A stretch of DNA of 64,000 nucleotides from Bacteroidales bacterium (GTDB lineage Bacteria > Bacteroidota > Bacteroidia > Bacteroidales > JAADJA01): the NCBI GenBank assembly GCA_020052415.1, contig JAGVPB010000078.1, forward strand, positions 62,001 through 126,000, read 5' to 3'. Positions within the stretch are counted from its first letter, which is position 1; every line of letters begins with the position of its first letter. Below the pieces are notes generated by a model. That model saw only the letters and a list, made by a program, of their open reading frames with translations. It was not told the origin of the DNA and did no database searches. Below are positions 1 to 64,000 of the stretch, one piece after another. The translations under genes and the position numbers were made by a program.

Positions 1-474
1 CGCAAGGATCTTTACCATCGTTTGAATCTTTTCAGAATTGACATTCCGCCTTTACGTCATCGTAAAGAAGACATTCCGTTACTATTTGACTTTTTCGTCG
101 AAGACTTATCAAAAAAATTAGGTAAGCCCATTCGAAAAATAGAGAAATCTGTAATCACTAAATTAATGAATTACGAATTTCCGGGAAATGTAAGGGAATT
201 GAAAAACACCATCGAAAGGTCTGTGATCTTATGTGACAAAGATGTACTTACCGAAAAATGTTTTAGCATTATTGATATACTTGCATTAAAGAAAAAAAAT
301 GTTGATAATGAAGATGATATTGAATTGCTTAGCCTGGACCAGATTGAAATAAAATCCATCAGGAATGCACTTCGAAAAACCAAAAACAATAAGTCAAAAG
401 CTGCTCAAATGTTAAATATATCAAGGCAAGCCCTTGACCGTAAGATTAAAAAATTTAATAACTTTTCAAATTAA
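1..474 (+). CDS. sigma-54-dependent Fis-family transcriptional regulator, C-terminal part (5' end outside window)
   Basis: The reading frame is open from base 1, so the gene begins upstream of the window; about 157 codons are present. The first residues (RKDLYHRL, then RIDIPPLRHRKEDIPLL) are the standard end of the AAA+ core of NtrC-type activators, followed by the NYEFPGNVRELKNTIERSVIL segment that holds the sensor-II arginine. The last 45 residues form a Fis-type helix-turn-helix (NKSKAAQMLNISRQALDRKI). Such proteins bind enhancer-like sites and remodel sigma-54 RNA polymerase. The receiver or other N-terminal sensor domain, the Walker motifs and the GAFTGA loop lie outside, so the signal sensed is unknown. 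No partner kinase follows immediately. Confidence 0.92.
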   Translation, partial: RKDLYHRLNLFRIDIPPLRHRKEDIPLLFDFFVEDLSKKLGKPIRKIEKSVITKLMNYEFPGNVRELKNTIERSVILCDKDVLTEKCFSIIDILALKKKNVDNEDDIELLSLDQIEIKSIRNALRKTKNNKSKAAQMLNISRQALDRKIKKFNNFSN

Positions 475-475
475 C

Positions 476-571
476 AGACTGTTTAAAAATGAAAACTGAA
501 CTTTGCATCTGGAAAATAAATTTTTCCCATTGACGAGTAAAAACCATACTATTTAAAAATTTAAACAGTCT
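476..571. repeat. 96-bp segment bounded by perfect 12-bp inverted repeats
   Basis: AGACTGTTTAAA (476-487) and TTTAAACAGTCT (560-571) are exact reverse complements. They start immediately after the stop codon at 472-474. The arrangement resembles the ends of a tiny non-autonomous element, or a long stem in the 3' UTR. I see no clear target-site duplication in the flanks, so a mobile origin is only a possibility. Confidence 0.5.
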
Positions 572-640
572 CTAAATTTTCTTTGTTCACCAGGTGAGGT
601 TATCAATATCCTGTTTGCAAAGAACGCCCATAATCGGGCA

Positions 641-665
641 AAAGCCCGGAAGCGGGCATTTTTTC
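641..665 (+). terminator. intrinsic terminator
   Basis: GCCCG (644-648) pairs with CGGGC (653-657) around a 4-nt loop, followed by a run of six T after one A. It lies downstream of the sigma-54 activator on the same strand. An alternative stem (GCCC 626-629 with GGGC 636-639, or CGGGC 635-639 with GCCCG 644-648) overlaps it. Confidence 0.65.
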
Positions 666-854
666 ATATTTCCTTTCTTTTCGGCTAATATTACTTATAC
701 CTTGTCTATTCCGGCATAGCAGTACTGTTTTTATATGGTCAGTTATCCAGATTCCGGTGTTTTTATATCGTTGTTTATCAACATATTAAGTGCGGCATGA
801 GATTGGAATGAATCCAAAATCTGAAAGCCGGGTTAAGGCTAATCAATCAAAGCA

Positions 855-1205
855 ATGAAAATACTGATACAATTACGGGATGCAGCCGCCGATAGTGAAA
901 TTAAAGAATTTACTGAAGGTGATGGTAAAAAAGTTTATATCTCCCACTCAACCGAGGAATCAATAACACAGTTAAGCAACCATCGTTTTGAGAAAGCGGT
1001 AGTAAGTCTGAGAGGCATTAATGATGCGGCCATACTCAAATACATGAACGATTATTACCCGGAAATTAAGGTGGTGGTTATCGCCAATAAAACCTTTGAT
1101 GACATTATTTCCATTTTTAAAAAGGTCAACTATTCAATCATTCACGAACCACTCCAGCTTTCAGAATTAAAATCTCAGTTAACCAACACCCTCAGCCAGA
1201 TGTAG
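855..1205 (+). CDS. degenerate receiver-domain-like protein
   Basis: The protein has 116 residues and no signal peptide. The pattern from about residue 45 follows the second half of a response-regulator receiver: FEKAVVSLRGIND (strand 3), the YMNDYYPEIKVVVIAN helix/strand 4 and YSIIHEPLQLSELKSQL, where HEP stands at the usual K-P position. The phospho-acceptor aspartate is not where expected (VVSLRG instead of a V-hydrophobic-hydrophobic-D run) and the switch lysine is histidine, so phosphorylation is unlikely. I infer a pseudo-receiver or protein-interaction module, possibly linked to the sigma-54 activator upstream, from which a terminator separates it. Similarity is by pattern only. Confidence 0.6.
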   Translation: MKILIQLRDAAADSEIKEFTEGDGKKVYISHSTEESITQLSNHRFEKAVVSLRGINDAAILKYMNDYYPEIKVVVIANKTFDDIISIFKKVNYSIIHEPLQLSELKSQLTNTLSQM

Positions 1206-1541
1206 ATGATAAAAACCCAAGCCAAAATAATAAATATTATAAATTATATTTTGTCATTTCTTCCTGAAAAGGAGAGACTTAACTTTTATGTGACTACCTG
1301 CATGTTCCCGGGATCCCGCACAATGTGCATAAAGCCATTACCACAAGGCATCTGCACTACACAATCTCATCTAATAAAAATCGACCAGAATGGAACTATC
1401 TTAACAGAAAAACCTGGAGAGCCATTCAAAAGGGATCCTGGGAGCGATGCAGGCTTTGATTTGTCAAAACAATATCTGCATTGTTTGAAAACCAGGGATA
1501 CAAATAAGTTCAAATATACTACTAAATTCAACCATTATTAA
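1206..1541 (+). CDS. hypothetical protein, doubtful ORF
   Basis: The ATG directly abuts the stop codon of the receiver-like gene, which would allow translational coupling. The 111-residue product has four cysteines and no recognised domain. Composition is not clearly protein-like (MFPGSRTMCIKPLPQGIC, then a polar tail). It could be a genuine small lineage-specific protein or a chance frame; nothing decides between them. Confidence 0.25.
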   Translation: MIKTQAKIINIINYILSFLPEKERLNFYVTTCMFPGSRTMCIKPLPQGICTTQSHLIKIDQNGTILTEKPGEPFKRDPGSDAGFDLSKQYLHCLKTRDTNKFKYTTKFNHY

Positions 1542-1860
1542 TTAAAATTAGCATCATGAAAAAACAATTACCTTTCTTATCAGAACGATGGAATGCAGAA
1601 CGCCTATCTTGTGCGCAGGACATCAATGACCGGAAAGGTCAAACGACTGACATTAGTGAAAAAGTCTAAGCCGTCATCAACCTTTCCTTTATTGGTGATG
1701 GCGGCCTGATTACCAATGAATATTAAACCAGGATATCCTTCGAAAACCTGGAAATTATTCAAAAATCAATCATTAATAAACTTTTAATCTTCATCCAATC
1801 CAATGTTAAAAAAAGGGTTGGTTACTCAATAAACATTTTATTAACTTAAATTAAAACAAA
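1542..1860. other. intergenic region upstream of the giant beta-helix gene
   Basis: This 319-bp stretch holds a weak 37-codon frame at 1556-1669, an imperfect stem (GCCGTCATCAACC at about 1670-1682 against GGTGATGGCGGC at 1694-1705) without a T run, and an AT-rich leader before the ATG at 1861. No firm promoter box was found. Confidence 0.5.
1556..1669 (+). CDS. possible 37-residue small ORF
   Basis: ATG-AAA-AAA start after an AT-rich leader of the sort that precedes real Bacteroidota genes, with stop TAA at 1667-1669. The product begins MKKQLPFLSERW and is hydrophilic, without a signal peptide or known motif. Listed only because the start context is good. Confidence 0.2.
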   Translation: MKKQLPFLSERWNAERLSCAQDINDRKGQTTDISEKV

Positions 1861-4800
1861 ATGAAAAAACGATTACATTTATTGCTGGCGCTGATTATAG
1901 CGGCAGCAAGTACGTGGGCAACAACACTCTATGTGCCAGGCGGGTACGCCACAATTCAGGCAGCAATCAATGCTGCGACAGATGGAGACACTATCCAAAT
2001 TGATGCTGGAACCTACATAGAAGCATTATCTGTGGGAAAGTCCCTGACTTTTATTGGTTCCGGACCGGCTTCATCTCCAACAACTATCATTACTTCAACA
2101 GCTGGTAACATTATTAACCTTACTGTAACAGGAAAGAGTTTTACTTTCCAGAACCTGATTGTTCATGGTAATGTTATAAATAATGGTATCAAGGCAGGTG
2201 GTTCAATTAATATTAATTCACTTACATTGAAGGATTTAATTGGAAGAAACTGTCAAGTAGCACTATATCTTGCAGAATATTGGCCTGGTGATGATCCTTT
2301 AACTACAACTGTCACCAACTTAAACATGGATAATGTAACTTTGACAAATAACAAATTTATAGGTGCTTACATTGGTAAAACAGTTCTTTCAGGAACAGTG
2401 ACAGATTGTACGGTTACCGATAACGGCTATTCTGACGATTCTCCAGATTCCTGGCAAAAAACCGGTTTACAATTTGTCAACTTTGACGAAGCATCTGTAC
2501 CACACGTGGTAGTTACAAACTCCACTTTCTCAAATAACGGAGCAGGTGCTTCTAACATTGAACGGACTGGGCTCATAATCTATACGGCATATAATGCATT
2601 TAGTGCCAGTGAAATTATGACCGTATCTGGCTGTAGCTTCACTAATCATCCCCTATATGCGGTGAGAATAAAAAATGGATATAATGCTGGAAATACTGCT
2701 ACTGTAGATGGAACCTTTACAGGAAATTACCTTGATATCTGGTTTAACAATATTATTGGAACCACCTCATCAACAACACTGGTGAGAAACACCTTTACTG
2801 GAATCAAAACAGTTGGTCCGGGTCCAACCTATGATTACAGCACAATTAAGGCTGCCGTTGACGCAGCCTCACCCAATGATATTATTCAGATTGCAGCCGG
2901 AACATACACGGAGCCTAGCCTGATAAATGTAAATAAGGATAATCTTTCTATTCAGGGAGCAGGAAGTGGATTAACATTTGTCCAGGTTTCAGGAATAGGT
3001 GACAGATTCGATATTAGTGCAAATGGAGTAACTATCAAAAACCTGTCTATTGAAAAGACAGATAAAACGGGTGAACAAAATATTATTCGTATCCGCGCAA
3101 ATGATTTTACTCTTCAGAATACTGAAATTTGGGGTCAATTTGTTATTGGAGATGGTGACGTTAGCCGTGCCATGGTCGTTAACGCAGGTGCATACACCGG
3201 CATGTTAATTGAGGGGAATACATTTCATAACTTACGTCAACCTATGTATTTATCGGGAACTAACACTGGAATTGTTTCCGATAATTACACTTATAACACC
3301 AAAGGATGGGTATTGGAAGGCGGTAATCTTACCTTTACGGGCAATACCTGGGGTGTTAATGTATATGATATGGCTATTCTTTCAGCTTGTCCATCTGCGT
3401 ATTATTCAGATATTGTATTAATGTGCAATGCAAATAATAATGCAGTAATCGAAGATCAACGAGTAAGTCCGGCCGTTCTATCAGTAGTGCATGTTGACGC
3501 AGCTACTTCATTTACAACAGATTTAGGTGGACGCTACCATCCGTACTCAACGATTGCACCCGCTATTGTTAGAGTAGTGGCAGGAGGTACCGTTAATGTG
3601 GCGGCGGGAATTTATGCCGGCAATATCACTATTAATAAATCACTTACCATTTTAGGTGATCCCGGCGATGCCCTTCCCGGCCCTGGAGCAAGCGCTCCTG
3701 TAATTGATGGCGGGTCTGCTCCTGGCGATGCTTTCCTTATTGCTAATGGAGTATCCAACGTTACTATAAATGGATTTGAAATGCGGAATTTCACCTCACC
3801 TGATTTTAACGGCATCGGCAATGGAATCTCAGCCTGGGAAGCCAACACCTCCAACATAACCATCCAGAACAATTATTTTCATCACTTGGGATATAATGGT
3901 GTGCTTGTCGGAAATGATGGAGCTGCCGGCGATCACAATAATTGGTTGATAAAGAATAATATCATTGATAATTTTGGATACATCGGATTTGAACTAACCA
4001 ACACCTCAAATTCGAGCATTGAGGACAATGAAATTCATTTGATGACTCCGTATATTGGTGCCATCTTCAGCAGTGCCAGACGCTCTGAAACTGGATTAAC
4101 GATCAAGAATAACCAGATTGATGGCACTCCCTCTACCGCATATCCAGTTATTTACATCTATGCCTATGACAATGATATGCTCAATCCGAATCTGAATAAC
4201 GTTCTGATCGAGAACAACGCTATTGAAACTATAGGAACACCAGCACAAATCTATATCCGTAACATCAATACTGGAACTGTGACTGGTGTGACAGTGGCAA
4301 ACAATAATCTTTTTTCGCTAAGAACGAACACTCCAGCAATAATTAATGCAGTAAATAACTACTGGGGTAGCGCTAATGGACCAGTGCACGTAAAGAATGT
4401 TTTTAATATTGGTTCACAAGGTGGTAATATTACTGTTGATGCTGGTGGTTCTATCCCCGTGTTCTGTCCATGGTGGAAAGACATCAGCGGAACTCCCGGT
4501 TCATATACCGGAACAAGTTTTGCTCCCATAACCAACAATGAAACTGAAAATTACTCAAATTATACAGATGCAATATCAGGAACTACTGAAGGAGGAACAG
4601 TTAATGCGGCTGCAGGAACTTATACCGAACAGGTATTAATCAACGAGAATAACCTGACTCTCACAGGTGCAGGAGTAACTTCAACTTATATTAAGTCACC
4701 GGCTGTATTGGCCACATCTTTTGGTACCAAAAAAGCAGTTGTTTGTATCAATGGAGTTGCAAATTGTGCTATCAATAACCTGACCATTGACGGCGACGGG

Positions 4801-7800
4801 AAAGGAGATGCCAATTATCAATTTGTCGGTCTTGCTTTCTGGAATGCCGGCGGAACAGTGACCAATGTAGATGTAACACGTGTGCGCGACAACATATTCT
4901 CCGGCGCTCAGCATGGTGTGGGAGTGTATGCCTACAATGACATTACAGGCACTTATTCGATTGAAATAGACGGCATGAATGTTACCGATTTCCAGAAAAA
5001 TGCATTTGCTTTAAGTGGCGATGGACTTATTGTTGACTTGGATAATATTCAAGTTACAGGTGCAGGTCCAACTTCCGTTACGGCTCAAAATGGCATTCAG
5101 ATTGGTTATGGCGCTAGTGGTACGGTTGATAATTCCACGGCCAGTGGTATTGCATACACCGGGGCTTCCTGGACAGCAAGTGGAGTATTACTTTATGAAG
5201 CAGGGGACATAACATTCAACAATGTTGATGTTGACGGTAGTCAGACAAGTTATTATATCATTGATGGTAATGCTGATTTAACCGGCTGTGACATCACAAA
5301 TGTTGCAGGTGATGGGTTGTATGCTCTCAGCACTTCTTCTAAAAGCAACCCAAAGGTAAGCCCATCTCCTGTTGCTGAAACATATACAAAGAGTTCAAAG
5401 GCAACAGTAACTGTTAGCCTTGATGATTGTATTGTTACAGGTCAGGATGTAGCCGACAGTTGGGGAGTTGCTCCCTGGATTGATGGTGGTACAACAAATA
5501 TGACAATTTCCGGCTGTACAATTACCCATTGGGATTATGGAATCTTTGCTTATGAAGGTAGCGGAGGAGGAACGTTAAATGTAACTGCATCTGGCAATGA
5601 TCTTTCAAATAACAACTTTGGTTTTGGTACCAATATAACATCAAAATCAATGCTTGATGCAACGAATAACTGGTGGGGACATGCTACTGGACCTTATAAT
5701 CTAATCTCAAATCCATTGGGACAGGGATCCGAGGTTGGTGATAATATTTTATTCGACCCCTGGTTCAGTAGTCCAACCGGAGATGCCATAGATATCGGAC
5801 TTTATGCCACATCCTGTTCTGATTTTGAGGTTCGTCTGAGAGCCTTGACCAATATTACCAATACCACGCTGACAAATGTACAGTTTACGATCAGGTGGCC
5901 TGAAACGACTCCCAATTTAAGTCTGACAGATATCTTTACAACATATTCGATTGCTCAGCAAGGAGCTACAGTTCAGAGCGGAGGATATAACTACGCATTG
6001 TTCATTGGTGTTGATGTTGCCATCAATAATTGGGTCGCAGGTACGGAATATATAGTATTAAGTTTTAGTCATAATCAGATAGCCTCTGGCACAGGTGATT
6101 TTGTCATCGGAAATGATGCCTGGACGACTGCAAACAACGGTATGTATTATGCCGAACTGCTGGGCAACGATAAAACAGGATTTAACTATGAAAATGCCAT
6201 TGGAGTTGATCTTGGAAAATGCCCGTTGTACATTGTCGGCACTTTCACTGCCAACGACAAGGTTTATGATGGAAATACTGATGCTACATTCCTGGCAAAT
6301 AGTCTTATTCTCGATGATGTGAAAGCTGGCGATTTAGTGACACTAACAGGACTCGAAATTGATTTCGATACTAAAGATGTTGGGACAGACAAATTAGTAA
6401 GTATTACCGATGCTTCGCTCAGTGGAGCCGATGCCAGCAAATACGAGCTATTCCTTGTTCCCACACCCACAACAACTGCTGATATAACTCCAAAGACACT
6501 CACAGCGGATGTTATTGGAAATCCGACCAAGCCTTACGACGGGAATACAACTGCAACCCTTGCATCCTCCAACTATTCTATAACAGGTTTGGTGCTTAGT
6601 GAATCCATAACCATTACGGAAACCGTTGGCAATTATGCAAGTGCAAATGTAGGAACCCATCTCATCACAGTCAGTCTGGATGTTCCGGGTGATTTTACAG
6701 CAGGTTCGGGTACTTTACTGACCAACTATACATTGCCGGCAATTGCAACCGGAAATGGAACCATAACAGCCATTTCACTGACAATCACCGCGGATAACAA
6801 AAACAAAGTATATGACGGTGCTGTATTTCCATATGGAAGTTATACTGTATCCTATTCAGGATTTATTCCTGGTGAAGGACCGGGTAATTTGGGAGGAGTA
6901 CTTGTTTATACTGGTTCAGCGATTACAGCCACAGCAGTAGGTTTTTACGTGATCACGCCCGGAGGTTCAACCAGCAGCAACTACACTATTTCTTTCTTTG
7001 ACGGACAGTTGGATATAACTCCGGTAACTCTTGGACTCAAAGTTATGCTTCAGGGACCTTATAATACTGAAACAAGTTTGATGAAAACCGATCTTTATAC
7101 TGCAGGTCAAATTCCAGCAGATCAACCATTCAATATAGCTCCATGGAGTTATTCTGGAAGTGAATCAGCCTCACCCCCGGCAACAGCGGTTGACTGGGTA
7201 CTTGTTGAATTACGTTCAGGAACCGGGGGAGGAACGATGATTGGCCGATGTGCAGCGCTTTTAAATAACAACGGAACAGTGAGTATTACCATTGACGATG
7301 TAACTTTCCCGGAAGTTCATTCGGGTGAAAGTTATTATATCGTCATCTGGCACCGCAACCACATGCCGGTGATGTCTGCAACTGCGCAGACTGTGCCTGT
7401 TACTTCTTATGACTTCACTGTTCTTGCAAACCTTTACGGAACAAATCCGGCAATTAATTTGGATGGCAGTGTATATGGAATGATAGCCGGCGATGTCACC
7501 AAAAACGGAATGCTTAAATACAGCGGACCCAATAACGACCGGGGGCCCATCATCGCTCGTATAGTAGCAGAAACAGGTGTTAATGATATCAACGGATTTA
7601 CTGTTGCCGGATACTGGCAGGAAGACGTTAACATGAATTCTAATGTCATGTATCTTGGAGCAGGAAATGACAGGGGAATCATTGCAACCAACCTTTCCAC
7701 TCTCACGGGAACTCCTTATCTGAATAATACATACAGTTCCGTAGTGCCGGGCGCTTATACCGGAGGAAAAGATGGTTCGAATGACGGACCGGTGGACATT

Positions 7801-8487
7801 CAATTTACTGAAACGGCAGAAAATCTGTCAATTGAGATCATTACCAACGAAAAGATTACGAACGGTGTGGTCGATAACATACAATTAACTCTTGCATGGG
7901 ATACTGGTGAAACTGAGATTGAGGATTTGCATGGTACATTGACTTCTGGCTTCATTTTATTACCACAGGGTGATATTATTGAAATGGGAGGAATAAACTA
8001 TCTGACCTTTGCATCCATAACACCGGCATACCTGCCGCAGGTTTGGAATGCAGGTGAATCAGTCACTGTAATGGTGTTTGAAAAGACAAACGGACAATTG
8101 GTTGGCAACCATCTTTGGATAGCTGACAATGACTTTACAAGCTCTATTAACGGGGAATTTTATATTTCAAACTGGGGAACCGATGTTACTGGTATGATAT
8201 TGAATACAACTGTTGGGATCGTGGATCCAACTGCTGGATTTGTGAAACTCTATCCGAACCCGGTAACTGCCGGAAATCTATGGCTGCAGATAAATTCAGC
8301 CAACAATGAAAACCTTGAAATTGAAGTATGGGATATGACAGGCAAACTTAAGAAAAAGGTTGAATGTCAAACTGTCGCAGGAACAATGACCATTTCAATT
8401 GATGTTGCGGATTTCAGTTCAGGGGTTTATCTGATTAATGTAATGGGTGATTATGTCCCTTACAAGAACCGGTTTATAGTTAAATAG
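1861..8487 (+). CDS. giant exported parallel beta-helix protein with IDIG, YDG/MBG, LQGPY, dockerin-like and T9SS sorting domains
   Basis: 2208 residues. A signal peptide (MKKRLHLLLALIIAAASTWA) is followed by four NosD/pectate-lyase-like parallel beta-helix blocks starting near residues 28, 324, 560 and 897. Each opens with a YATIQAAI...IQIDAGTY-type phrase and continues with N/V/I-rich helix rungs. Then come an IDIG beta-sandwich module (about 1310-1453), three YDG/MBG-type repeats with KVYDGNT, KPYDGNT and KVYDG (about 1460-1722), an LQGPY...WHRNHMPVMS module (1722-1870), two extended dockerin-like loops (about 1877-1901 and 1921-1945), a second, diverged IDIG copy (about 1980-2120), and a T9SS type A sorting domain opening VKLYPNPV near 2126 and ending YKNRFIVK. 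It should be exported through the Sec and type IX systems and fixed to the cell surface or released. Pectin-lyase-like folds suggest carbohydrate binding or a stalk, but no catalytic residues were identified. Confidence 0.93.
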   Translation: MKKRLHLLLALIIAAASTWATTLYVPGGYATIQAAINAATDGDTIQIDAGTYIEALSVGKSLTFIGSGPASSPTTIITSTAGNIINLTVTGKSFTFQNLIVHGNVINNGIKAGGSININSLTLKDLIGRNCQVALYLAEYWPGDDPLTTTVTNLNMDNVTLTNNKFIGAYIGKTVLSGTVTDCTVTDNGYSDDSPDSWQKTGLQFVNFDEASVPHVVVTNSTFSNNGAGASNIERTGLIIYTAYNAFSASEIMTVSGCSFTNHPLYAVRIKNGYNAGNTATVDGTFTGNYLDIWFNNIIGTTSSTTLVRNTFTGIKTVGPGPTYDYSTIKAAVDAASPNDIIQIAAGTYTEPSLINVNKDNLSIQGAGSGLTFVQVSGIGDRFDISANGVTIKNLSIEKTDKTGEQNIIRIRANDFTLQNTEIWGQFVIGDGDVSRAMVVNAGAYTGMLIEGNTFHNLRQPMYLSGTNTGIVSDNYTYNTKGWVLEGGNLTFTGNTWGVNVYDMAILSACPSAYYSDIVLMCNANNNAVIEDQRVSPAVLSVVHVDAATSFTTDLGGRYHPYSTIAPAIVRVVAGGTVNVAAGIYAGNITINKSLTILGDPGDALPGPGASAPVIDGGSAPGDAFLIANGVSNVTINGFEMRNFTSPDFNGIGNGISAWEANTSNITIQNNYFHHLGYNGVLVGNDGAAGDHNNWLIKNNIIDNFGYIGFELTNTSNSSIEDNEIHLMTPYIGAIFSSARRSETGLTIKNNQIDGTPSTAYPVIYIYAYDNDMLNPNLNNVLIENNAIETIGTPAQIYIRNINTGTVTGVTVANNNLFSLRTNTPAIINAVNNYWGSANGPVHVKNVFNIGSQGGNITVDAGGSIPVFCPWWKDISGTPGSYTGTSFAPITNNETENYSNYTDAISGTTEGGTVNAAAGTYTEQVLINENNLTLTGAGVTSTYIKSPAVLATSFGTKKAVVCINGVANCAINNLTIDGDGKGDANYQFVGLAFWNAGGTVTNVDVTRVRDNIFSGAQHGVGVYAYNDITGTYSIEIDGMNVTDFQKNAFALSGDGLIVDLDNIQVTGAGPTSVTAQNGIQIGYGASGTVDNSTASGIAYTGASWTASGVLLYEAGDITFNNVDVDGSQTSYYIIDGNADLTGCDITNVAGDGLYALSTSSKSNPKVSPSPVAETYTKSSKATVTVSLDDCIVTGQDVADSWGVAPWIDGGTTNMTISGCTITHWDYGIFAYEGSGGGTLNVTASGNDLSNNNFGFGTNITSKSMLDATNNWWGHATGPYNLISNPLGQGSEVGDNILFDPWFSSPTGDAIDIGLYATSCSDFEVRLRALTNITNTTLTNVQFTIRWPETTPNLSLTDIFTTYSIAQQGATVQSGGYNYALFIGVDVAINNWVAGTEYIVLSFSHNQIASGTGDFVIGNDAWTTANNGMYYAELLGNDKTGFNYENAIGVDLGKCPLYIVGTFTANDKVYDGNTDATFLANSLILDDVKAGDLVTLTGLEIDFDTKDVGTDKLVSITDASLSGADASKYELFLVPTPTTTADITPKTLTADVIGNPTKPYDGNTTATLASSNYSITGLVLSESITITETVGNYASANVGTHLITVSLDVPGDFTAGSGTLLTNYTLPAIATGNGTITAISLTITADNKNKVYDGAVFPYGSYTVSYSGFIPGEGPGNLGGVLVYTGSAITATAVGFYVITPGGSTSSNYTISFFDGQLDITPVTLGLKVMLQGPYNTETSLMKTDLYTAGQIPADQPFNIAPWSYSGSESASPPATAVDWVLVELRSGTGGGTMIGRCAALLNNNGTVSITIDDVTFPEVHSGESYYIVIWHRNHMPVMSATAQTVPVTSYDFTVLANLYGTNPAINLDGSVYGMIAGDVTKNGMLKYSGPNNDRGPIIARIVAETGVNDINGFTVAGYWQEDVNMNSNVMYLGAGNDRGIIATNLSTLTGTPYLNNTYSSVVPGAYTGGKDGSNDGPVDIQFTETAENLSIEIITNEKITNGVVDNIQLTLAWDTGETEIEDLHGTLTSGFILLPQGDIIEMGGINYLTFASITPAYLPQVWNAGESVTVMVFEKTNGQLVGNHLWIADNDFTSSINGEFYISNWGTDVTGMILNTTVGIVDPTAGFVKLYPNPVTAGNLWLQINSANNENLEIEVWDMTGKLKKKVECQTVAGTMTISIDVADFSSGVYLINVMGDYVPYKNRFIVK

Positions 8488-8500
8488 TTTGTTCCCTTTT

Positions 8501-8545
8501 GATGCACTCCTCCGGCAATGCCGGAGGAGAAGCATCAAAATTTTT
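8501..8545 (+). terminator. strong terminator hairpin after the beta-helix gene
   Basis: A perfect 10-bp GC-rich stem (8507-8516 with 8520-8529, loop AAT) is extended by GATGC/GCATC (8501-8505 with 8532-8536) and followed by five T at 8541-8545. The longest open frame of the next gene would start at the ATG inside this loop (8518), which argues for the later start at 8587. Confidence 0.8.
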
Positions 8546-8586
8546 CAATGATCAATAATGAAATTATTAGGACAAAAAATGGGAAT

Positions 8587-10770
8587 ATGAATAATTATAA
8601 ACAAATCATAAGAGAGGTTTCATTATTAATGTCTGTATTCTTCTTGGCTCTCAGCCTGAAATCTTCCGGCAATGCTGATTATTCTGAAAATAAATCATCC
8701 TCTGTTGACATTGGAATTTATTACAAGGTTTGCGGAGATTTTGAAATCCTGGCTAAACCAACCACAGACTTCACCGGAACTTCTATCACAAATATTCAAT
8801 TAACAATCAGATGGCCTGTTAACACGGTAAATCTGATCAATTTTAATTCTGCGTTTGGTTTATATCAGCAAGGTCCGGTTTATCAGTCCGGAGGTTTCAA
8901 TTACTCAATATTTATTTCGGTCACTTCCACCCCAATCAACTGGACTGCAGGAAATGAATATTCCATCTTAAATTTTTCACACGACCTTACCGGAACAGGG
9001 TATGCTGACTTTATTGTTGCCAGTGATGCATGGACAATTGCAAATAACGGCAACTTCTATTTCGAAATACTGGGTTTAGACGAAACAGGGATTTTATACC
9101 ATCAGGCAACCAATACCTGGCTAGAACCTTGCGGAAATATAGATGCAGGTATTTTCAGTACAGGTTGCGGAAATTTTGAGGTACGGGTAAAACCTCATGA
9201 TAATTATCCTGACAATGTACTTACCAATTTGCAATTTACCATCTCCTGGCCGGCAAACAGCGTTGACCTTTTCAATTTCTCTTCCTCGTTCCAGGTTTCC
9301 CAGCAAGGGCCGGTTAGTACAGTTAATGATACCAACTATGCGGTATTTCTCTCTGCAACGGCATTAGCTATTAACTGGATTGCTGAAACTGAATACACGG
9401 TTCTATCATTTTCTCACGATCAGTCGGGTACAGGATATGCTGACTTTTTAATTTCGACATCAAACTGGACGCAGGAGAACAATGGAGTTTATTTTATTGA
9501 AATGCTTGGCCTCGATAAAACGGGGATCCTGTATCATCAGGCTGAAAATACATACACAGATTACTGCGGCATTATTGATATCGGGCTTTTCAATACCGGT
9601 TGTGCTGATTACGAAGTGCGATTAAAACCACATACCGGTTTCCCCAACAATACCATTACCAACATTCAGTTTACAATAAAGTGGCCGGCAAATTCAGTTA
9701 ACCTGATTGGTTTGTCCTCCGACTATGGGGTGGAACAACAGGGGCCTGTAATCGTTGAATCCGACACCTGTTACGCTGTATTTATTTCAACTACACCTTT
9801 TCCCGTCAATTGGGTCTTCGAAACAGAATATACTATTCTTGAATTCTCCCATGATCAGTCAGGTGAAGGATTTGCAGATTTATTAATCGAAACAGCGGAC
9901 TGGGCGTTAAATCATAATGGGATATTCTATGTGGAATTACTTGGACTGAACTATACAGGCAATGTTTATCACAATGCAGAAAATTCATACCTGGGTGAAT
10001 GCGGAATTGTTGACATAAGAGTATTATTACAGGGACCTTACAACGACCTCACAGGTTTAATGAATACCACATTGAATGCATCAGGAAACCTGCCTTTGAG
10101 CCAAACTTTTAACATGCCACCCTGGAATTATGCCGGTACCGAACATGTAAGCAATTTCCCGGATTCTATTGTTGACTGGATATTGGTTGAACTACGCGAT
10201 AAAAGCGATAATACACTTACAATCGAAAGAAGAGCCGGTCTGCTTTCAAAAAATGGAGTTGTTTTGGACACTAATTTTACAAGGGGATTATTCTTTACCT
10301 CTGCAGAAAGCCTTGACAGTTTTTATGTGGTTATCTGGCATCGCAATCACATGCCGGTAATGTCGGGACTTCCTGTTGCACTACCCAATCTTGGTGAATA
10401 CCATGATTTTACGGAGGTAACCATTACACAACCTTATAAGCACTTCGAACCTTATCCATCAATATTGGAATTAAATCCTCCCGGGAGCGGGAAATATGGA
10501 ATGATTGCAGGTGATATTAACGCAAATAAACAATTAAATTATCTGGGTTCAAACAATGACCGGACGTTAATAATTTTGAGGATTTCCACAGTTACGGGCC
10601 TGCCATATCTGAACACCGTGATTTCAGGGTACTACAATGAAGATATAAATCTTGATAACAAAGTTAAGTACCTGGGATCTTCAAACGACAGGGGACTTAT
10701 TTTGTCGAACCTGATTAAACTCACAGGTTCTTCCAATCTGAATTCTGTATATAATTCAGTTGTTCCATAA
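8587..10770 (+). CDS. exported protein with three tandem IDIG beta-sandwich modules, LQGPY module and dockerin-like C terminus
   Basis: 727 residues from the ATG at 8587, which gives a clear signal peptide (REVSLLMSVFFLALSLKSSG); upstream in-frame ATGs at 8518 and 8548 sit in or next to the terminator hairpin. Three tandem IDIG modules start near residues 40, 185 and 330, a period of about 145. They share the phrases I-D-I-G, T-N-I-Q-F-T-I-x-W-P, QQGP, NW...EY-x-I-L-x-F-S-H-D and NNG-x-x-Y-x-E-L-L-G. An LQGPY module follows (about 475-635, including DWILVELRD and WHRNHMPVMSG), then two extended dockerin-like loops (GDINANKQLNYLGSNNDR and EDINLDNKVKYLGSSNDR). The protein ends after these with no T9SS sorting domain. 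The triple array looks like a scaffold of binding modules, but the binding function is inferred. Confidence 0.88.
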   Translation: MNNYKQIIREVSLLMSVFFLALSLKSSGNADYSENKSSSVDIGIYYKVCGDFEILAKPTTDFTGTSITNIQLTIRWPVNTVNLINFNSAFGLYQQGPVYQSGGFNYSIFISVTSTPINWTAGNEYSILNFSHDLTGTGYADFIVASDAWTIANNGNFYFEILGLDETGILYHQATNTWLEPCGNIDAGIFSTGCGNFEVRVKPHDNYPDNVLTNLQFTISWPANSVDLFNFSSSFQVSQQGPVSTVNDTNYAVFLSATALAINWIAETEYTVLSFSHDQSGTGYADFLISTSNWTQENNGVYFIEMLGLDKTGILYHQAENTYTDYCGIIDIGLFNTGCADYEVRLKPHTGFPNNTITNIQFTIKWPANSVNLIGLSSDYGVEQQGPVIVESDTCYAVFISTTPFPVNWVFETEYTILEFSHDQSGEGFADLLIETADWALNHNGIFYVELLGLNYTGNVYHNAENSYLGECGIVDIRVLLQGPYNDLTGLMNTTLNASGNLPLSQTFNMPPWNYAGTEHVSNFPDSIVDWILVELRDKSDNTLTIERRAGLLSKNGVVLDTNFTRGLFFTSAESLDSFYVVIWHRNHMPVMSGLPVALPNLGEYHDFTEVTITQPYKHFEPYPSILELNPPGSGKYGMIAGDINANKQLNYLGSNNDRTLIILRISTVTGLPYLNTVISGYYNEDINLDNKVKYLGSSNDRGLILSNLIKLTGSSNLNSVYNSVVP

Positions 10771-10843
10771 AATATAAAAACATGCCACAATAAAAACAAT
10801 AAGGGAAATAACAAACAAATCAACCAACTATAAACTAAAAGAA

Positions 10844-13240
10844 ATGGAAAGATTTACAAAATCATTCAAATTGAAAGGATGGATTATCAGATTTTCATTT
10901 ATCATCCTTTTTATATTAACAGGACGGATTATTTTTGCTCAATACGGAACCATTGATATCGGAATATTTGAAGCAACATCGCCAGCTAATACGATCGAAG
11001 TAAGGCTCCGTCCGGATTTTCTGATTGAACCGGATGAAACCATTACCGGAATCCTTTATACAGTAAGGTGGGAAGATCCTGCTGTTTCGCTATCCATCAA
11101 TTTAATCAGTCCATTTTATGTTGCTCCACAAGGACTTCCGGTGCTTAATGGAGGCTATTATTACCAGATATTTGCATCAGTTCCTTTTGGCCCTGTTGGA
11201 ACCACCATAAATCCTGGAACCGAAGTACTGATATCCTCATTTTCTTTCACAGGGGGTACCTGTGGTTACTTCGAAATAATTGAAAATGAATGGACTGTAG
11301 CAAACAATGGCGGAGTTTCCCTGGAATTTCTCGGAACAGATGTAACCGGAATTATTTATGAACCTGTTGCCCAGCTTGGATCAGAAGGTGGTTCGGTTAG
11401 TGGCGGCGGAACGATCCTTGCGGGACAGAGTACGGGTTCTTTGACTTTAACAGCCTACTCCGGGACCATCCTTAACTGGCAAAAGCGTTTAAACAGCGGA
11501 ACATGGTCAGACATATCAGGAACATCAGGATTGTCAGTATTTTCAGAAGTTCTCACAATTGCAGGGACATGGGATTATCGTGCAGTTATCCAGAGAGGTT
11601 CATGTCCGGTTGATTATTCCACTTCAGCTCAGGTAATTGTGATTGGGGCAAGCCATTGGACGGGCGTTGTTGATGATAACTGGTTCCTTTCCGGTAACTG
11701 GACTTATGGAGCTCCAAATGAATACCTGGATGCCATTATTCCCGTTGTTGATCCAAATCCATATCCTTTTGTGGATGGGGATTGGAATTGCTTAAACCTG
11801 GAAATTGCAACTGGTGCAAGTGTAACAGTAAAGTCAACCGGATCATTAACCGCCCATGGTGAATTTATAAATGACGGGCAATTCACAGTTCAATCTTCTA
11901 CATCGGGTGATGGGTCCTTCATTGATAACGGAACAATTACAGGTACAGGTAACAACAGAGTTGAGCGTTATATCGAAGAAGAGGAATGGCATTATGTTTC
12001 CCCTCCTATTTCCGATGGACTCTCTGGAATTTACCTGGACATATACCTTAAAACATTTGATGAAGAAGACAGCACATGGTTTTACATTATTCCGGTCAAT
12101 ATTCCGATGATTCCAATGAAAGGCTATGCCGCTTATGCAACAACAGAGCTTACCGGTTCAAAAAAGGTATATTACGATGGCACACTGAATACAGGATCCT
12201 ATAACATCAATCTTACCAATCATGCCGGTGCTACCCACCACAGCCGGGGATACAATTTTGTGGGTAATCCGTATCCTTCTGCGATTAACTGGGAAGAAGA
12301 TGCAGGCTGGACAAAAACCAACCTGGACGCCGCTATTTATATCTGGAACCCTAACGAAGGGTCGGGTCAGTACGGTACATATATTTATGGCGATGAATAC
12401 AGTGGCACCCATGGAGTGGATAGCATCATTCCTTCGGGACAGGGTTTCTTTGTGCATGTTACAGATGGAAATGCAACAGGCAGTCTCAACGTTAATAACA
12501 ATGCCAGGCTTCATAACTCAAAGGCTTTCATGAAAGCAGGAGACAAAGATCCAGATAAAAAATACTTAAAATTGAAAACGTACTCCGGTAGCATCACCTA
12601 TACCGATGAGACAATCATTCAGTTTGGAGGTAATGCAACTGTTTTGTTCGATCCGGCTTTTGATGCATATAAATTTTCAGGTTTGGACGAAGCGCCTCAA
12701 CTTTATTCGGAAACGACAGATGGTGTAAGACTCGCGGTAAATACAAATCCTGATTTGATTTCAAATACTGTGATACCCTTAGGATTTGAAGTATGTATTG
12801 GAGGACTGTATTCCATTGAGGCTGTTGACCTCTTCAATTTCAGCCCAAATACACGAATTTTATTGGAAGATAAAAAAGAAGATGTCACAATAAACCTTAT
12901 TGAACAATCCACTTATACTTTCTTTAGTAGTGCAAATGACATTGCTGACAGGTTTAGAGTCCATTTCCTGCCAAATTCCTCCGGTATTAATTCAGAATTG
13001 ATGAAACAGAATATTTATATTTTTACCGATGGGACAGAAATTTATATAAAACATTCTGAGGGTGGCCTGTTAAATGGCGAAATAACTCTTTATGATTTAC
13101 CCGGCAGATTAGTTTTCACGGAAAGAATCTCGGTTTTTGACAAATATCACTTTTCTGTTCCAAACAGTGGAGTTTGCACAGTGTCTTTTGCAGATGAAAT
13201 TGAAAAATTAGTTTATCGGAAGAAAGTACTGCTGAAATAA
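10844..13240 (+). CDS. exported IDIG / Ig-like / stalk protein with T9SS-type C-terminal domain
   Basis: 798 residues. A signal peptide (FSFIILFILTGRIIFAQ) is followed by one IDIG module (about 35-178, diverged: TGILYTVRWEDP and VAPQGLPVLNGGYYYQIF), an Ig-like domain (about 180-268, with GSVSGGG and a late cysteine), and a long region starting HWTGVVDDNWFLSGNWTYG. That region matches the repetitive beta-solenoid plus 'WHYVSPPI / GYNFVGNPYPS' segment common in Bacteroidota surface proteins. The last 75 residues (from IYIFTDG through ITLYDLPGRLVF to YRKKVLLK) look like a divergent T9SS type A sorting domain. There is no LQGPY or dockerin-like segment, so within the locus this protein could be an anchor. 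It sits 15 bp before the next gene, implying co-transcription. Confidence 0.85.
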   Translation: MERFTKSFKLKGWIIRFSFIILFILTGRIIFAQYGTIDIGIFEATSPANTIEVRLRPDFLIEPDETITGILYTVRWEDPAVSLSINLISPFYVAPQGLPVLNGGYYYQIFASVPFGPVGTTINPGTEVLISSFSFTGGTCGYFEIIENEWTVANNGGVSLEFLGTDVTGIIYEPVAQLGSEGGSVSGGGTILAGQSTGSLTLTAYSGTILNWQKRLNSGTWSDISGTSGLSVFSEVLTIAGTWDYRAVIQRGSCPVDYSTSAQVIVIGASHWTGVVDDNWFLSGNWTYGAPNEYLDAIIPVVDPNPYPFVDGDWNCLNLEIATGASVTVKSTGSLTAHGEFINDGQFTVQSSTSGDGSFIDNGTITGTGNNRVERYIEEEEWHYVSPPISDGLSGIYLDIYLKTFDEEDSTWFYIIPVNIPMIPMKGYAAYATTELTGSKKVYYDGTLNTGSYNINLTNHAGATHHSRGYNFVGNPYPSAINWEEDAGWTKTNLDAAIYIWNPNEGSGQYGTYIYGDEYSGTHGVDSIIPSGQGFFVHVTDGNATGSLNVNNNARLHNSKAFMKAGDKDPDKKYLKLKTYSGSITYTDETIIQFGGNATVLFDPAFDAYKFSGLDEAPQLYSETTDGVRLAVNTNPDLISNTVIPLGFEVCIGGLYSIEAVDLFNFSPNTRILLEDKKEDVTINLIEQSTYTFFSSANDIADRFRVHFLPNSSGINSELMKQNIYIFTDGTEIYIKHSEGGLLNGEITLYDLPGRLVFTERISVFDKYHFSVPNSGVCTVSFADEIEKLVYRKKVLLK

Positions 13241-13255
13241 TTTAAAATAGAACCA

Positions 13256-14692
13256 ATGAAAAAAACACATCTTTTACTCATCTATATATGTTTGATTTCA
13301 TTTGTAAAAGCAAATCAAATTGATATCGGGATATTTACATCTATAAGCATTCCTAAAAAAATCGAAGTTTTTATGCGTCCCGACTTCAATATTTCCTCGA
13401 TTCAAACAGTGACCGGAATTCTATATACTGTAAGATGGGATGATCCTGCAATAACAATAACCACTCAAAGCATTTATCCTTTTTTTGTCGCGCCTCAGGG
13501 TACTCCTGTACTGAGCAACGGTTATTACTACCAGGTATTTGCTGCAGTACCTATGATCGCCATGGCAATGAACGCTAACCAGGAATATCTTATGTCATCA
13601 TTTACTTATACAAACGGTGATTGTGCAATATTTCAAATTATCGAGGATGAATGGACACAAGCGAACAATGGTAATGTTTATTTTGAACTTGTCGGTATCG
13701 AAGTAACCGGAATTATTTATCACGCGGATGTACTTTTCGGAAGTATTGGCGGGAATATCGTTAATTCAGGAGGCGATACTACTTATCTCGGAACCTCAAC
13801 CGGAACCATGACATTATCGGGATATAACGGCATTATTCTTAGCTGGCAGCGTAAAGTAAACGAGGGATCCTGGGAAAATATACCAGGAACGGGAGGTCTG
13901 GAATTATATAGTGAAATCCCACCAACAATCGGGGATTATTTTTATCAGGTAAATATTCAAAACGGTTTTTGTCCTATTGCCGTTTCAGGCATATTTAATA
14001 CAGTAGTTGTTGCAGAAATAAATATGAATTTAATAGTTCTGTTAGAAGGTGCATTTGATAATACCATAATGACAACTCATTTAAATGATAATGGTTTGAT
14101 TCCCTTATCGCAGCCATACTCGTCTCCTCCATGGAATTATACCGGGAATGAGTCAGTAACAAGTATCCCTCAAAATGTAGTTGATTGGATACTCATTGAA
14201 TTCAGAGAATCAGAAGGAGATGCCTCTACCGCCACAGCAGATAAATCAGTCCACAGAGAGGCAGCCTTTGTTATGATGGATGGAACAATTAAAGATATTG
14301 ATGGTCAGCAAAATCTAAAGGTTGCCCTGTCACTTAATGATAATCTGTATATTGTTGTATCTCACAGAAACCATCTAGCAGTTATTTCAGCTGCACCACC
14401 TTTGATAGTTAACTGGAATTGCTATTACGACTTTTCATCCGGAGAAAATCAGGCATTGGGGGGAACCCTTGGTCATAAGGAAATTGGTACGGGAATATGG
14501 GGGATGAGGGCAGGCGATGCTGACAGCGACGGACTCATAAGCAATACGGATAAAGATGTCAACTGGAATTCAGAAGCCGGATCAAGTGGATATTTTTCAC
14601 CTGATTTTTCGATGGATTCGCAAGTTGACAATAAAGATAAAAATGACCTTTGGTACCCAAATCGCGGTTCCTGGTCTCACGTACCCGAATGA
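13256..14692 (+). CDS. exported IDIG / Ig-like / LQGPY protein with canonical dockerin-like repeats
   Basis: 478 residues with a signal peptide (MKKTHLLLIYICLISFVKA). The N-terminal half parallels the preceding gene: an IDIG module (about 21-162) and an Ig-like domain (about 163-255). The second half is an LQGPY-type module (LIVLLEGAFDN, PPWNYTGNESV, DWILIEFRE, SHRNHLAVISA). It ends with two loops, GDADSDGLISNTDKDVNW and PDFSMDSQVDNKDKNDLW. The first is a textbook 12-residue calcium loop (D1, D3, D5, G6, I8, D12), as in dockerin type I repeats; the second keeps D1, D5, V8 and D12. There is no T9SS domain. It is probably the last gene of a unit with the preceding one, since 207 bp follow before the next start. 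Confidence 0.85.
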   Translation: MKKTHLLLIYICLISFVKANQIDIGIFTSISIPKKIEVFMRPDFNISSIQTVTGILYTVRWDDPAITITTQSIYPFFVAPQGTPVLSNGYYYQVFAAVPMIAMAMNANQEYLMSSFTYTNGDCAIFQIIEDEWTQANNGNVYFELVGIEVTGIIYHADVLFGSIGGNIVNSGGDTTYLGTSTGTMTLSGYNGIILSWQRKVNEGSWENIPGTGGLELYSEIPPTIGDYFYQVNIQNGFCPIAVSGIFNTVVVAEINMNLIVLLEGAFDNTIMTTHLNDNGLIPLSQPYSSPPWNYTGNESVTSIPQNVVDWILIEFRESEGDASTATADKSVHREAAFVMMDGTIKDIDGQQNLKVALSLNDNLYIVVSHRNHLAVISAAPPLIVNWNCYYDFSSGENQALGGTLGHKEIGTGIWGMRAGDADSDGLISNTDKDVNWNSEAGSSGYFSPDFSMDSQVDNKDKNDLWYPNRGSWSHVPE

Positions 14693-14899
14693 AATAAATT
14701 TTCTGAACGAAAATTGCAGCAGAACAACTGATAAATAATACTGCAATCGAAAATTAGCCAATAGGGAGAACGCAATACGTGTTGAACATGATTTTTATCC
14801 GGCGGATGATCAATTACTGACCTTAATTACAAAGCCATAATTTTTATTATTTTAGCCCTTTTAATGCTGGAATTGTTTAACTATAAATGAATCTCTGGT

Positions 14900-16852
14900 A
14901 TGACAAGATTTATTGGCGTGATCATTATTGTACTTATTTGTGTTAACAGTAATTACGCCCAGCATCAGAACATTATGATCAGTTCTTCAAATGCCCCCGA
15001 AGAACCGACTATTTTTATTAATCCCAAAAATACTCTTCAGCTTGCCGGAGGCGCCAATATCAATAACGTATATCACTCGAATGACGGAGGTTATACCTGG
15101 TCCATCGGAACGATCGGTTCCCAGACATATGGTGTTTGGGGCGATCCTTGTTGTATAATTGATACTGCCGGAAATTACTTTTTCTTCCACCTCTCCTGGC
15201 CTCCGGGAGGAACATGGATAGACCGCATCGTGTGCCAGAAATCTACTGACGGCGGGCAAACCTGGAACGAAGGTTCATACATGGGTCTGAACGGAATCAA
15301 AGCCCAGGATAAGGAATGGGCTGTTGTTGACCGGATAAACAATTTCATTTACGTTACATGGACTCAATTTGACGATTACGGAAGTTCAAATCCGGCTGAT
15401 AAAAGTATCATCAGGTTCTCCAGATCAACCGATGAAGGAGAAACCTGGAGCCCGGCGCTAAAAATAAATGAGGTTGACGGTGATTGTATAGATAGCGACA
15501 ACACCGTTGAAGGCGCTGTTCCTGCTGTTGGTCCGAACGGAGAAATCTATACAGCCTGGGCAGGCCCCGCAGGTTTGGTTTTCGACCGTTCAATGGATCA
15601 GGGAATAACATGGCTGGACGGGGATATTTTTGTGTCGGATTTTCCCGGAGGCTGGGATTATAATATTCCGGGCATTGGCCGGTGTAATGGTTTGCCGGTC
15701 ACTGTTTGCGATCTCAGCAATGGGACATATTGCGGGAATATTTACATCAACTGGACCGATCAAAGAAACGGTGAAACTGATACGGATGTCTGGATGTCAA
15801 AATCCACTGATGGTGGAAATACCTGGAGCAACCCCGCGCGTGTAAATGATGATCTTCCCGGCAAACATCAGTTCTTTACCTGGATGACGGTAGATCAGGT
15901 GACCGGCTATCTTTGGTTTGTCTGGTACGACAGACGAAATTTTTCCGATAATAATACTGATGTTTATATGGCTGTATCAATTGATGGAGGTGAAACGTTC
16001 ATCAATTTTAAAGTCAGTGAGGAGGCTTTTATTCCGACAACCAATGTATTTTTCGGTGATTATAACAATATTACTGCTCACAATAGCGTGGTCAGACCCA
16101 TCTGGACAAGACTCCATCAGGGACAATTAAGTGTTTGGACAGCTATTGTTCAACCTGATTCTGTTATTGCCAACGAAATCCGGGTAGATTTAAAAGCTTT
16201 CCTCGAAGGGCCATTTAACGGAACCGGTATGAACACTGATTTAACCGGGTTAACCGATTTCCCTTTATACCAACCCTACAATACGGCTCCCTGGAATTAT
16301 GATGGGACAGAAACCGCAGCCAGCATTCCTGCCAATGCAGTTGACTGGGTCTTAATCGAGTTGCGCGATGCTCCTTCCGCTGCCTCTGCCACTGCCGCTA
16401 CAGTCATAGCCCGCCAGGCAGCTTTCCTCATAAACGATGGCAGTATCCGAAACCCCGATGGTACCGGAATACAGCAATTTAACAATTTAACCATTCAGCA
16501 ATCTTTATTTGCAGTTATCTGGCACAGAAACCATTTGGGTATTCTATCCGCCAATCCACTAACTTTAACAGGCGAAGTATATTCGTATGATTTTTCTTCA
16601 GGACAGGAACAGGTTTATGGCGGAATAAACGCTCACAGGGAAATAGGTCCCGGAATATGGGGAATGATGGCCGGCGAAGGGTTTGTCAATGACGAAATCA
16701 ATAATTCGGATAAAAATGAAATCTGGGAAACCCAAATTGGCAATTCCGGCTACTATCCCGGAGATTTCAATATGGACGGATTGGTGAATGATCTCGACAA
16801 AGTCGAATTGTGGGATCATAATGCCGGTAAAGCTTCGCAAATTGTGGAATAG
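14900..16852 (+). CDS. exported BNR/Asp-box propeller (sialidase-like fold) with LQGPY and dockerin-like C terminus
   Basis: 650 residues with a signal peptide ending at SNYAQ. Residues about 22-425 contain six Asp-box phrases (SNDGGYTW, STDGGQTW, STDEGETW, SMDQGITW, STDGGNTW, SIDGGETF), the hallmark of six-bladed sialidase-like propellers. I see no FRIP-type arginine motif, so a catalytic sialidase is not supported; glycan binding or another hydrolase activity is possible. An LQGPY module (about 435-585: AFLEGPFNG, APWNYDGTE, DWVLIELRD, WHRNHLGILSA) is followed by a degenerate loop (GEGFVNDEINNSD) and a canonical one (DFNMDGLVNDLD). No T9SS domain. It closes the five-gene locus. Confidence 0.88.
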   Translation: MTRFIGVIIIVLICVNSNYAQHQNIMISSSNAPEEPTIFINPKNTLQLAGGANINNVYHSNDGGYTWSIGTIGSQTYGVWGDPCCIIDTAGNYFFFHLSWPPGGTWIDRIVCQKSTDGGQTWNEGSYMGLNGIKAQDKEWAVVDRINNFIYVTWTQFDDYGSSNPADKSIIRFSRSTDEGETWSPALKINEVDGDCIDSDNTVEGAVPAVGPNGEIYTAWAGPAGLVFDRSMDQGITWLDGDIFVSDFPGGWDYNIPGIGRCNGLPVTVCDLSNGTYCGNIYINWTDQRNGETDTDVWMSKSTDGGNTWSNPARVNDDLPGKHQFFTWMTVDQVTGYLWFVWYDRRNFSDNNTDVYMAVSIDGGETFINFKVSEEAFIPTTNVFFGDYNNITAHNSVVRPIWTRLHQGQLSVWTAIVQPDSVIANEIRVDLKAFLEGPFNGTGMNTDLTGLTDFPLYQPYNTAPWNYDGTETAASIPANAVDWVLIELRDAPSAASATAATVIARQAAFLINDGSIRNPDGTGIQQFNNLTIQQSLFAVIWHRNHLGILSANPLTLTGEVYSYDFSSGQEQVYGGINAHREIGPGIWGMMAGEGFVNDEINNSDKNEIWETQIGNSGYYPGDFNMDGLVNDLDKVELWDHNAGKASQIVE

Positions 16853-16882
16853 GTTTAAAAAATGTCGAAACTTCACTTATTG

Positions 16883-16953
16883 TTGTCCCACCAGGATTCG
16901 AACCTGGACAGACAGAACCAAAATCTGTAGTGCTACCGTTACACCATGGGACA
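16883..16953 (-). tRNA. tRNA-Gln (anticodon TTG)
   Basis: On the minus strand the sequence begins TGTCCCATGGTGTAACGG and folds into a full cloverleaf. The seven-base acceptor stem TGTCCCA pairs with TGGGACA, the D arm is GTGTAACGGTAGCAC, the anticodon stem-loop is ACAGA-TTTTGGT-TCTGT with anticodon TTG, and the T arm is CCAGG-TTCGAAT-CCTGG. The discriminator base is A and CCA is not encoded. It separates the surface-protein locus from the housekeeping block. Confidence 0.95.
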
Positions 16954-17016
16954 ATATCTGATTTTCAATGAGCCGCGCAAAAGTATCAATTATTTTAATT
17001 CCTGACAACGCCGGTA

Positions 17017-17448
17017 TCAAAAAAGATGCTTGTACTCCATCAAGTAATGTTCGATCCCGGCTTCGCTGAATATACCGCCTTCCTTTACAAATCCTGCCCG
17101 CTTATAAAACGGGACTGCCTTTAACTGCGCATGCAGATAAATTTTTTGCTTTAGATTCAGTACATCCTTCATAACCTCAGTCAATAAAACCGATCCTAAT
17201 CCCTTATTCCTGTATTCTTTTAATATGGCAAACCTTTCAAGCTTAATACCCTTTTCCGTCGTGCGCCACCTCGCGGTTGCAACCGGATTTTTATCCAAAT
17301 ACATAAGATAAAAATGTCCTTCTTCTTCGTGCTCGTATTCAAGTACAGGATCCACATTCTGTTCCTTCACAAAAACTTCGGTTCGGATTTTATTCGAAAT
17401 TTCAAGCAAATCCTTGTCCTCAAACATAAATCTAATAACTTCAATCAT
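17017..17448 (-). CDS. GNAT-family N-acetyltransferase
   Basis: 143 residues from the ATG at 17448; a GTG one codon earlier is the alternative. The fold signature is complete: RTEVFVKEQNVDP early, the acetyl-CoA-binding region FAILKEYRNKGLGSVLL (motif A, with the Q/R-x-x-G-x-G/A pattern as R-N-K-G-L-G), and LHAQLKAVPFYKRAGF toward the end. The short length and the F-x-K-E-Q-N-V phrase resemble the ElaA-like branch. The acceptor is unknown: a small-molecule amine or a protein N terminus. It stands alone between tRNA-Gln and the divergent ftsX. Confidence 0.85.
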   Translation of the reverse strand: MIEVIRFMFEDKDLLEISNKIRTEVFVKEQNVDPVLEYEHEEEGHFYLMYLDKNPVATARWRTTEKGIKLERFAILKEYRNKGLGSVLLTEVMKDVLNLKQKIYLHAQLKAVPFYKRAGFVKEGGIFSEAGIEHYLMEYKHLF

Positions 17449-17573
17449 CACCTAAGCTTTATGTAAAAATACTAAAGTGAACAATCTTTTACACCATCAT
17501 GGTTAATGATTTAACTTTTATTAAATCTTTAGTGAATCTGAAATTTATTAATTTTAGCCGGTTATCACTTATT

Positions 17574-18452
17574 ATGGCACGACAGGAAGATAAATATTAC
17601 AAAAAACGACTCCAGAGTTCATATCTTACTACGGTCGTAAGCATTTCGCTCGTCCTCTTTATGCTCGGATTGCTGGGTCTTATCATCCTGCATGCAAAGA
17701 AATTATCGGATTATGTGAAAGAAAATATCGGCTTTTCGATAATAATGAAGGATGATGTGAAGGAGGCGGGTATCATTAAGCTTCAAAAAATCCTTGATGC
17801 AACTGAATATGTAAAATCAACCGAATACATAACCAAAGAGGAGGCAGCTAAAGAATTTGCCAAAGAATTAGGTGAGGATTTCACCAGTTTTTTGGGTTAC
17901 AATCCGCTGTTACCAACTATTGAAGTCAGGTTTAAAGCCGAATATGCAAACAATGACAGCCTTGCCATTATCAAGGCAAAGATTCTGGCAAATTCAAACG
18001 TCAAGGAAGTTTTTTATCAGGAATCGCTGGTGGATGTTGTAAATAAGAATGTCAGGAAAATCGGGATCATTGTTTTGGGATTCAGCTTTTTGTTACTATT
18101 TATTGCCATTGCATTAATTAATAACACGATTCGTTTGTCGGTTTATTCAAAAAGGTTTATTATTCGAAGCATGCAATTGGTTGGGGCAACACAGAGATTT
18201 ATCAGCCGGCCTTTTATCCTGCTGGGAATCGTGCATGGAATTATCGGGGCCCTGGTCGCTATTTTGCTTCTTATCGGTGTAATTTACCTTTCGCAACGTC
18301 AGCTTCCCGAATTAATTCACCTGCAGGATATAGATTTATTTCTGTCGCTTTTTGGCATGGTCATTCTGTTAGGAATCCTGATATCATGGCTTTCCAACTA
18401 TTTTGCAGTGATGAAATATATTCGTATTAAAACTGATTATCTCTATTATTGA
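17574..18452 (+). CDS. ftsX: cell division ABC transporter permease FtsX
   Basis: 292 residues from ATG 17574 (MARQEDKYYKKRLQSSYL); the frame extends 25 codons upstream but that part is unlike the family. It has the FtsX layout: an N-terminal membrane segment (VVSISLVLFMLGLLGLIIL), a periplasmic domain of about 110 residues, then three more membrane segments, with FIIRSMQLVGATQRFISRPF in the conserved cytoplasmic loop. With FtsE it couples ATP use in the cytoplasm to activation of cell-wall hydrolases at the division site; ftsE is not in this window. The order ftsX - DUF3098 - uppP - truB - queA supports the call. Confidence 0.93.
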   Translation: MARQEDKYYKKRLQSSYLTTVVSISLVLFMLGLLGLIILHAKKLSDYVKENIGFSIIMKDDVKEAGIIKLQKILDATEYVKSTEYITKEEAAKEFAKELGEDFTSFLGYNPLLPTIEVRFKAEYANNDSLAIIKAKILANSNVKEVFYQESLVDVVNKNVRKIGIIVLGFSFLLLFIAIALINNTIRLSVYSKRFIIRSMQLVGATQRFISRPFILLGIVHGIIGALVAILLLIGVIYLSQRQLPELIHLQDIDLFLSLFGMVILLGILISWLSNYFAVMKYIRIKTDYLYY

Positions 18453-18503
18453 AAAACAAATTATTAACTTTGCCGGCTCTAATTGTAATTTTAAATTTCA
18501 TTC

Positions 18504-18791
18504 ATGAAACAAAAGGATAATATTAAACCTGCCGGAAGCGCTGATAAACAAAAATCCCGCAGTACAGTTTCGTCAGAATTTGCATTTGGCAAACAAAATT
18601 ACAAGCTCCTCCTGATCGGTCTGGCTCTGATACTTGTTGGATTCCTGCTCATGATAGGAGGAGGTTCTGATGACCCGAATGTGTTCAGCGATAAAATATT
18701 TAATTTCCGCAGGCTGACTTTAGCTCCCATCCTTGTCCTGGCCGGATATGTTGTCGAGATTTTTGCCATCATGAAGAAACCCAAAGGATAA
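18504..18791 (+). CDS. DUF3098 family membrane protein
   Basis: 95 residues with a charged N-terminal tail (about 30 residues) and two membrane helices (YKLLLIGLALILVGFLLMIGG and LAPILVLAGYVVEIFAIM) joined by a short loop with DDPNVFSDKIFNFRR. The DPN...FS...FNFRR loop is typical of DUF3098, a family of unknown function restricted to Bacteroidota and found next to ftsX. A role in envelope or division processes is inferred from this linkage only. A TAACTTTG box at 18465-18472 could give it its own promoter. Confidence 0.88.
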   Translation: MKQKDNIKPAGSADKQKSRSTVSSEFAFGKQNYKLLLIGLALILVGFLLMIGGGSDDPNVFSDKIFNFRRLTLAPILVLAGYVVEIFAIMKKPKG

Positions 18792-18863
18792 GCCCTCATT
18801 TTGAGACACCGGGTTCAAATGCTGTTACAAGTTTTAATTTCCCTCATTTATAATCACTTAATT

Positions 18864-18871
18864 TAGCTTTG
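18864..18871 (+). promoter_or_regulatory. putative -7 box (TAnnTTTG) for uppP-truB
   Basis: TAGCTTTG matches the Bacteroidota -7 consensus and lies 19 bp before the uppP ATG, implying a very short leader. No good TTG -33 element is visible at the expected distance, so support is partial. Confidence 0.4.
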
Positions 18872-18890
18872 ATATTAAATCTTTTTTCAA

Positions 18891-19670
18891 ATGACATGGC
18901 TTGAAGCAATCATCATTTCTATTGTAGAAGGTATCACCGAATTTCTTCCCATCTCCTCTACCGGGCACATGATACTCACGGAAGGAATTCTCGGCATGAA
19001 AACCAACGATTTTGTTAAAGCATTCATCATTAATATACAATTCGGCGCTATCCTTTCAGTTGTTGTACTGTACTGGAAACATTTTTTTCAATCCGTTTCC
19101 TTTTACCTGAAACTCTTCGTTGCATTTATCCCTGCTGCTGTTCTTGGATTCATCCTTAATGATTACATTGATACCCTGCTTGAAAATGTTTATGTTGTTT
19201 CAGTTACTCTGATCCTTGGTGGGATAGTTTTGCTTTTCATTGACAAGTGGTTTAATAAAACCTCAGAAGATCAGACCGTCTCCTACCCTACCGCCTTTAA
19301 AATCGGTTTGTTTCAATGTATTTCAATGATTCCGGGCGTTTCGAGGTCGGCTGCAACGATTATTGGCGGAATGACTCAAAAACTGACCCGGAAAACAGCC
19401 GCGGAATTTTCCTTCTTCCTTGCCGTGCCTACCATGTTTGCCGCTTCAGGTTACAAACTGATGACCAATTATAAAGCCATAACGTCAGAAAATATTGATA
19501 TCCTGATTGCCGGAAATATTATCGCTTTTATCGTAGCAATGATCGCAATTAAATATTTTATTACGTTCCTGACCAAACACGGATTTAAGCTTTTTGGTTA
19601 TTACCGTATTGTATTGGGAATAGTTATCCTTGCCTTATTAGTCCTGGGATTTGATTTGACGATAGACTGA
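18891..19670 (+). CDS. uppP: undecaprenyl-diphosphate phosphatase UppP (BacA type)
   Basis: 259 residues, polytopic membrane protein. Both family signatures are present: [17 protein letters not shown] near the N terminus, carrying the catalytic glutamates and serine, and [16 protein letters not shown] near residue 145 with the essential arginine. The enzyme removes a phosphate from undecaprenyl diphosphate to recycle the lipid carrier for peptidoglycan and other surface polymers, and raised dosage gives bacitracin tolerance in other bacteria. Its stop codon overlaps the truB start by one base, so the two are translated from one message. Confidence 0.97.
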
Positions 19671-20365
19671 TGGAATTTGATTTTAAAAACGGTGAAATTC
19701 TCCTGATCAATAAACACGTCAACTGGACATCATTTGATGTAGTCAAGAAAGTACGAAATACAATCTCAAGGGCGACAGGATCAAAAAAAATTAAAGTGGG
19801 GCACGCCGGTACTTTGGATCCTCTTGCATCGGGATTGCTGGTTATTTGTACCGGAAAATTTACCAAAAGGATAAATGAATTTCAAAACCAGGATAAGGAA
19901 TACACCGGTACTTTTTATATCGGAGCTACAACACCTTCATTTGATGGTGAAACCGAAATTGATCAACAGTTTCCGACCGGCCATATAGATGAAAATTTAT
20001 TAAAACAAACTGCAAAACTTTTTGAAGGTGACCAGCTTCAGGTTCCGCCGTCATTTTCAGCAATAAATATAAACGGAATGCGTGCCTATCATAAAGCCCG
20101 GAACAAGGAGAAATTTGATCTTCCGCCGCGGCAAATAAATATTCAATCCTTTGAAATCACTAAAATTGAATTGCCTGAGGTCAGTTTCAAAATATCCTGC
20201 AGTAAAGGAACCTACATCAGGTCTCTTGCGCGGGATTATGGAGCAGCACTGAATTCAGGAGCTTATCTTACTTCCCTGACCCGTACCCGGATAGGAAGTT
20301 TTTTTCTTGCCGATGCAATTTCTGTTGAGGAATTTGAGTTCAAAATAAGACTTCATCAGGACTAA
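19670..20365 (+). CDS. truB: tRNA pseudouridine(55) synthase TruB
   Basis: 231 residues. The catalytic motif GHAGTLDPLASGLLVI carries the nucleophilic aspartate; GTYIRSLARDYG and the earlier NKHVNWTSFDVVKKVR are further TruB signatures. It converts U55 of the T loop of tRNAs to pseudouridine. The protein is shorter than Escherichia coli TruB because it lacks a long C-terminal PUA domain, as usual in Bacteroidota. Start ATG overlaps the uppP stop (TGATG). Confidence 0.97.
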   Translation: MEFDFKNGEILLINKHVNWTSFDVVKKVRNTISRATGSKKIKVGHAGTLDPLASGLLVICTGKFTKRINEFQNQDKEYTGTFYIGATTPSFDGETEIDQQFPTGHIDENLLKQTAKLFEGDQLQVPPSFSAININGMRAYHKARNKEKFDLPPRQINIQSFEITKIELPEVSFKISCSKGTYIRSLARDYGAALNSGAYLTSLTRTRIGSFFLADAISVEEFEFKIRLHQD

Positions 20366-20401
20366 TAATGTTGTGAAAATAAAAATTTTAATGATAAAGT
20401 A

Positions 20402-20432
20402 TTGACTTTTCAGTATTTTAAGAGTATTTTTG
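20402..20432 (+). promoter_or_regulatory. putative Bacteroidota promoter for queA
   Basis: A TTG at 20402-20404 (within ATTGAC) and TATTTTTG at 20425-20432 match the -33 TTG and -7 TAnnTTTG elements with a 20-bp spacer. The 111-bp gap between truB and queA and the start at 20477 fit an independent promoter. Confidence 0.5.
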
Positions 20433-20476
20433 CACCCCTTTTTTAATAAGGAAATTTTTTTAACGTTTCAAATATT

Positions 20477-21526
20477 ATGAAATTATCTCAATTTAAATTT
20501 TATTTACCCCAGGAATTAATTGCCGATAACCCCCCGGAAAACCGAGATGAATCGAGATTAATCGTATTGAACAGAACTACTCAAAGCATTGAGCACAAAA
20601 CCTTTAAAAATATATTGGACTATTTTAGCGATGGTGATGTTTTTGTAATTAACAATACTAAAGTCTTTCCTGCCCGCTTATATGGTGAAAAGGAAAAAAC
20701 AGGAGCCCGAATAGAAGTTTTTTTACTCAGGGAACTTAATAAAGAAAGTCTGTTGTGGGACGTTCTTGTTGATCCTGCAAGAAAGATCAGGATAGGTAAT
20801 AAGCTTTATTTTGGTGAAGATAGTGAACTCGTTGCTGAAGTAATTGACAACACAACTTCAAGAGGGCGGACGTTGAGATTTTTATTTGACGGTTCTTATG
20901 AGGAATTCAGAAAAATTTTACAGGGACTGGGAGAAACTCCTTTGCCAAAAATCCATCAGCGTGAAGTAAGCGCCGAGGATGAATTCAGGTATCAAACAAT
21001 TTATGCAAAACATGAAGGAGCTGTGGCTGCACCAACAGCCGGTTTTCATTTCAGCCGTGAATTGATGAAAAGGCTTGAGATCATGGGAGTGGAATTCGCT
21101 GAGATAACCCTTCACGCCGGATTAGGCAATTTCAGGGATATCGAAGTTGAAGATCTTACTAAGCACAAAATGGATTCTGAAGAAATGAATGTCGAAGAAA
21201 GTCAGGCTGAAATAATTAATAAAGCAAAAGAAAATAAAAAGAAAATTTGTGCCGTTGGAACAACTTCCATGAAAGCCATCGAAACTGCTGTTTCTATAAC
21301 AGGAATGGTGAAGCCGTACAAAGGCTGGACAAATAAATTCATTTTTCCACCTTACGAATTTAGTGTTGCCGACGCGATGATCACAAATCTTCATTTACCC
21401 ATGTCGTCGGTTATGATGATGGTTGCAGCATTTGCAGGCTATGATTTCGTGATTAAGGCTTACAAGGAAGCCATCGCTGAACAATATAAGTTTTTTACCT
21501 ACGGCGATGCTATGTTGATCATTTAG
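20477..21526 (+). CDS. queA: S-adenosylmethionine:tRNA ribosyltransferase-isomerase QueA
   Basis: 349 residues, the usual length. Family phrases run in order: [19 protein letters not shown] at the N terminus, [58 protein letters not shown] and [11 protein letters not shown]. The enzyme transfers and isomerises the ribosyl group of S-adenosylmethionine onto 7-aminomethyl-7-deazaguanine in tRNA, the step before queuosine in wobble position 34. No other queuosine gene is in the window. Confidence 0.96.
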
Positions 21527-21621
21527 TCCATCCGCATAATTATTAATAATCATAAGAAGTATATCTTGATATAAAAGAATATTTTAAACCTTTTTAAGGA
21601 TTTTTTTACTATATACAGGCG

Positions 21622-22284
21622 TTGAAAAATTTTATCATTATTGTTGCGGCTGGAAGCGGTACAAGAATGCAGGCTGAAACTCCAAAACAATTTCTGAATA
21701 TTAACGAACTTCCAGTCTTAATTCATACCATAAACCGGATTTATGAATTCCGAAATACACTTTCAATCATTCTTGTATTACCCGCTTCACACATAGATTA
21801 CTGGAAGTCAATGATCAGGAAATATAACTTTAATATTCCGCACCAAATTACTGCCGGGGGTGCTACTCGTTATCATTCAGTCAAAAACGGGTTAAAACTC
21901 ATTGATCAGGACGGTCTTGTTGCAATTCACGACGGAGTGAGGCCGCTTGTCAGCAAAGATACTTTGCAGAGGGTTTTTTTAAAAGCTGAAAGCGATGGAA
22001 ATGCCATTCCTGCAATAAGAATTACAGATTCCCTGAGGAGAATCACTCCTGATAACAGTCTTCCGGTTGACAGGGAAAGTTTGAGAATAATCCAGACACC
22101 TCAATGCTTTCAATCCGAAATCATTCAAATGGCATATAAACAGGAATACCGGGAAAATTTTACAGATGATGCTTCTTTAGTTGAAAATCTTGGAATTAAA
22201 ATCAACCTTGTAGAAGGAAATCCTGAAAACATTAAAATTACCAGGCCGTCCGATCTCAAATTTGCAGAAGCTTTTTTAAAATAA
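21622..22284 (+). CDS. ispD: 2-C-methyl-D-erythritol 4-phosphate cytidylyltransferase IspD
   Basis: 220 residues. The nucleotide-binding loop IIVAAGSGTRM lies right at the N terminus, so the TTG at 21622 is the only workable start. Further signatures are ETPKQFL, GGATRYHSVKNGL, AIHDGVRPLVS, QTPQCFQ and FTDDASLVE. It makes CDP-methylerythritol in the non-mevalonate isoprenoid pathway, whose product also feeds the undecaprenyl carrier handled by UppP nearby. It converges on polA with only 22 bp between the stop codons. Confidence 0.95.
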   Translation: MKNFIIIVAAGSGTRMQAETPKQFLNINELPVLIHTINRIYEFRNTLSIILVLPASHIDYWKSMIRKYNFNIPHQITAGGATRYHSVKNGLKLIDQDGLVAIHDGVRPLVSKDTLQRVFLKAESDGNAIPAIRITDSLRRITPDNSLPVDRESLRIIQTPQCFQSEIIQMAYKQEYRENFTDDASLVENLGIKINLVEGNPENIKITRPSDLKFAEAFLK

Positions 22285-22306
22285 TATGAGTCTCACCCGA
22301 ATCATT

Positions 22307-25090
22307 TTAGTGCGCTTCCAGCCAGTTATCACCTGAATTCATTTCGACCAAAACAGGAACTTTCATCGGAATGGCAGTTTGCATAAGCCGATGAATAACA
22401 CGTTTCACATCTTCAAGTTCGTCCTTGTAAACATCAAAGACCAGTTCATCGTGTACCTGAAGTATCATTTTTGTTTTGAATTTCTGTTCAGTTAATTTGT
22501 TATGAATATTGATCATTGCAATTTTGATCATATCCGCCGAAGATCCCTGAATGGGTGCATTGATGGCATTTCGTTCGGCAAAACCGCGAACCACTGCATT
22601 ACCGGAATTAATATCCCTGATATATCGCCTTCGTCCCATCATAGTTTCGACAAAACCGTTTTCTCTTGCACCTTTGATGGTATTTTGCATGTAGATTTTT
22701 ATCCCGGGATATTTTTCAAAATACTGGTCAATGATATGACGGGCTTCAGCTCTCGGAATATTCAGCCGCTCCGAAAGTCCGAACGCAGAAATTCCATAAA
22801 CGATTCCGAAGTTTACCATTTTAGCATTGCGGCGCATATCTTTGTCAACCTCTTCCAAAGAGACACCATAAACTTTAGACGCTGTAGCCGTGTGAATATC
22901 CACTCCCTGCCTGAAAGCCTCTATCATTCCCTCATCTCCGCTCAGTTCGGCTATGATCCTGAGTTCTACCTGCGAATAATCAGCAGAGAGCAAGGTATAT
23001 TTATCGTTTCGGGGAATAAATGCTTTTCTGATCTCCCTTCCCCTTTCAGTGCGGATGGGAATATTTTGAAGATTTGGATTGTTCGAACTTAACCTTCCGG
23101 TTGCCGCCACCGCCTGGTTATATGAAGTATGAATGCGGCCGGTTCTCGGGTTTACCATTCCCGGAAGCACATCCACATAAGTAGATTTTAGTTTCGTCAG
23201 CGAACGATAATCCAGGATGTTTTGAATGATCGGGTGCTTGTTGATCAGCTTTTGCAAAATATCTTCACCCGTCGAATATTGTTTTGACTTGGTCGTCATC
23301 CTTGGATTTTCTGTGATCTTAAGCTTTTCAAACAATATCTCACCCATTTGTTTTGGAGAAGCGATATTGAATTTTTGGCCAGCCTGTTCATGGATTTCCT
23401 TTTCAATATCAGCAATTTCCTTTTCAAGCTGGAGCGAATAATCTTTCAATGTCGGAATATCAATTTTAACACCTTCGGCCTCCATCGAAGCCAGAACAGG
23501 AACAAGCGGTACTTCAATTTTTTCAAATAATTCAAGTGTATTGGTCTCTTTTAGTTTTGGTTCAAACAAATCCTTAAGCTGAAGGGTAACGTCGGCGTCT
23601 TCACAGGCATATTCCTTCAATGCTTCAATATCAACCGACCTCATATTCAGTTGTCCTTTTCCCTTTTTGCCAATAAGAGCTTCAATCGGAACCGGTGAAT
23701 ATTGAAGGTAATTTTCAGCCAAAACATCCATATTATGACGCTGGTCGGGCTCAAGCAGATAGTGTGCTATCATTGTATCGAACAATTTCCCGTTAACCTC
23801 AACATCGTACCATTTCAACATGGCAATATCATACTTCATGTTCTGACCGATCTTCTCGATTGAAGGATTTTCAAACAGGGATTTAAATTCATGAACGATC
23901 TTAGTTGCTTCATGATAATTATCAGGCAGAGTTACAAACCAGGCTTCTCCGGGCTTTATTGAGAAAGAAATTCCTACCAGTTCAGCCGCCTGGGCATCCA
24001 ATCCTGTTGTTTCGGTATCAAAACAAAAAACATAAGTCCTTTCAAGCTTTTTGACCAGTTCTTTTCTTTTCGATTCTGAGTCAACCAAAATGTAATTATG
24101 TTTCACAGTACTGATATCCGATAGTGCAGTTTCCGAAACAATTTCCGGGTCGGAATTTGAGTTTGTGAAAAGCTCACCCTGAACAGAATTTTTCCCGGCT
24201 TCTTTAACTGAAAGATCGGTGAAGAACCTTTTGGCAAATGTTCTGAACTCCATCTCATCAAAAAACTCTCTTAAGGCATTAACATCGGGTTCTTTTATCA
24301 CCAATTGCTCCTCATCGAATTGAACCGGTACATTGAGGATAATGGTAGCGAGTGATTTTGACTGAAGCCCCTGTTGCCTGAATGCCTCCAGGTTTTCCTT
24401 TATTTTACCTTTGAGCTTATCTGTATTTTCAAGTACGTTCTCAAGACTTCCGAATTCAGCGATCAGCTCTTTTGCACGCTTTTCACCTATACCGGGAACA
24501 CCGGGAATATTGTCGGAAGCATCTCCCCAAAGTCCTAAAATGTCAATTACCTGTTCGGGACGCTGAATGCTGAATTTTTCACAAATCTCCTTCACTCCCA
24601 TTATTTCAGCTTTATCGCCCAAACGGGCTGGCTTATAAATGAAAATTCTATCCGAGACCAGCTGTCCGAAATCTTTGTCGGGAGTCATCATGTAGGTGAT
24701 GAAACCGTTCTTTTCAGCTTGTTTGGCCAGAGTACCAATAACATCATCAGCCTCGTAACCATCCTTATAAATCACGGGAATGTTAAATCCTCCGATCAGT
24801 CGCTTTACGAGTGGAATAGAAAGCGCAAGATCTTCAGGCATTTTTTCGCGTTGTGCTTTATACTCAATAAATTCCTCATGCCTTACGGTTGGGACTATTG
24901 TGTCAAAGGCTACTGCAATGTGGGTGGGCTTTTCATTTTTTATAACATCGTAAAGGGTATTTGTAAAACCCAAAACTGCTGAAGTATTCAAACCTTTTGA
25001 ATTGATCCTTGGATTTTTACTGAATGCAAAATAAGCCCTGTAAATCAAAGCCATTGCATCGAGAAGGAAAAGTTTTTTTGGTACGGACAT
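22307..25090 (-). CDS. polA: DNA polymerase I
   Basis: 927 residues from ATG 25090 (MSVPKKLFLLDAMALIYRAY); an in-frame start ten codons earlier adds an unlikely hydrophobic leader. The N-terminal 5'-3' exonuclease domain has LLDAMALIYRAYFAF, YEADDVIGTLA and DNIPGVPGIGEK. The 3'-5' exonuclease domain appears intact (FDTETTGLDAQAAELVGISF, with D and E). The polymerase domain shows motif A (LLSADYSQVELRIIAELSGD), motif B (RRNAKMVNFGIVYG) and motif C (LQVHDELVF). It fills gaps and removes RNA primers. It has its own divergent promoter region shared with the PhoH-type gene. Confidence 0.97.
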   Translation of the reverse strand: MSVPKKLFLLDAMALIYRAYFAFSKNPRINSKGLNTSAVLGFTNTLYDVIKNEKPTHIAVAFDTIVPTVRHEEFIEYKAQREKMPEDLALSIPLVKRLIGGFNIPVIYKDGYEADDVIGTLAKQAEKNGFITYMMTPDKDFGQLVSDRIFIYKPARLGDKAEIMGVKEICEKFSIQRPEQVIDILGLWGDASDNIPGVPGIGEKRAKELIAEFGSLENVLENTDKLKGKIKENLEAFRQQGLQSKSLATIILNVPVQFDEEQLVIKEPDVNALREFFDEMEFRTFAKRFFTDLSVKEAGKNSVQGELFTNSNSDPEIVSETALSDISTVKHNYILVDSESKRKELVKKLERTYVFCFDTETTGLDAQAAELVGISFSIKPGEAWFVTLPDNYHEATKIVHEFKSLFENPSIEKIGQNMKYDIAMLKWYDVEVNGKLFDTMIAHYLLEPDQRHNMDVLAENYLQYSPVPIEALIGKKGKGQLNMRSVDIEALKEYACEDADVTLQLKDLFEPKLKETNTLELFEKIEVPLVPVLASMEAEGVKIDIPTLKDYSLQLEKEIADIEKEIHEQAGQKFNIASPKQMGEILFEKLKITENPRMTTKSKQYSTGEDILQKLINKHPIIQNILDYRSLTKLKSTYVDVLPGMVNPRTGRIHTSYNQAVAATGRLSSNNPNLQNIPIRTERGREIRKAFIPRNDKYTLLSADYSQVELRIIAELSGDEGMIEAFRQGVDIHTATASKVYGVSLEEVDKDMRRNAKMVNFGIVYGISAFGLSERLNIPRAEARHIIDQYFEKYPGIKIYMQNTIKGARENGFVETMMGRRRYIRDINSGNAVVRGFAERNAINAPIQGSSADMIKIAMINIHNKLTEQKFKTKMILQVHDELVFDVYKDELEDVKRVIHRLMQTAIPMKVPVLVEMNSGDNWLEAH

Positions 25091-25142
25091 AAAAATTACC
25101 TTTATTAATATAAAAAACAAAGATTAAACAATATTGTGTAAA

Positions 25143-25150
25143 CAAAGTTA
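25143..25150 (-). promoter_or_regulatory. putative -7 box for polA
   Basis: Read on the minus strand, TAACTTTG matches TAnnTTTG and lies 53 bp before the polA ATG. No matching -33 element was confirmed. Confidence 0.35.
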
Positions 25151-25192
25151 AATAGTTACTTTTATTCCATAAATTTAAAATAATAATTTGTA

Positions 25193-26536
25193 ATGCCGAG
25201 GATTAAAAAAAACCAGAAAAAGATCTTTGTTCTCGATACTTCAGTCATCCTGTATAATCACAATGCACTTAACAGCTTTGAAGACAATGATGTAGTCATC
25301 CCGATAACAGTTTTAGAGGAACTTGACAATTTTAAAAAGGGTAATGAAACCAAAAATTTTGAAGCAAGGGAATTTATCCGCATTATGGACCGCCTTTCAA
25401 TCAATAGCTCCTTGCAAAACTGGATACCGCTTGAATTTCCAAATTCCGGAATGTTCAAAGTTCAGATGAATGAAATCCCTGAAAACGGACTCAATGCCAT
25501 TAAGATTTTTGGGGAAACCAAACCCGATCACCGGATACTGAACGCAGCCATACGGTTAAGTCAGGAAAAACCGGGATACAAGGTTATCCTGGTAACCAAA
25601 GATGTAAATCTCAGGATCAAGGCCAAATCATTGAATATTCCCTCAGAGGATTTTGAAACAGGCAAGATCAAGGACTTGGATTCGCTTTACTCGGGAATTA
25701 CTCTTCTCGAAAATGTGGATCCTGAAGCTATTGATTTGCTTTATCGTGAAGGACTGTGCGACGCAAAGGACATTGCAGTTGAAAAACCAATTCCGAATCA
25801 TTACTTTATTTTAAGGAATGAAAAATCGTCGGTTCTGACAACATATAATCCGAAATTGGAAAAAATAGAGCGGGTCGAGAAAAAGCCTGCATATAAAATC
25901 ATGCCCCGCAATGCCGAGCAAGTGTTTGCACTTCATGCCATAACCAATGATAACATAAAGCTGGTTACCCTGCAGGGTGTTGCCGGAACTGGTAAAACCT
26001 TACTTGCGCTTGCCGGAGCTTTGGACCAGAAGAGAAGCTTTAAGCAAATTTATCTTGCAAGGCCAATTGTTCCTCTCAGTAATAAAGACATCGGTTATCT
26101 GCCTGGCGATATCAAATCCAAGCTGAATCCTTATATGGAACCTTTATGGGATAACCTGAAATTTATTCAGAACCAGTACAGTGAAAAAGACAAGGAGTTT
26201 AAAAAGATCACGGAGGCCATTGAGAGTGAAAAGCTGATGATTCAACCCCTTGCTTACATAAGGGGAAGAAGCATTTCGAATGTATGTTTCATCGTTGACG
26301 AAGCACAGAACCTGACACCGCATGAAATTAAAACCATCATTACGCGTGCCGGTGAAGGAACCAAAATTATTTTTACCGGCGACATTTATCAAATTGATAC
26401 TCCTTACCTCGATTCGCAAAGTAACGGGCTGTCGTACCTGATAGATAAGATTAAACATCACGATATTTACGCTCATATTCGCCTCGAAAAAGGAGAGCGG
26501 TCGGAGCTGGCTAACCTGGCGAATGAACTGCTGTAG
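25193..26536 (+). CDS. PhoH-type ATPase with N-terminal PIN domain (PhoH2 type)
   Basis: 447 residues. Residues about 8-150 form a PIN RNase-like domain (KIFVLDTSVILYN, VIPITVLEELDNFKKG, ILVTKDVNLRIKA, with the acidic residues D, E and D in place). The C-terminal half is a PhoH ATPase with Walker A LQGVAGTGKTLLALAGAL, then FKQIYLARPIVPL, GYLPGDIKSKLNPYMEPLWD, and Walker B FIVDEAQNLTPHEIKTIITR with the GEGTKIIFTGDIYQID sensor. PIN-PhoH fusions are known as RNA helicase/ribonucleases in other phyla; the cellular target here is unknown. Confidence 0.93.
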   Translation: MPRIKKNQKKIFVLDTSVILYNHNALNSFEDNDVVIPITVLEELDNFKKGNETKNFEAREFIRIMDRLSINSSLQNWIPLEFPNSGMFKVQMNEIPENGLNAIKIFGETKPDHRILNAAIRLSQEKPGYKVILVTKDVNLRIKAKSLNIPSEDFETGKIKDLDSLYSGITLLENVDPEAIDLLYREGLCDAKDIAVEKPIPNHYFILRNEKSSVLTTYNPKLEKIERVEKKPAYKIMPRNAEQVFALHAITNDNIKLVTLQGVAGTGKTLLALAGALDQKRSFKQIYLARPIVPLSNKDIGYLPGDIKSKLNPYMEPLWDNLKFIQNQYSEKDKEFKKITEAIESEKLMIQPLAYIRGRSISNVCFIVDEAQNLTPHEIKTIITRAGEGTKIIFTGDIYQIDTPYLDSQSNGLSYLIDKIKHHDIYAHIRLEKGERSELANLANELL

Positions 26537-26542
26537 GAAGGA

Positions 26543-26619
26543 GGTTACTGGTTTCTGGTTACTGGTTTCTGGTTTCTGGTTACTGGTTACTGGTTACTGG
26601 TTTCAAGTTCCAGGTTTCA
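26543..26619. repeat. heptanucleotide repeat tract, about 11 units
   Basis: Seven-base units GGTTACT and GGTTTCT alternate (eight units at 26543-26598), then GGTTTCA, AGTTCCA and GGTTTCA. The tract starts 7 bp after the PhoH stop codon. A related tract lies in frame in the U32 gene at 50269-50299. Confidence 0.85.
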
Positions 26620-26687
26620 GGCAAAGGCAGGAAAGGATTAAACCGTTTTATGCAGAGCTTAAGTCAGACAGGGAAAACCTGGCAGAA

Positions 26688-26774
26688 TTACTAACTGGCA
26701 ATTAGTAATTTCATACTTTTTTACTAACTGGCAATTAGTAATTTTATTTAATTTTGCTAATTGACAAATAGTAA
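26688..26774. promoter_or_regulatory. three operator-like palindromes phased at 33 bp
   Basis: TTACTAA-N7-TTAGTAA occurs at 26688-26708 and again, identical over 24 nt, at 26721-26741. A third copy at 26754-26774 matches at 17 of 21 positions. Start-to-start distances are exactly 33 bp, about three helical turns, and the third copy ends 4 bp before the ATG at 26779. The arrangement suggests cooperative protein binding over the promoter of the ATPase gene. Confidence 0.7.
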
Positions 26775-26778
26775 AATT

Positions 26779-28035
26779 ATGAATAAAGCAGATTTAAAAA
26801 AGGTCATTATTTCCCAAGCTGAAAATTCAAGGGAAATAAAGTATGTCTCACGCGATAATAAATTTCAGGATAAAATCTCAGCAAATGATCCCTTTATAAG
26901 AATTATTACAGGAGTGCGAAGATGCGGAAAATCAACGCTCTTACAACATATCCGGGAAGGAAATGCCGAAAAAGACTTCGCTATAAATTTTGATGACAAC
27001 AGGTTAACTGGATTTTCGTCAGAAGATTTCGAAAAACTCTACGAAGCTTTTAACGAATTATTTAAAACGGAAAAAACATGGTACTTTGATGAGATTCAGA
27101 ATATTTCTGGTTGGGAAAGATTTGTCCGAAGACTTCATAACGAAGGCAATAAGGTATTTATCACTGGCTCGAATGCCAGGATGCTAAGCACTGAATTGGG
27201 TACTCATCTCACCGGAAGATATTTACAGACCGAGCTGTTCCCGTTTACTTTTGCTGAATACCTCCGTTTCGCAGATTTTGAAGTAAATGATAAAGATTTT
27301 TTTACTCCATCCAGAATTATAATCTTAAAGAAAGCTTTTCACGAATACGTAACACTTGGCGGATTTCCTGAATTTCTTCAAACTAAAAATCCCGATTACC
27401 TGAAGACCCTTTATGATAACATTATTTACCGGGATGTCGTTTCGCGGTATGGCATAAAAAACAGCCGGATACTTATCGAAATGGCGCACTTTCTTATTAG
27501 CAATATTTCGAAGGAAACCAGTTACAATGCTCTTAAAAAGAATTTTGGAATCGCCAATGCCGTTACCATAAAGGAGTACATCGGTTATCTCGAAAACTGT
27601 TATCTTCTGTTTTCTGTCAATAAATTTGATTATTCGCTGAAAAAGCAACTTGCCAATCCTAAAAAAATATATTGTATTGATACAGGCCTTGCCCATTTTA
27701 TATCCTTCAAGTTCAGCGAAAACAAAGGCAGGCAACTTGAAAATATTGTCTATTTACATTTGCGGAAAAGCAACTTCGACATCTATTACCATAAAAATAA
27801 TTTCGAATGTGATTTTATTGTTGTTAAAAACGCTAAAGCTGTTATGGCTATCCAGGTATGCCAATCCATTGACGACGCTAACACCCGGAAAAGAGAACTG
27901 AGGGGACTGGCTGAGGCAATGCAAATGTACAGCATACCAGTAGGCTATATTATTTCTGAAGATGAAGAAGAAACCATTGAGGAAACAGGTTTTACAATTA
28001 AGATTATTCCCATTTGGAAATATTTGCTGACTTAG
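26779..28035 (+). CDS. ATP-binding protein, AAA_14 / DUF4143 family
   Basis: 418 residues from ATG 26779 (MNKADLKKVIISQ); a TTG six codons earlier falls inside the third palindrome. Walker A is TGVRRCGKSTLLQHI, Walker B WYFDEIQNISGWERF, followed by VFITGSNARMLSTELGTHL, all typical of AAA_14. The middle (LYDNIIYRDVVSRYGIKN) is the DUF4143 winged-helix region. The C terminus (QLENIVYLHLRK, ECDFIVV, AIQVCQ) resembles a PD-(D/E)XK nuclease fold in which the E-x-K motif reads Q-V-C, so cleavage is doubtful. The cellular role of the family is unknown, and many Bacteroidota and archaea carry several copies. The palindromes directly upstream suggest tight, perhaps self, regulation. Confidence 0.9.
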   Translation: MNKADLKKVIISQAENSREIKYVSRDNKFQDKISANDPFIRIITGVRRCGKSTLLQHIREGNAEKDFAINFDDNRLTGFSSEDFEKLYEAFNELFKTEKTWYFDEIQNISGWERFVRRLHNEGNKVFITGSNARMLSTELGTHLTGRYLQTELFPFTFAEYLRFADFEVNDKDFFTPSRIIILKKAFHEYVTLGGFPEFLQTKNPDYLKTLYDNIIYRDVVSRYGIKNSRILIEMAHFLISNISKETSYNALKKNFGIANAVTIKEYIGYLENCYLLFSVNKFDYSLKKQLANPKKIYCIDTGLAHFISFKFSENKGRQLENIVYLHLRKSNFDIYYHKNNFECDFIVVKNAKAVMAIQVCQSIDDANTRKRELRGLAEAMQMYSIPVGYIISEDEEETIEETGFTIKIIPIWKYLLT

Positions 28036-28214
28036 TCAGGTAGCGGGGGTTGAATGATAATTTTTAATGTGCCTGCAAAATGATTCTGAAAGTTATTGGA
28101 TTTTGACCTTAGCAATGATGCTTTAGTTCCCTTCCCTGGTTTTTCTGCCGGTAAATATTTCTCTTTTATATTGAAAAAATTGGCCTACCTTAGCCGCACA
28201 AATCAAGGAATAAT

Positions 28215-28226
28215 TTAAGGAGGATT
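28215..28226 (+). promoter_or_regulatory. Shine-Dalgarno-like sequence before a GTG start
   Basis: TTAAGGAGGATT directly precedes the GTG start at 28227, with AAGGAGG at 28217-28223. Such a strong match to the 16S tail is rare in this window, where most starts follow A/T-rich leaders, and it supports the GTG start. Confidence 0.5.
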
Positions 28227-28763
28227 GTGAAAAATATTCTTTTTCTTTGCTTATTTCCATTACTACTGAGTGCTCAAAACCCGGAACGATCATTCAGAAA
28301 TTCCCTGTCGTGCGAGTTTTCATATATAAGACCCATTTATAAGGAGTATTACCTTGAAAGATGGAGTAATAAAATGCTCCTTATTCATTATGAACGGACA
28401 TTATACAAGCATAAATTATTTAAGCTCACAACCGGGGGCGGCTTGGGAATTTCAGGTGAAGAATTAGGCGAGGTCACCGATCTTATTGCAAAGGTTAATG
28501 TAAATGCAGATTTTAAAAGTTATTTGGGAGGAAAAAAACATCTGTTTTTTTCAGGGTTAATTTTCAATAGTAATCCTTTTTACGGCCTTGTTCAAGTACT
28601 GATACCTGTCGGTTATCAATACAACTTTTTCCCAGGATTTTCGATGTACCTTTCCTATTCTCAATTTCTGTGTGGTTCAGAGATCATGGGGAAACCCTAT
28701 TGGAATTGGGAATTGATTCAAAACAGGTTTTTAGTTAATTTAGGAATCCGGATAAATTTTTAA
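28227..28763 (+). CDS. small exported protein, probable outer-membrane beta-barrel
   Basis: 178 residues starting at GTG 28227. The N terminus is a signal peptide (MKNILFLCLFPLLLSAQ). The rest alternates aromatic and polar residues in short strands (LFFSGLIFNSNPFYGLV, YQYNFFPGFSMYLSYSQF) and ends in NLGIRINF, an aromatic C terminus as in outer-membrane barrels. I do not recognise a family. It precedes a second barrel-like gene by 94 bp in the same direction; the two may be co-expressed. Confidence 0.7.
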   Translation: MKNILFLCLFPLLLSAQNPERSFRNSLSCEFSYIRPIYKEYYLERWSNKMLLIHYERTLYKHKLFKLTTGGGLGISGEELGEVTDLIAKVNVNADFKSYLGGKKHLFFSGLIFNSNPFYGLVQVLIPVGYQYNFFPGFSMYLSYSQFLCGSEIMGKPYWNWELIQNRFLVNLGIRINF

Positions 28764-28857
28764 TTAATGTTATTCAAACATAGGTAATGGTTCAAGTGCG
28801 CTTTTTCAATCACCACATCAGAGGCAACCTGAAAACCAGGTACAATCTTCAAAATCT

Positions 28858-29451
28858 ATGACAAGATTTTTATTATCCATTGCCATCATTTTCGTTTTCG
28901 GTTCGGCTTTTTGTCAGTCCGAATCAGAGAAAATCAGAAAGCCAATTGACCTGAAAAAAGATCAGCTTACCCTCGATATCGAATCTCCTTTGGGAGTCGG
29001 TTTTACTGCCGCCTGGAAAATAAATTCTTTTTCTTCGGCAGGAGTTGGTTTTCAGTTTGGACTGGGTCCGCGTATTATCCTGAATAACGCAAAATTTCTG
29101 TATTGCGGAAGCGGCTGCGACGAAGGGGATTGTTGCAGTTTCCAACTCGGAAGACTCGCTGGTGACCCCTTGCTTGAATTGGCTCAAGTGCAGGCTTTCT
29201 GGAGGTATTACATAACTCCCCGAACTTATTTCAATGCGGGCATCTATGCATCTTACGATAAATTTATCATGTTTGAGCTTTCACCCGGTGCCAGCATATT
29301 CGGCATAAAAACCGGAATCTATTCGGGATTTAAGCATCTTAAGTTTGGTTTGAACCTGCAAGGGGGTAAGGTGTTTCTTTCGTATTCCGGTGACCTGAAA
29401 ACAAGCTTTTTTTTGGGATATTTCTGGCCGGTTATACAGGTGTATTTCTAA
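28858..29451 (+). CDS. exported beta-barrel-like protein
   Basis: 197 residues with a signal peptide (LLSIAIIFVFGSAFCQ). Glycine- and aromatic-rich alternating strands (GVGFTAAWKINSFSSAGVGF, FNAGIYASYD, LKFGLNLQGGKVFLSY) and a terminal FWPVIQVYF fit a small outer-membrane barrel. A short insert with four cysteines (FLYCGSGCDEGDCCSF) may form disulfides or a metal site in an external loop. No family was recognised. Confidence 0.7.
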   Translation: MTRFLLSIAIIFVFGSAFCQSESEKIRKPIDLKKDQLTLDIESPLGVGFTAAWKINSFSSAGVGFQFGLGPRIILNNAKFLYCGSGCDEGDCCSFQLGRLAGDPLLELAQVQAFWRYYITPRTYFNAGIYASYDKFIMFELSPGASIFGIKTGIYSGFKHLKFGLNLQGGKVFLSYSGDLKTSFFLGYFWPVIQVYF

Positions 29452-29855
29452 AATTCAGCGTACCCTTTGCTGCAAATAAGGTAATAAGGTCGGATTCCCT
29501 ATATGATTGTTTTGTACTTAGGTTGTTTTGAATAATTCAGGAATAAGGTTTTTGTTTTCAGGGTTGTGTGGTTTGTAGCAGCCAAAAACTTATTTTCTTT
29601 CTTAAACCTTAGTAACAGAAACTAGAACAGGTATAAACAACCTTATTAGCTTATTTTGATAGTTGGGATCGAAGAAACTTGAGGAGCCATCATTTTCTCA
29701 TCCCTACCAGACGGCAGGCTGGCGGTCAGAGACGGAGGAGAAGTAACTTTCGGTTTTAATAAATCCCCTGGTATTTCACAATTCCGGATAAATATTGATG
29801 TTCATTTCCGAACAATTTTTTATCTTTGACCTTTAAATTTTACAGTTTTTAAAGC
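29452..29855. other. intergenic region of 404 bp
   Basis: No reading frame of note. A GC-rich patch near 29706-29740 interrupts AT-rich DNA but forms no convincing hairpin with a T run. The only functional element I can support is the promoter-like box at 29821-29828. Confidence 0.5.
29821..29828 (+). promoter_or_regulatory. putative -7 box for the two-component pair
   Basis: TATCTTTG fits TAnnTTTG and is 27 bp before the ATG at 29856. A TTG at 29795-29797 is the best -33 candidate, with a spacer of 23 bp, a little long. Confidence 0.4.
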
Positions 29856-31232
29856 ATGGATAAATTAAGCGCAAAGATTTTAATTGTTGACGACGACCAG
29901 GATGTTTTGCTGGCAGCAAAACTTTTTCTTAAACAACATTTCGATATTGTTCATACCGAAAACAATCCCGAAAAAATACCAGGTTTGCTTGCCAATGAAA
30001 ACTATGATATTATACTGCTGGATATGAATTTTTCGAAAGATGCGACCAGCGGTAAGGAGGGTTTTCACTGGCTTAATATTATCCTTGAGATTGATCCGGC
30101 TGCAGTCGTTATTTTTATAACGGGATACGGAGATATTGAACTGGCGGTACAGGGAATTAAGGAAGGCGCTACCAATTTCCTGCTGAAACCCTGGGAAAAC
30201 AAGAAGCTGCTGGCAACCATCACAGCCAACCTCAAGGTAAGAGAGTCGAAGAAAGAGCTTGAAGATTTACGCAGCAAGCAAAAAGTTCTCATTGCCGATC
30301 AGGATCAGGCTTACAGCGAGATCATCGGGCAGTCGGCAGCGATGAGCCAGGTGTTGGTTGCTGCCCAAAAAGTGGCGGTAACCGAGGCAAACGTCCTCAT
30401 CCTTGGTGAAAACGGTACAGGAAAGGAACTGGTCGCAAGAGCCATTCACCGGGCATCAAACAGGAAAAACGAAGTTTTTATCAGCGTTGATCTGGGGGCA
30501 ATCAGCGAATCGTTATTCGAAAGTGAGCTTTTTGGGTTTAAAAAAGGAGCATTTACGGATGCAAAGGAGGACCGTGCCGGACGGTTTGAAGCGGCTAATA
30601 AGGGAACTATTTTTCTTGATGAAATCGGCAATCTTACGCTCGGCTTGCAGTCAAAGCTTCTTAGTGTATTGCAGAACCGGAAGGTAGTGCGTTTGGGAAC
30701 CAATAAGGAAATCCCGATTGATGTGAGACTGATTTGCGCCACCAATATGCCATTGTATCAAATGGTGATCGAAAATAAATTCAGACAGGATTTGCTTTAC
30801 AGGATTAATACTGTTGAAGTAAAAGTACCTTCCCTGAAAGACCGTCTTGATGATTTACCGCCATTGATCGAACACTTTCTGAAAATCTACTGTAAAAAAT
30901 ACAATTTACCTCTCAAACGGGTAAGTTCATCTACTCTCAGACGACTTGAAAAGCACAACTGGCCCGGCAATATTAGAGAACTGCAACATTCGGTGGAAAG
31001 GGCAGTTATTATGAGCGAAGCTCAGGTGCTTGAACCGAATGATTTTTTCCTTTCACAAATGGAAAACAATAAACCGGAAAATACAGGTACAACAATGAAC
31101 CTTGAAGAAACCGAGAAAATCCTTATCCGGAAAGTTGTGGATAAACACGGAGGAAATATTAGTAAAGCCGCCAAAGAGTTAGGACTAACAAGGGCATCGC
31201 TTTACCGCAGAATTGAAAAATATGATCTTTAA
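29856..31232 (+). CDS. NtrC-family sigma-54-dependent response regulator
   Basis: 458 residues. The receiver domain (1-125) has the acidic cluster VDDDQD, phospho-acceptor D56 in ILLDMNF and the lysine in LLKPWE. The AAA+ domain has Walker A LGENGTGKELVARAIH, the sigma-54 contact loop as GAFTDA instead of GAFTGA, GTIFLDEIGNL for Walker B, and WPGNIRELQHSVERAV. A Fis-type helix-turn-helix (GNISKAAKELGLTRASLYRRI) closes it. It overlaps the histidine kinase gene by 11 bp, so the pair is one operon. Target genes are unknown. Confidence 0.95.
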   Translation: MDKLSAKILIVDDDQDVLLAAKLFLKQHFDIVHTENNPEKIPGLLANENYDIILLDMNFSKDATSGKEGFHWLNIILEIDPAAVVIFITGYGDIELAVQGIKEGATNFLLKPWENKKLLATITANLKVRESKKELEDLRSKQKVLIADQDQAYSEIIGQSAAMSQVLVAAQKVAVTEANVLILGENGTGKELVARAIHRASNRKNEVFISVDLGAISESLFESELFGFKKGAFTDAKEDRAGRFEAANKGTIFLDEIGNLTLGLQSKLLSVLQNRKVVRLGTNKEIPIDVRLICATNMPLYQMVIENKFRQDLLYRINTVEVKVPSLKDRLDDLPPLIEHFLKIYCKKYNLPLKRVSSSTLRRLEKHNWPGNIRELQHSVERAVIMSEAQVLEPNDFFLSQMENNKPENTGTTMNLEETEKILIRKVVDKHGGNISKAAKELGLTRASLYRRIEKYDL

Positions 31233-32577
31233 ACGGTTTTATTTTATCGTCATCTTGCGGGTCATTCTTTTGCTCGCTACCTTGTTTCTATTTGTTTTCC
31301 TTGTTACTGTAGCGAAACATGAAGTCAGCAGCATCATACTTGCCCTGTTGATCATATTCGAAACCTGGTGGCTGATCATTTATGTAAACCGGACAAATAC
31401 AAGGCTTACCAATTTTTTTGACAGCATCCGCTACTCCGATTTTTCAACTTCATTCTCCGACCGGAAAGTCGGGAAAAGTTTTGAAAAGCTCAGCCAATCA
31501 TTTAATGAGGTCATTGATGAATTCAGGAAAAACAGGGCTGCAAAGGAAGAACAATATAATTATCTGCAAACTGTTGTCCAGCATATTAATATAGGAATTG
31601 TCTGCTATGGAAAGGATGGTAAAGTTGATATGTACAACAATGCAGCTAAACGGCTTTTCAGGAAAAACATCCTCCGGAATATCAGTGAGCTTGCAGTGGT
31701 AAAAAAAGAATTTCCTGAAATTTTGATGAACCTGAAGGCAGGCGACAAAACGCTGATTAAGATTTTTACCGAAGACGAACTGAAGCAATTATCGCTTTAT
31801 GCAACTGAATTTAGAATGCGGGGTGAAGAGTATGTTTTAGTTGCCTTTCATGATATTCACGCCGAACTGGAAGAAAAAGAAATTGAATCATGGCAGAAAC
31901 TGATAAGAGTCCTGACCCATGAAATTATGAATTCCATTACACCAATTTCTTCCCTTGCATCAACTGTACATGATATGCTCATAGAGGAATCCGGAAATGA
32001 ATTCCAATTAAAATCAGTTGATAAAGAAGATGTCGAAAGTATTGAAAATGCTCTGACTACGATACAGAATCGAAGCCAGGGGCTATTGAATTTCGTTGAT
32101 ATTTACAGAAACCTGACCAGGATTCCAAAACCCAATTTCAGGTATTTTTATGTAAGCGAAGCATTTGACCGGATTGAATTATTATTGAAACCCAAAATTG
32201 AAAATTTAAAGATTTCGTGCAATTGTAAAGTTCTGCCAAAGGATTTGATGCTTACGGCCGATCCCGATCTTCTTGACCAGGTTATCATAAATTTGGTTCT
32301 AAATGCTATTGATGCTGTAAAAAATAAAGAAAATGCCGAAGTATCTCTGATTGCTTACAATAATCAAAATAACAAAACAACCATTGAAGTTGCTGACAAT
32401 GGTACCGGTATCAAACCGGACATAATAGATAAGATATTTATGCCGTTCTTTACATCTAAATCAGAGGGTTCAGGAATCGGATTGAGCCTGTCAAGGCAAA
32501 TAATGCACTTGCATAAGGGTACGATATCTGTCAAATCAAAACTTGATGAAGGCACGGTTTTTACGTTAACGTTTTAA
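31222..32577 (+). CDS. sensor histidine kinase of NtrB/AtoS type
   Basis: 451 residues from ATG 31222, inside the end of the regulator gene; a TTG three codons earlier is possible. Two N-terminal membrane helices with almost no periplasmic loop (residues 5-60) point to sensing in the membrane or cytoplasm. A PAS domain (about 110-215) follows, then the phospho-acceptor helix RVLTHEIMNSITPISSL and the ATPase domain: N box NLVLNAIDAVKN, G1 VADNGTGIKPDII, G2 GSGIGLSLSRQI. It is the obvious partner of the preceding sigma-54 regulator. Confidence 0.94.
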   Translation: MIFKRFYFIVILRVILLLATLFLFVFLVTVAKHEVSSIILALLIIFETWWLIIYVNRTNTRLTNFFDSIRYSDFSTSFSDRKVGKSFEKLSQSFNEVIDEFRKNRAAKEEQYNYLQTVVQHINIGIVCYGKDGKVDMYNNAAKRLFRKNILRNISELAVVKKEFPEILMNLKAGDKTLIKIFTEDELKQLSLYATEFRMRGEEYVLVAFHDIHAELEEKEIESWQKLIRVLTHEIMNSITPISSLASTVHDMLIEESGNEFQLKSVDKEDVESIENALTTIQNRSQGLLNFVDIYRNLTRIPKPNFRYFYVSEAFDRIELLLKPKIENLKISCNCKVLPKDLMLTADPDLLDQVIINLVLNAIDAVKNKENAEVSLIAYNNQNNKTTIEVADNGTGIKPDIIDKIFMPFFTSKSEGSGIGLSLSRQIMHLHKGTISVKSKLDEGTVFTLTF

Positions 32578-32593
32578 ATTACAGTAAAGAGAA

Positions 32594-33595
32594 ATGATGA
32601 GAAATACATTTTGGATACTGGTAATTCCCGGAATAATTTTTACTTCATGCGGTGAGGGTAAAATGCGAAATAATTCAGGCGCCGGCGATACCGGTGCTGC
32701 GAAAATTAATATACCGGTTTTTAATTCCGATTCCGCATATACTTTTATCCGTGAACAGGTAAATTTTGGACCCAGGGTACCAAATACCGAAAATCACAGC
32801 AAATGTGCTCAATACCTTTTCAACAAGCTTAAGGAATATTGCGATACTTCACTTGTTCAGTCTTTTAAAACCCGGGCTTTTGACGGAACAATTTTAAATG
32901 GTAAAAACATTGTTGGTTCATTTAACCTTGAGAGTAAATTCAGGATTTTGCTTTGCGCTCATTGGGATTCGAGACCATTTGCAGATCATGACCCTGATCC
33001 CTCATTGAGAAAAACTCCAATTGATGCTGCAAATGATGGTGCAAGCGGAGTAGGTGTTCTGCTTGAAATAGCAAGGTTGATTCATTCCTCAAAACCTCAG
33101 GCAGGTATTGATATTTTATTATTGGACACAGAAGATTATGGCCCGCCTTATGATTTACCGAATGAAGATTCAAAGGATCAATATGGATTAGGTTCACAGT
33201 ACTGGTCACAAAATCCTCATGATCCTGATTATGTAGCCAGGTACGCGATATTGCTCGATATGGTTGGTGCAAAAAATGCCCGCTTCTACATGGAAGGATA
33301 TTCATTGAATTATGCGGCCGGTATTCTTAAAAAAGTCTGGAATACAGCCCACAGGATAGGATATTCAGAATACTTTGTTTTTGAACAGGTGGGTTATATT
33401 GACGATGATCATAAATACATTAATGAAATGGCCAGGATTCCGGCCATAAATATCATTCACCTGAATCCTGATTCTTCGAACGGAAGTTTTTTTGAATACT
33501 GGCATACCACCGGTGACAATCTTAGTGTGATTGATAAAAATACCCTAAAGGTTGTCGGGCAAACCTTACTTACGGTAATTTTCGAAGAAAAATAA
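32594..33595 (+). CDS. M28-family zinc peptidase / glutaminyl cyclase-like lipoprotein
   Basis: 333 residues with a lipoprotein signal (IPGIIFTSCGEG, cysteine as lipidation site). The zinc-binding pattern is complete: LLCAHWDSRPFAD (H and D), AANDGASGVGVLLEIAR (bridging D), LLDTEDYG (E), ILLDMVGAK (D) and EYWHTTGDNLSVI (H). The HWDSRPFAD and TEDYGPP phrases are typical of the branch that includes glutaminyl-peptide cyclotransferases, so either N-terminal pyroglutamate formation or aminopeptidase activity is likely. It follows the kinase by 16 bp and may share its message. Confidence 0.9.
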   Translation: MMRNTFWILVIPGIIFTSCGEGKMRNNSGAGDTGAAKINIPVFNSDSAYTFIREQVNFGPRVPNTENHSKCAQYLFNKLKEYCDTSLVQSFKTRAFDGTILNGKNIVGSFNLESKFRILLCAHWDSRPFADHDPDPSLRKTPIDAANDGASGVGVLLEIARLIHSSKPQAGIDILLLDTEDYGPPYDLPNEDSKDQYGLGSQYWSQNPHDPDYVARYAILLDMVGAKNARFYMEGYSLNYAAGILKKVWNTAHRIGYSEYFVFEQVGYIDDDHKYINEMARIPAINIIHLNPDSSNGSFFEYWHTTGDNLSVIDKNTLKVVGQTLLTVIFEEK

Positions 33596-33643
33596 ATTGA
33601 TTCATCCCCAATCGCAGAATATTACTGATTCCTGTTAAAATCA

Positions 33644-33670
33644 AAGCCACCCAGGGAAATAGGGTGGCTT
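33644..33670. terminator. hairpin between convergent genes
   Basis: AAGCCACCC (33644-33652) and GGGTGGCTT (33662-33670) form a perfect 9-bp stem with a 9-nt loop, between the convergent M28 and T9SS-cargo genes. No strong T run on either side, so termination in both directions is plausible but weak. Confidence 0.5.
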
Positions 33671-33708
33671 AGCAAATCAAGGTAAGGTAATCTACGTGGT
33701 AAGGTGTC

Positions 33709-34842
33709 CTATTCAATCGAGAATTTACCAGAATATAAATTACTACCCTGTAATTCAACAAAATATAATCCTTTTTCGAGATTGATGGCATCAATTGAAA
33801 TTTCATCCTTATTTGTTGTTGCTGATCCTATCAATTGTCCATCTGCATCAAGAATGCTTACATGATAAAACTCTTTGTAAGGATTAAAAAATTCAACCGT
33901 TGCTTTGTTTCCGAAATCAGCAGGATGAATAGCAAACGTCATACAATCAGCAACGTCATTTCTCGCCTGGATATTATAATTCCCGGAAAACTCTGTAATA
34001 AAATAATTTTTCCAGTTACTACTTTTCCGGTCTTCTGTTAACATGGATAAAACAAAAAAATCGTCCGAGTTTACAAACAGGGACTTTCCAAAACTCATCC
34101 AATCATGTGAGTTCTTTTGCCAGACAAAGACCAAATGTTCTTCCAGAGAACCGTTCGTACTGTAAAAGTACTCTTCTTTTATAAGGTTTTTCCCTTTCGA
34201 ACCCTGTAATTTTATTTTGGTCTTCTCGGTTAACTTGTTGCTTTCGTTGTATTTATAATTATAATTAAATTCATTGTCCCAGTCCTTGCCATTCCAGTTG
34301 GCGAGGTTTTCATTCAATAGTAAATCATTTGAATTATAATAGTACTGGTACTTGAGAAAATTTGTCCATGCTTTTTCATATTTCTGAATGACCTTCTCCA
34401 TAAGTTTTCCTTCAGGAGTATAGATGAGTATCTCCTTTGAGGAATTTACATATTTTCCTTTAAAAATATTCTGATGTGTAATCTGGGTCAATTTGCCATC
34501 TCTGTCGTAGGAATATACTTTCCTGTAGTTATCCTGCCATTTCAGCTTTGCATCGTTCCAGTATTGTTCAAACTCTTCAATAACATGACCATTGTTATAG
34601 TAATAGGCTTTAAAATTGTAATTGACCCATTGATCATACTGATTTATCTGGATCAGTTCTGAAATAACCAGTCCATTATCATAAGTGGTTATGATCCTGT
34701 CGAAATTTTCCCAGTCATTTGATACATTATTCCACTGACGAGTAAAAGAAGTATCATAGGTAATTTGGGAATTAACGTTGGCTGAAACGATCAGACTTAT
34801 TATTATTGCGCAGATTGACCTCATAGTTTTAAAACTTTTCAT
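33709..34842 (-). CDS. exported repeat protein with T9SS type A sorting domain
   Basis: 377 residues from ATG 34842, which puts the signal peptide (MRSICAIIISLIVSANVNSQ) near the N terminus; the longer frame adds 20 codons. The body consists of tandem beta repeats with the pattern W-x-x-x-D-W-x-N..Y-x-Y..G-K-L (for example WNNVSNDWENFDRIITTYDN and WNGKDWDNEFNYNYKYN), seen in many Bacteroidota secreted proteins. The C terminus (FFNPYKEFYHVSILDADGQL to YSGKFSIE) is a T9SS sorting domain. Probably surface-exposed; the ligand is unknown. Confidence 0.88.
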   Translation of the reverse strand: MKSFKTMRSICAIIISLIVSANVNSQITYDTSFTRQWNNVSNDWENFDRIITTYDNGLVISELIQINQYDQWVNYNFKAYYYNNGHVIEEFEQYWNDAKLKWQDNYRKVYSYDRDGKLTQITHQNIFKGKYVNSSKEILIYTPEGKLMEKVIQKYEKAWTNFLKYQYYYNSNDLLLNENLANWNGKDWDNEFNYNYKYNESNKLTEKTKIKLQGSKGKNLIKEEYFYSTNGSLEEHLVFVWQKNSHDWMSFGKSLFVNSDDFFVLSMLTEDRKSSNWKNYFITEFSGNYNIQARNDVADCMTFAIHPADFGNKATVEFFNPYKEFYHVSILDADGQLIGSATTNKDEISIDAINLEKGLYFVELQGSNLYSGKFSIE

Positions 34843-35030
34843 TATACACTTGATTTGCTTGGTGTATAATTTTTCCAACTTTGTGCCAACCATATAATAC
34901 ATTGAAATGCAGCTTTTTACTAAAATAATTTGGTAATTTTAAAGTTTCTGTCCGGGATTTTGATTCCCAATTTGAAACCAAGTGCAAATATAAGAAAATA
35001 TATTAAAATCGAAAAGTCACAATTAATTTG

Positions 35031-35065
35031 AAAAAAAAGCCCCTGTTTTTTTTACAGAGGCTTTT
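35031..35065 (-). terminator. terminator of the blaI-blaR1 unit
   Basis: AGCCCCTGT (35038-35046) pairs with ACAGAGGCT (35054-35062) over 9 bp with one mismatch. On the minus strand the stem is followed by eight T (35031-35038 on plus are A). It lies 20 bp beyond the BlaR1 stop. Confidence 0.75.
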
Positions 35066-35084
35066 ACAATTTAATCCGTTAAGA

Positions 35085-36413
35085 TTACTTCTTTTCTGAA
35101 GGGGTTGAAGATTGGTTTTCTTCTGTCCCGTGATTTTGCTCTGGCTTTTTCACATCCTCTTTAAAGTCGAATTTAATAGGAATGTTTAAGATTGTTCTGA
35201 CTGGCTCTCCTTTTTGTTTACCGGGTTCCCAATAGGGCATGTTTTGTATTACCCTGAATGCCTCTTCATCACAACCCCCGCCGATACCCCTTATTACTTT
35301 TACAGTGGATATTTTCCCATCCTTTTCAACAATAAAGGAAATATATACTGTTCCTTTTATTCCATTTTTTCGGGCTGCTTCCGGGTACCGGATGTTTTCA
35401 ACCATGTATTTAATACGTGCTTCATCACCTCCCGGAAACCTGGGCATTTTCTCGACAACTGTAAAAACTGCCTGGTCCTGTTCCTGTATTTCCTGTTTGG
35501 ATACTTCTGAAGTTGATTTTACAGGATTTTCCTGCGCTGTAATTCTTTCGCTCACTGTTATTGAAAAAAGAACAGTCAATGCTATTGCCAAAGGGAATAC
35601 CAAGATCATCTTCAGCAATGCGATACGGTTTGTTTTTGATTTTGACATCATAAAGAACCTCCTTTTAATTAATGAATGATTAAAACTATTAAATAAATAA
35701 TTTAACTGCATTTCAAATGTTTGATTAACCAGCATGGCCTGGTATTCAACTTTGCTGATCCCCTCTTGTAAGACTCCTCTGTCTGCAAGAAATTCATGAA
35801 GACTTTTAAGAGAAGTCTTATAAAACCATATAAAGGGATTATACCACTGAAAAATTGAAATTAATTCGAGGATGAGCAAATCAACCGAGTGCTTTTGGCG
35901 AATATGTACCTGTTCGTGTAAAACTATTATTTCCAGTTTTTTGTGATCGGTAATTTCAGATCCGAGGAATATCATATTAAAAAATGAATACGGCGCTGCT
36001 TCATTATGAGTAAATATGATCTTCACACCCGTGTAAACTGTATGACCATTTTTACTGATTAACAAACTTAAACGGCCCAAAATGAAAAGAAACCGTAATA
36101 AAAAAAATGCGGTTCCTGCAATATAGCCTGTTGCCAGGATTTTGTAAAGGTTCATATTTTCTTTTAATGTTACAGCAAGTTCATCCGGTGAAACAACTAT
36201 TGTTTCGAGTAAGTATGAGTAAACAGTTTGTGAATTACCAACCGACAATCTGATATTCAACAATGGAATAAGAAATGAAAGTACTGCCGAAAGCATAAGA
36301 TAAAATCTCTGCAGGACGAAAAAAGTGTCCTTTCGCATGAAAAGCCAGTAAACACAATAAAGTAATGCGAGTATAGTACCCGATTGCAATATGTATATGA
36401 TCAGGTTATTCAT
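35085..36413 (-). CDS. BlaR1-type M56 membrane peptidase with TonB C-terminal domain
   Basis: 442 residues. Membrane helices near the N terminus (LIIYILQSGTILALLYCVYW and the next two) and around residue 270 frame a cytoplasmic zinc-protease domain with VLHEQVHIRQKHSVDLL (HExxH) and the downstream LKSLHEFLADRGVL. In BlaR1/MecR1 this protease is activated by an external signal and relieves repression by BlaI. Here the outer part is not a penicillin-binding domain but a TonB_C domain (about 335-425: RFPGGDEARIKYMVENIRYP, GTVYISFIVEKDG, YWEPGKQKGEPV), the form common in Bacteroidota. The start overlaps the blaI stop by 4 bp (ATGA). Confidence 0.92.
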   Translation of the reverse strand: MNNLIIYILQSGTILALLYCVYWLFMRKDTFFVLQRFYLMLSAVLSFLIPLLNIRLSVGNSQTVYSYLLETIVVSPDELAVTLKENMNLYKILATGYIAGTAFFLLRFLFILGRLSLLISKNGHTVYTGVKIIFTHNEAAPYSFFNMIFLGSEITDHKKLEIIVLHEQVHIRQKHSVDLLILELISIFQWYNPFIWFYKTSLKSLHEFLADRGVLQEGISKVEYQAMLVNQTFEMQLNYLFNSFNHSLIKRRFFMMSKSKTNRIALLKMILVFPLAIALTVLFSITVSERITAQENPVKSTSEVSKQEIQEQDQAVFTVVEKMPRFPGGDEARIKYMVENIRYPEAARKNGIKGTVYISFIVEKDGKISTVKVIRGIGGGCDEEAFRVIQNMPYWEPGKQKGEPVRTILNIPIKFDFKEDVKKPEQNHGTEENQSSTPSEKK

Positions 36414-36793
36414 GACTGATTTGATTTTTGTTTTGCAATTTCTTCTTCCATCAGGTTTTTCATATCTTCCAGATCCTGAATACTTATGTTTTTATCATTC
36501 GAGAGAAAAGAAGCCAATGTTTGATATGAATTATTGAAATAATTTCTTACAAAGCCCTTGAAATAATTGCTGGTATAATCTTTTTTAGAAATTTTCGGGA
36601 AATATTCATGGGTCTTACCATAAGCATGATGATCAACAAAACCCTTTTTCTCAAGTATTCTTACTATTGTGGAAATTGTATTATATGCCGGTTTAGGCGA
36701 AGGAAGCTTTTCAAGGATGTCATTAACAAATCCCTTTCCTAATTGCCATAAGATATGCATTACTTGTTCTTCTGCTTTTGTTAGTTCCTTCAT
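36410..36793 (-). CDS. BlaI/MecI-family transcriptional repressor
   Basis: 127 residues. The winged helix has LTKAEEQVMHILWQLGKG, PKPAYNTISTIVRILEKKGF and HAYGKTHEYFP, the core family signature. A helical dimerisation tail follows. The first gene of the unit, it is expected to repress itself and blaR1 through the palindromes just upstream (36797-36836) and to be cleaved when BlaR1 is activated. Other targets could include the exporter genes further upstream on the same strand. Confidence 0.93.
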   Translation of the reverse strand: MKELTKAEEQVMHILWQLGKGFVNDILEKLPSPKPAYNTISTIVRILEKKGFVDHHAYGKTHEYFPKISKKDYTSNYFKGFVRNYFNNSYQTLASFLSNDKNISIQDLEDMKNLMEEEIAKQKSNQS

Positions 36794-36796
36794 ATA

Positions 36797-36836
36797 AAAC
36801 TATATTTGTAGTTTAATAACTAAAACTTTAGTTATT
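36797..36836. promoter_or_regulatory. two abutting palindromes, probable BlaI operators
   Basis: AAACTA-N6-TAGTTT (36797-36814, containing TTGTAG) is followed directly by AATAACTAAA-AC-TTTAGTTATT (36815-36836), both perfect. They begin 4 bp before the blaI start, where the family's TACA/TGTA-type operators usually lie. Confidence 0.65.
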
Positions 36837-36927
36837 TATTGCAGAAAAATATTTTTTTTGTCATTTGCACAACTATTTATTAAGTTTTAGAACAATGCTC
36901 TTAGTTTAATTCTTAACAAACCGACAT

Positions 36928-38016
36928 TTATTTATTAATTTGGGACTTTTTAATTTTATCGTCTTTAGTCAATCCCGATTTGATCTCAATATTAATTCCA
37001 TCCGATAAGCCGGTTTGAATGTATCTTTTTTCAAAGGTCTGGGGTCCGGTTTCAATTTCAACGAAGGCTGAATCTTTCTCAAATTGCAGCAATGCTTCAC
37101 TGATTGCCAATACACTGTCCTTTTTATCGAGAACAATATCGGCATTTGCGCTGTATCCTGCCCTGATAAACAGTGTATCAATAAGGTCAACAGCGGCTTT
37201 TATTTCAAACTGAATAGCTCCATTTTCGACTACTCCTTTGGGTGAAATATTCTCCAATATGGCATGAAAACTCACGTCGTTTATTGCGCCCACTGTAAGT
37301 ATCAGGTCCATTCCTTCTTTTATTTTTCCGACTTCGCTTTCATCCACTTTGCCTTCAAAAATCATTTCTCCCATATCCGCCACTACAGCCACCGTAGTTC
37401 CATCGTTGAAGGTATTGCTTTCAATTACTGAATTTCCAATTTCTACAGGTATATCCAGAATCATTCCGTCAATGGTTGAAGAAATTAGTGTGTTCGTGGC
37501 TTCTCCTGCCTTTTTTGTTTGTCCTTTCTTAATGAGTTCAAGATTGTTTTCAGCTGCAATTAATTCTTCCTGGGCATTTTTGAACTGAAGCTCGTAAGTT
37601 TCATAATCGGTTTTTGACGTTACTTTTTGCTCATAAAGGCCTTTCTGACGATTATAATTTCGTTCTGAATTATCGAGGGATATTTTCGCCCTGTTAACCC
37701 TCGACTCAGCATTATTTAGATTGACCATATCAGGAATGATCCTTATTTTAGCTATAAGGTCGCCTTTGTGTATGGTTTTTCCTTCTTCCACATACAAGTC
37801 CTCAATGATACCGGAAACCTTTGGTTTGATTTCAATTTCTTTTCGGGGAACGACCGAACCTGTAGCAACGGTTTTTTTAATGATATTTGTGATTATGGGT
37901 GTAGCTGTTTCAAACACAACCGGCTTTGCCTGGGACTTGTTATACAAAAAATAAATTGTAAAAACAAAACCTCCAATTACAACAACCAAAATAAAAATTT
38001 TAAAGAAAGTTTTCAT
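36928..38016 (-). CDS. periplasmic adaptor (membrane fusion protein) of a MacAB-like exporter
   Basis: 362 residues with one N-terminal membrane anchor (FFKIFILVVVIGGFVFTIYF). The biotinyl-lipoyl half motif IKPKVSGIIEDLYVEEGKTI, a helical hairpin (about 95-165, NLNNAESRVNRAKISLDN to AEENNLELIKKGQ), and the second lipoyl half with a beta-barrel (ISSTIDGMILDIPVEIGNSV) are in HlyD/MacA order. It would link the inner-membrane permeases to an outer-membrane channel. It is the last gene of the four-gene unit reading right to left. Confidence 0.93.
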   Translation of the reverse strand: MKTFFKIFILVVVIGGFVFTIYFLYNKSQAKPVVFETATPIITNIIKKTVATGSVVPRKEIEIKPKVSGIIEDLYVEEGKTIHKGDLIAKIRIIPDMVNLNNAESRVNRAKISLDNSERNYNRQKGLYEQKVTSKTDYETYELQFKNAQEELIAAENNLELIKKGQTKKAGEATNTLISSTIDGMILDIPVEIGNSVIESNTFNDGTTVAVVADMGEMIFEGKVDESEVGKIKEGMDLILTVGAINDVSFHAILENISPKGVVENGAIQFEIKAAVDLIDTLFIRAGYSANADIVLDKKDSVLAISEALLQFEKDSAFVEIETGPQTFEKRYIQTGLSDGINIEIKSGLTKDDKIKKSQINK

Positions 38017-38042
38017 GTTAATTAATTTTCTGAATTTTAAAA

Positions 38043-39314
38043 TTAAAGTTCATCCCGTAAAGCGTCAATTGGTTTTATACTGACCGCTCTTTTGGCAGGA
38101 ATCAATCCTGCAAATACTCCCGAAATAACAAGAATACCAAGGGCTTTCATAGCTGCATTAAAATCAACTTCCGGATTAGAAAACATCGTTGCCTCCGCTC
38201 CGGAAGAATTAAGAATATAATTCAGGAGTTCAAGCAAACCGACACCAAGGGCAAGACCAAAATAACCTGCAAATGCCGTAAGAAATACAGATTCGATAAT
38301 GATCTGGTTGATAATATTAGCAGGTGTTGCGCCAATAGCCCTCTGAATACCTATTTCCTTAGTTCTTTCCTTCACCACAATAAGCATGATATTGCTAACC
38401 CCAATGACTCCTGCCAGCAAAGTACCTATACCCACTATCCAAACCAGTCCTCTGATCCCTTTAAATAAATTTGTCATTTTATTCCATTCCTGTTCCAGAT
38501 TAAATGAACCCACGGCCCTATCATCATCAGGATGAATGGTGTGTCGCTGTCTTAAAAGCTCTTTGGCTTTTTGTTCAACCAGAGTAACGGGAATATTTTC
38601 TTTTGCAGTAATGGAATACCAGCCAACCATATCGCCATAATTATACACTTTCTGGAGGGTTGTAAAAGGTATGTAAATCGCCTGGTTTTCATGGTCAGCC
38701 TGCTGATCATTTTTTTTCGATTTGAACATTCCGATTACCTGAAAGTAAACACCCTGGATTTGAATATATTCACCGATGGGATTTTCATCAGGTATGAATA
38801 ATTCATTAACAACCCTTGTCCCGATCACAGCCACCTTCCTTTTATCCTTGATATCAATATCGTTAATAAATCTGCCGGAAGTTATATTTACCGGATCAAT
38901 AATATTTATTTCAGGATAGTCGCCCTGTATATTAAATCCACCTGTTCTGTCACCCCTGACCACATTATTATTCCCCTCACCACCCCATCCCTGAAGCCTG
39001 GGAGCTATATATTCGATTTCAGGAATATTATCTTTCAATGCCTGGGTATCACCATTATTGAACCTGTAAAATCTTCCCCTTTGAAAGCCCTTATAGGGCA
39101 TGGAGGTGGTCCGTGTCCACATAAAAACACTGTTGGTTGCCATATCGCCCATATCATGTGAAGCGCCGTTATACAATCCTTCTCCGGCACCCATCATGAT
39201 GATCAGCATGAATATTCCCCAAAAAACACCGAATGCAGTAAAAAAAGTCCTTAAAGGATTTTTTCTCAGGGCAAAATAGATTTCATGCCATTTATCAAGA
39301 TCGAAGATTTTCAT
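38043..39314 (-). CDS. MacB-like ABC transporter permease (second copy)
   Basis: 423 residues from ATG 39314 (MKIFDLDKWHEIYFALRKNP), chosen by alignment with its neighbour; an in-frame ATG at 39329 would overlap the upstream gene by 8 bp. One N-terminal membrane helix (FGVFWGIFMLIIMMGAGEGL), a large MacB_PCD periplasmic domain, then the FtsX domain with three helices and the conserved KERTKEIGIQRAIGATPANI loop. The ATPase domain is a separate protein. It is a tandem paralogue of the preceding permease; together they probably form a heterodimer. Confidence 0.93.
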   Translation of the reverse strand: MKIFDLDKWHEIYFALRKNPLRTFFTAFGVFWGIFMLIIMMGAGEGLYNGASHDMGDMATNSVFMWTRTTSMPYKGFQRGRFYRFNNGDTQALKDNIPEIEYIAPRLQGWGGEGNNNVVRGDRTGGFNIQGDYPEINIIDPVNITSGRFINDIDIKDKRKVAVIGTRVVNELFIPDENPIGEYIQIQGVYFQVIGMFKSKKNDQQADHENQAIYIPFTTLQKVYNYGDMVGWYSITAKENIPVTLVEQKAKELLRQRHTIHPDDDRAVGSFNLEQEWNKMTNLFKGIRGLVWIVGIGTLLAGVIGVSNIMLIVVKERTKEIGIQRAIGATPANIINQIIIESVFLTAFAGYFGLALGVGLLELLNYILNSSGAEATMFSNPEVDFNAAMKALGILVISGVFAGLIPAKRAVSIKPIDALRDEL

Positions 39315-39321
39315 TTTTGCT

Positions 39322-40551
39322 TTATTCATCCCGCAGCGCTACAACCGGTCGTACAGCCGCTGCCTTACGGGCAGGGACAAAGCCAGCGATAGCTCCTGCA
39401 ATAATAAGTATTAATGTAGCCCCCAAAGCAACATTGATATTGACTTCAGGCTTAGAAAAATAATCGGTGTCAGGGAGATTTTTGGATACAATTTCCAGTA
39501 GTCCAACTCCCAGAACAAGGCCAAGATAACCTGCAAACGAGGTTATTAATATGGACTCCAGCATGATCAGGCTGATTATAGATCCCGGTGTAGCGCCCAT
39601 AGATTTCCTGATCCCTATTTCTTTAGTCCTTTCTTTTACAACGATCATCATGATGTTACTCACACCGACTATTCCTGCTATTATAGTCCCTATCCCGATA
39701 ACCCAGATGAAAAGCCTTATGTTCGCGAAAAGGGTCATAAATTTCATATAATTTTCAACATTATTCCAAATAAAAACAGCCCGCTGATCTGCCGGATCGA
39801 AATGATGCCGCTGGGCAAGGTCCTTCCTGATTTCTTCGGTCATTTCATTACTCCTGTCAACACTGGCATTTCCTACCGTCATTGCAATAGTGCCGATTTC
39901 ATTTAACCGGTTAAATACCATTTGACCCGTTGAAAGGGGAATATATATTCGTGATACATCCCTGTCGCCTCCGGGATCTTCAAATACACCAATTACTTTA
40001 AAAGGAATTCCTGTTACATGGATGTACTTTCCGATAGGATCCTCGCCCTTGAATAATGCTTTTTCGACAAGATTACCGATTGCCGTAACCTTCCTGCATT
40101 CAATCATATCCACCTGGTTCAAAAATCTCCCTTTAACAGGAATAAGCTTTTCAACTTCACCATAATCAGGATGGGTACAAAAAATATCAAATGCACCATA
40201 TTCATTTTTATAAGAAAGGGTATTGTTTTGCCAGATTCTGAAATTACCGGAAATAAACTCAACGTCTTCTACTTTTTTTATCTGTTCGTAATCTTTATTC
40301 CCGAACTCAATGAATCTGCCGGGTTTATATCCTTTATAAGAAATACTTGTTGTTCCCTGGTTAACCCACAAGGTATTTTCAGCATCGCCTTTGAACTCTT
40401 TCTGTACTCCGTTTTCCAGACCATAGCCGGATCCGAGAAGAATGATAAGCATAAAAATCCCCCAGGCAACACTAAATCCTGTCAAAAAAGTACGCAGTTT
40501 ATTTTTATTTATCGTACTATAGATTTCCTGCCATTTATCCAGATCGAACAT
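39322..40551 (-). CDS. MacB-like ABC transporter permease (first copy)
   Basis: 409 residues, start MFDLDKWQEIYSTINKNKLR. It has the same layout as the next gene: the N-terminal helix FSVAWGIFMLIILLGSGYGL, a MacB_PCD-type extracytoplasmic domain, and an FtsX domain with KERTKEIGIRKSMGATPGSI. It ends 7 bp before the start of its paralogue. Substrates of this class include peptides, lipoproteins and macrolide-like drugs; none can be assigned here. Confidence 0.93.
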   Translation of the reverse strand: MFDLDKWQEIYSTINKNKLRTFLTGFSVAWGIFMLIILLGSGYGLENGVQKEFKGDAENTLWVNQGTTSISYKGYKPGRFIEFGNKDYEQIKKVEDVEFISGNFRIWQNNTLSYKNEYGAFDIFCTHPDYGEVEKLIPVKGRFLNQVDMIECRKVTAIGNLVEKALFKGEDPIGKYIHVTGIPFKVIGVFEDPGGDRDVSRIYIPLSTGQMVFNRLNEIGTIAMTVGNASVDRSNEMTEEIRKDLAQRHHFDPADQRAVFIWNNVENYMKFMTLFANIRLFIWVIGIGTIIAGIVGVSNIMMIVVKERTKEIGIRKSMGATPGSIISLIMLESILITSFAGYLGLVLGVGLLEIVSKNLPDTDYFSKPEVNINVALGATLILIIAGAIAGFVPARKAAAVRPVVALRDE

Positions 40552-40590
40552 GAAAATTATTTAAAAATTCTGATAATCCCACTTAGCCTT

Positions 40591-41304
40591 TCAAGCCATA
40601 GATTGTTCTCTGAGCCATTTTTTACGTTCACCATTGGTTACTATGGATTCAATAATTCCATCTTTAAGCCTGATTATTCTTTGCGTTTTTGCAGCAATGT
40701 CCCTTTCATGCGTTACAATCAGAACGGTAATTCCCATACTGTTGATTTCTTTAAAGAGATCCATCATTTCCATAGATGTTTGTGAATCGAGTGCTCCGGT
40801 CGGCTCATCGGCAAGGATCATTGATGGTTCAGAAATCAAGGCCCGGGCAATCGCAAGCCTCTGCTTCTGACCGCCTGACAATTCATTGGGTAAATGGTGC
40901 GCCCATTCTTTCAGACCGAGTTTATCAAGATACCCCATTGCTTTTTCATTTCTCTTTTTCCGGCTCACCTTTTTATAATATAGCGGAAGGGCTACATTTT
41001 CCATTGCATTTTTAAATGAAATGAGATTAAACGACTGAAACACAAAACCGATGTGTCTGTTCCTGTAATGAGCCGCCTTTTTTTCATTCATGTTTTGAAT
41101 AAGCTCACCATTAAGAAAATACTCTCCCTGGTCATAATTATCGAGAATACCGAGAACGTTTAATAAAGTAGATTTACCTGAACCGGATGAACCCATAATA
41201 GAAACCAGTTCACCTTTGCCTATTTCCAGATCAACTCCCTTTAAAACGTGTAATGTATTCGAACCCGTAGTATATGATTTATGTATGTTCTTTAACCGGA
41301 TCAT
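40591..41304 (-). CDS. ABC transporter ATP-binding protein of MacB/LolD type
   Basis: 237 residues. Walker A is GSSGSGKSTLLNVLG, the signature LSGGQKQRLAIARAL, Walker B MILADEPTGALDS, and the H loop VTHERD. The segment IGFVFQSFNLI is the Q loop. It powers the two permeases downstream. It is the first gene of the unit, 39 bp before the first permease; no promoter was clearly identified in the 338 bp upstream. Confidence 0.95.
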   Translation of the reverse strand: MIRLKNIHKSYTTGSNTLHVLKGVDLEIGKGELVSIMGSSGSGKSTLLNVLGILDNYDQGEYFLNGELIQNMNEKKAAHYRNRHIGFVFQSFNLISFKNAMENVALPLYYKKVSRKKRNEKAMGYLDKLGLKEWAHHLPNELSGGQKQRLAIARALISEPSMILADEPTGALDSQTSMEMMDLFKEINSMGITVLIVTHERDIAAKTQRIIRLKDGIIESIVTNGERKKWLREQSMA

Positions 41305-41642
41305 TATTTTTATCTTTATTTACTTTCATTAACAGTTACTTCTATCTTTGGTTTATTAATACGAGGCTCTATTATCATGCCAACACAAATTTGATTTTGA
41401 TATTCAAATTATTATAACAAATAATTAACTGATTTAAAACTGGTAAATTGTTCAGAAATTGATAAAAAGTGTGCGGAGGCGTTCATTCCGGTATTTTAGC
41501 ACAGGACATTAATGGTTAGGTTTTAAATTAAGAACGGTCAATTCTCTGAATTGAATTTTATAACCTGGTAAATTAATTTAAAGGTCAAAAAAAAAGCCGG
41601 CTATATATATTATGCCGGCTGCTTGTATCTCTGGAAATCGAG
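41305..41642. other. intergenic region of 338 bp
   Basis: AT-rich DNA between two minus-strand genes. It should contain the promoter of the exporter unit in its left half, but I could not fix one. The right end holds the terminator of the S9 peptidase gene (41586-41620). No reading frame is supported. Confidence 0.5.
41586..41620 (-). terminator. terminator of the S9 peptidase gene
   Basis: AGCCGGC (41595-41601) and GCCGGCT (41614-41620) form a perfect 7-bp stem with a 12-nt AT loop. On the minus strand it is followed by about ten T. It lies 22 bp beyond the stop codon. Confidence 0.8.
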
Positions 41643-43562
41643 TTATTTACTAATATGTTTATTAAGGAATGTTTCCATTGACCTGTAAAATTCAAATCTG
41701 TTTTCTTCATTATGGAAACCGTGTCCCTCGTTATCCTTAACCAGATATTCCACATCAATACCACGAGCTTTCATTGCTTTAACCATCTGATCGGATTCAT
41801 CCTTATTTACACGCGGATCATTGGCTCCCTGAGCAATAAAAAGAGGAACCACAATTTTATCGGCCTGGAATACAGGCGATACTTCCCGAAGCAAAAGACT
41901 GTCGTTTTTCGGATCGCCCACCATTTCATAAAACATATCGAGCATTGGTTTCCAGTAAGGGGGAATGGTTTGCATAAAGGTAAACATGTTGGAAACCCCT
42001 ACATAATCTACACCGGCGGCATAGAGCTTTGGCTCCTTAACCAAACCCATGAGCGTTGCATATCCGCCATAACTTCCACCATAAATTGCAATTCTTTTTG
42101 GGTCGGCAATTCCTTTTTCAATTAACCAGTTTGTGCCGTCTGTAATATCGTCCTGCATTTCGAGTCCCCATTTTTTGAATGAGGCCTGCCAAAAAGCTTT
42201 GCCATACCCGGTGGAGCCTCTGAAATTCATCTGGAATACAGCATAGCCCCGGTTTGCAAGGAATTGTACCTCCGGGTTGAAACCCCAACCATCGCGATGC
42301 CACGGGCCGCCATGAGGATTAACTATGACCGGAAGATTTTTAGCTGTTTCAAGAGTGTAACCTTTTGGAAGCGTTAAATAGGAATTTATAGTCAGTCCGT
42401 CGCGCGTTTGATATGTGACTGGATTTACATTCCCCATCTCATTTTCATCAATCCAGGGACTTACATCAACGATCTTATCAAGCTTATCTGAAGTTTTATC
42501 ATATATATAATAGGACCCCAGTGACCTGTCGCTATAGGTCCGGATGATATATACTGTTTCATCCTTGTTATAAGCGCTGATACCAATTTCATATTGTCCG
42601 AGATCTTTATTCAGGCGTTCAAATAACAATCGGGTTTCTTCGTCAAAGAAATACCTTTCATTTTTCCATGAGGTATATGATGCTGCGGTTATGACTTTTC
42701 TCTTATGTGAATAATAAACACCTTCAACATCAAAATCAGGATTTTCATAAAGGACATTCAACTCTTTTCCTGTTGCAATATCGAATTCAACAACCACACT
42801 TTTATCCCTGCCGAGATTGGAAGTACCGATGACGTTTTTATTGTCGAAAGTGAAAAAATAGGGTGAAACATTATCTTTAAAACTGGTCGTAAGTACATCT
42901 TTCCATTCGTCTTTTTCGGTATTACGATAAAGAATGCTTGTGTTAACGCCGTCAACAATGGCGAATGCTATTCTTAACTTTCCATCATGATCGAACATCC
43001 AGCCCTGGTAGTTGCCCGGATTTTCGGCAAGCATGGTCATTTCACCGGTTTTCAGGTTCAGTCTGTAGGGATCAAAAACCTCCGGGTTACGCTTATTCAT
43101 TCCGATGATCACTTCGTCCGGAATGTCTTCGAGCTCGTCAATGATCTGAGTCCTTACATTTTCAAAATCGGTGAAACATTTTAAGTTGGTTCCGTCAATA
43201 TTAACACCATATAACTTGTAATTTTCATCTCCGCCATTATCTTTCAGGTAAAGTATCTGCTCATTGTTGGGCCAAAAATAACCTGCTATATCACGGTCTG
43301 TTTCACTTGTTATACGAATTGCCGAATCTTTTTCTCTATCCTGAACGAAAATGTTCATCCTGCTTTCGTAAGGAGCCATGAATGAAAAATATTTCCCATC
43401 AGGTGAAATCTGATATGCTGATTTTTCGGGATTCTTAAAGAAATCTTCCAGTGGAATTAGTTTTGCTTTCATAGGTGCTGGTGGGGTGTTTGTACAGCTT
43501 CCAATCAAAAGGACAATTGCCATGATTAAAGAAGACGCGACTAATAATTTACTTGTTTTCAT
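41643..43562 (-). CDS. S9-family prolyl oligopeptidase lipoprotein
   Basis: 639 residues with a lipoprotein signal (IMAIVLLIGSCTN). The N-terminal beta-propeller (about 40-375) has TolB-like phrases such as YQISPDGKYFSFMAPYESRM. The C-terminal alpha/beta-hydrolase has the nucleophile elbow YGGSYGGYATLMG, the aspartate in FIAQGANDPRVNKDES and the histidine in DNEGHGFHNEENR. PHGGPWHRD upstream contributes the oxyanion region. It is expected to trim peptides in the periplasm or at the outer membrane. Single gene with its own terminator. Confidence 0.94.
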   Translation of the reverse strand: MKTSKLLVASSLIMAIVLLIGSCTNTPPAPMKAKLIPLEDFFKNPEKSAYQISPDGKYFSFMAPYESRMNIFVQDREKDSAIRITSETDRDIAGYFWPNNEQILYLKDNGGDENYKLYGVNIDGTNLKCFTDFENVRTQIIDELEDIPDEVIIGMNKRNPEVFDPYRLNLKTGEMTMLAENPGNYQGWMFDHDGKLRIAFAIVDGVNTSILYRNTEKDEWKDVLTTSFKDNVSPYFFTFDNKNVIGTSNLGRDKSVVVEFDIATGKELNVLYENPDFDVEGVYYSHKRKVITAASYTSWKNERYFFDEETRLLFERLNKDLGQYEIGISAYNKDETVYIIRTYSDRSLGSYYIYDKTSDKLDKIVDVSPWIDENEMGNVNPVTYQTRDGLTINSYLTLPKGYTLETAKNLPVIVNPHGGPWHRDGWGFNPEVQFLANRGYAVFQMNFRGSTGYGKAFWQASFKKWGLEMQDDITDGTNWLIEKGIADPKRIAIYGGSYGGYATLMGLVKEPKLYAAGVDYVGVSNMFTFMQTIPPYWKPMLDMFYEMVGDPKNDSLLLREVSPVFQADKIVVPLFIAQGANDPRVNKDESDQMVKAMKARGIDVEYLVKDNEGHGFHNEENRFEFYRSMETFLNKHISK

Positions 43563-43709
43563 TGTTAATTTTATTTGAAATATCTGTTAGTTTAGTTTTA
43601 AGCGGGCAAAAATATTGTTTTTTGGATTACATCAACTCATTTTGCCAAATAATATCACGAAGTAATCGTTAATTTGTCAATTATTTTAAAACGCTTGTTG
43701 CCTTTTCAA

Positions 43710-46379
43710 ATGAAGAAAATCTTTAAATACCTGCTCAGGATTTTCGTCGGTTTTTTGGGTTTAATCTTGATCATCGTTATCGCTCTTTTGTGTATAGGCT
43801 ATTATTATGGGGATAAAGCAAAGCAGATCATTGTCACCGAAATCAATAAATCTCTGACCACAGAGGTTTCGGTAAAAGAGATTGAACTGAGTTTATTTGA
43901 AAATTTCCCTGAAGCAACAATTGAATTTTTTGATATTCAAACAAAAGAAAAAAACAGCAAAAACAATAATCCGCTTTTAAATGCCAAAAGTTTATCCCTG
44001 CTTTTTGATATTTATGATATTTTTTCGGGTGATTACACCATTGAAAAAATGATTCTCAGGGATGCTTCGGTAAACCTTATCGTTTTCGATGACAAATCAG
44101 AAAACTTCAACATTATAAAACCGAAAGAAGCTGGAAAATCAGGTTCGGATATCATCAATCTGAGCAAGGTGATACTGAAAAATGTAATCGTTTCTTTTAC
44201 CAGTATTTCAGCCGGCCAGGAGTATTTATTCACTATTAACGAAGGGTACCTGAAAGGAGCATTTTCAGCCGAAAAGTTTAATCTTGATTTCAATGGCGAT
44301 CTTTATTCTACCCGGATACGATCGGGGAAAAATATTTTTTTAAAGGATCATCAAATGGATATCAGTTTGACATTTGACGTCAATAAAAAGGAAGGGCTCC
44401 TTGCGATCAGAGATTGTCAGGTTGATATCGGTGATATTACAATTTACATTCTGGGAACTATTAAATCAGAATTATCAAATAAAAATCTTAACCTGATCAT
44501 TCATGCCGATAAATTAAGTTTAAAATCAATGATTGATTTGGTCCCGGAAGATTATTTAAAAAGGATCAGGGAGATTGAACCTGATGGTGATCTTCAGTTT
44601 GATGGAAAGATTGCCGGTGATTTTTCGGGTGATCTTTTGCCAGATATAAAATTCAATTTCAATCTGAATAATGGAGAATTCACATACCGGCGTCCCAATT
44701 TTAAAATAAAAAATGTATCGTTTAAAGGAAGTTTCGACAATGGTGAACTAAAGTCAAATGAATCATTCATACTGATGCTTTGGGATTTTAAAGCAGGATT
44801 AACGGCAGGAAATATAGAGGGAGAGATGACACTATCTGATTTCGATAATCCCAGGGTTTCTGTTAAGATCAATTCAGCAATTAATCTTGAAAAACTGGAT
44901 GAGATTATTATGATTGAAGACCTTCTATCTATTACAGGAAATCTTAAACTTGATTTTCAATTCAGTAATACTCTGAAAGACCTCAGAAATTTCACGGTTA
45001 AAGATTTTATTACGAGCAAAACTTCGGGAGCAATGAAGTTAAGCGGTGTAACTATCCGGTTAAAAAGTGATCCGGTAATATATTCAGGTTTGGACGGCTC
45101 ATTTAAGTTCAACAACAAGGATCTTGTCGTTGAATATTTTTCAGGAAAAATGGGACAGAGTGATTTTAAGATGAAAGGATATTTTGTGAACATACTGGCT
45201 TTTGCTTTTTCACCCGGTGAAAGTATAAAGGTAAAGGCCGATTTTACTTCTTCCTATCTGAATATGGCAGATCTGCTAAGCGATAAAAAGGATGTATCCG
45301 GAGCCAGGTACCGGCTCAGATTTTCCGACAGAATTAATTTCGATCTTGATCTTGAAGTAAAAAAATTCACTTTCGGAAATTTCAAGGCTGAGGATATTTC
45401 GGGGAATGTGGTTTTAAAAGATAAAAAACTAATTGTCAGTAGTACAACCCTTAATACAATGGAGGGACTAACAACGCTGTCGGGAGTAGTGGACGGGAAT
45501 TATCCTGACAAATTCCGGATCAGTTTTACCACGGGACTTCAGAATGTAAATATTCAGAAAATGTTTTACGGTCTTGGTGATTTTGGTCAGCAAAATATCA
45601 CCAGTGATCATTTACGGGGAAAGCTTGATGCTACTGTATATTACAAATCCTTTATTGATCCGGAACTGAATATTGATGCAGCAAGTGTTTATGCACTCGG
45701 CGATCTTTCGATCACAGAAGGAGAGCTGATCAGGTACACTCCTCTTTACAAACTATCGAAATATTTAAAACGCCGTGAGCTTGAACACATCCGGTTTTCA
45801 ACCCTTAAAAACCAGATTGAAATAAAGGATCAGATTGTTTATATCCCGGAAATGTACATAGAATCGAGCACACTCAATTTAAAACTTAACGGCACACATA
45901 CTTTCGGCAATATTATTGACTATCATGTGGGCATTTTGGTTTCGGACCTTCTTTCGAAAAATGACAAAAAAAAGGAAGAAGATATTGATGGTATTTTCTC
46001 TGAAGAGGACGGCCTCGGTAAGGCTACACTGTACCTCAGCATGAAGGGTAATGTGGATGATCCCGACATTCGTTATGATACTAAGGCAGTAACTAAAAAA
46101 ATTTCTTCCGATTTAAAAAAAGAAAAACAGACCATGAAGGATGCGTTTAGAAGGGAGTTTTCAGGACAAAATGAACTGACAGGAACAATCGGTCAGGATG
46201 GACTTACCGGAACCGGTACCAATAAGAAGAAAGATTTTAAAATTGAATGGGAAGAAGATCAGCCGGATGTTTCAGATAAAATTGAATTGCCTGGCCAACA
46301 AAAAAAACAAATGCAGAATCCCCCCGGCAAAAAGGAATTCATTATCGAATGGGATGAAGGAAATGATACTATTAAATAG
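43710..46379 (+). CDS. AsmA-like membrane-anchored protein
   Basis: 889 residues from ATG 43710 (MKKIFKYLLRIFVGFLGLIL); the frame extends 12 codons upstream. One N-terminal membrane helix is followed by ITEINKSLTTEVSVKEIELS-type repeats and ENFPEATIEFFDIQ, the standard opening of AsmA-family proteins. The body has many short beta strands, and the C-terminal part (LRGKLDATVYYKSFIDPELN, ITEGELIRYTPLYKLSKYLK, FSTLKNQIEIKD) is the AsmA_2 domain. The tail is lysine/glutamate-rich and low complexity, with two diverged copies of an IEW-containing phrase. Such proteins act in outer-membrane biogenesis and probably lipid transfer between membranes. Confidence 0.9.
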   Translation: MKKIFKYLLRIFVGFLGLILIIVIALLCIGYYYGDKAKQIIVTEINKSLTTEVSVKEIELSLFENFPEATIEFFDIQTKEKNSKNNNPLLNAKSLSLLFDIYDIFSGDYTIEKMILRDASVNLIVFDDKSENFNIIKPKEAGKSGSDIINLSKVILKNVIVSFTSISAGQEYLFTINEGYLKGAFSAEKFNLDFNGDLYSTRIRSGKNIFLKDHQMDISLTFDVNKKEGLLAIRDCQVDIGDITIYILGTIKSELSNKNLNLIIHADKLSLKSMIDLVPEDYLKRIREIEPDGDLQFDGKIAGDFSGDLLPDIKFNFNLNNGEFTYRRPNFKIKNVSFKGSFDNGELKSNESFILMLWDFKAGLTAGNIEGEMTLSDFDNPRVSVKINSAINLEKLDEIIMIEDLLSITGNLKLDFQFSNTLKDLRNFTVKDFITSKTSGAMKLSGVTIRLKSDPVIYSGLDGSFKFNNKDLVVEYFSGKMGQSDFKMKGYFVNILAFAFSPGESIKVKADFTSSYLNMADLLSDKKDVSGARYRLRFSDRINFDLDLEVKKFTFGNFKAEDISGNVVLKDKKLIVSSTTLNTMEGLTTLSGVVDGNYPDKFRISFTTGLQNVNIQKMFYGLGDFGQQNITSDHLRGKLDATVYYKSFIDPELNIDAASVYALGDLSITEGELIRYTPLYKLSKYLKRRELEHIRFSTLKNQIEIKDQIVYIPEMYIESSTLNLKLNGTHTFGNIIDYHVGILVSDLLSKNDKKKEEDIDGIFSEEDGLGKATLYLSMKGNVDDPDIRYDTKAVTKKISSDLKKEKQTMKDAFRREFSGQNELTGTIGQDGLTGTGTNKKKDFKIEWEEDQPDVSDKIELPGQQKKQMQNPPGKKEFIIEWDEGNDTIK

Positions 46380-46403
46380 AATAATATGCTCCTAATTTCA
46401 CCT

Positions 46404-47168
46404 TCATGCATTCCCGGTAATCTGGTCCATTACTTCACGTATTTCAAGTTTAAAGCCGGTTCCGTGTACATTGGTTATTGAAATACCAGGATCATCTTTC
46501 AGGTATTTTCTCAATTTTGTAATAAATACGTCCATGCTTCGGCCGATGAAGTAGTCGTCGTCGCCCCAAACTGATTTCAATGCCTGCTCGCGTGTCAGCA
46601 GCTTGTTTTTATATATACACAGGAGTTTGAGCAGTGCACCCTCTTTTCGGGTAAGCGTATATTCAGTTCCATCCAGCTTTAAAAGCATATTTTCAAAATC
46701 AAAAACAAACCTGCCGATCTCGAACATTTTCTGGTTACTTTCCGCCTTTCCATTTTGGGCGATGAGGCATCTTTTTAATATTGCCTTTATGCGCATACTG
46801 AGTTCCTCAGTGTTGAAAGGCTTTGTAATATAATCATCGCAGCCAGCCTGGAAACCCTTAATCCGGTCTTCTTTCAAGGATTTAGCGGTAACAAAAATGA
46901 TGGGAGTAACATCATCATATTTGCGGATATCTTCAGCAACTGAAAATCCATCTTTTTTTGGCATCATTACATCAAGAATTACAAGGTCGTATTTCTTTTT
47001 GGTGAACTCCGTCATACCTTCTTCACCATCATTACATACAGTAGTATCATAATCCAGAAGTTCTAGATAATCCTGAATTACAACACTCAGGTTTAAATCG
47101 TCTTCGACCAGTAAAATTTTCGGTCTTTGGTTTTTTTTAGCATTCAAGGTCTTAACTTTTAATTTCAT
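46404..47168 (-). CDS. OmpR-family response regulator, RprY-like
   Basis: 254 residues. The receiver has LVEDDLNLSVV, phospho-acceptor in LVILDVMMPKKDGFS and the lysine in DYITKPFNTEEL. The winged-helix domain has YTLTRKEGALLKLLC, VWGDDDYFIGRSMDVFITKL and NVHGTGFKLEI. The receiver phrases MMPKKDGF, FVTAK-S-LKEDRI-GF and DDYITKPF closely resemble RprY of Bacteroides. It follows the kinase gene by 37 bp on the same strand and is surely its partner. Confidence 0.93.
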   Translation of the reverse strand: MKLKVKTLNAKKNQRPKILLVEDDLNLSVVIQDYLELLDYDTTVCNDGEEGMTEFTKKKYDLVILDVMMPKKDGFSVAEDIRKYDDVTPIIFVTAKSLKEDRIKGFQAGCDDYITKPFNTEELSMRIKAILKRCLIAQNGKAESNQKMFEIGRFVFDFENMLLKLDGTEYTLTRKEGALLKLLCIYKNKLLTREQALKSVWGDDDYFIGRSMDVFITKLRKYLKDDPGISITNVHGTGFKLEIREVMDQITGNA

Positions 47169-47205
47169 ATAAAATAATAGTTGTTATTAATGTTTCAATC
47201 AGATT

Positions 47206-48474
47206 TTATACAGGAAACGATAATATAAAACTGCTTCCCTTATTCAGTTCACTTTTCAGTTCAATGTGCCCTCCCATTTTTTCAACCATCGTCTTTACAT
47301 AAAAAAGTCCGATACCATATCCTTTTACATCATGGATATCGCCCCTCTGCAAACGGTGAAATTTTTTAAAAACAGCATCCTGGTTTTCTTTGCTTATACC
47401 GATACCTTTATCTGCGACGGAGATCAGTACTGTTCCGTTCAGATTATCCGTATTTACAATAATATGGGGATTTTCAGGCGAATATTTATTTGCGTTATCC
47501 AGCAGGTTAAAAAGGATATTCATCAAATGATCGTGGTCGGCATTTATGATGTGCTTGTGTGCATTTAAATTGGTTTTTATACAACCTTTTCTTTCCTTTA
47601 CCTGTACATTAAAATTGTTGATGCAATCACGAATAATAACGTGTACATCCTGTTCCTTTAGCCTTAGTTTGAAATCTTCCTTATCAATAATGGCAATCTG
47701 CAGAACACGTTCAACCAGTTTCTTTAACCTGATATTTTCCTCTGCAATTATCCTGGAATATTTTTGAACTTTTTCGGGTGAGTTAATGATCTTTTCTTTA
47801 GCCAGCATCTCGGCTGAAACAGAAATGGTAGCTATGGGTGTTTTAAATTCGTGCGTCATATTGTTTACGAAATCTGTTTTCATTTCCGAAAGTTTCTTTT
47901 GCCTGATGATGAAATAGATAGTATAAAAGAAGCTGAACAGCAATACAATCAAAAACAAACCCGACATTACCGGAAGAATGATGATCTTGTTAATCAGCAT
48001 TGCTCTTTGTTGCGGGATATAAACGGATAACATATAGTTATCACTCTGGCAAATACATGTTAGTGAGACCTGGTGAGGAGAACTAATTAAATTATTAATA
48101 TCGCCTTTATAATTTCCCATGATTACCTCTTTATTGATATCATGATAAACACCGTAGTAATAGTTACTTCCAATTTGCAATCCGACAAATTCTTTTTTAA
48201 CCATTGAATCAAGCACTTCCGGATTGACCATGGAAAATAATTGTTCGTTCTCCTTGTATAATGTAGGGTCAGCTTTACTCTTTATATCTGCCTTATTCAC
48301 ATCGGAATTCATAAGTTCGGTAACAATAGTTTTTAGTGAAAGTTTTACACTGTTGTTGAACTGATCTCCCTTTAATGACCATGCATCCCGAACCCAGAAA
48401 AGTTGGGTAATCAGCGCGGCGACAAGCGAGATTGATGTAAGGAAAATTATTACATTTATAACTTTTTTATCCAT
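47206..48474 (-). CDS. sensor histidine kinase, RprX-like
   Basis: 422 residues. Two membrane helices (VINVIIFLTSISLVAALITQ and IIILPVMSGLFLIVLLF) flank a periplasmic sensor domain of about 130 residues. The dimerisation helix has MTHEFKTPIATISVSAEML with the phospho-acceptor histidine. The ATPase domain shows NILFNLLDNANKYSPENP, VADKGIGISKEN and GYGIGLFYVKTMVEKMGG. The stretch of DNA between it and the divergent small secreted protein (142 bp) holds the promoters of both. The signal sensed is unknown. Confidence 0.93.
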   Translation of the reverse strand: MDKKVINVIIFLTSISLVAALITQLFWVRDAWSLKGDQFNNSVKLSLKTIVTELMNSDVNKADIKSKADPTLYKENEQLFSMVNPEVLDSMVKKEFVGLQIGSNYYYGVYHDINKEVIMGNYKGDINNLISSPHQVSLTCICQSDNYMLSVYIPQQRAMLINKIIILPVMSGLFLIVLLFSFFYTIYFIIRQKKLSEMKTDFVNNMTHEFKTPIATISVSAEMLAKEKIINSPEKVQKYSRIIAEENIRLKKLVERVLQIAIIDKEDFKLRLKEQDVHVIIRDCINNFNVQVKERKGCIKTNLNAHKHIINADHDHLMNILFNLLDNANKYSPENPHIIVNTDNLNGTVLISVADKGIGISKENQDAVFKKFHRLQRGDIHDVKGYGIGLFYVKTMVEKMGGHIELKSELNKGSSFILSFPV

Positions 48475-48573
48475 GAATCAAAATTAGCTTCATTGGGTAA
48501 GGGTATTATGATTTTTAACAAATAATTAACAGTATTTAACAACTCATTAACAACATAACAACTAAAATCATGT

Positions 48574-48581
48574 TATGTTTG
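48574..48581 (+). promoter_or_regulatory. putative -7 box for the small Cys/Lys-rich protein
   Basis: TATGTTTG fits TAnnTTTG and overlaps the perfect palindrome TTTGCATGCAAA (48578-48589). The ATG is 36 bp further on. No clear -33 element was found. Confidence 0.4.
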
Positions 48582-48616
48582 CATGCAAATAATAATCATA
48601 AAAAAAATATAGAAAC

Positions 48617-48913
48617 ATGAAAAAAGTTCTTTTGACAATTGGAATTATTTCTTTTTTGCTGATCGGTTCTGTAACTGTAGAAACAGTTGTTGCAGGACAA
48701 GTGAATACTAAAGTTTGTGACGATCCTCCAAAGAAAGAAGTGAAAAGTAAGAAATCATGCTGTGCACCGGGCGAAATGAAGAGTTGTAGTGCTCCATGTA
48801 CCGATAAAACGGCAGTTAAAGAAGACAACAAAAGCAAAGAAGGAACTAGTACAACTACTGAAACAACTACTGTGAAAAAAGAGACAGAAAAAGTCGATCC
48901 TGATAAGAAGTAA
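48617..48913 (+). CDS. small exported Cys/Lys-rich protein
   Basis: 98 residues. A signal peptide (MKKVLLTIGIISFLLIGSV) is followed by a 65-residue hydrophilic mature part. Five cysteines lie within a short stretch (VCDDPPKKEVKSKKSCCAPG, then KSCSAPC), and the rest is Lys/Glu/Thr-rich with a TTTETTT run. No family was recognised. The cysteine cluster could bind metal or form disulfides. It is divergent from the RprXY-like kinase and has its own promoter-like box and terminator, so it may be a target of that system. An overlapping 142-codon minus-strand frame lacks gene-like features. Confidence 0.7.
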   Translation: MKKVLLTIGIISFLLIGSVTVETVVAGQVNTKVCDDPPKKEVKSKKSCCAPGEMKSCSAPCTDKTAVKEDNKSKEGTSTTTETTTVKKETEKVDPDKK

Positions 48914-48933
48914 ATTGATAACCTCTTGTTTTT

Positions 48934-48970
48934 GATCCCGGTCATGGCTTGTCCAGATCGGGATTTTTTT
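48934..48970 (+). terminator. terminator of the small Cys/Lys-rich gene
   Basis: ATCCCG (48935-48940) pairs with CGGGAT (48959-48964) and is followed by seven T or more. It sits 22 bp after the stop codon. Confidence 0.7.
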
Positions 48971-48992
48971 TGCCATTCTGTTAGTTCAGTTT

Positions 48993-49838
48993 TCAAATAT
49001 TTTGTTTTACCCGGCCTGAAGAATTAAAATAGATCAATTCCTTAAAACCTATTTCCTTTAATAACACAAGAGCTTCTTCACAATAGCCATTCAATTCCAA
49101 AGGTAAATGAGCATCCGAGCTTAATGTCACCGGGATTTTCAAGTGATGCAATTGCTCAAGAATTTCTGGTCCGGGGAAAAAAGTGTCGGATCTTTTTTTA
49201 TAGAGTCCTCTCGTATTTACTTCCACAATGCAATCCGATTCATCAGTGATGCATTTCAGGGTTTTCCAAACCAAATCCCTGTACCATTTCTCATCTTCCG
49301 CAAAAAACCGGTTTTTATTATGCATTTTAATTTTGTCAAGATGAGCGATAATGTCCGGTTTTTGGGTAAGAATCATCTCCATGACCTGATTATAGTATGC
49401 TTCCACTCCTTTTCGAATATTGCCGTTGAACAAGTTGTTCAAACCCAGGTCATAAGATTCCTGTTTCGGCCCGTCAATAAACCACAAATCCTCCTTTTCT
49501 TTAGTCCGAACCAGGTGAACGCCACCAATGGTATAATCAAGGCTTCCAACCGACTTAAAGTCGGCAATATTGCGGGTAATTCCGGGAATATAATCAATTT
49601 CCATTGAAAGCAGGATGTTGATCTTACCTTTGTATTTTTCACCAAGTGCACGAATAGCAGTAACGTATTCATCCATCCTGTCTTCTTTCAATGAAAAGTT
49701 ATTTTCGAATGGAACCGGGGCATGGCTTGAGAACCCGAGGGTATGATATCCGAGAACAATAGCCCGTTTAACATATTCTTCGGGCGCTTCCTTTCCATCG
49801 CAAAAATAGCTGTGAGTATGCAGGTTAAAATAGTTCAT
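48993..49838 (-). CDS. PHP-domain histidinol-phosphatase-like protein (HisK type)
   Basis: 281 residues from ATG 49838 (MNYFNLHTHSYFCDGK); a 44-codon upstream extension is not family-like. Metal ligands of the PHP fold are visible in order: NLHTH, GFSSHAP, SMEIDYIPG, GGVHLV, IAHLDKIKMH and LSSDAHLP. The length and the HSYFCDG opening fit the HisK branch of histidinol-phosphate phosphatases. Substrate is not proven, since no other histidine biosynthesis gene is nearby. The stop of the U32 gene lies 70 bp upstream on the same strand, so co-transcription is possible. Confidence 0.9.
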   Translation of the reverse strand: MNYFNLHTHSYFCDGKEAPEEYVKRAIVLGYHTLGFSSHAPVPFENNFSLKEDRMDEYVTAIRALGEKYKGKINILLSMEIDYIPGITRNIADFKSVGSLDYTIGGVHLVRTKEKEDLWFIDGPKQESYDLGLNNLFNGNIRKGVEAYYNQVMEMILTQKPDIIAHLDKIKMHNKNRFFAEDEKWYRDLVWKTLKCITDESDCIVEVNTRGLYKKRSDTFFPGPEILEQLHHLKIPVTLSSDAHLPLELNGYCEEALVLLKEIGFKELIYFNSSGRVKQNI

Positions 49839-49908
49839 ACAAAAAATGATCAAATTGTGCAATACCAATGCATAAAGTTGTGCATTAGTAAAGCATATCT
49901 TTATTCTA

Positions 49909-51156
49909 TTATAGTTTTCTATTGGAGTCGACCGCCTTATAAACTTTGTCCCCTCTTCGGACCAACTCATTCACCGGAATAGAACACATTTCACCTTTTA
50001 TTGTTCGGTGGACATTTTTTAGAGCTACTCTTATTTCCGAAACAATATCCTCATAAACACCCGTTGTCGGCCCGATGATCATGATTTCTTCACCAATTCT
50101 CAGGTTATGTGTTTCCATTTTAACCTCCGCAACCTTCAGTTTGCTGAAATAATTAGTCACCATCCCGACATAGACTTTTTGTTTTGTGGCTTGTGAACCG
50201 TATTGTCCGGTCCATTCACCCATTTTTCTGCCCAGGTAATAGCCGTCCCAGAAACCGCGGTTATAAACGGTTCCAAGTTTCAGGTTCCAGGTTACAAGTT
50301 TATCTTTCGTGAAGTTACCCTCAAAAAAAGAATCCACAGCCTCACGATAAACCGAACTCACTGTTTTTACATAGTCAGCCGACCTTCCGCGCCCTTCGAT
50401 TTTCAGAACCCGGACTCCTGCATCGAGGATTTTATCAAGGAAATCAATAGTTTTCAGGTCTTTGGGCGACATGATGTATTCGTTATCCACAACGAGTTCG
50501 ATCCCATCATCGTCTGTAACATGGTAAGGGCGGCGGCATTGCTGCAGGCAGGCTCCGCGATTGGCTGAAGAGTTCAGGTTGTCGAGGCTCAGATAGCACT
50601 TTCCGGAAATCGCCATACACAGAGCACCATGAGCAAAAACCTCGATCTGAACCAGTTTTCCGGAAGGTCCTTTAATCTCATTCTCTTTAATTGCTTTAAC
50701 TATGGTTGCAACCTGCTTCAGGTTCAGTTCTCTTGCAGTAACCATCACATCGGCATATTTCGACCAGTATCTGACGGCTTCAAAATTGGTAATATTGCTT
50801 TGGGTTGACATGTGAACTTCCATTCCAACCTGGTTTGCATATTGAATCACAGCCTGGTCAGAAGCAATTATTGCACTGATTTCGTTTTTCTTTGCTGCGT
50901 CAACAACAGTTCTCATTTCATCCAGTTCAACATCGAAAATCACTGCATTTAGAGTTATATAGGACCGGATATTATGTTGTTTACAGATGTCTGAAATTTT
51001 TTTTAGATCCTCGAGTGTGAAATTTTTGCTCGATTTGGATCGCATATTCAAATGTCCGATACCGAAATACACTGAATCAGCTTTTCCCTGTATTGCAGCC
51101 ATTAGGGATTCGTACGAACCTACGGGAGCCATGATTTCTATATCGGATGCTTTCAT
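49909..51156 (-). CDS. peptidase U32 family protein
   Basis: 415 residues from ATG 51156 (MKASDIEIMAPVGSYESLMA); the longer frame adds 17 codons. The typical order is ADSVYFGIGHLNMR, VHMSTQSNITNFEAV, the cysteine region GALCMAISGKCYLSL and NRGACLQQCRRPY, then DLKTIDFLDKILDAGVRVLK-IEGRGRS. Relatives (TrhP/YegQ, UbiU) carry an iron-sulfur cluster on such cysteines and act in tRNA hydroxylation or cofactor synthesis rather than proteolysis. A heptamer-repeat tract (50269-50299) encodes part of the TWNLKLGTV segment in frame, an odd feature for a conserved gene. Confidence 0.92.
   Translation of the reverse strand: MKASDIEIMAPVGSYESLMAAIQGKADSVYFGIGHLNMRSKSSKNFTLEDLKKISDICKQHNIRSYITLNAVIFDVELDEMRTVVDAAKKNEISAIIASDQAVIQYANQVGMEVHMSTQSNITNFEAVRYWSKYADVMVTARELNLKQVATIVKAIKENEIKGPSGKLVQIEVFAHGALCMAISGKCYLSLDNLNSSANRGACLQQCRRPYHVTDDDGIELVVDNEYIMSPKDLKTIDFLDKILDAGVRVLKIEGRGRSADYVKTVSSVYREAVDSFFEGNFTKDKLVTWNLKLGTVYNRGFWDGYYLGRKMGEWTGQYGSQATKQKVYVGMVTNYFSKLKVAEVKMETHNLRIGEEIMIIGPTTGVYEDIVSEIRVALKNVHRTIKGEMCSIPVNELVRRGDKVYKAVDSNRKL
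50269..50299. repeat. heptanucleotide repeat inside the U32 gene
   Basis: Units GGTTCCA, AGTTTCA, GGTTCCA, GGTTACA and AGT run at a seven-base period. The units resemble those at 26599-26619 (GGTTTCA, AGTTCCA, GGTTTCA). The tract is translated on the minus strand as part of TWNLKLGTV, without breaking the frame. Confidence 0.7.
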
Positions 51157-51259
51157 ATAGTTCTTTGTAAATATTATTGCTGCAAAATTAAGGTTTATCC
51201 AATTCAATCATTTTCTAATGTTTATTTCAGTAAATTTGTGAATAAATTCTGAATATAAA

Positions 51260-51439
51260 ATGGACAACATTGAAATACTATATAAAGAATCATTAAAGCT
51301 TCGACCTGCTGAACGATTACAACTGATGGAGATGATAGTAAAAAGTTGGGATCAACCCAATGAAAAGATTGATCAAATTTGGGCTATGGAAGCCGAACAT
51401 CGTTATCATGCATTGGAAAAGGGAAAGAAACCGCTTTAA
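51260..51439 (+). CDS. orphan antitoxin-like protein (addiction module component, Unstab_antitox type)
   Basis: 59 residues, start ATG 51260 after an AT-rich leader, stop TAA 51437-51439. The sequence ESLKLRPAERLQLMEMIVKS, then IDQIWAMEAEHRYHALEKGK, follows the Unstab_antitox pattern (L-x-P-x-E-R-x-x-L..SL, then W..EAE-R..A..G). These antitoxins pair with ParE/RelE-type toxins encoded immediately downstream. Here no toxin follows; instead an operator-like palindrome and an ATPase gene begin 11 bp later. The C terminus stops soon after the G-K phrase, so it may also be truncated. Confidence 0.7.
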   Translation: MDNIEILYKESLKLRPAERLQLMEMIVKSWDQPNEKIDQIWAMEAEHRYHALEKGKKPL

Positions 51440-51449
51440 ATAATCCTCA

Positions 51450-51521
51450 ACTAACAAAAATGTAACTAACAATTGTGTTAGTTACAAAAAGGTTACATAC
51501 ATTTGTAGCAAATTTGTTAGT
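51450..51521. promoter_or_regulatory. palindromic ACTAAC/GTTAGT array before the second ATPase gene
   Basis: GTAACTAAC (51462-51470) and GTTAGTTAC (51477-51485) are a perfect 9-bp inverted repeat around 6 nt. Further half-sites are ACTAAC at 51450-51455 and GTTAGT at 51516-51521, the latter ending 1 bp before the ATG. The core resembles ACTAAC-N6-TTAGT in the array before the ATPase gene at 26779. Confidence 0.65.
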
Positions 51522-51522
51522 T

Positions 51523-52653
51523 ATGAATGCACCGTTTATTTTTGGGAGACTTGCAACAGATAAAAACTTCACCGATCGTAAAAAGGAACTGAACCACTTA
51601 AAGCAAAACTTCATTTCAGGAATCAACACCATCCTCATTTCGCCCCGCCGATGGGGAAAATCTTCTTTGGTTCAAAAGTCAGGAGAAGAAGTAGTCAAGT
51701 CAGAAAAAAACCTGAAAATGGTGTACATGGACCTATTCAACATAAGGACTGAGGAAGAATTTTATAAAAACCTGTCGGAAAAGGTGTTTAAGGCAGTTTC
51801 GGGAAGGATAGAAGAACTTATTGAAAATACTAAAAATTTTATGAAACAATGGGTTCCTAAAATTACTTTTACACCTGATGCTCAACAGGAAATTAGTTTC
51901 GGGCTTGATTGGCATAAAGTAAAAAAACAACCTGATGAAATCCTTAACCTCGCTGAGGTCATAGCAACAGAAAAGCGTCTGAAAATCGTGATTTGTATTG
52001 ATGAGTTTCAGAACATAGCATATTTTGAAAATCCGCTTGCGTTCCAGAAGAAAATCCGTTCACACTGGCAACGACACCAAAAAACATCTTATTGTCTCTA
52101 TGGAAGCAAGCGTCACATGTTGATGGAAGTCTTTGCATCGCCATCCATGCCGTTTTACAAGTTCGGCGACCTGATGTTCCTTGAAAAAATTTCTTCTGAA
52201 AACTGGCAACCTTTTATCGTTGGCCGTTTTAAGTCAACAGGTAAAAAGATACCTAAAAAACTTGCCTTACGCATTGCCGAACTTATGGAGAACCATCCTT
52301 ATTATGTCCAGCAATTAGCCCAGCTGTGCTGGCTTCGAACCGACAAAGAAACCGATGATGCCGTTATTGATGAATCACTTGATTCGCTTATTATGCAACT
52401 CAGTTTATTGTTTCAAAGCCTTACCGAATCTCTTAGCACAACTCAGGTTAATTTTTTAAAAGCGCTGCTTGATGGTGTAACCATGTTAAGCTCAAAGGAT
52501 ACGATTGAGAAATATAACCTGGGTACTTCGGCAAACGTGAACAGAATAAAAGGTGCACTGATCGGACGGGAGATCATTGATGAACACAACGGAAAACTTA
52601 CGATTCTCGATCCTGTATATGCTATCTGGCTGAACAGGTATTACTTCATATAA
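51523..52653 (+). CDS. ATP-binding protein of the archaeal-type ATPase family
   Basis: 376 residues from ATG 51523 (MNAPFIFGRLATDKNFTDRK); a longer frame would start inside the palindrome. Walker A is SPRRWGKSSLVQKSG and Walker B KIVICIDEFQNIAYF, followed by SYCLYGSKRHMLMEVF (sensor-like) and EKISSENWQPFIVGRFKSTG. The C-terminal half is a winged-helix region (LDSLIMQLSLLFQSLTESLS to LTILDPVYAIWLNRYYF). The family (ATPase_2/AAA_35-like) is common in archaea and Bacteroidota and functionally uncharacterised. It sits between an orphan antitoxin and a fragment of a related ATPase, an accessory neighbourhood. Confidence 0.88.
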   Translation: MNAPFIFGRLATDKNFTDRKKELNHLKQNFISGINTILISPRRWGKSSLVQKSGEEVVKSEKNLKMVYMDLFNIRTEEEFYKNLSEKVFKAVSGRIEELIENTKNFMKQWVPKITFTPDAQQEISFGLDWHKVKKQPDEILNLAEVIATEKRLKIVICIDEFQNIAYFENPLAFQKKIRSHWQRHQKTSYCLYGSKRHMLMEVFASPSMPFYKFGDLMFLEKISSENWQPFIVGRFKSTGKKIPKKLALRIAELMENHPYYVQQLAQLCWLRTDKETDDAVIDESLDSLIMQLSLLFQSLTESLSTTQVNFLKALLDGVTMLSSKDTIEKYNLGTSANVNRIKGALIGREIIDEHNGKLTILDPVYAIWLNRYYFI

Positions 52654-52678
52654 ACCCAGAAAAAGATTCTGTTATATT

Positions 52679-52912
52679 ATGCAAAAAGTACAAATAAGAA
52701 TTTGGATTTCTAATCTGTACCAGGCAATAGAGATCAAATCAGGTTCGGCGGTACACCCTGATTTTTTCAAGAACCTGCTGATTTATCAGAAGTTGTCAGG
52801 CATAGCGGATGATCAGCTATTTCTTATTAACGGCGGAATGGATACATACCGTCGAAACCAGGCGATGGTAGTGTCATGGAAGGATTTGGAAATCCTGATT
52901 CTGGGGGAATAA
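52679..52912 (+). pseudogene. C-terminal fragment of a DUF4143-type ATPase
   Basis: The 77-codon frame encodes AIEIKSGSAVHPDFFKNL, then YQKLSG, LFLINGGMDTYRRNQAM and SWKDLEILILGE. This matches the end of DUF4143 ATPases, where the E-I-K-S phrase is part of the PD-(D/E)XK-like fold, but the whole ATPase and middle regions are missing. It is therefore read as the remnant of a third ATPase gene, left 25 bp after the intact one. A start codon for separate expression is not evident. Confidence 0.65.
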
Positions 52913-53082
52913 AAATGGAATCAATTCACTCTTTCATTGATGAAATACAGGTCATCGGCACTGTCGCTTTTTATTGTTATTGTTCCCATGATGCAAATGT
53001 TTTCACAAATTTATTAAAATTTTACTCTATCCCTAGGAAAAAATATTTTTCAGGTATTAATAAAACGATTTGTAAAAAACTA

Positions 53083-53090
53083 TAACTTTG
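53083..53090 (+). promoter_or_regulatory. putative -7 box for the caspase-cluster genes
   Basis: TAACTTTG fits TAnnTTTG and lies 49 bp before the first gene of the cluster. A TTTG at 53069-53072 is too close to serve as the -33 element, so only the -7 box is supported. Confidence 0.4.
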
Positions 53091-53139
53091 ACCATGAAAA
53101 AATAATGTCGAACATAATTAACCGTTAAAAAAAAATTTT

Positions 53140-53736
53140 ATGAAAATGAATTACAAAATTACCAACATCGTGATGCTTGCCGCTCTTGTTATGATTTTTA
53201 TCATCAGTGGCTGCAAATCAAAGGAAAAAGCTGCTTCCTCCAAAGACCAGGGAGAAACCCTGATTGAAGTTTACTGTTCCGGACCGGAATTCCAGTCAAA
53301 CAATGAGTACTTCAGGGCAAACCAGTTGGGCGAAAGCATGGACCAGGCTACAGCTAAGAAAAAAGCCATGAGCAACACCAGGGCTGATTTGGCATCGGCA
53401 ATTCAGACCACTGTAAAGGGTGTCATTGACAATTATTTAAACTCCCGCGAGCTAAATAAAGTAGAGGACCTTGAGCAAAAGTACGAAGCGCTTACCCGCG
53501 AAGTTATTGATCAAAAGCTTACCGGCGTTAAGACAATTTGTGAAAAGACTACCAAGACCAGCGAAGGTAATTACAAGACTTACATTGCCCTTGAACTGGC
53601 AGGTGATGAGCTGATGAATGCCATGAATGCCCGTTTGTCGCAGGATGATAAGCTGAAGATTGATTACGATTACGAACAGTTCAAAAAGACCTTCGATGCT
53701 GAAATGGAGAAAATGGCCAAGGAAAGAGGCCAGTAA
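53140..53736 (+). CDS. LPP20-family lipoprotein
   Basis: 198 residues with a lipoprotein signal (LAALVMIFIISGCKS). The pattern EVYCSGPEFQSNNEYFRANQ, AKKKAMSNTRADLASAIQTT and KTICEKTTKTSEGNYKTYIALE is that of LPP20-like proteins, whose central helix is rich in A-x-x-x-A-R-A-x-L. The family is named for a Helicobacter outer-membrane lipoprotein and has no known enzymatic role. First gene of the cluster that includes the caspase-like peptidase. Confidence 0.85.
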   Translation: MKMNYKITNIVMLAALVMIFIISGCKSKEKAASSKDQGETLIEVYCSGPEFQSNNEYFRANQLGESMDQATAKKKAMSNTRADLASAIQTTVKGVIDNYLNSRELNKVEDLEQKYEALTREVIDQKLTGVKTICEKTTKTSEGNYKTYIALELAGDELMNAMNARLSQDDKLKIDYDYEQFKKTFDAEMEKMAKERGQ

Positions 53737-53783
53737 AAAACGATTGTTATGCTGAAAATCCTCTTTTTATGATTTTACAGCAC

Positions 53784-53846
53784 CACGCATAGGCGCGAAG
53801 GATTTCCCGGTTTTAATCCGTTAAATTTCTTTTGCGCCATTGCGTG
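53784..53846. repeat. imperfect 18-bp inverted repeat, possible relic element
   Basis: CACGCATAGGCGCGAAGG (53784-53801) and CTTTTGCGCCATTGCGTG (53829-53846) are inverted with four mismatches. The core matches the CGCAATGGCGCAAAG-type tracts often seen scattered in Bacteroidota genomes. No T run follows, so it is not a typical terminator. Confidence 0.45.
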
Positions 53847-53935
53847 TAACTTCTGTTTGAATTTCTCTCCTGTATTTTTGAGAAATGTGATATTCCTGAT
53901 CATTGTTGATTTATTAAGTGTCAATCCGGGTGACT

Positions 53936-54985
53936 ATGATTTTCAGATACACAATATTCTGTTCCATGTTAATGATATGCCTGTTGATACGTGCACAGGA
54001 CAATACCATTAACAATACTGAAAAGGAGTATCATTATTTACAGCAAACCTTAAACAAAGAGACCACTAACCACGAAAAGGATACAACCAATTTAAAAATT
54101 CTTCATCCTGCATCTTTACCCTCCTGGTTAGCCAGCCTGCCTCCCTCTGATGAAAACATCAGCTACGCATTGGGAATTTCTGATCCGGGGATGGATGAAG
54201 AATCAGCCTTTAAACTTGCAGAATCAAGGGCAAAATCGGTCATCGGATTACTGACACATCCCAGGATAACAAGCATGATAGATAATTTTTCGAATGAAGA
54301 ATACAATACCCGGTCCGACGAATTTGTCACGAAATATGAAAATATCTTCAACATCGAAACAAATCTGGCTTCAACCGCCAATAATTTCGAGATCGTAAAT
54401 CAATATTTTACTTCATTTGGAGAGGCTGTTGTTTTAATGAAATACAACCATGGCGCATCAGCTCCTGAGTTATATGATACGACCAGAGTAATGGTTAATA
54501 CCTACCAGGTCGAACGACAGAAGTCGGACAAGTATGAAATTGAGGACAGGTATGAAATCGAGGGATTTATGAAAACAGGGAACGACAGCCTGGATAACCT
54601 TTCTTTCTCTTATTCTTACAAATCACTCAATAATCTCGTTGAGATCGAATCAAGATTCGGGTACGAAGTTTTACCCTTTCCTTATGCTAATTTCAGATAC
54701 ATGGAAACTTCAGACAGCCTTTCCACGATTATAAGTGAGAATCTTACTCGCAAGCTGAATTATGGTTTATGGAAAGCATACATTGAAACTTTAACCAAAA
54801 AAATAGCCCTGCTTTCCCATGCACTTTCAGGAAATATTAAACAAGTCGGCGATGATTATTCATCGCAAAATAAAAATTTGTCAAGAGAAATTTCAGAGTC
54901 CAATCCATCATTTAAGATCAATTGCATTCAGATCAGCAACAATTGCATTACCATTGATGTAGATTACCTGAATAAACCAAAATAA
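53936..54985 (+). CDS. exported LPP20-like protein
   Basis: 349 residues from ATG 53936, giving a signal peptide (FRYTIFCSMLMICLLIRAQ); a GTG six codons earlier is less likely. The segment PSWLASLPPSDENISYALGI followed by DEESAFKLAESRAKSVIGL resembles the LPP20 core (P-x-W..YA-G-x-A..A..A-x-x-R-A). No other domain was recognised in the second half, which is strand-rich with YEIEDRYEIEGF. It lies 10 bp before the next gene, so co-transcription is almost certain. Confidence 0.75.
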   Translation: MIFRYTIFCSMLMICLLIRAQDNTINNTEKEYHYLQQTLNKETTNHEKDTTNLKILHPASLPSWLASLPPSDENISYALGISDPGMDEESAFKLAESRAKSVIGLLTHPRITSMIDNFSNEEYNTRSDEFVTKYENIFNIETNLASTANNFEIVNQYFTSFGEAVVLMKYNHGASAPELYDTTRVMVNTYQVERQKSDKYEIEDRYEIEGFMKTGNDSLDNLSFSYSYKSLNNLVEIESRFGYEVLPFPYANFRYMETSDSLSTIISENLTRKLNYGLWKAYIETLTKKIALLSHALSGNIKQVGDDYSSQNKNLSREISESNPSFKINCIQISNNCITIDVDYLNKPK

Positions 54986-54995
54986 TGAAAATATT

Positions 54996-57650
54996 ATGAA
55001 TACGAAAACCTTACTTGTCATATTTGCAGCATTGGTTATAAGTGTGTATCTCAAAGCACAGACTTTTGAAGAATATAAGAAGCAAAAAACCTCTGAAATG
55101 GAAGCTTTCAAACAGAAACAGAAGGAATTCATGGACCGGATGCAAAAGGAATTCGATGATTATGTAAAACAAAAAGACCAGGAATATGCTGCATACCTGA
55201 AAAAGCAATGGGAACAGATGAATGTGATGAAAGGCATTGAACCCCCGCAAAAGCCTAAGCCACCTGTTGCCCCTGAATACAAGCCCGAAACAGAAAGGGA
55301 GGGTCAATGGGCAAAAATGCCCGCATTGAAACCAACCATGAATGTTAAAAAAGAAACCGCGAAGCAAATTAAAACACCCATGGTCCAAAAGTCAGAAGAA
55401 GAAACCTATGATAAAACCAATATGACTTTTGGATTTTTTGGAATCCGTATAGTACTTGATTATGACCAGATGGTTAAAATTGACCCGCCTGCAGTAATCA
55501 ATCCCGCATCCATCAGCGGATTTTGGGAAAAACTTAGCGGTACAAATTATAACGGCCTCATTGACCAGCTTCAGAGCTACAAAACCACTATGAACCTTAA
55601 TGACTGGGCTTATTATTTATTGATTCAAAAATTTGCTCAGACACTATACCCTGCTTCACCTTCAGGTGAAGACCTATTGGTTTGGGGACTCATGACCCGC
55701 TCAGGATTTAAAACCAGGGTCGCTTATGCCAATAACAAATTAAGTGTCCTTATCCCCTCAAAATATACGCTGTACTCTAAGAGCTTTTTTACCAGCGGTG
55801 GACTGAATTATTATTTTATGCGCGATATCGGTACCAGTATTTATACCTACGATAAGGACTACCCTGATGCAAATAGCCTTGTGGATTTTGCCATCAGCAG
55901 TCCGTTAAGTTTATCGAAAGAGGTATCCCAAAAATCATTGAGCTTTAATTACATGAATAAGCCCTATTCCTTTAATTTCTACTTCAATAAAAACCTGATA
56001 GATTTTTATAAAGATTATCCCCAGGCCGATCTGAATGTTTACTTTGATGCTCCGGTTTCTGCAGAAACGAAAGAGTCAGTTCTTGAAAATTTTAAACCTG
56101 TCATTGGAGGGATGTCTGAACAGGAAGCTGTCGGCTTTTTACTGAGGTTCGTACAAACCGCTTTCAAATACGAAACGGACCAACAGCAGTTTGCAAAGGA
56201 AAAGTTTTTCTTTCCGGAGGAAATTTTCTTTTATCCCTATTCCGACTGCGAGGACCGCTCAATATTCTTTGCTTATCTCGTTAAAACCTTGCTGAACAAT
56301 AAGGTCATCGGGATTGAATATCCGAGCCATATTTCAACCGCAGTTAAATTCAATTCGGATGTTGAGGGTGATTATGTCATGTACAAGGGTGAAAAATATG
56401 TTATCGCGGATCCAACATTCGAAAATGCACCTGTCGGGATGGCAATGCCCGAATTCAGGAATGTGGAAGGAAAGATCATAGAACTAGACGAACTGATGTA
56501 CACCGGTTCAAATACTAAATCCATTTGGGAACTCGCCCAAAAATCCGGCGGACAAAGAGGCAACAACATGAGGGACATCGTTTTTGATGAACAGGAAAAT
56601 GCCTTCCTCACCGGATATTTTAATGGTCAGGCTGCATTTGGAAATTACACTCTTAAATCAGAATATGATCCGGCGAAACGAAGCGTTTTTGTAGCCAAAT
56701 TTAATAAGGAAGGAAATGTTATTTGGGCAAAGAAAGCCACCGGCCCTAACAGTTGCACGGGATTTTCCATTTTATATGATGCGGGTGGTAATATTTATGT
56801 ATCGGGATCATTTAGCGGAAAAATAGAATTTGAAAATGGAATTACTTCGTTGCAATGTATGGAAGGGATGAATGACGTTTTCATCGCCAAATATACCAAA
56901 GACGGGATGTTCAAATGGGCATTGAAGGTTGGGCTGGACACCTATCCTCAGGAAAATTACCTCACCTACTTAACAAAATGTTCATCCGACGGGATCGGCA
57001 AAGGGACTACCTTTTATAATGAAAATGAAAATTTCAGCAATTTCGGATTACAGTTCGGGCCGATGGGCTTAATCTACCTCACCGGCACATTTCAAAATAC
57101 AGCCGGTGTAACGATCGGGAGTTTAGCAATGAACACGAACGAAATAAAATCATTCAACATCATTGAAAGCCTTAAGGCGGAAAGTGATAAACTGATAGCA
57201 GCTAAATACGAACGGACCATTGCAGGTGTATTTTCTGTGATGAACATGGTAAAGCTTTCGGGTGTCAGAATATCAGGAGAAGACGTAAAAAAGGCTTTTG
57301 ACAAGTATAATCCCTCATTTAAAAAGTTGTATCCTGAAATCTATGAAAATATTGGTAAAATCAATTTCATGCTGAACAACGACGGCATCATTAAACTTGA
57401 AACTGTTGACGGCGCATCGTCTGTCATTGACAAATTAAAAATCTCAAGCGGCACTACTCTTAAAATAGTATCATTTGAAAATGGAGATGCGCAGATTGAT
57501 GTACTTTCGGGGATTGCTGTCGGTAAACTCGTCGTATGGTTCGACCTGAATTATGTTAAGCTGTATAAAACCAATGGCAACCTGCTGTTTGATTATGACT
57601 CCGATCATACACAAAAGCTGATGAATATTAAAACCGATATACTTGAATAA
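54996..57650 (+). CDS. exported protein with coiled coil, transglutaminase-like domain and SBBP-type repeats
   Basis: 884 residues. Signal peptide LLVIFAALVISVYLKAQ, then a charged coiled coil (about 25-75: KQKTSEMEAFKQKQKEF and similar). A transglutaminase-like core (about 375-495) has the triad candidates in YPYSDCEDRSIFFAYL (Cys), YPSHISTAVKF (His) and VIADPTF (Asp). Further on are SBBP-like beta-propeller repeats (AFLTGYFNGQAAFGNYTL, VFVAKFNKEGNVIWAKKA, IYVSGSFSGKIEFENGI, VFIAKYTKDGMFKWALK). Bacterial transglutaminase-like proteins of this kind are usually peptidases or protein-modifying enzymes. The pairing with the caspase-like gene suggests a common proteolytic or cross-linking process. 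Confidence 0.85.
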   Translation: MNTKTLLVIFAALVISVYLKAQTFEEYKKQKTSEMEAFKQKQKEFMDRMQKEFDDYVKQKDQEYAAYLKKQWEQMNVMKGIEPPQKPKPPVAPEYKPETEREGQWAKMPALKPTMNVKKETAKQIKTPMVQKSEEETYDKTNMTFGFFGIRIVLDYDQMVKIDPPAVINPASISGFWEKLSGTNYNGLIDQLQSYKTTMNLNDWAYYLLIQKFAQTLYPASPSGEDLLVWGLMTRSGFKTRVAYANNKLSVLIPSKYTLYSKSFFTSGGLNYYFMRDIGTSIYTYDKDYPDANSLVDFAISSPLSLSKEVSQKSLSFNYMNKPYSFNFYFNKNLIDFYKDYPQADLNVYFDAPVSAETKESVLENFKPVIGGMSEQEAVGFLLRFVQTAFKYETDQQQFAKEKFFFPEEIFFYPYSDCEDRSIFFAYLVKTLLNNKVIGIEYPSHISTAVKFNSDVEGDYVMYKGEKYVIADPTFENAPVGMAMPEFRNVEGKIIELDELMYTGSNTKSIWELAQKSGGQRGNNMRDIVFDEQENAFLTGYFNGQAAFGNYTLKSEYDPAKRSVFVAKFNKEGNVIWAKKATGPNSCTGFSILYDAGGNIYVSGSFSGKIEFENGITSLQCMEGMNDVFIAKYTKDGMFKWALKVGLDTYPQENYLTYLTKCSSDGIGKGTTFYNENENFSNFGLQFGPMGLIYLTGTFQNTAGVTIGSLAMNTNEIKSFNIIESLKAESDKLIAAKYERTIAGVFSVMNMVKLSGVRISGEDVKKAFDKYNPSFKKLYPEIYENIGKINFMLNNDGIIKLETVDGASSVIDKLKISSGTTLKIVSFENGDAQIDVLSGIAVGKLVVWFDLNYVKLYKTNGNLLFDYDSDHTQKLMNIKTDILE

Positions 57651-57674
57651 TTGGCAAATATTAAACTACTCCGA

Positions 57675-58688
57675 ATGAAAATAAATTTTATAAAAGCAAC
57701 TGCAGTCATCGGGCTGATTGGATTAATAGCCGGTCTGTTTTCAGATTGTAAAAAGATTGACCTTGTCCGGATCGCTGCTGTAAAAACCGATCCGGTTACA
57801 ATTATATACACCGATGGAGCTACCGTTTACGGTAATATAATTGACCTTGGTGAGGACGATAATATACAGGATTTTGGATTTTGCTGGTTCCCCGGAAGTT
57901 CATTGCCAACTATTAATGATCCGCATTTAGGTCTGGGAGAAACTTCATTATTGGGTTTCTTTTCGGCAACCATCTATGGATTACAACCCAACACCGACTA
58001 CAATGTCAGGTCGTATGTGAAAGACGCCAATGGTGTTAATTATGGAAATCCAGAAAGTTTTCATACCCTAACGGGTGGAATTTCACCAACATGGCTGAAT
58101 TACGACGATGGTACTAATTTTACAGGCGTCGGACTGACGGATGGTTCAAATTTTGATTATGCCGTTCGATTCCCGACTCAGATGCTTACTCAATACAACG
58201 GATTCAGAATTACAAAAATTCGTTTCTTCCCAAAAGTAGCTGCACAATATCATGTTGAGGTGTACGAAGGAGTAAATCCACCCGACTTTGTTTATTATGA
58301 AGACGTACCCAATCCGGTAATCAATGGATGGACAGAATATAATCCTACCAATCAGTATTATATCAATTCTGCTGTTGAAGTATGGGTTGGGATATGGGTA
58401 ACAGATTATATAACGGGAACCTACCCCGGAGGTGTTGATGACGGACCAGCCATTGCCGGTGCGGGCGACATGATCTCTTTTGATAACGGGCTTAGCTGGG
58501 TGTCGCTTTATGCCGACAACCCGGCTCTGAATTATAACTGGAATCTTCAGGTTTATATCACCAATCAGAAAGGGGAGGAATTCCTGATGAATAACGAAAT
58601 TCATTTCGAATTAAAAGAAAAGCCTGTATCAGAAACAGGTATTTCCAGGTCAAAACCCATTTCTGAAATTGAAAATTTGAATTATTAA
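57675..58688 (+). CDS. lipoprotein with fibronectin-III-like domain
   Basis: 337 residues from ATG 57675 (MKINFIKATAVIGLIGL), with a possible lipoprotein cysteine in AGLFSDCKK. Residues about 30-135 read as a FN3-like domain (VTIIYTDGATVYGNIIDLGE to LQPNTDYNVRSYVKDANGVN). The remainder (SPTWLNYDDGTNFTGVGL, ITKIRFFPKVAAQYHVEVYE) is a second beta-sandwich as found in many Bacteroidota surface proteins. No catalytic feature. It follows the transglutaminase-like gene by 24 bp. Confidence 0.75.
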   Translation: MKINFIKATAVIGLIGLIAGLFSDCKKIDLVRIAAVKTDPVTIIYTDGATVYGNIIDLGEDDNIQDFGFCWFPGSSLPTINDPHLGLGETSLLGFFSATIYGLQPNTDYNVRSYVKDANGVNYGNPESFHTLTGGISPTWLNYDDGTNFTGVGLTDGSNFDYAVRFPTQMLTQYNGFRITKIRFFPKVAAQYHVEVYEGVNPPDFVYYEDVPNPVINGWTEYNPTNQYYINSAVEVWVGIWVTDYITGTYPGGVDDGPAIAGAGDMISFDNGLSWVSLYADNPALNYNWNLQVYITNQKGEEFLMNNEIHFELKEKPVSETGISRSKPISEIENLNY

Positions 58689-58707
58689 AATCATCAATGC
58701 ATTGATC

Positions 58708-59544
58708 ATGAAAAACAGTAACCTCATAAAACTCATTCTGGTAGTTTCAGGCTTATTAATATCTTGTGGGAATATGCTTTACTCGCAATCAGCAGCAAAG
58801 ATTGAAAATATCCGATTCGACGCCGAGGGTTCCAAACTGGTAATCTATTATGACATTACTAAATTTAAGGAGGGCGAAACCTTTGAAATTTGGGTTAAAA
58901 TAATAACAGCTTCAGGAAAAACCATTATCCCTGTTTCAGTGATAGGCGATGTAAACAAAGGAGTATCTGGTGGAACAGGAAAAAGGATAGTTTGGGATGC
59001 TGAAACAGATAATGCCCTGATTGAGGAGGAATTTTCAGTGGAGGTATTTGGCCGTTCGGAAAGCAGAAAAGAAGTCAGTAGTCCGAAGGACACGCAAAAA
59101 GATAAAGAGAAACCGGCAGTGGTAAAGGCTGAAAAATCTGGTATTAGTGTTCCGGGCGCAATGGCTTTTTCACTTTTGCTTCCGGGGCTCGGCAACCGGA
59201 TCGCCAAAGGCCAGGGTGCGCAATGGCTGCTTGGAATTGCAGGCTATGCGTGTATTGCAGGCTCGGTGGTAATGAACAATGCTGCTTACAACTCTTATGA
59301 AGATTATAAGATAGCTGGTACTGCCGATGAACGGGATGATTTGTTTACCCAATCCGAACTTCAAAATAATTCTGCTAAAATATTTGCGGGACTGGCCATC
59401 GGTATTTGGGTTGGTGATCTGATATGGACGGGTATTCAGGCGGGAAAGGCCCGAAAAAAATCAGGGTACTCAAATGTATCCTTAAACTATTTTTATGATC
59501 CGTATTTTAAGAAGCCTATGATTGGATTGAATTATCGGTTTTAG
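58708..59544 (+). CDS. exported protein with DUF5683-like membrane domain
   Basis: 278 residues from ATG 58708; a TTG two codons earlier is the alternative. After a signal peptide (LIKLILVVSGLLISCGN) comes a beta domain (IRFDAEGSKLVIYYDITKFK to GGTGKRIVWDAETD), a charged linker, then a hydrophobic part (AMAFSLLLPGLGNRIAKGQG, LGIAGYACIAGSVVMNNAAY, FAGLAIGIWVGDLIWTGIQA) resembling DUF5683/P5-type proteins. The last residues are strand-like (GLNYRF). It immediately precedes the caspase-like gene. Confidence 0.7.
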   Translation: MKNSNLIKLILVVSGLLISCGNMLYSQSAAKIENIRFDAEGSKLVIYYDITKFKEGETFEIWVKIITASGKTIIPVSVIGDVNKGVSGGTGKRIVWDAETDNALIEEEFSVEVFGRSESRKEVSSPKDTQKDKEKPAVVKAEKSGISVPGAMAFSLLLPGLGNRIAKGQGAQWLLGIAGYACIAGSVVMNNAAYNSYEDYKIAGTADERDDLFTQSELQNNSAKIFAGLAIGIWVGDLIWTGIQAGKARKKSGYSNVSLNYFYDPYFKKPMIGLNYRF

Positions 59545-59573
59545 TTTGTATGAAAAATAAAATTCCAATAATA

Positions 59574-61280
59574 ATGAAGACAAAATTCATATTTATTCTT
59601 CTGCTTTTAATACCGTTTGTCCTGAATAGTCAGGTGATCTCAGGCAAAAGTGAGAAGAAAAAAGTAACATTTACCAAAACGGAACGATCGGTGGTAACCA
59701 AACTTCCCGATCTGGTGATTACCGGTGAAAAATTCACGGATGAGAACCAGAACAATTTTATTGATGCCACTGAGAAATGTCAGATCAGCCTGAACGTCGA
59801 GAATATTGGCGAAGGCATTGCCAATAAAGTAAACGTCAAAGTCTCATTGAGAAACCAGGCTGTGAAAGGCCTTGATTTTGTGAACACCTTCGTTTTAGGA
59901 GATTTGGCTGGAAACAGCAGCAAAAATGTTTACATCCCGGTCACAGGTAATCTATCCCTTGAAGACGGGCTTGCTGAATTTGTGATCGAAGTGCAGGAAG
60001 AACGCGGATTGGATGCTTACCCTCTGGAAATCAAGATTGAAACCAAAAAATTTGCAAGTCCCAGTGTAATTGTTGCTGATGCAGTTTTCAGTACGGAAGA
60101 TGGGGGCATGATCAAACTTAACTATCCGATCAACCTTAAAGTCATTGTTCAAAACGTTGGACAGGGTGATGCAAGGAATGTGGTTACAGAATTCAAGCTT
60201 CCAAATGCCAATTGCATTTTCTTAGGAGAAAAAAACCGGTTCGATATCGGTAATCTTGCACGGGGTGCAACTTCCGAACTCGAATTCCTTTTTACTGCTA
60301 CCCGGCGTTATGTATTAAATGAAATCCCGGTATTGGTTGACATCAGTGAATCGCTGAATAAATATGCAAGAGATACTACTTTATCGGTCGGGCTTGAGCA
60401 AAAATTAACAGCCCGAAGTGAAGTTGTAATCGCAGGGATTACCACTCAAACAGAAGACATAAAGGTTGCCTCCCTAACTTCGGATGTGGATAAAAACATT
60501 CCTGTTAACCGGACAAAACAGCCTTACTGCTATGCCCTGATCATTGGAAATGAAGACTATGCACGGTATCAGCTTGGGCTTAATACGGAAGCCAATGTAG
60601 AATTTGCAAGGAACGATGCAACGATTTTTAAAGATTATGCTATAAAAACCCTCGGAGTTGATGAAATCAACACACATTTATTGCTGGATGCTACCACGGG
60701 TGAAATTTCGCAAAAGATTGATCTTATATCAAAGCTTGCATCAAAAAGCAGTCCGCAGGCTGAAATTCTTTTCTTTTATGCAGGCCATGGCTTGCCGGAT
60801 GAAGAAACGAAAACGCCTTATCTTATCCCGGTGGATGTTACGGGAACCAATCTAAGTTCAGCAATAAAATTAGAGGATATCTATAAAAAATTTGCCGAAA
60901 GCGGGGCGGGAAAGGTTACCGTTTTTCTGGATGCCTGTTTTAGCGGAGGAGGCAGAGATGCAGGATTGATCGCTGCCCGCGGAGTGAAAGTGAAAGCAAA
61001 AGAAAACCTGATCATGGGCAATGTGGTTGTATTTACTGCCAGCAGCGGAGAGCAATCGGCAATGCCTTACAAAAAGGAACAACACGGAATGTTCACTTAT
61101 TTTCTTCTGAAGAAGTTAAAGGAAACAAAGGGAGATATTACATACAGCGCACTGGCAGATTATATTTCGAGCAATGTTTCTATCGAGTCTTTGCGTGTGA
61201 ACCAAAAGGAGCAGGACCCTAAGATTAATGTTAGTCCGGATATTGAGAATGTATGGCAAAACTGGAAGTTCGTTCAGTAA
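59574..61280 (+). CDS. exported caspase-family (C14) peptidase with CARDB-like domain
   Basis: 568 residues from ATG 59574, giving a signal peptide (FIFILLLLIPFVLNSQ); an ATG at 59550 adds eight residues. CARDB-like Ig folds occupy about 40-280 (LPDLVITGEKFTDENQNNFI, CQISLNVENIGEGIANKVNV). The C-terminal caspase domain has the opening YCYALIIGNEDYARY, the histidine in FFYAGHGLPDE and the cysteine in VFLDACFSGGG, plus VVFTASSGEQSA, so the catalytic dyad is intact. Caspase-like bacterial enzymes cleave after basic or acidic residues and act in regulated proteolysis. An exported version should act in the periplasm or at the surface. Confidence 0.92.
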   Translation: MKTKFIFILLLLIPFVLNSQVISGKSEKKKVTFTKTERSVVTKLPDLVITGEKFTDENQNNFIDATEKCQISLNVENIGEGIANKVNVKVSLRNQAVKGLDFVNTFVLGDLAGNSSKNVYIPVTGNLSLEDGLAEFVIEVQEERGLDAYPLEIKIETKKFASPSVIVADAVFSTEDGGMIKLNYPINLKVIVQNVGQGDARNVVTEFKLPNANCIFLGEKNRFDIGNLARGATSELEFLFTATRRYVLNEIPVLVDISESLNKYARDTTLSVGLEQKLTARSEVVIAGITTQTEDIKVASLTSDVDKNIPVNRTKQPYCYALIIGNEDYARYQLGLNTEANVEFARNDATIFKDYAIKTLGVDEINTHLLLDATTGEISQKIDLISKLASKSSPQAEILFFYAGHGLPDEETKTPYLIPVDVTGTNLSSAIKLEDIYKKFAESGAGKVTVFLDACFSGGGRDAGLIAARGVKVKAKENLIMGNVVVFTASSGEQSAMPYKKEQHGMFTYFLLKKLKETKGDITYSALADYISSNVSIESLRVNQKEQDPKINVSPDIENVWQNWKFVQ

Positions 61281-61302
61281 AATTATTCCTGGGTTTTTTT
61301 AG

Positions 61303-61340
61303 CACATAGACACAGTAGAAACATAGAAACACACATAGAA
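61303..61340. repeat. CACATAGA-type repeats upstream of the GxxExxY gene
   Basis: CACATAGA, CACAGTAGA, ACATAGAA and CACACATAGA follow one another in 38 bp. Inverted counterparts (TCTATGTG, CCTATGTG) occur at 61764-61804 beyond the gene. Confidence 0.6.
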
Positions 61341-61343
61341 AAA

Positions 61344-61760
61344 GTGGAAATAACACAGAAATATCTTGATGAACTTACTTATAAAATAATTGGTTGTGCA
61401 ATTGAAGTTCACAAGCATTTGGGTCCCGGCCTGCTGGAAAGCGTCTATGAAAAATGTTTTCTTTATGAACTTGGTTTAAAAGGTCCTCATTATCAATCGC
61501 AGCAAAGGATTCCAATTAGTTATGAGAATATTGAAATGGAAGCGGAATTAAGATATGATGTTCTGGTTGAGAATCAAATTGTTGTGGAATTAAAGTCGAT
61601 TGAAGGAATATTGCCGGTGCATGAAGCGGTATTGCTGACTTACATGAAGATGCTTCAGAAGCCGAAAGGGATCATAATTAATTTTTATTGCACCAACATT
61701 TTTAAAGAAGGGCAAAAAACTATGGTAAATGAATATTATGCTGCCTTGCCAAAAGAATAA
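61344..61760 (+). CDS. GxxExxY protein (PDDEXK_3 family)
   Basis: 138 residues starting at GTG 61344. The namesake motif is in HLGPGLLESVYEKCFLYEL, and the nuclease-like core is AELRYDVLVENQIVVELKSI with D...E-x-K. The C-terminal phrase LLTYMKMLQKPKGIIINF is also conserved. The function is unknown; the family is found scattered in genomes, often next to unrelated genes. Here it interrupts the caspase cluster and is bracketed by inverted CACATAGA-type repeats, which suggests a transferred cassette. Confidence 0.9.
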   Translation: MEITQKYLDELTYKIIGCAIEVHKHLGPGLLESVYEKCFLYELGLKGPHYQSQQRIPISYENIEMEAELRYDVLVENQIVVELKSIEGILPVHEAVLLTYMKMLQKPKGIIINFYCTNIFKEGQKTMVNEYYAALPKE

Positions 61761-61763
61761 TCC

Positions 61764-61804
61764 ATCTATCTATGTGAACCCTATGATCCTATGTTCCTAT
61801 GTGG
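61764..61804. repeat. inverted CACATAGA-type repeats downstream of the GxxExxY gene
   Basis: TCTATGTG, CCTATGAT, CCTATGTT and CCTATGTG run through 41 bp directly after the GxxExxY stop codon. They are inverted relative to the upstream set at 61303-61340. Confidence 0.6.
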
Positions 61805-61850
61805 TAAAAAATATAGATCGAATATTAATCTTAAATGTCACAATTTGAAA

Positions 61851-62690
61851 ATGATAAGAACACAGATACGAGTTATCCTTTTGCTAACGATCTTCGTTTC
61901 CTTGCTTTCACCTTGCAGAGTATTCTCCCAGAAAGAAATCTCTGTTATTGCAAGAGGAACCTACGAAGCCCGTGATCTGACCCTGGAGGAAGTGAAGAAC
62001 AAAGCAATTGATGAAGCCAAGAAAAATGCAATGGTTCAAGCCGGAATTGCTGAAAATGTACAGGTATCTGATTTTCTTTACACTTTCGAGGACGATGAAA
62101 AGTTCAAAGAAATTTTTCAGTCATTCGTTTCCACTGAAACCGGCGCGGAAATTATGGTGGAGGACGTGCAGGAAATTAAGAGAGACATCAATGAATTCGG
62201 CAATATCCTGATCGAGGTAGAGATTTCCGCCGTTATTTACAAACATGATGACAAAAAAGATCCTTCTCTTGTAATAAAGGTTGATGGGATCAGGGAATAT
62301 TATGTTGAAAATGATCCGCTGGATTTCAGTTTCACACCTTCGAAAGACGGGTACCTGAAAATATTCAATGTAACGGATGCGACAGCTTTTATTCTATATC
62401 CATACAATGACCAGGCTTACAGTTACATGAACGATGATCCTGAAAGGATATTCAGGAAGAATGAAAAGGTCCGTTTTCCTGTCAATCGGAACATGGAATA
62501 TTATTATTTCGGTATTGATAATGAAAGTAAAGAGAAAGAATACAATCTGCTGATTTTTGTCTTAACAAAAGAGAATATTCCTTTTATGGAAGATGTAAAA
62601 GTAAATAACATCATGAAGTGGATTTATCAGATACCTTTGGAAGAAAGGATAGTTGAACAATACGGGATAGTTGTTAACAGGAAAAAATAA
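61851..62690 (+). CDS. exported LPP20 / DUF4384-type protein
   Basis: 279 residues from ATG 61851, giving a signal peptide (VILLLTIFVSLLSPCRVFSQ); the longer frame covers the repeats upstream. The first half (VIARGTYEARDLTLEEVKNK, AIDEAKKNAMVQAGI) resembles LPP20-like flagellar-assembly proteins. The second half (PLDFSFTPSKDGYLKIFNVT, ATAFILYPYND, PVNRNMEYYYFGIDN) follows the DUF4384 pattern, often found with caspase-like genes and regulatory proteins. It lies 18 bp before the next gene. Confidence 0.78.
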   Translation: MIRTQIRVILLLTIFVSLLSPCRVFSQKEISVIARGTYEARDLTLEEVKNKAIDEAKKNAMVQAGIAENVQVSDFLYTFEDDEKFKEIFQSFVSTETGAEIMVEDVQEIKRDINEFGNILIEVEISAVIYKHDDKKDPSLVIKVDGIREYYVENDPLDFSFTPSKDGYLKIFNVTDATAFILYPYNDQAYSYMNDDPERIFRKNEKVRFPVNRNMEYYYFGIDNESKEKEYNLLIFVLTKENIPFMEDVKVNNIMKWIYQIPLEERIVEQYGIVVNRKK

Positions 62691-62708
62691 AACATTAAAT
62701 ATTGCAAT

Positions 62709-63476
62709 ATGAAAAAGATCACATTTCTATTCTTATTGATGCTGGGTTATACATTGACCTGCAATTCACAAATTGATAAAATGCGTGACCAGTTGGACGA
62801 TGCCGGAGCCGAAGAAAAGGGACTGCTCACCTTAAGGTTCCTCAATGCTGAAAATGGCGAACCGGTTCCCGATGCCACTGTTACAATTCAGGATTTTCAA
62901 ACTTTTACTACCGATATGGAAGGCAAGATACGGTTTGACAAACAACCTGACGGAGTGTATCCGTTCACTTTTGAAAAGGAAGGTTTCATCTCAGAAAACA
63001 ACAAGTTTGAGATCATCGCTGAAACCATTTTCAGAAACCGGTTTACTGTTTCACCGGTGATTTCAATAGGTGCCATCCGTATTGTCCTCGATTGGGACAA
63101 AAAGCCGGACGACCTGGATGCTCATTTTGTGAAGGAGGGCGATTACCATATTTCCTATCGTGAAAAATTAAGTTCTGCCGATGGTAAGGCGGTCCTTGAC
63201 CGCGATGACCGTGATGGCTTTGGCCCGGAAACCATAACTATTAAAGATATTGACGAAAAATCCGAATACACGTATTTTGTAAAGGATTATTCCAATCAGA
63301 ACAGCAAAAACTCCAAAGCTCTTTCAAAATCAAATGCAATGGTAAAAGTGTATGGCGAGGGAAAATTGTTGAATATCTGGCAGCTTTCCGAAAAACAAAA
63401 AGGCAATGCCTGGATGGTGTTTGCAATACAAAACGGAAAGCTTGTGCCCACAGATGAGGTGAAGAATTATTATTGA
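62709..63476 (+). CDS. exported protein with carboxypeptidase-regulatory-like and DUF2135-like domains
   Basis: 255 residues. A signal peptide (ITFLFLLMLGYTLTCNSQ) is followed by a beta-sandwich with LTLRFLNAENGEPVPDATVT and TTDMEGKIRFDKQPDGVYPF, as in carboxypeptidase-regulatory domains. The second domain (IRIVLDWDKKPDDLDAHFVK, LDRDDRDGFGPETITI) is like YfaP/DUF2135, where the D-D-L-D-x-H and D-R-D-D-x-D-G-F-G-P-E phrases may bind calcium. Last gene of the caspase cluster. Confidence 0.8.
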   Translation: MKKITFLFLLMLGYTLTCNSQIDKMRDQLDDAGAEEKGLLTLRFLNAENGEPVPDATVTIQDFQTFTTDMEGKIRFDKQPDGVYPFTFEKEGFISENNKFEIIAETIFRNRFTVSPVISIGAIRIVLDWDKKPDDLDAHFVKEGDYHISYREKLSSADGKAVLDRDDRDGFGPETITIKDIDEKSEYTYFVKDYSNQNSKNSKALSKSNAMVKVYGEGKLLNIWQLSEKQKGNAWMVFAIQNGKLVPTDEVKNYY

Positions 63477-63616
63477 TTTACCAATTGCACTAAATAACCT
63501 CACACACTGAAATATAATTTTGTCTTGGACCAATCTATATTTCAAATTGGTATTATTTGATAGTGGGGATAAACCATCCACGATTTTCATTGTTACTATA
63601 ATCTGTAAACTTTTGT

Positions 63617-63638
63617 CCGGCAAATGAGAAACTGCCGG
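63617..63638. other. hairpin in the leader of the universal stress protein gene
   Basis: CCGGCA (63617-63622) and TGCCGG (63633-63638) form a perfect 6-bp stem 24 bp before the ATG. There is no T run. It may affect message stability, or may be chance. Confidence 0.3.
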
Positions 63639-63662
63639 TCCATATTATTTATCGAATTCATT

Positions 63663-64000
63663 ATGCAGTCAAAAAAAATTATTATCCCTGTTGATTTTAC
63701 TCCAGCCTCCGATCAGGCCATTTCCCAGGCCATTCAAATTGCCCGCAAGGCAAACCTTTCACTGTTACTATTGCACATACTGACAAAGGATTCATTGAGT
63801 TCACAAAATAATGGCATTGTCGGAAGTTCCGATGCCGGGAAAAAACTTAAAGAATTATCTGCAAGAGTATCGGAACAGGAAGAAATTCGTTGTGACTACA
63901 AGGTAGTTTTTGGTGACCTGTTTAACGAAATTCCCGCCACTGCAGATAATGCTGATAATCACATCATGATAATCGGCACTCATGGCGTACAGGGATTTAA
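63663..64000 (+). CDS. universal stress protein family, N-terminal part (runs off window)
   Basis: The first 112 codons are present. The opening SKKIIIPVDFTPASDQAISQ, then AIQIARKANLSLLLLHIL, and near the end HIMIIGTHGVQGF are the standard UspA pattern: strand 1 with the V-D-F-T/S motif and the GTHG nucleotide loop. Such proteins bind ATP or AMP and respond to stress. A second domain or the end of the protein is outside the window. It starts 186 bp after the caspase cluster. Confidence 0.9.
   Translation, partial: MQSKKIIIPVDFTPASDQAISQAIQIARKANLSLLLLHILTKDSLSSQNNGIVGSSDAGKKLKELSARVSEQEEIRCDYKVVFGDLFNEIPATADNADNHIMIIGTHGVQGF

What the first reader, a model, noticed from the sequence alone, without database searches (positions are those of the whole stretch)
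26688..26778. Three 21-bp palindromes at exact 33-bp steps upstream of a DUF4143-type ATPase
Two copies are identical over 24 nt and the third is 17/21 identical, and it ends 4 bp before the ATG. The phase of about three helical turns implies a protein array on one face of the DNA, probably a dedicated repressor or the ATPase itself. Regulation of this common but uncharacterised ATPase family is not something I know to be described.
Basis: partly seen in the sequence, partly recalled or inferred. Interest (0 to 1): 0.6.

Follow-up and report, generated by a model that had tools for sequence, protein, structure and literature searches.

The report
Immune-type ATPase with its own operators
A very common but unstudied bacterial ATPase gene carries, right on its promoter, evenly spaced palindromes whose spacing goes with the ATPase lineage rather than with the host, so the protein most likely binds and controls its own gene.

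Summary
Three 21-bp palindromes at exact 33-bp steps lie before an AAA_14–DUF4143 ATPase gene; at up to one mismatch the pattern occurs nowhere else in the assembled genome. Of 226 relatives, 154 have palindrome pairs just upstream (z>2.5), against 8 of 142 control genes. The palindrome sequence differs between lineages; the spacing almost always falls in one of three classes, near 23, 33 or 40 bp. Class follows the protein tree: 2 changes among 82 labelled genes, 5 among 152 against at least 51 when shuffled. It does not follow the host: 13 of 25 genomes with two or more labelled genes hold two classes. A pre-stated test on new genes was right in 67 of 73. The simplest reading is that each ATPase binds its own operators and represses itself. 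The model shows a STAND/NLR-type nucleotide switch with a winged helix, joined to a nuclease-like domain lacking its catalytic lysine. PADLOC files the family as PDC-S01, reported as the fourth most common defence system in prokaryotes. Binding and repression are inferred; no assay was run.

The parts
26688..26708 (.). palindrome copy 1 (TTACTAACTGGCAATTAGTAA), upstream operator
   Evidence: pair z 12.9
26721..26741 (.). palindrome copy 2, identical to copy 1; lies just upstream of the -7 box, where the -33 element is expected (promoter layout recalled)
   Evidence: preferred offset to TAnnTTTG in the family
26754..26774 (.). palindrome copy 3 (17/21); overlaps the last 3 nt of the -7 box and the expected transcription start
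26749..26756 (+). TAATTTTG, match to the Bacteroidota -7 promoter consensus TAnnTTTG (consensus recalled)
   Evidence: sequence; 101 of 120 family promoters against 49 of 142 controls have such a box between -75 and -12
26779..28035 (+). AAA_14-DUF4143 ATPase gene (418 aa), PADLOC family PDC-S01
26911..26934 (+). P-loop (Walker A) residues 45-52; the four positions checked are GRGK in 226 of 226 homologues
27463..27675 (+). winged helix, residues 229-299; recognition helix 261-273
   Evidence: AlphaFold2 model, pLDDT 91-94 for residues 231-280, lower (67-81) in 281-300
27682..28011 (+). PD-(D/E)XK-like domain, residues 302-411: E321, E343, D345 and Q359, Cys361 where the catalytic lysine would be

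Best explanation
The palindromes are private operators of the ATPase they precede, and the ATPase itself binds them. A dimer grips each palindrome with its winged helices. Neighbouring dimers sit about 23, 33 or 40 bp apart, a distance set by how the protein of that lineage packs on DNA. The array covers the core promoter, so the gene is repressed by its own product, and a signal through the nucleotide switch would release it. Shown: the arrays, their three spacing classes, their link to protein lineage and not to host, their preferred place relative to a promoter-like box, their absence elsewhere in two genomes tested, and a confident model with a winged helix. Inferred: the physical binding, the sign (repression), the dimer, and the signal.
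For: On equal footing (120 bp upstream, same shuffles) 154 of 226 homologues against 8 of 142 controls have palindrome pairs at z>2.5, and 141 against 6 at z>3; of those 141, 133 have lag 23, 32, 33, 39, 40 or 46. Direct-repeat score in the first 75 genes: 10 genes above threshold at lag 32 and 10 at lag 33, 2 at 23, 1 at 15, none at other lags from 14 to 70. Spacing class needs 2 changes over 82 labelled genes on the tree of 122 proteins, the least possible for three states, and 5 over 152 against at least 51 in 100 shuffles. Pre-stated test 67 of 73. Lineage beats host: R. albus-like proteins in Bacteroidota genomes have best lags of 39-41 in 7 of 9, z 2.2-10.4; window-like proteins in an archaeon and in Sulfurimonas have 32, z 3.7 and 2.9; 13 of 25 hosts with two or more labelled genes hold two classes, 11 of 22 at z>3 and 7 of 14 at z>4. 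Operators found only at the gene: window and L041 in G087. Promoter-like box at a preferred offset from the palindrome lattice. Winged helix at 229-299, model mean pLDDT 86. The window's two neighbour genes were not found beside eight orthologues in the flanks held (at most about 1.5 kb a side).
Against: 72 of 226 homologues have no pair above z 2.5. In the pre-stated test 6 of 73 disagree: 3 in another class, 3 outside the classes. Covariation of winged-helix residues with palindrome sequence is mixed: clear in the 23-bp class (residues 244-261, max-statistic p 0.001), weak in the 33-bp class, where residues 400-417 lead, and not significant after redundancy removal (p 0.06); in the new set residues 373-390 lead. 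In the first set no window passes the max-statistic test over all genes (best 0.18) and the redundancy-reduced p is 0.12. Motif-protein correlation is low (rho 0.13-0.14 over all). Methanomethylovorans gave best lag 22 with a wider half-site and 32 with the narrower one. Several plasmid homologues (Sulfuricurvum, Acinetobacter x2, Arcobacter, Methanosphaera, Butyricicoccus, Phocaeicola, Runella) show no good pair, Calditerrivibrio only a simple tandem repeat, and Treponema and one Enterococcus only a weak one. No experiment was run or found.
Confidence: 0.77

Rival explanations
1. A separate dedicated repressor, encoded elsewhere in each host, binds the palindromes.
For: No binding assay links ATPase and DNA; the mean winged-helix covariation is not significant after redundancy removal. 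I did not search each locus for a conserved neighbouring regulator.
Against: The window's two neighbours do not accompany eight orthologues in the short flanks held, and many plasmid copies look monocistronic among unrelated genes. Many different palindrome sequences would need as many repressors. Spacing follows ATPase phylogeny even within one genome.
Confidence: 0.1
2. A host-wide factor (nucleoid protein or global regulator) binds these promoters.
For: The arrays keep a preferred place relative to a Bacteroidota-type promoter box.
Against: Palindrome sequences differ among genes of the same genome (for example L081, L083, L084, L089 of G071), the sites were not found elsewhere in the two genomes tested, and the same architecture occurs in Bacillota, Moraxella, Fusobacterium and an archaeon.
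Confidence: 0.03
3. The arrays are mainly targets for another act of the ATPase (replication-initiator-like loading, recombination, or marking of self DNA), and any promoter effect is secondary.
For: Fold neighbours include Orc1/Cdc6 bound to origin DNA; the domain after the switch is nuclease-like; 309 plasmid records hold a relative.
Against: The arrays keep a preferred distance to the -7-like box; outside the 8-gene ExK branch the catalytic lysine is absent in 217 of 218 genes, the last one being cut short.
Confidence: 0.1

Closest known systems
PDC-S01 (PADLOC phage defence candidate, single gene)
   Same: The window protein matches the family model at E 4e-121; single-gene, ATPase fused to a PD-(D/E)XK-like domain, spread across bacteria and archaea (PMC12988326, passages).
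   Different: Catalogued as a defence candidate; the passages say validation is pending for most such candidates. None of the passages I read speaks of DNA binding by the ATPase, promoter arrays or autoregulation.
STAND ATPases: SSO1545, PAB2304, CED-4, plant NLRs, Avs5
   Same: Nucleotide-binding domain, helical domain and winged helix in the same order; VIA Z 16.1 with 2qen and 2fna, 15.6 with the NLR RPP1, 14.8 with CED-4, 12.4 with Avs5.
   Different: No room for a long sensor repeat domain in 418 residues; a Lys-less PD-(D/E)XK-like domain follows; sequence-specific sites at its own gene.
IniR and MalT, transcription regulators with a related ATPase (MalT recalled)
   Same: An ATPase of this kind that controls transcription; IniR's ATPase domain is predicted to resemble SSO1545 and IniR binds the iniBAC promoter (PMC5760070, passages).
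   Different: IniR has a separate C-terminal DNA-binding domain and controls iniBAC; here the sites found are at its own gene only.
Autorepressing plasmid RepA proteins of repABC replicons
   Same: An ATPase family (ParA-like) in which RepA proteins repress their own operons (PMC4492784, search listing only).
   Different: Different ATPase family; no lineage-fixed palindrome spacing is mentioned in what I saw.

Membership tests
AAA_14-DUF4143 / PDC-S01 | Pfam AAA_14 and DUF4143 above curated cut-offs; PADLOC PDC-S01 model | tested here: met
   118.5 and 82.7 bits against cut-offs of 27 and 28.1; PDC-S01 E 4e-121
AAA_14-DUF4143 / PDC-S01 | anti-phage activity | not testable with these tools
   candidate status; validation pending for most PDCs according to PMC12988326 (passages)
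STAND ATPase | Walker A and Walker B acidic pair | tested here: met
   four Walker A positions GRGK 226 of 226; DEQ at 104, 105, 107 in 221 of 226
STAND ATPase | GxP/GxxP motif after the nucleotide-binding domain (motif recalled) | tested here: met
   window has G194-G-F-P197; P197 invariant and G194 at least 90% in the 38-row alignment A3
STAND ATPase | hhGRExE motif at the N-terminus (motif recalled) | tested here: inconclusive
   one arginine, R25, is invariant in the 38 rows of A3; the full motif is not seen
STAND ATPase | winged helix C-terminal to the nucleotide-binding domain; overall fold | tested here: met
   model mean pLDDT 86; top VIA matches are STAND proteins over residues 16-310; predicted, not solved
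STAND ATPase | signal-driven oligomerisation | not testable with these tools
   no assay
active PD-(D/E)XK nuclease | E, D and ExK catalytic set with lysine | tested here: not met
   Q359 and Cys361 in the window protein; 8 ExK relatives have the lysine, 217 of the other 218 do not and one is cut short
autorepressor | operators overlapping its own core promoter | tested here: met
   palindromes overlap a predicted -7 box and start region; promoter predicted by a recalled consensus only
autorepressor | binding to the operators and repression | not testable with these tools
   needs gel shift and reporter

The most novel reading that the evidence does not exclude
PDC-S01 is a STAND immune switch whose resting form sits on DNA: the ADP-bound protein is parked as a phased array on its own promoter, and activation releases it, so that the alarm and the derepression of its own gene are one event. 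Where it is embedded in restriction or CRISPR operons (seen here in Treponema and Arcobacter) it would act as their regulator rather than as an extra effector. The lineage-specific operators and spacings would be a large natural code relating winged-helix and oligomer geometry to DNA.
Probability: 0.25. Interest if true: 0.92.

Novelty: new variant of a known kind. Interest (0 to 1): 0.8.

Why it matters
PDC-S01 is reported as the fourth most common defence system in prokaryotes, with 39,480 copies counted and, for most such candidates, no validation yet (PMC12988326, passages). These arrays say what the protein most likely touches, where, and in what geometry, which makes a first biochemical test easy: most genes come with their own ready-made ligand. 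They also offer a set of natural pairs of protein and operator, in three spacing classes, for learning how an NLR-like module reads DNA. DNA binding by the NB-ARC of a plant NLR (Rx1) has been reported (PMC4599002, passages); the passages I saw name no specific sequence target.

Tried and rejected
A search for two relaxed window motifs 5-15 bp apart, no mismatch allowed, hit 1 of 198 genomes, the window's own: the sequence is not conserved at that stringency, the arrangement is. Single-sequence folding failed (pLDDT 39). Viral-contig scans with the window protein, alignment A2, an ExK relative (L012) and a 23-bp-class protein (L053) gave no relative; L143 gave 4 loci and A4 gave 24. PDB sequence searches with the window protein and with alignment A3 gave no credible match (best E 0.72 and 0.023). 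NCBIfam: no match. Foldseek hits have low TM scores (query-normalised 0.22-0.30 in the 50 rows shown) and mix AAA+ proteins; the VIA second look, which re-ranks Foldseek's hits, was used instead. A chance or low-complexity origin was rejected by shuffles and by G+C-matched controls (4 of 101 at z>2.5).

Rows dropped: six of 83 first-set genes for unclear starts (L008, L009, L032, L040, L052, L077) and two as duplicates (L061, L073); L198 for no start; L151 and L152 because their upstream region equals that of L144, so the three Bacteroides CACC737 plasmids are one case. Only 25 stretches of the matching plasmid records (309, 267, overlapping) were opened; Acinetobacter made up 175 records and is represented by two. 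Viral-contig loci L290-L317 were looked at but not added to the counts: L290-L293 gave lag 40 (z 2.4-3.6) and most ExK relatives no pair. No two of the 226 upstream regions are over 70% identical without gaps, but some proteins are close (for example L070 and L072).

Scoring details: half-width 10 later; 30, 40 or 50 shuffles; letter shuffles rather than dinucleotide shuffles; 141-bp family windows against 120-bp controls. One search repeats family and controls with equal 120-bp windows and settings and gives nearly the same counts. z of one gene therefore varies slightly (L162: 2.2, above 2.5).

The covariation scan was run several ways; all outcomes are told in the report. The candidate region (about 235-290) was noted before the scan, but the exact bounds 241-282 were set after the first scan.

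Full report
WHAT IS THERE. The window (contig C9 of a 4.67-Mb assembly) holds an ATPase gene at 26779-28035 with Pfam AAA_14 and DUF4143 domains. Before it lie three 21-bp palindromes at exact 33-bp steps, ending 4 bp before the ATG. The pair score is 12.9 standard deviations above dinucleotide shuffles. In the assembled genome only these three sites match the relaxed pattern with at most one mismatch. A TAATTTTG box at 26749-26756 fits the Bacteroidota -7 consensus (recalled); it lies after copy 2 and its last 3 nt overlap copy 3.

THE FAMILY SHOWS THE SAME ARCHITECTURE. I collected homologues from the order of the window, from other classes of the phylum, one named MAG contig and named plasmids. 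In the first set, 75 genes after dropping 6 with unclear starts and 2 duplicates, a direct-repeat score against 142 control upstream regions of the same genomes and window put 10 genes above threshold at lag 32 and 10 at lag 33, 2 at 23, 1 at 15 and none at the other lags from 14 to 70. With a palindrome-pair score and all lags from 18 to 49 allowed, 47 of 75 family regions and 5 of 142 controls passed z 3, and the family lags were 23 (6), 31 (1), 32 (18) and 33 (22). Over all 226 genes, with equal windows and settings, the count is 154 against 8 of 142 at z>2.5 and 141 against 6 at z>3; 133 of the 141 lags are 23, 32, 33, 39, 40 or 46, and two of the 6 control lags are. Controls matched in G+C give 4 of 101 at z>2.5. 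50 of 152 labelled arrays have three to five copies.

THE SEQUENCE DIFFERS, THE SPACING GOES WITH PROTEIN LINEAGE. Palindromes include TTACTAACTGGCAATTAGTAA (window; near forms in L051, L020, L021, L181, L188, L201), TTTCAGTTAACTGAAA (L036, L086; L039 with one change), TTCGCAGTATATTGCGAA (L041) and TTGTTCATTAGTAATGAA (L169). At z>2.5, 152 of 157 genes fall in three classes: 53 near 23 (46 counted as two steps), 83 at 31-34 and 16 at 39-41; 5 fall outside. On a quick maximum-likelihood tree of 122 proteins the 23-bp genes fall in one clade (SH-aLRT 97) and the 39-41-bp genes in another (99), both also holding genes without a clear pair; the 31-34-bp genes lie elsewhere: two changes among 82 labelled genes, the minimum. 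With all 152 labelled genes on a FastTree it is 5, against at least 51 in 100 shuffles.

A PRE-STATED TEST. Before looking at 105 new loci I wrote down the prediction that each new gene has the spacing class of its best-matching labelled protein. Of 104 usable genes 73 had a pair at z>2.5; 67 of the 73 had the predicted class, 3 another class (L180, L212, L278) and 3 a lag outside the classes (L237, L272, L279). The 67 split into 33 of the 23-bp and 34 of the 33-bp class; no new gene was predicted to be of the 40-bp class. The median identity to the predicting protein was 53%.

IT IS NOT THE HOST. 13 of 25 genomes with at least two labelled genes hold two spacing classes; at z>3 it is 11 of 22 and at z>4 7 of 14. 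Proteins of the Ruminococcus albus type have lag 39-40 in Bacillota, Fusobacterium and Moraxella plasmids (z 2.2-8.2) and 40 in three Bacteroides plasmids that share one upstream region, weakly (z 2.0-2.8). In Bacteroidota chromosomes 7 of 9 such genes have best lag 39-41 (z 2.2-10.4); L157 and L160 do not. Window-type proteins have lag 32 in the archaeon Methanomethylovorans (z 3.7; but 22 with the wider half-site) and in Sulfurimonas (z 2.9), and 33 in two Bacteroides finegoldii plasmids (z 4.3 and 4.0). A ruler encoded by the protein is the simplest cause. The two neighbours of the window gene, PhoH and the gene at 28227, were not found beside eight orthologues in the flanks held, at most about 1.5 kb a side; I did not screen every locus for another conserved neighbour.

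WHERE IT SITS ON THE PROMOTER. 101 of 120 family regions at z>3 (plasmids and the 40-bp class left out) carry TAnnTTTG between -75 and -12, against 49 of 142 controls. Counted modulo the spacing, the box centre lies 18-21 bp downstream of a palindrome centre in 42 of 63 genes of the 33-bp class and 17-19 bp in 25 of 38 of the 23-bp class. In the window this means one palindrome just upstream of the -7 box and the next over the expected start of transcription: a place for repression. For two genomes I also checked that the operators are found only at their gene.

THE PROTEIN. An AlphaFold2 model from 22 sequences has mean pLDDT 86 and pTM 0.87. Residues 16-310 match the archaeal ATPases PAB2304 and SSO1545 (Z 16.1 each), plant NLRs (RPP1 15.6), CED-4 (14.8) and the bacterial immune protein Avs5 (12.4). 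A winged helix spans 229-299 with its recognition helix at 261-273. The C-terminal part has the PD-(D/E)XK motif residues E321, E343 and D345, but glutamine and cysteine stand where ExK has Glu and Lys. Of the 218 relatives outside an 8-gene branch with an intact ExK, 217 lack the lysine (213 have C, S, A or T there) and one is cut short; of the 8, L004, L005 and L006 have a pair. The four Walker A positions checked are kept in 226 of 226.

DOES THE WINGED HELIX READ THE PALINDROME? Partial Mantel scans asked which stretch of protein best explains palindrome similarity once overall identity is removed. The winged-helix region (about 235-290) was noted as the candidate before the scan; the bounds 241-282 were set after the first scan. 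In the first set this stretch gave p 0.002, but no window passed the max-statistic over all genes (best 0.18; 0.048 within the 33-bp class), and after redundancy removal p was 0.12. In the larger set: in the 23-bp class residues 244-261 lead (r 0.30, max-statistic p 0.001); in the pooled set 307-324 and 244-261 lead (p 0.014 and 0.034); in the 33-bp class 400-417 leads (p 0.008) and the winged helix is at p 0.07; in the new set alone 373-390 leads (p 0.001) and the winged helix is at p 0.023; after redundancy removal it is at p 0.06. This is suggestive, not proof, and the C-terminal domain may also touch DNA.

WHAT IS KNOWN. PADLOC names this family PDC-S01 (E 4e-121). One paper calls it the fourth most common defence system across prokaryotes, counts 9,986 in archaea and 29,494 in bacteria, and states that validation is pending for most such candidates, which were found by a guilt-by-embedding approach, that is as genes embedded in other defence systems (PMC12988326, passages). 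Another finds it the most frequent individual locus in rumen genomes (PMC13356809, passages). Here I saw it between hsdR and a methyltransferase in Treponema and between cas3 and cas4 in Arcobacter. In Thermus thermophilus the DUF4143 gene TT_P0211 rises 6.6-fold when a plasmid is present in Argonaute-bearing cells (PMC4406477, one section), so at least one member is inducible. Searches for DUF4143 (1 paper), COG1373 (7), PDC-S01 (3) and two combined searches (15 of 88 and 10 of 655 papers listed) showed no title or abstract start about regulation of this family; only the passages named here were read, and most subscription papers are not in that library. The NB-ARC of the plant NLR Rx1 binds and bends DNA (PMC4599002, passages), and IniR, with a related ATPase domain, regulates transcription (PMC5760070, passages), so DNA work by this fold has precedents.

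VERDICT. The architecture and its tie to protein lineage are well shown. That the ATPase binds is the best explanation (0.77 with repression, somewhat higher for binding alone). The regulatory kind (self-operator) is known; a STAND family that carries its own lineage-specific, fixed-pitch operator arrays is a new variant.

Noticed in passing
window 26549-26604: Tandem array of eight heptamers TGGTT(A/T)C between the PhoH gene and the operators, a simple repeat; no other run of three or more such units in the window on either strand.
   Followed up: partly
L131 (Treponema plasmid pTS1) and L139 (Arcobacter cloacae pACLO): PDC-S01 genes embedded in a type I restriction locus (between hsdR and a methyltransferase) and in a type I-B cas operon (between cas3 and cas4); in Treponema a weak 23-bp pair precedes the gene.
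   Followed up: partly
G000: L004-L007, L010-L012 and plasmid L155: A branch of DUF4143 ATPases with an intact ExK nuclease motif coexists in the same genome with the Lys-less branch; 3 of these 8 have an operator pair.
   Followed up: partly
L089 upstream (G071): Three long copies of AAGTTTCCNNTATANNGGAAA at 33-bp steps; the same genome holds paralogues with quite different palindromes (L081, L083, L084), a natural set for testing specificity.
   Followed up: no
L157 and L160 upstream: Two R. albus-type genes have no 40-bp pair; L160 has one long interrupted palindrome TATTAGCGAAACTTGCAAAAATTGCAAGTTTCGCTAATA and L157 a degraded form, perhaps a different operator layout.
   Followed up: no
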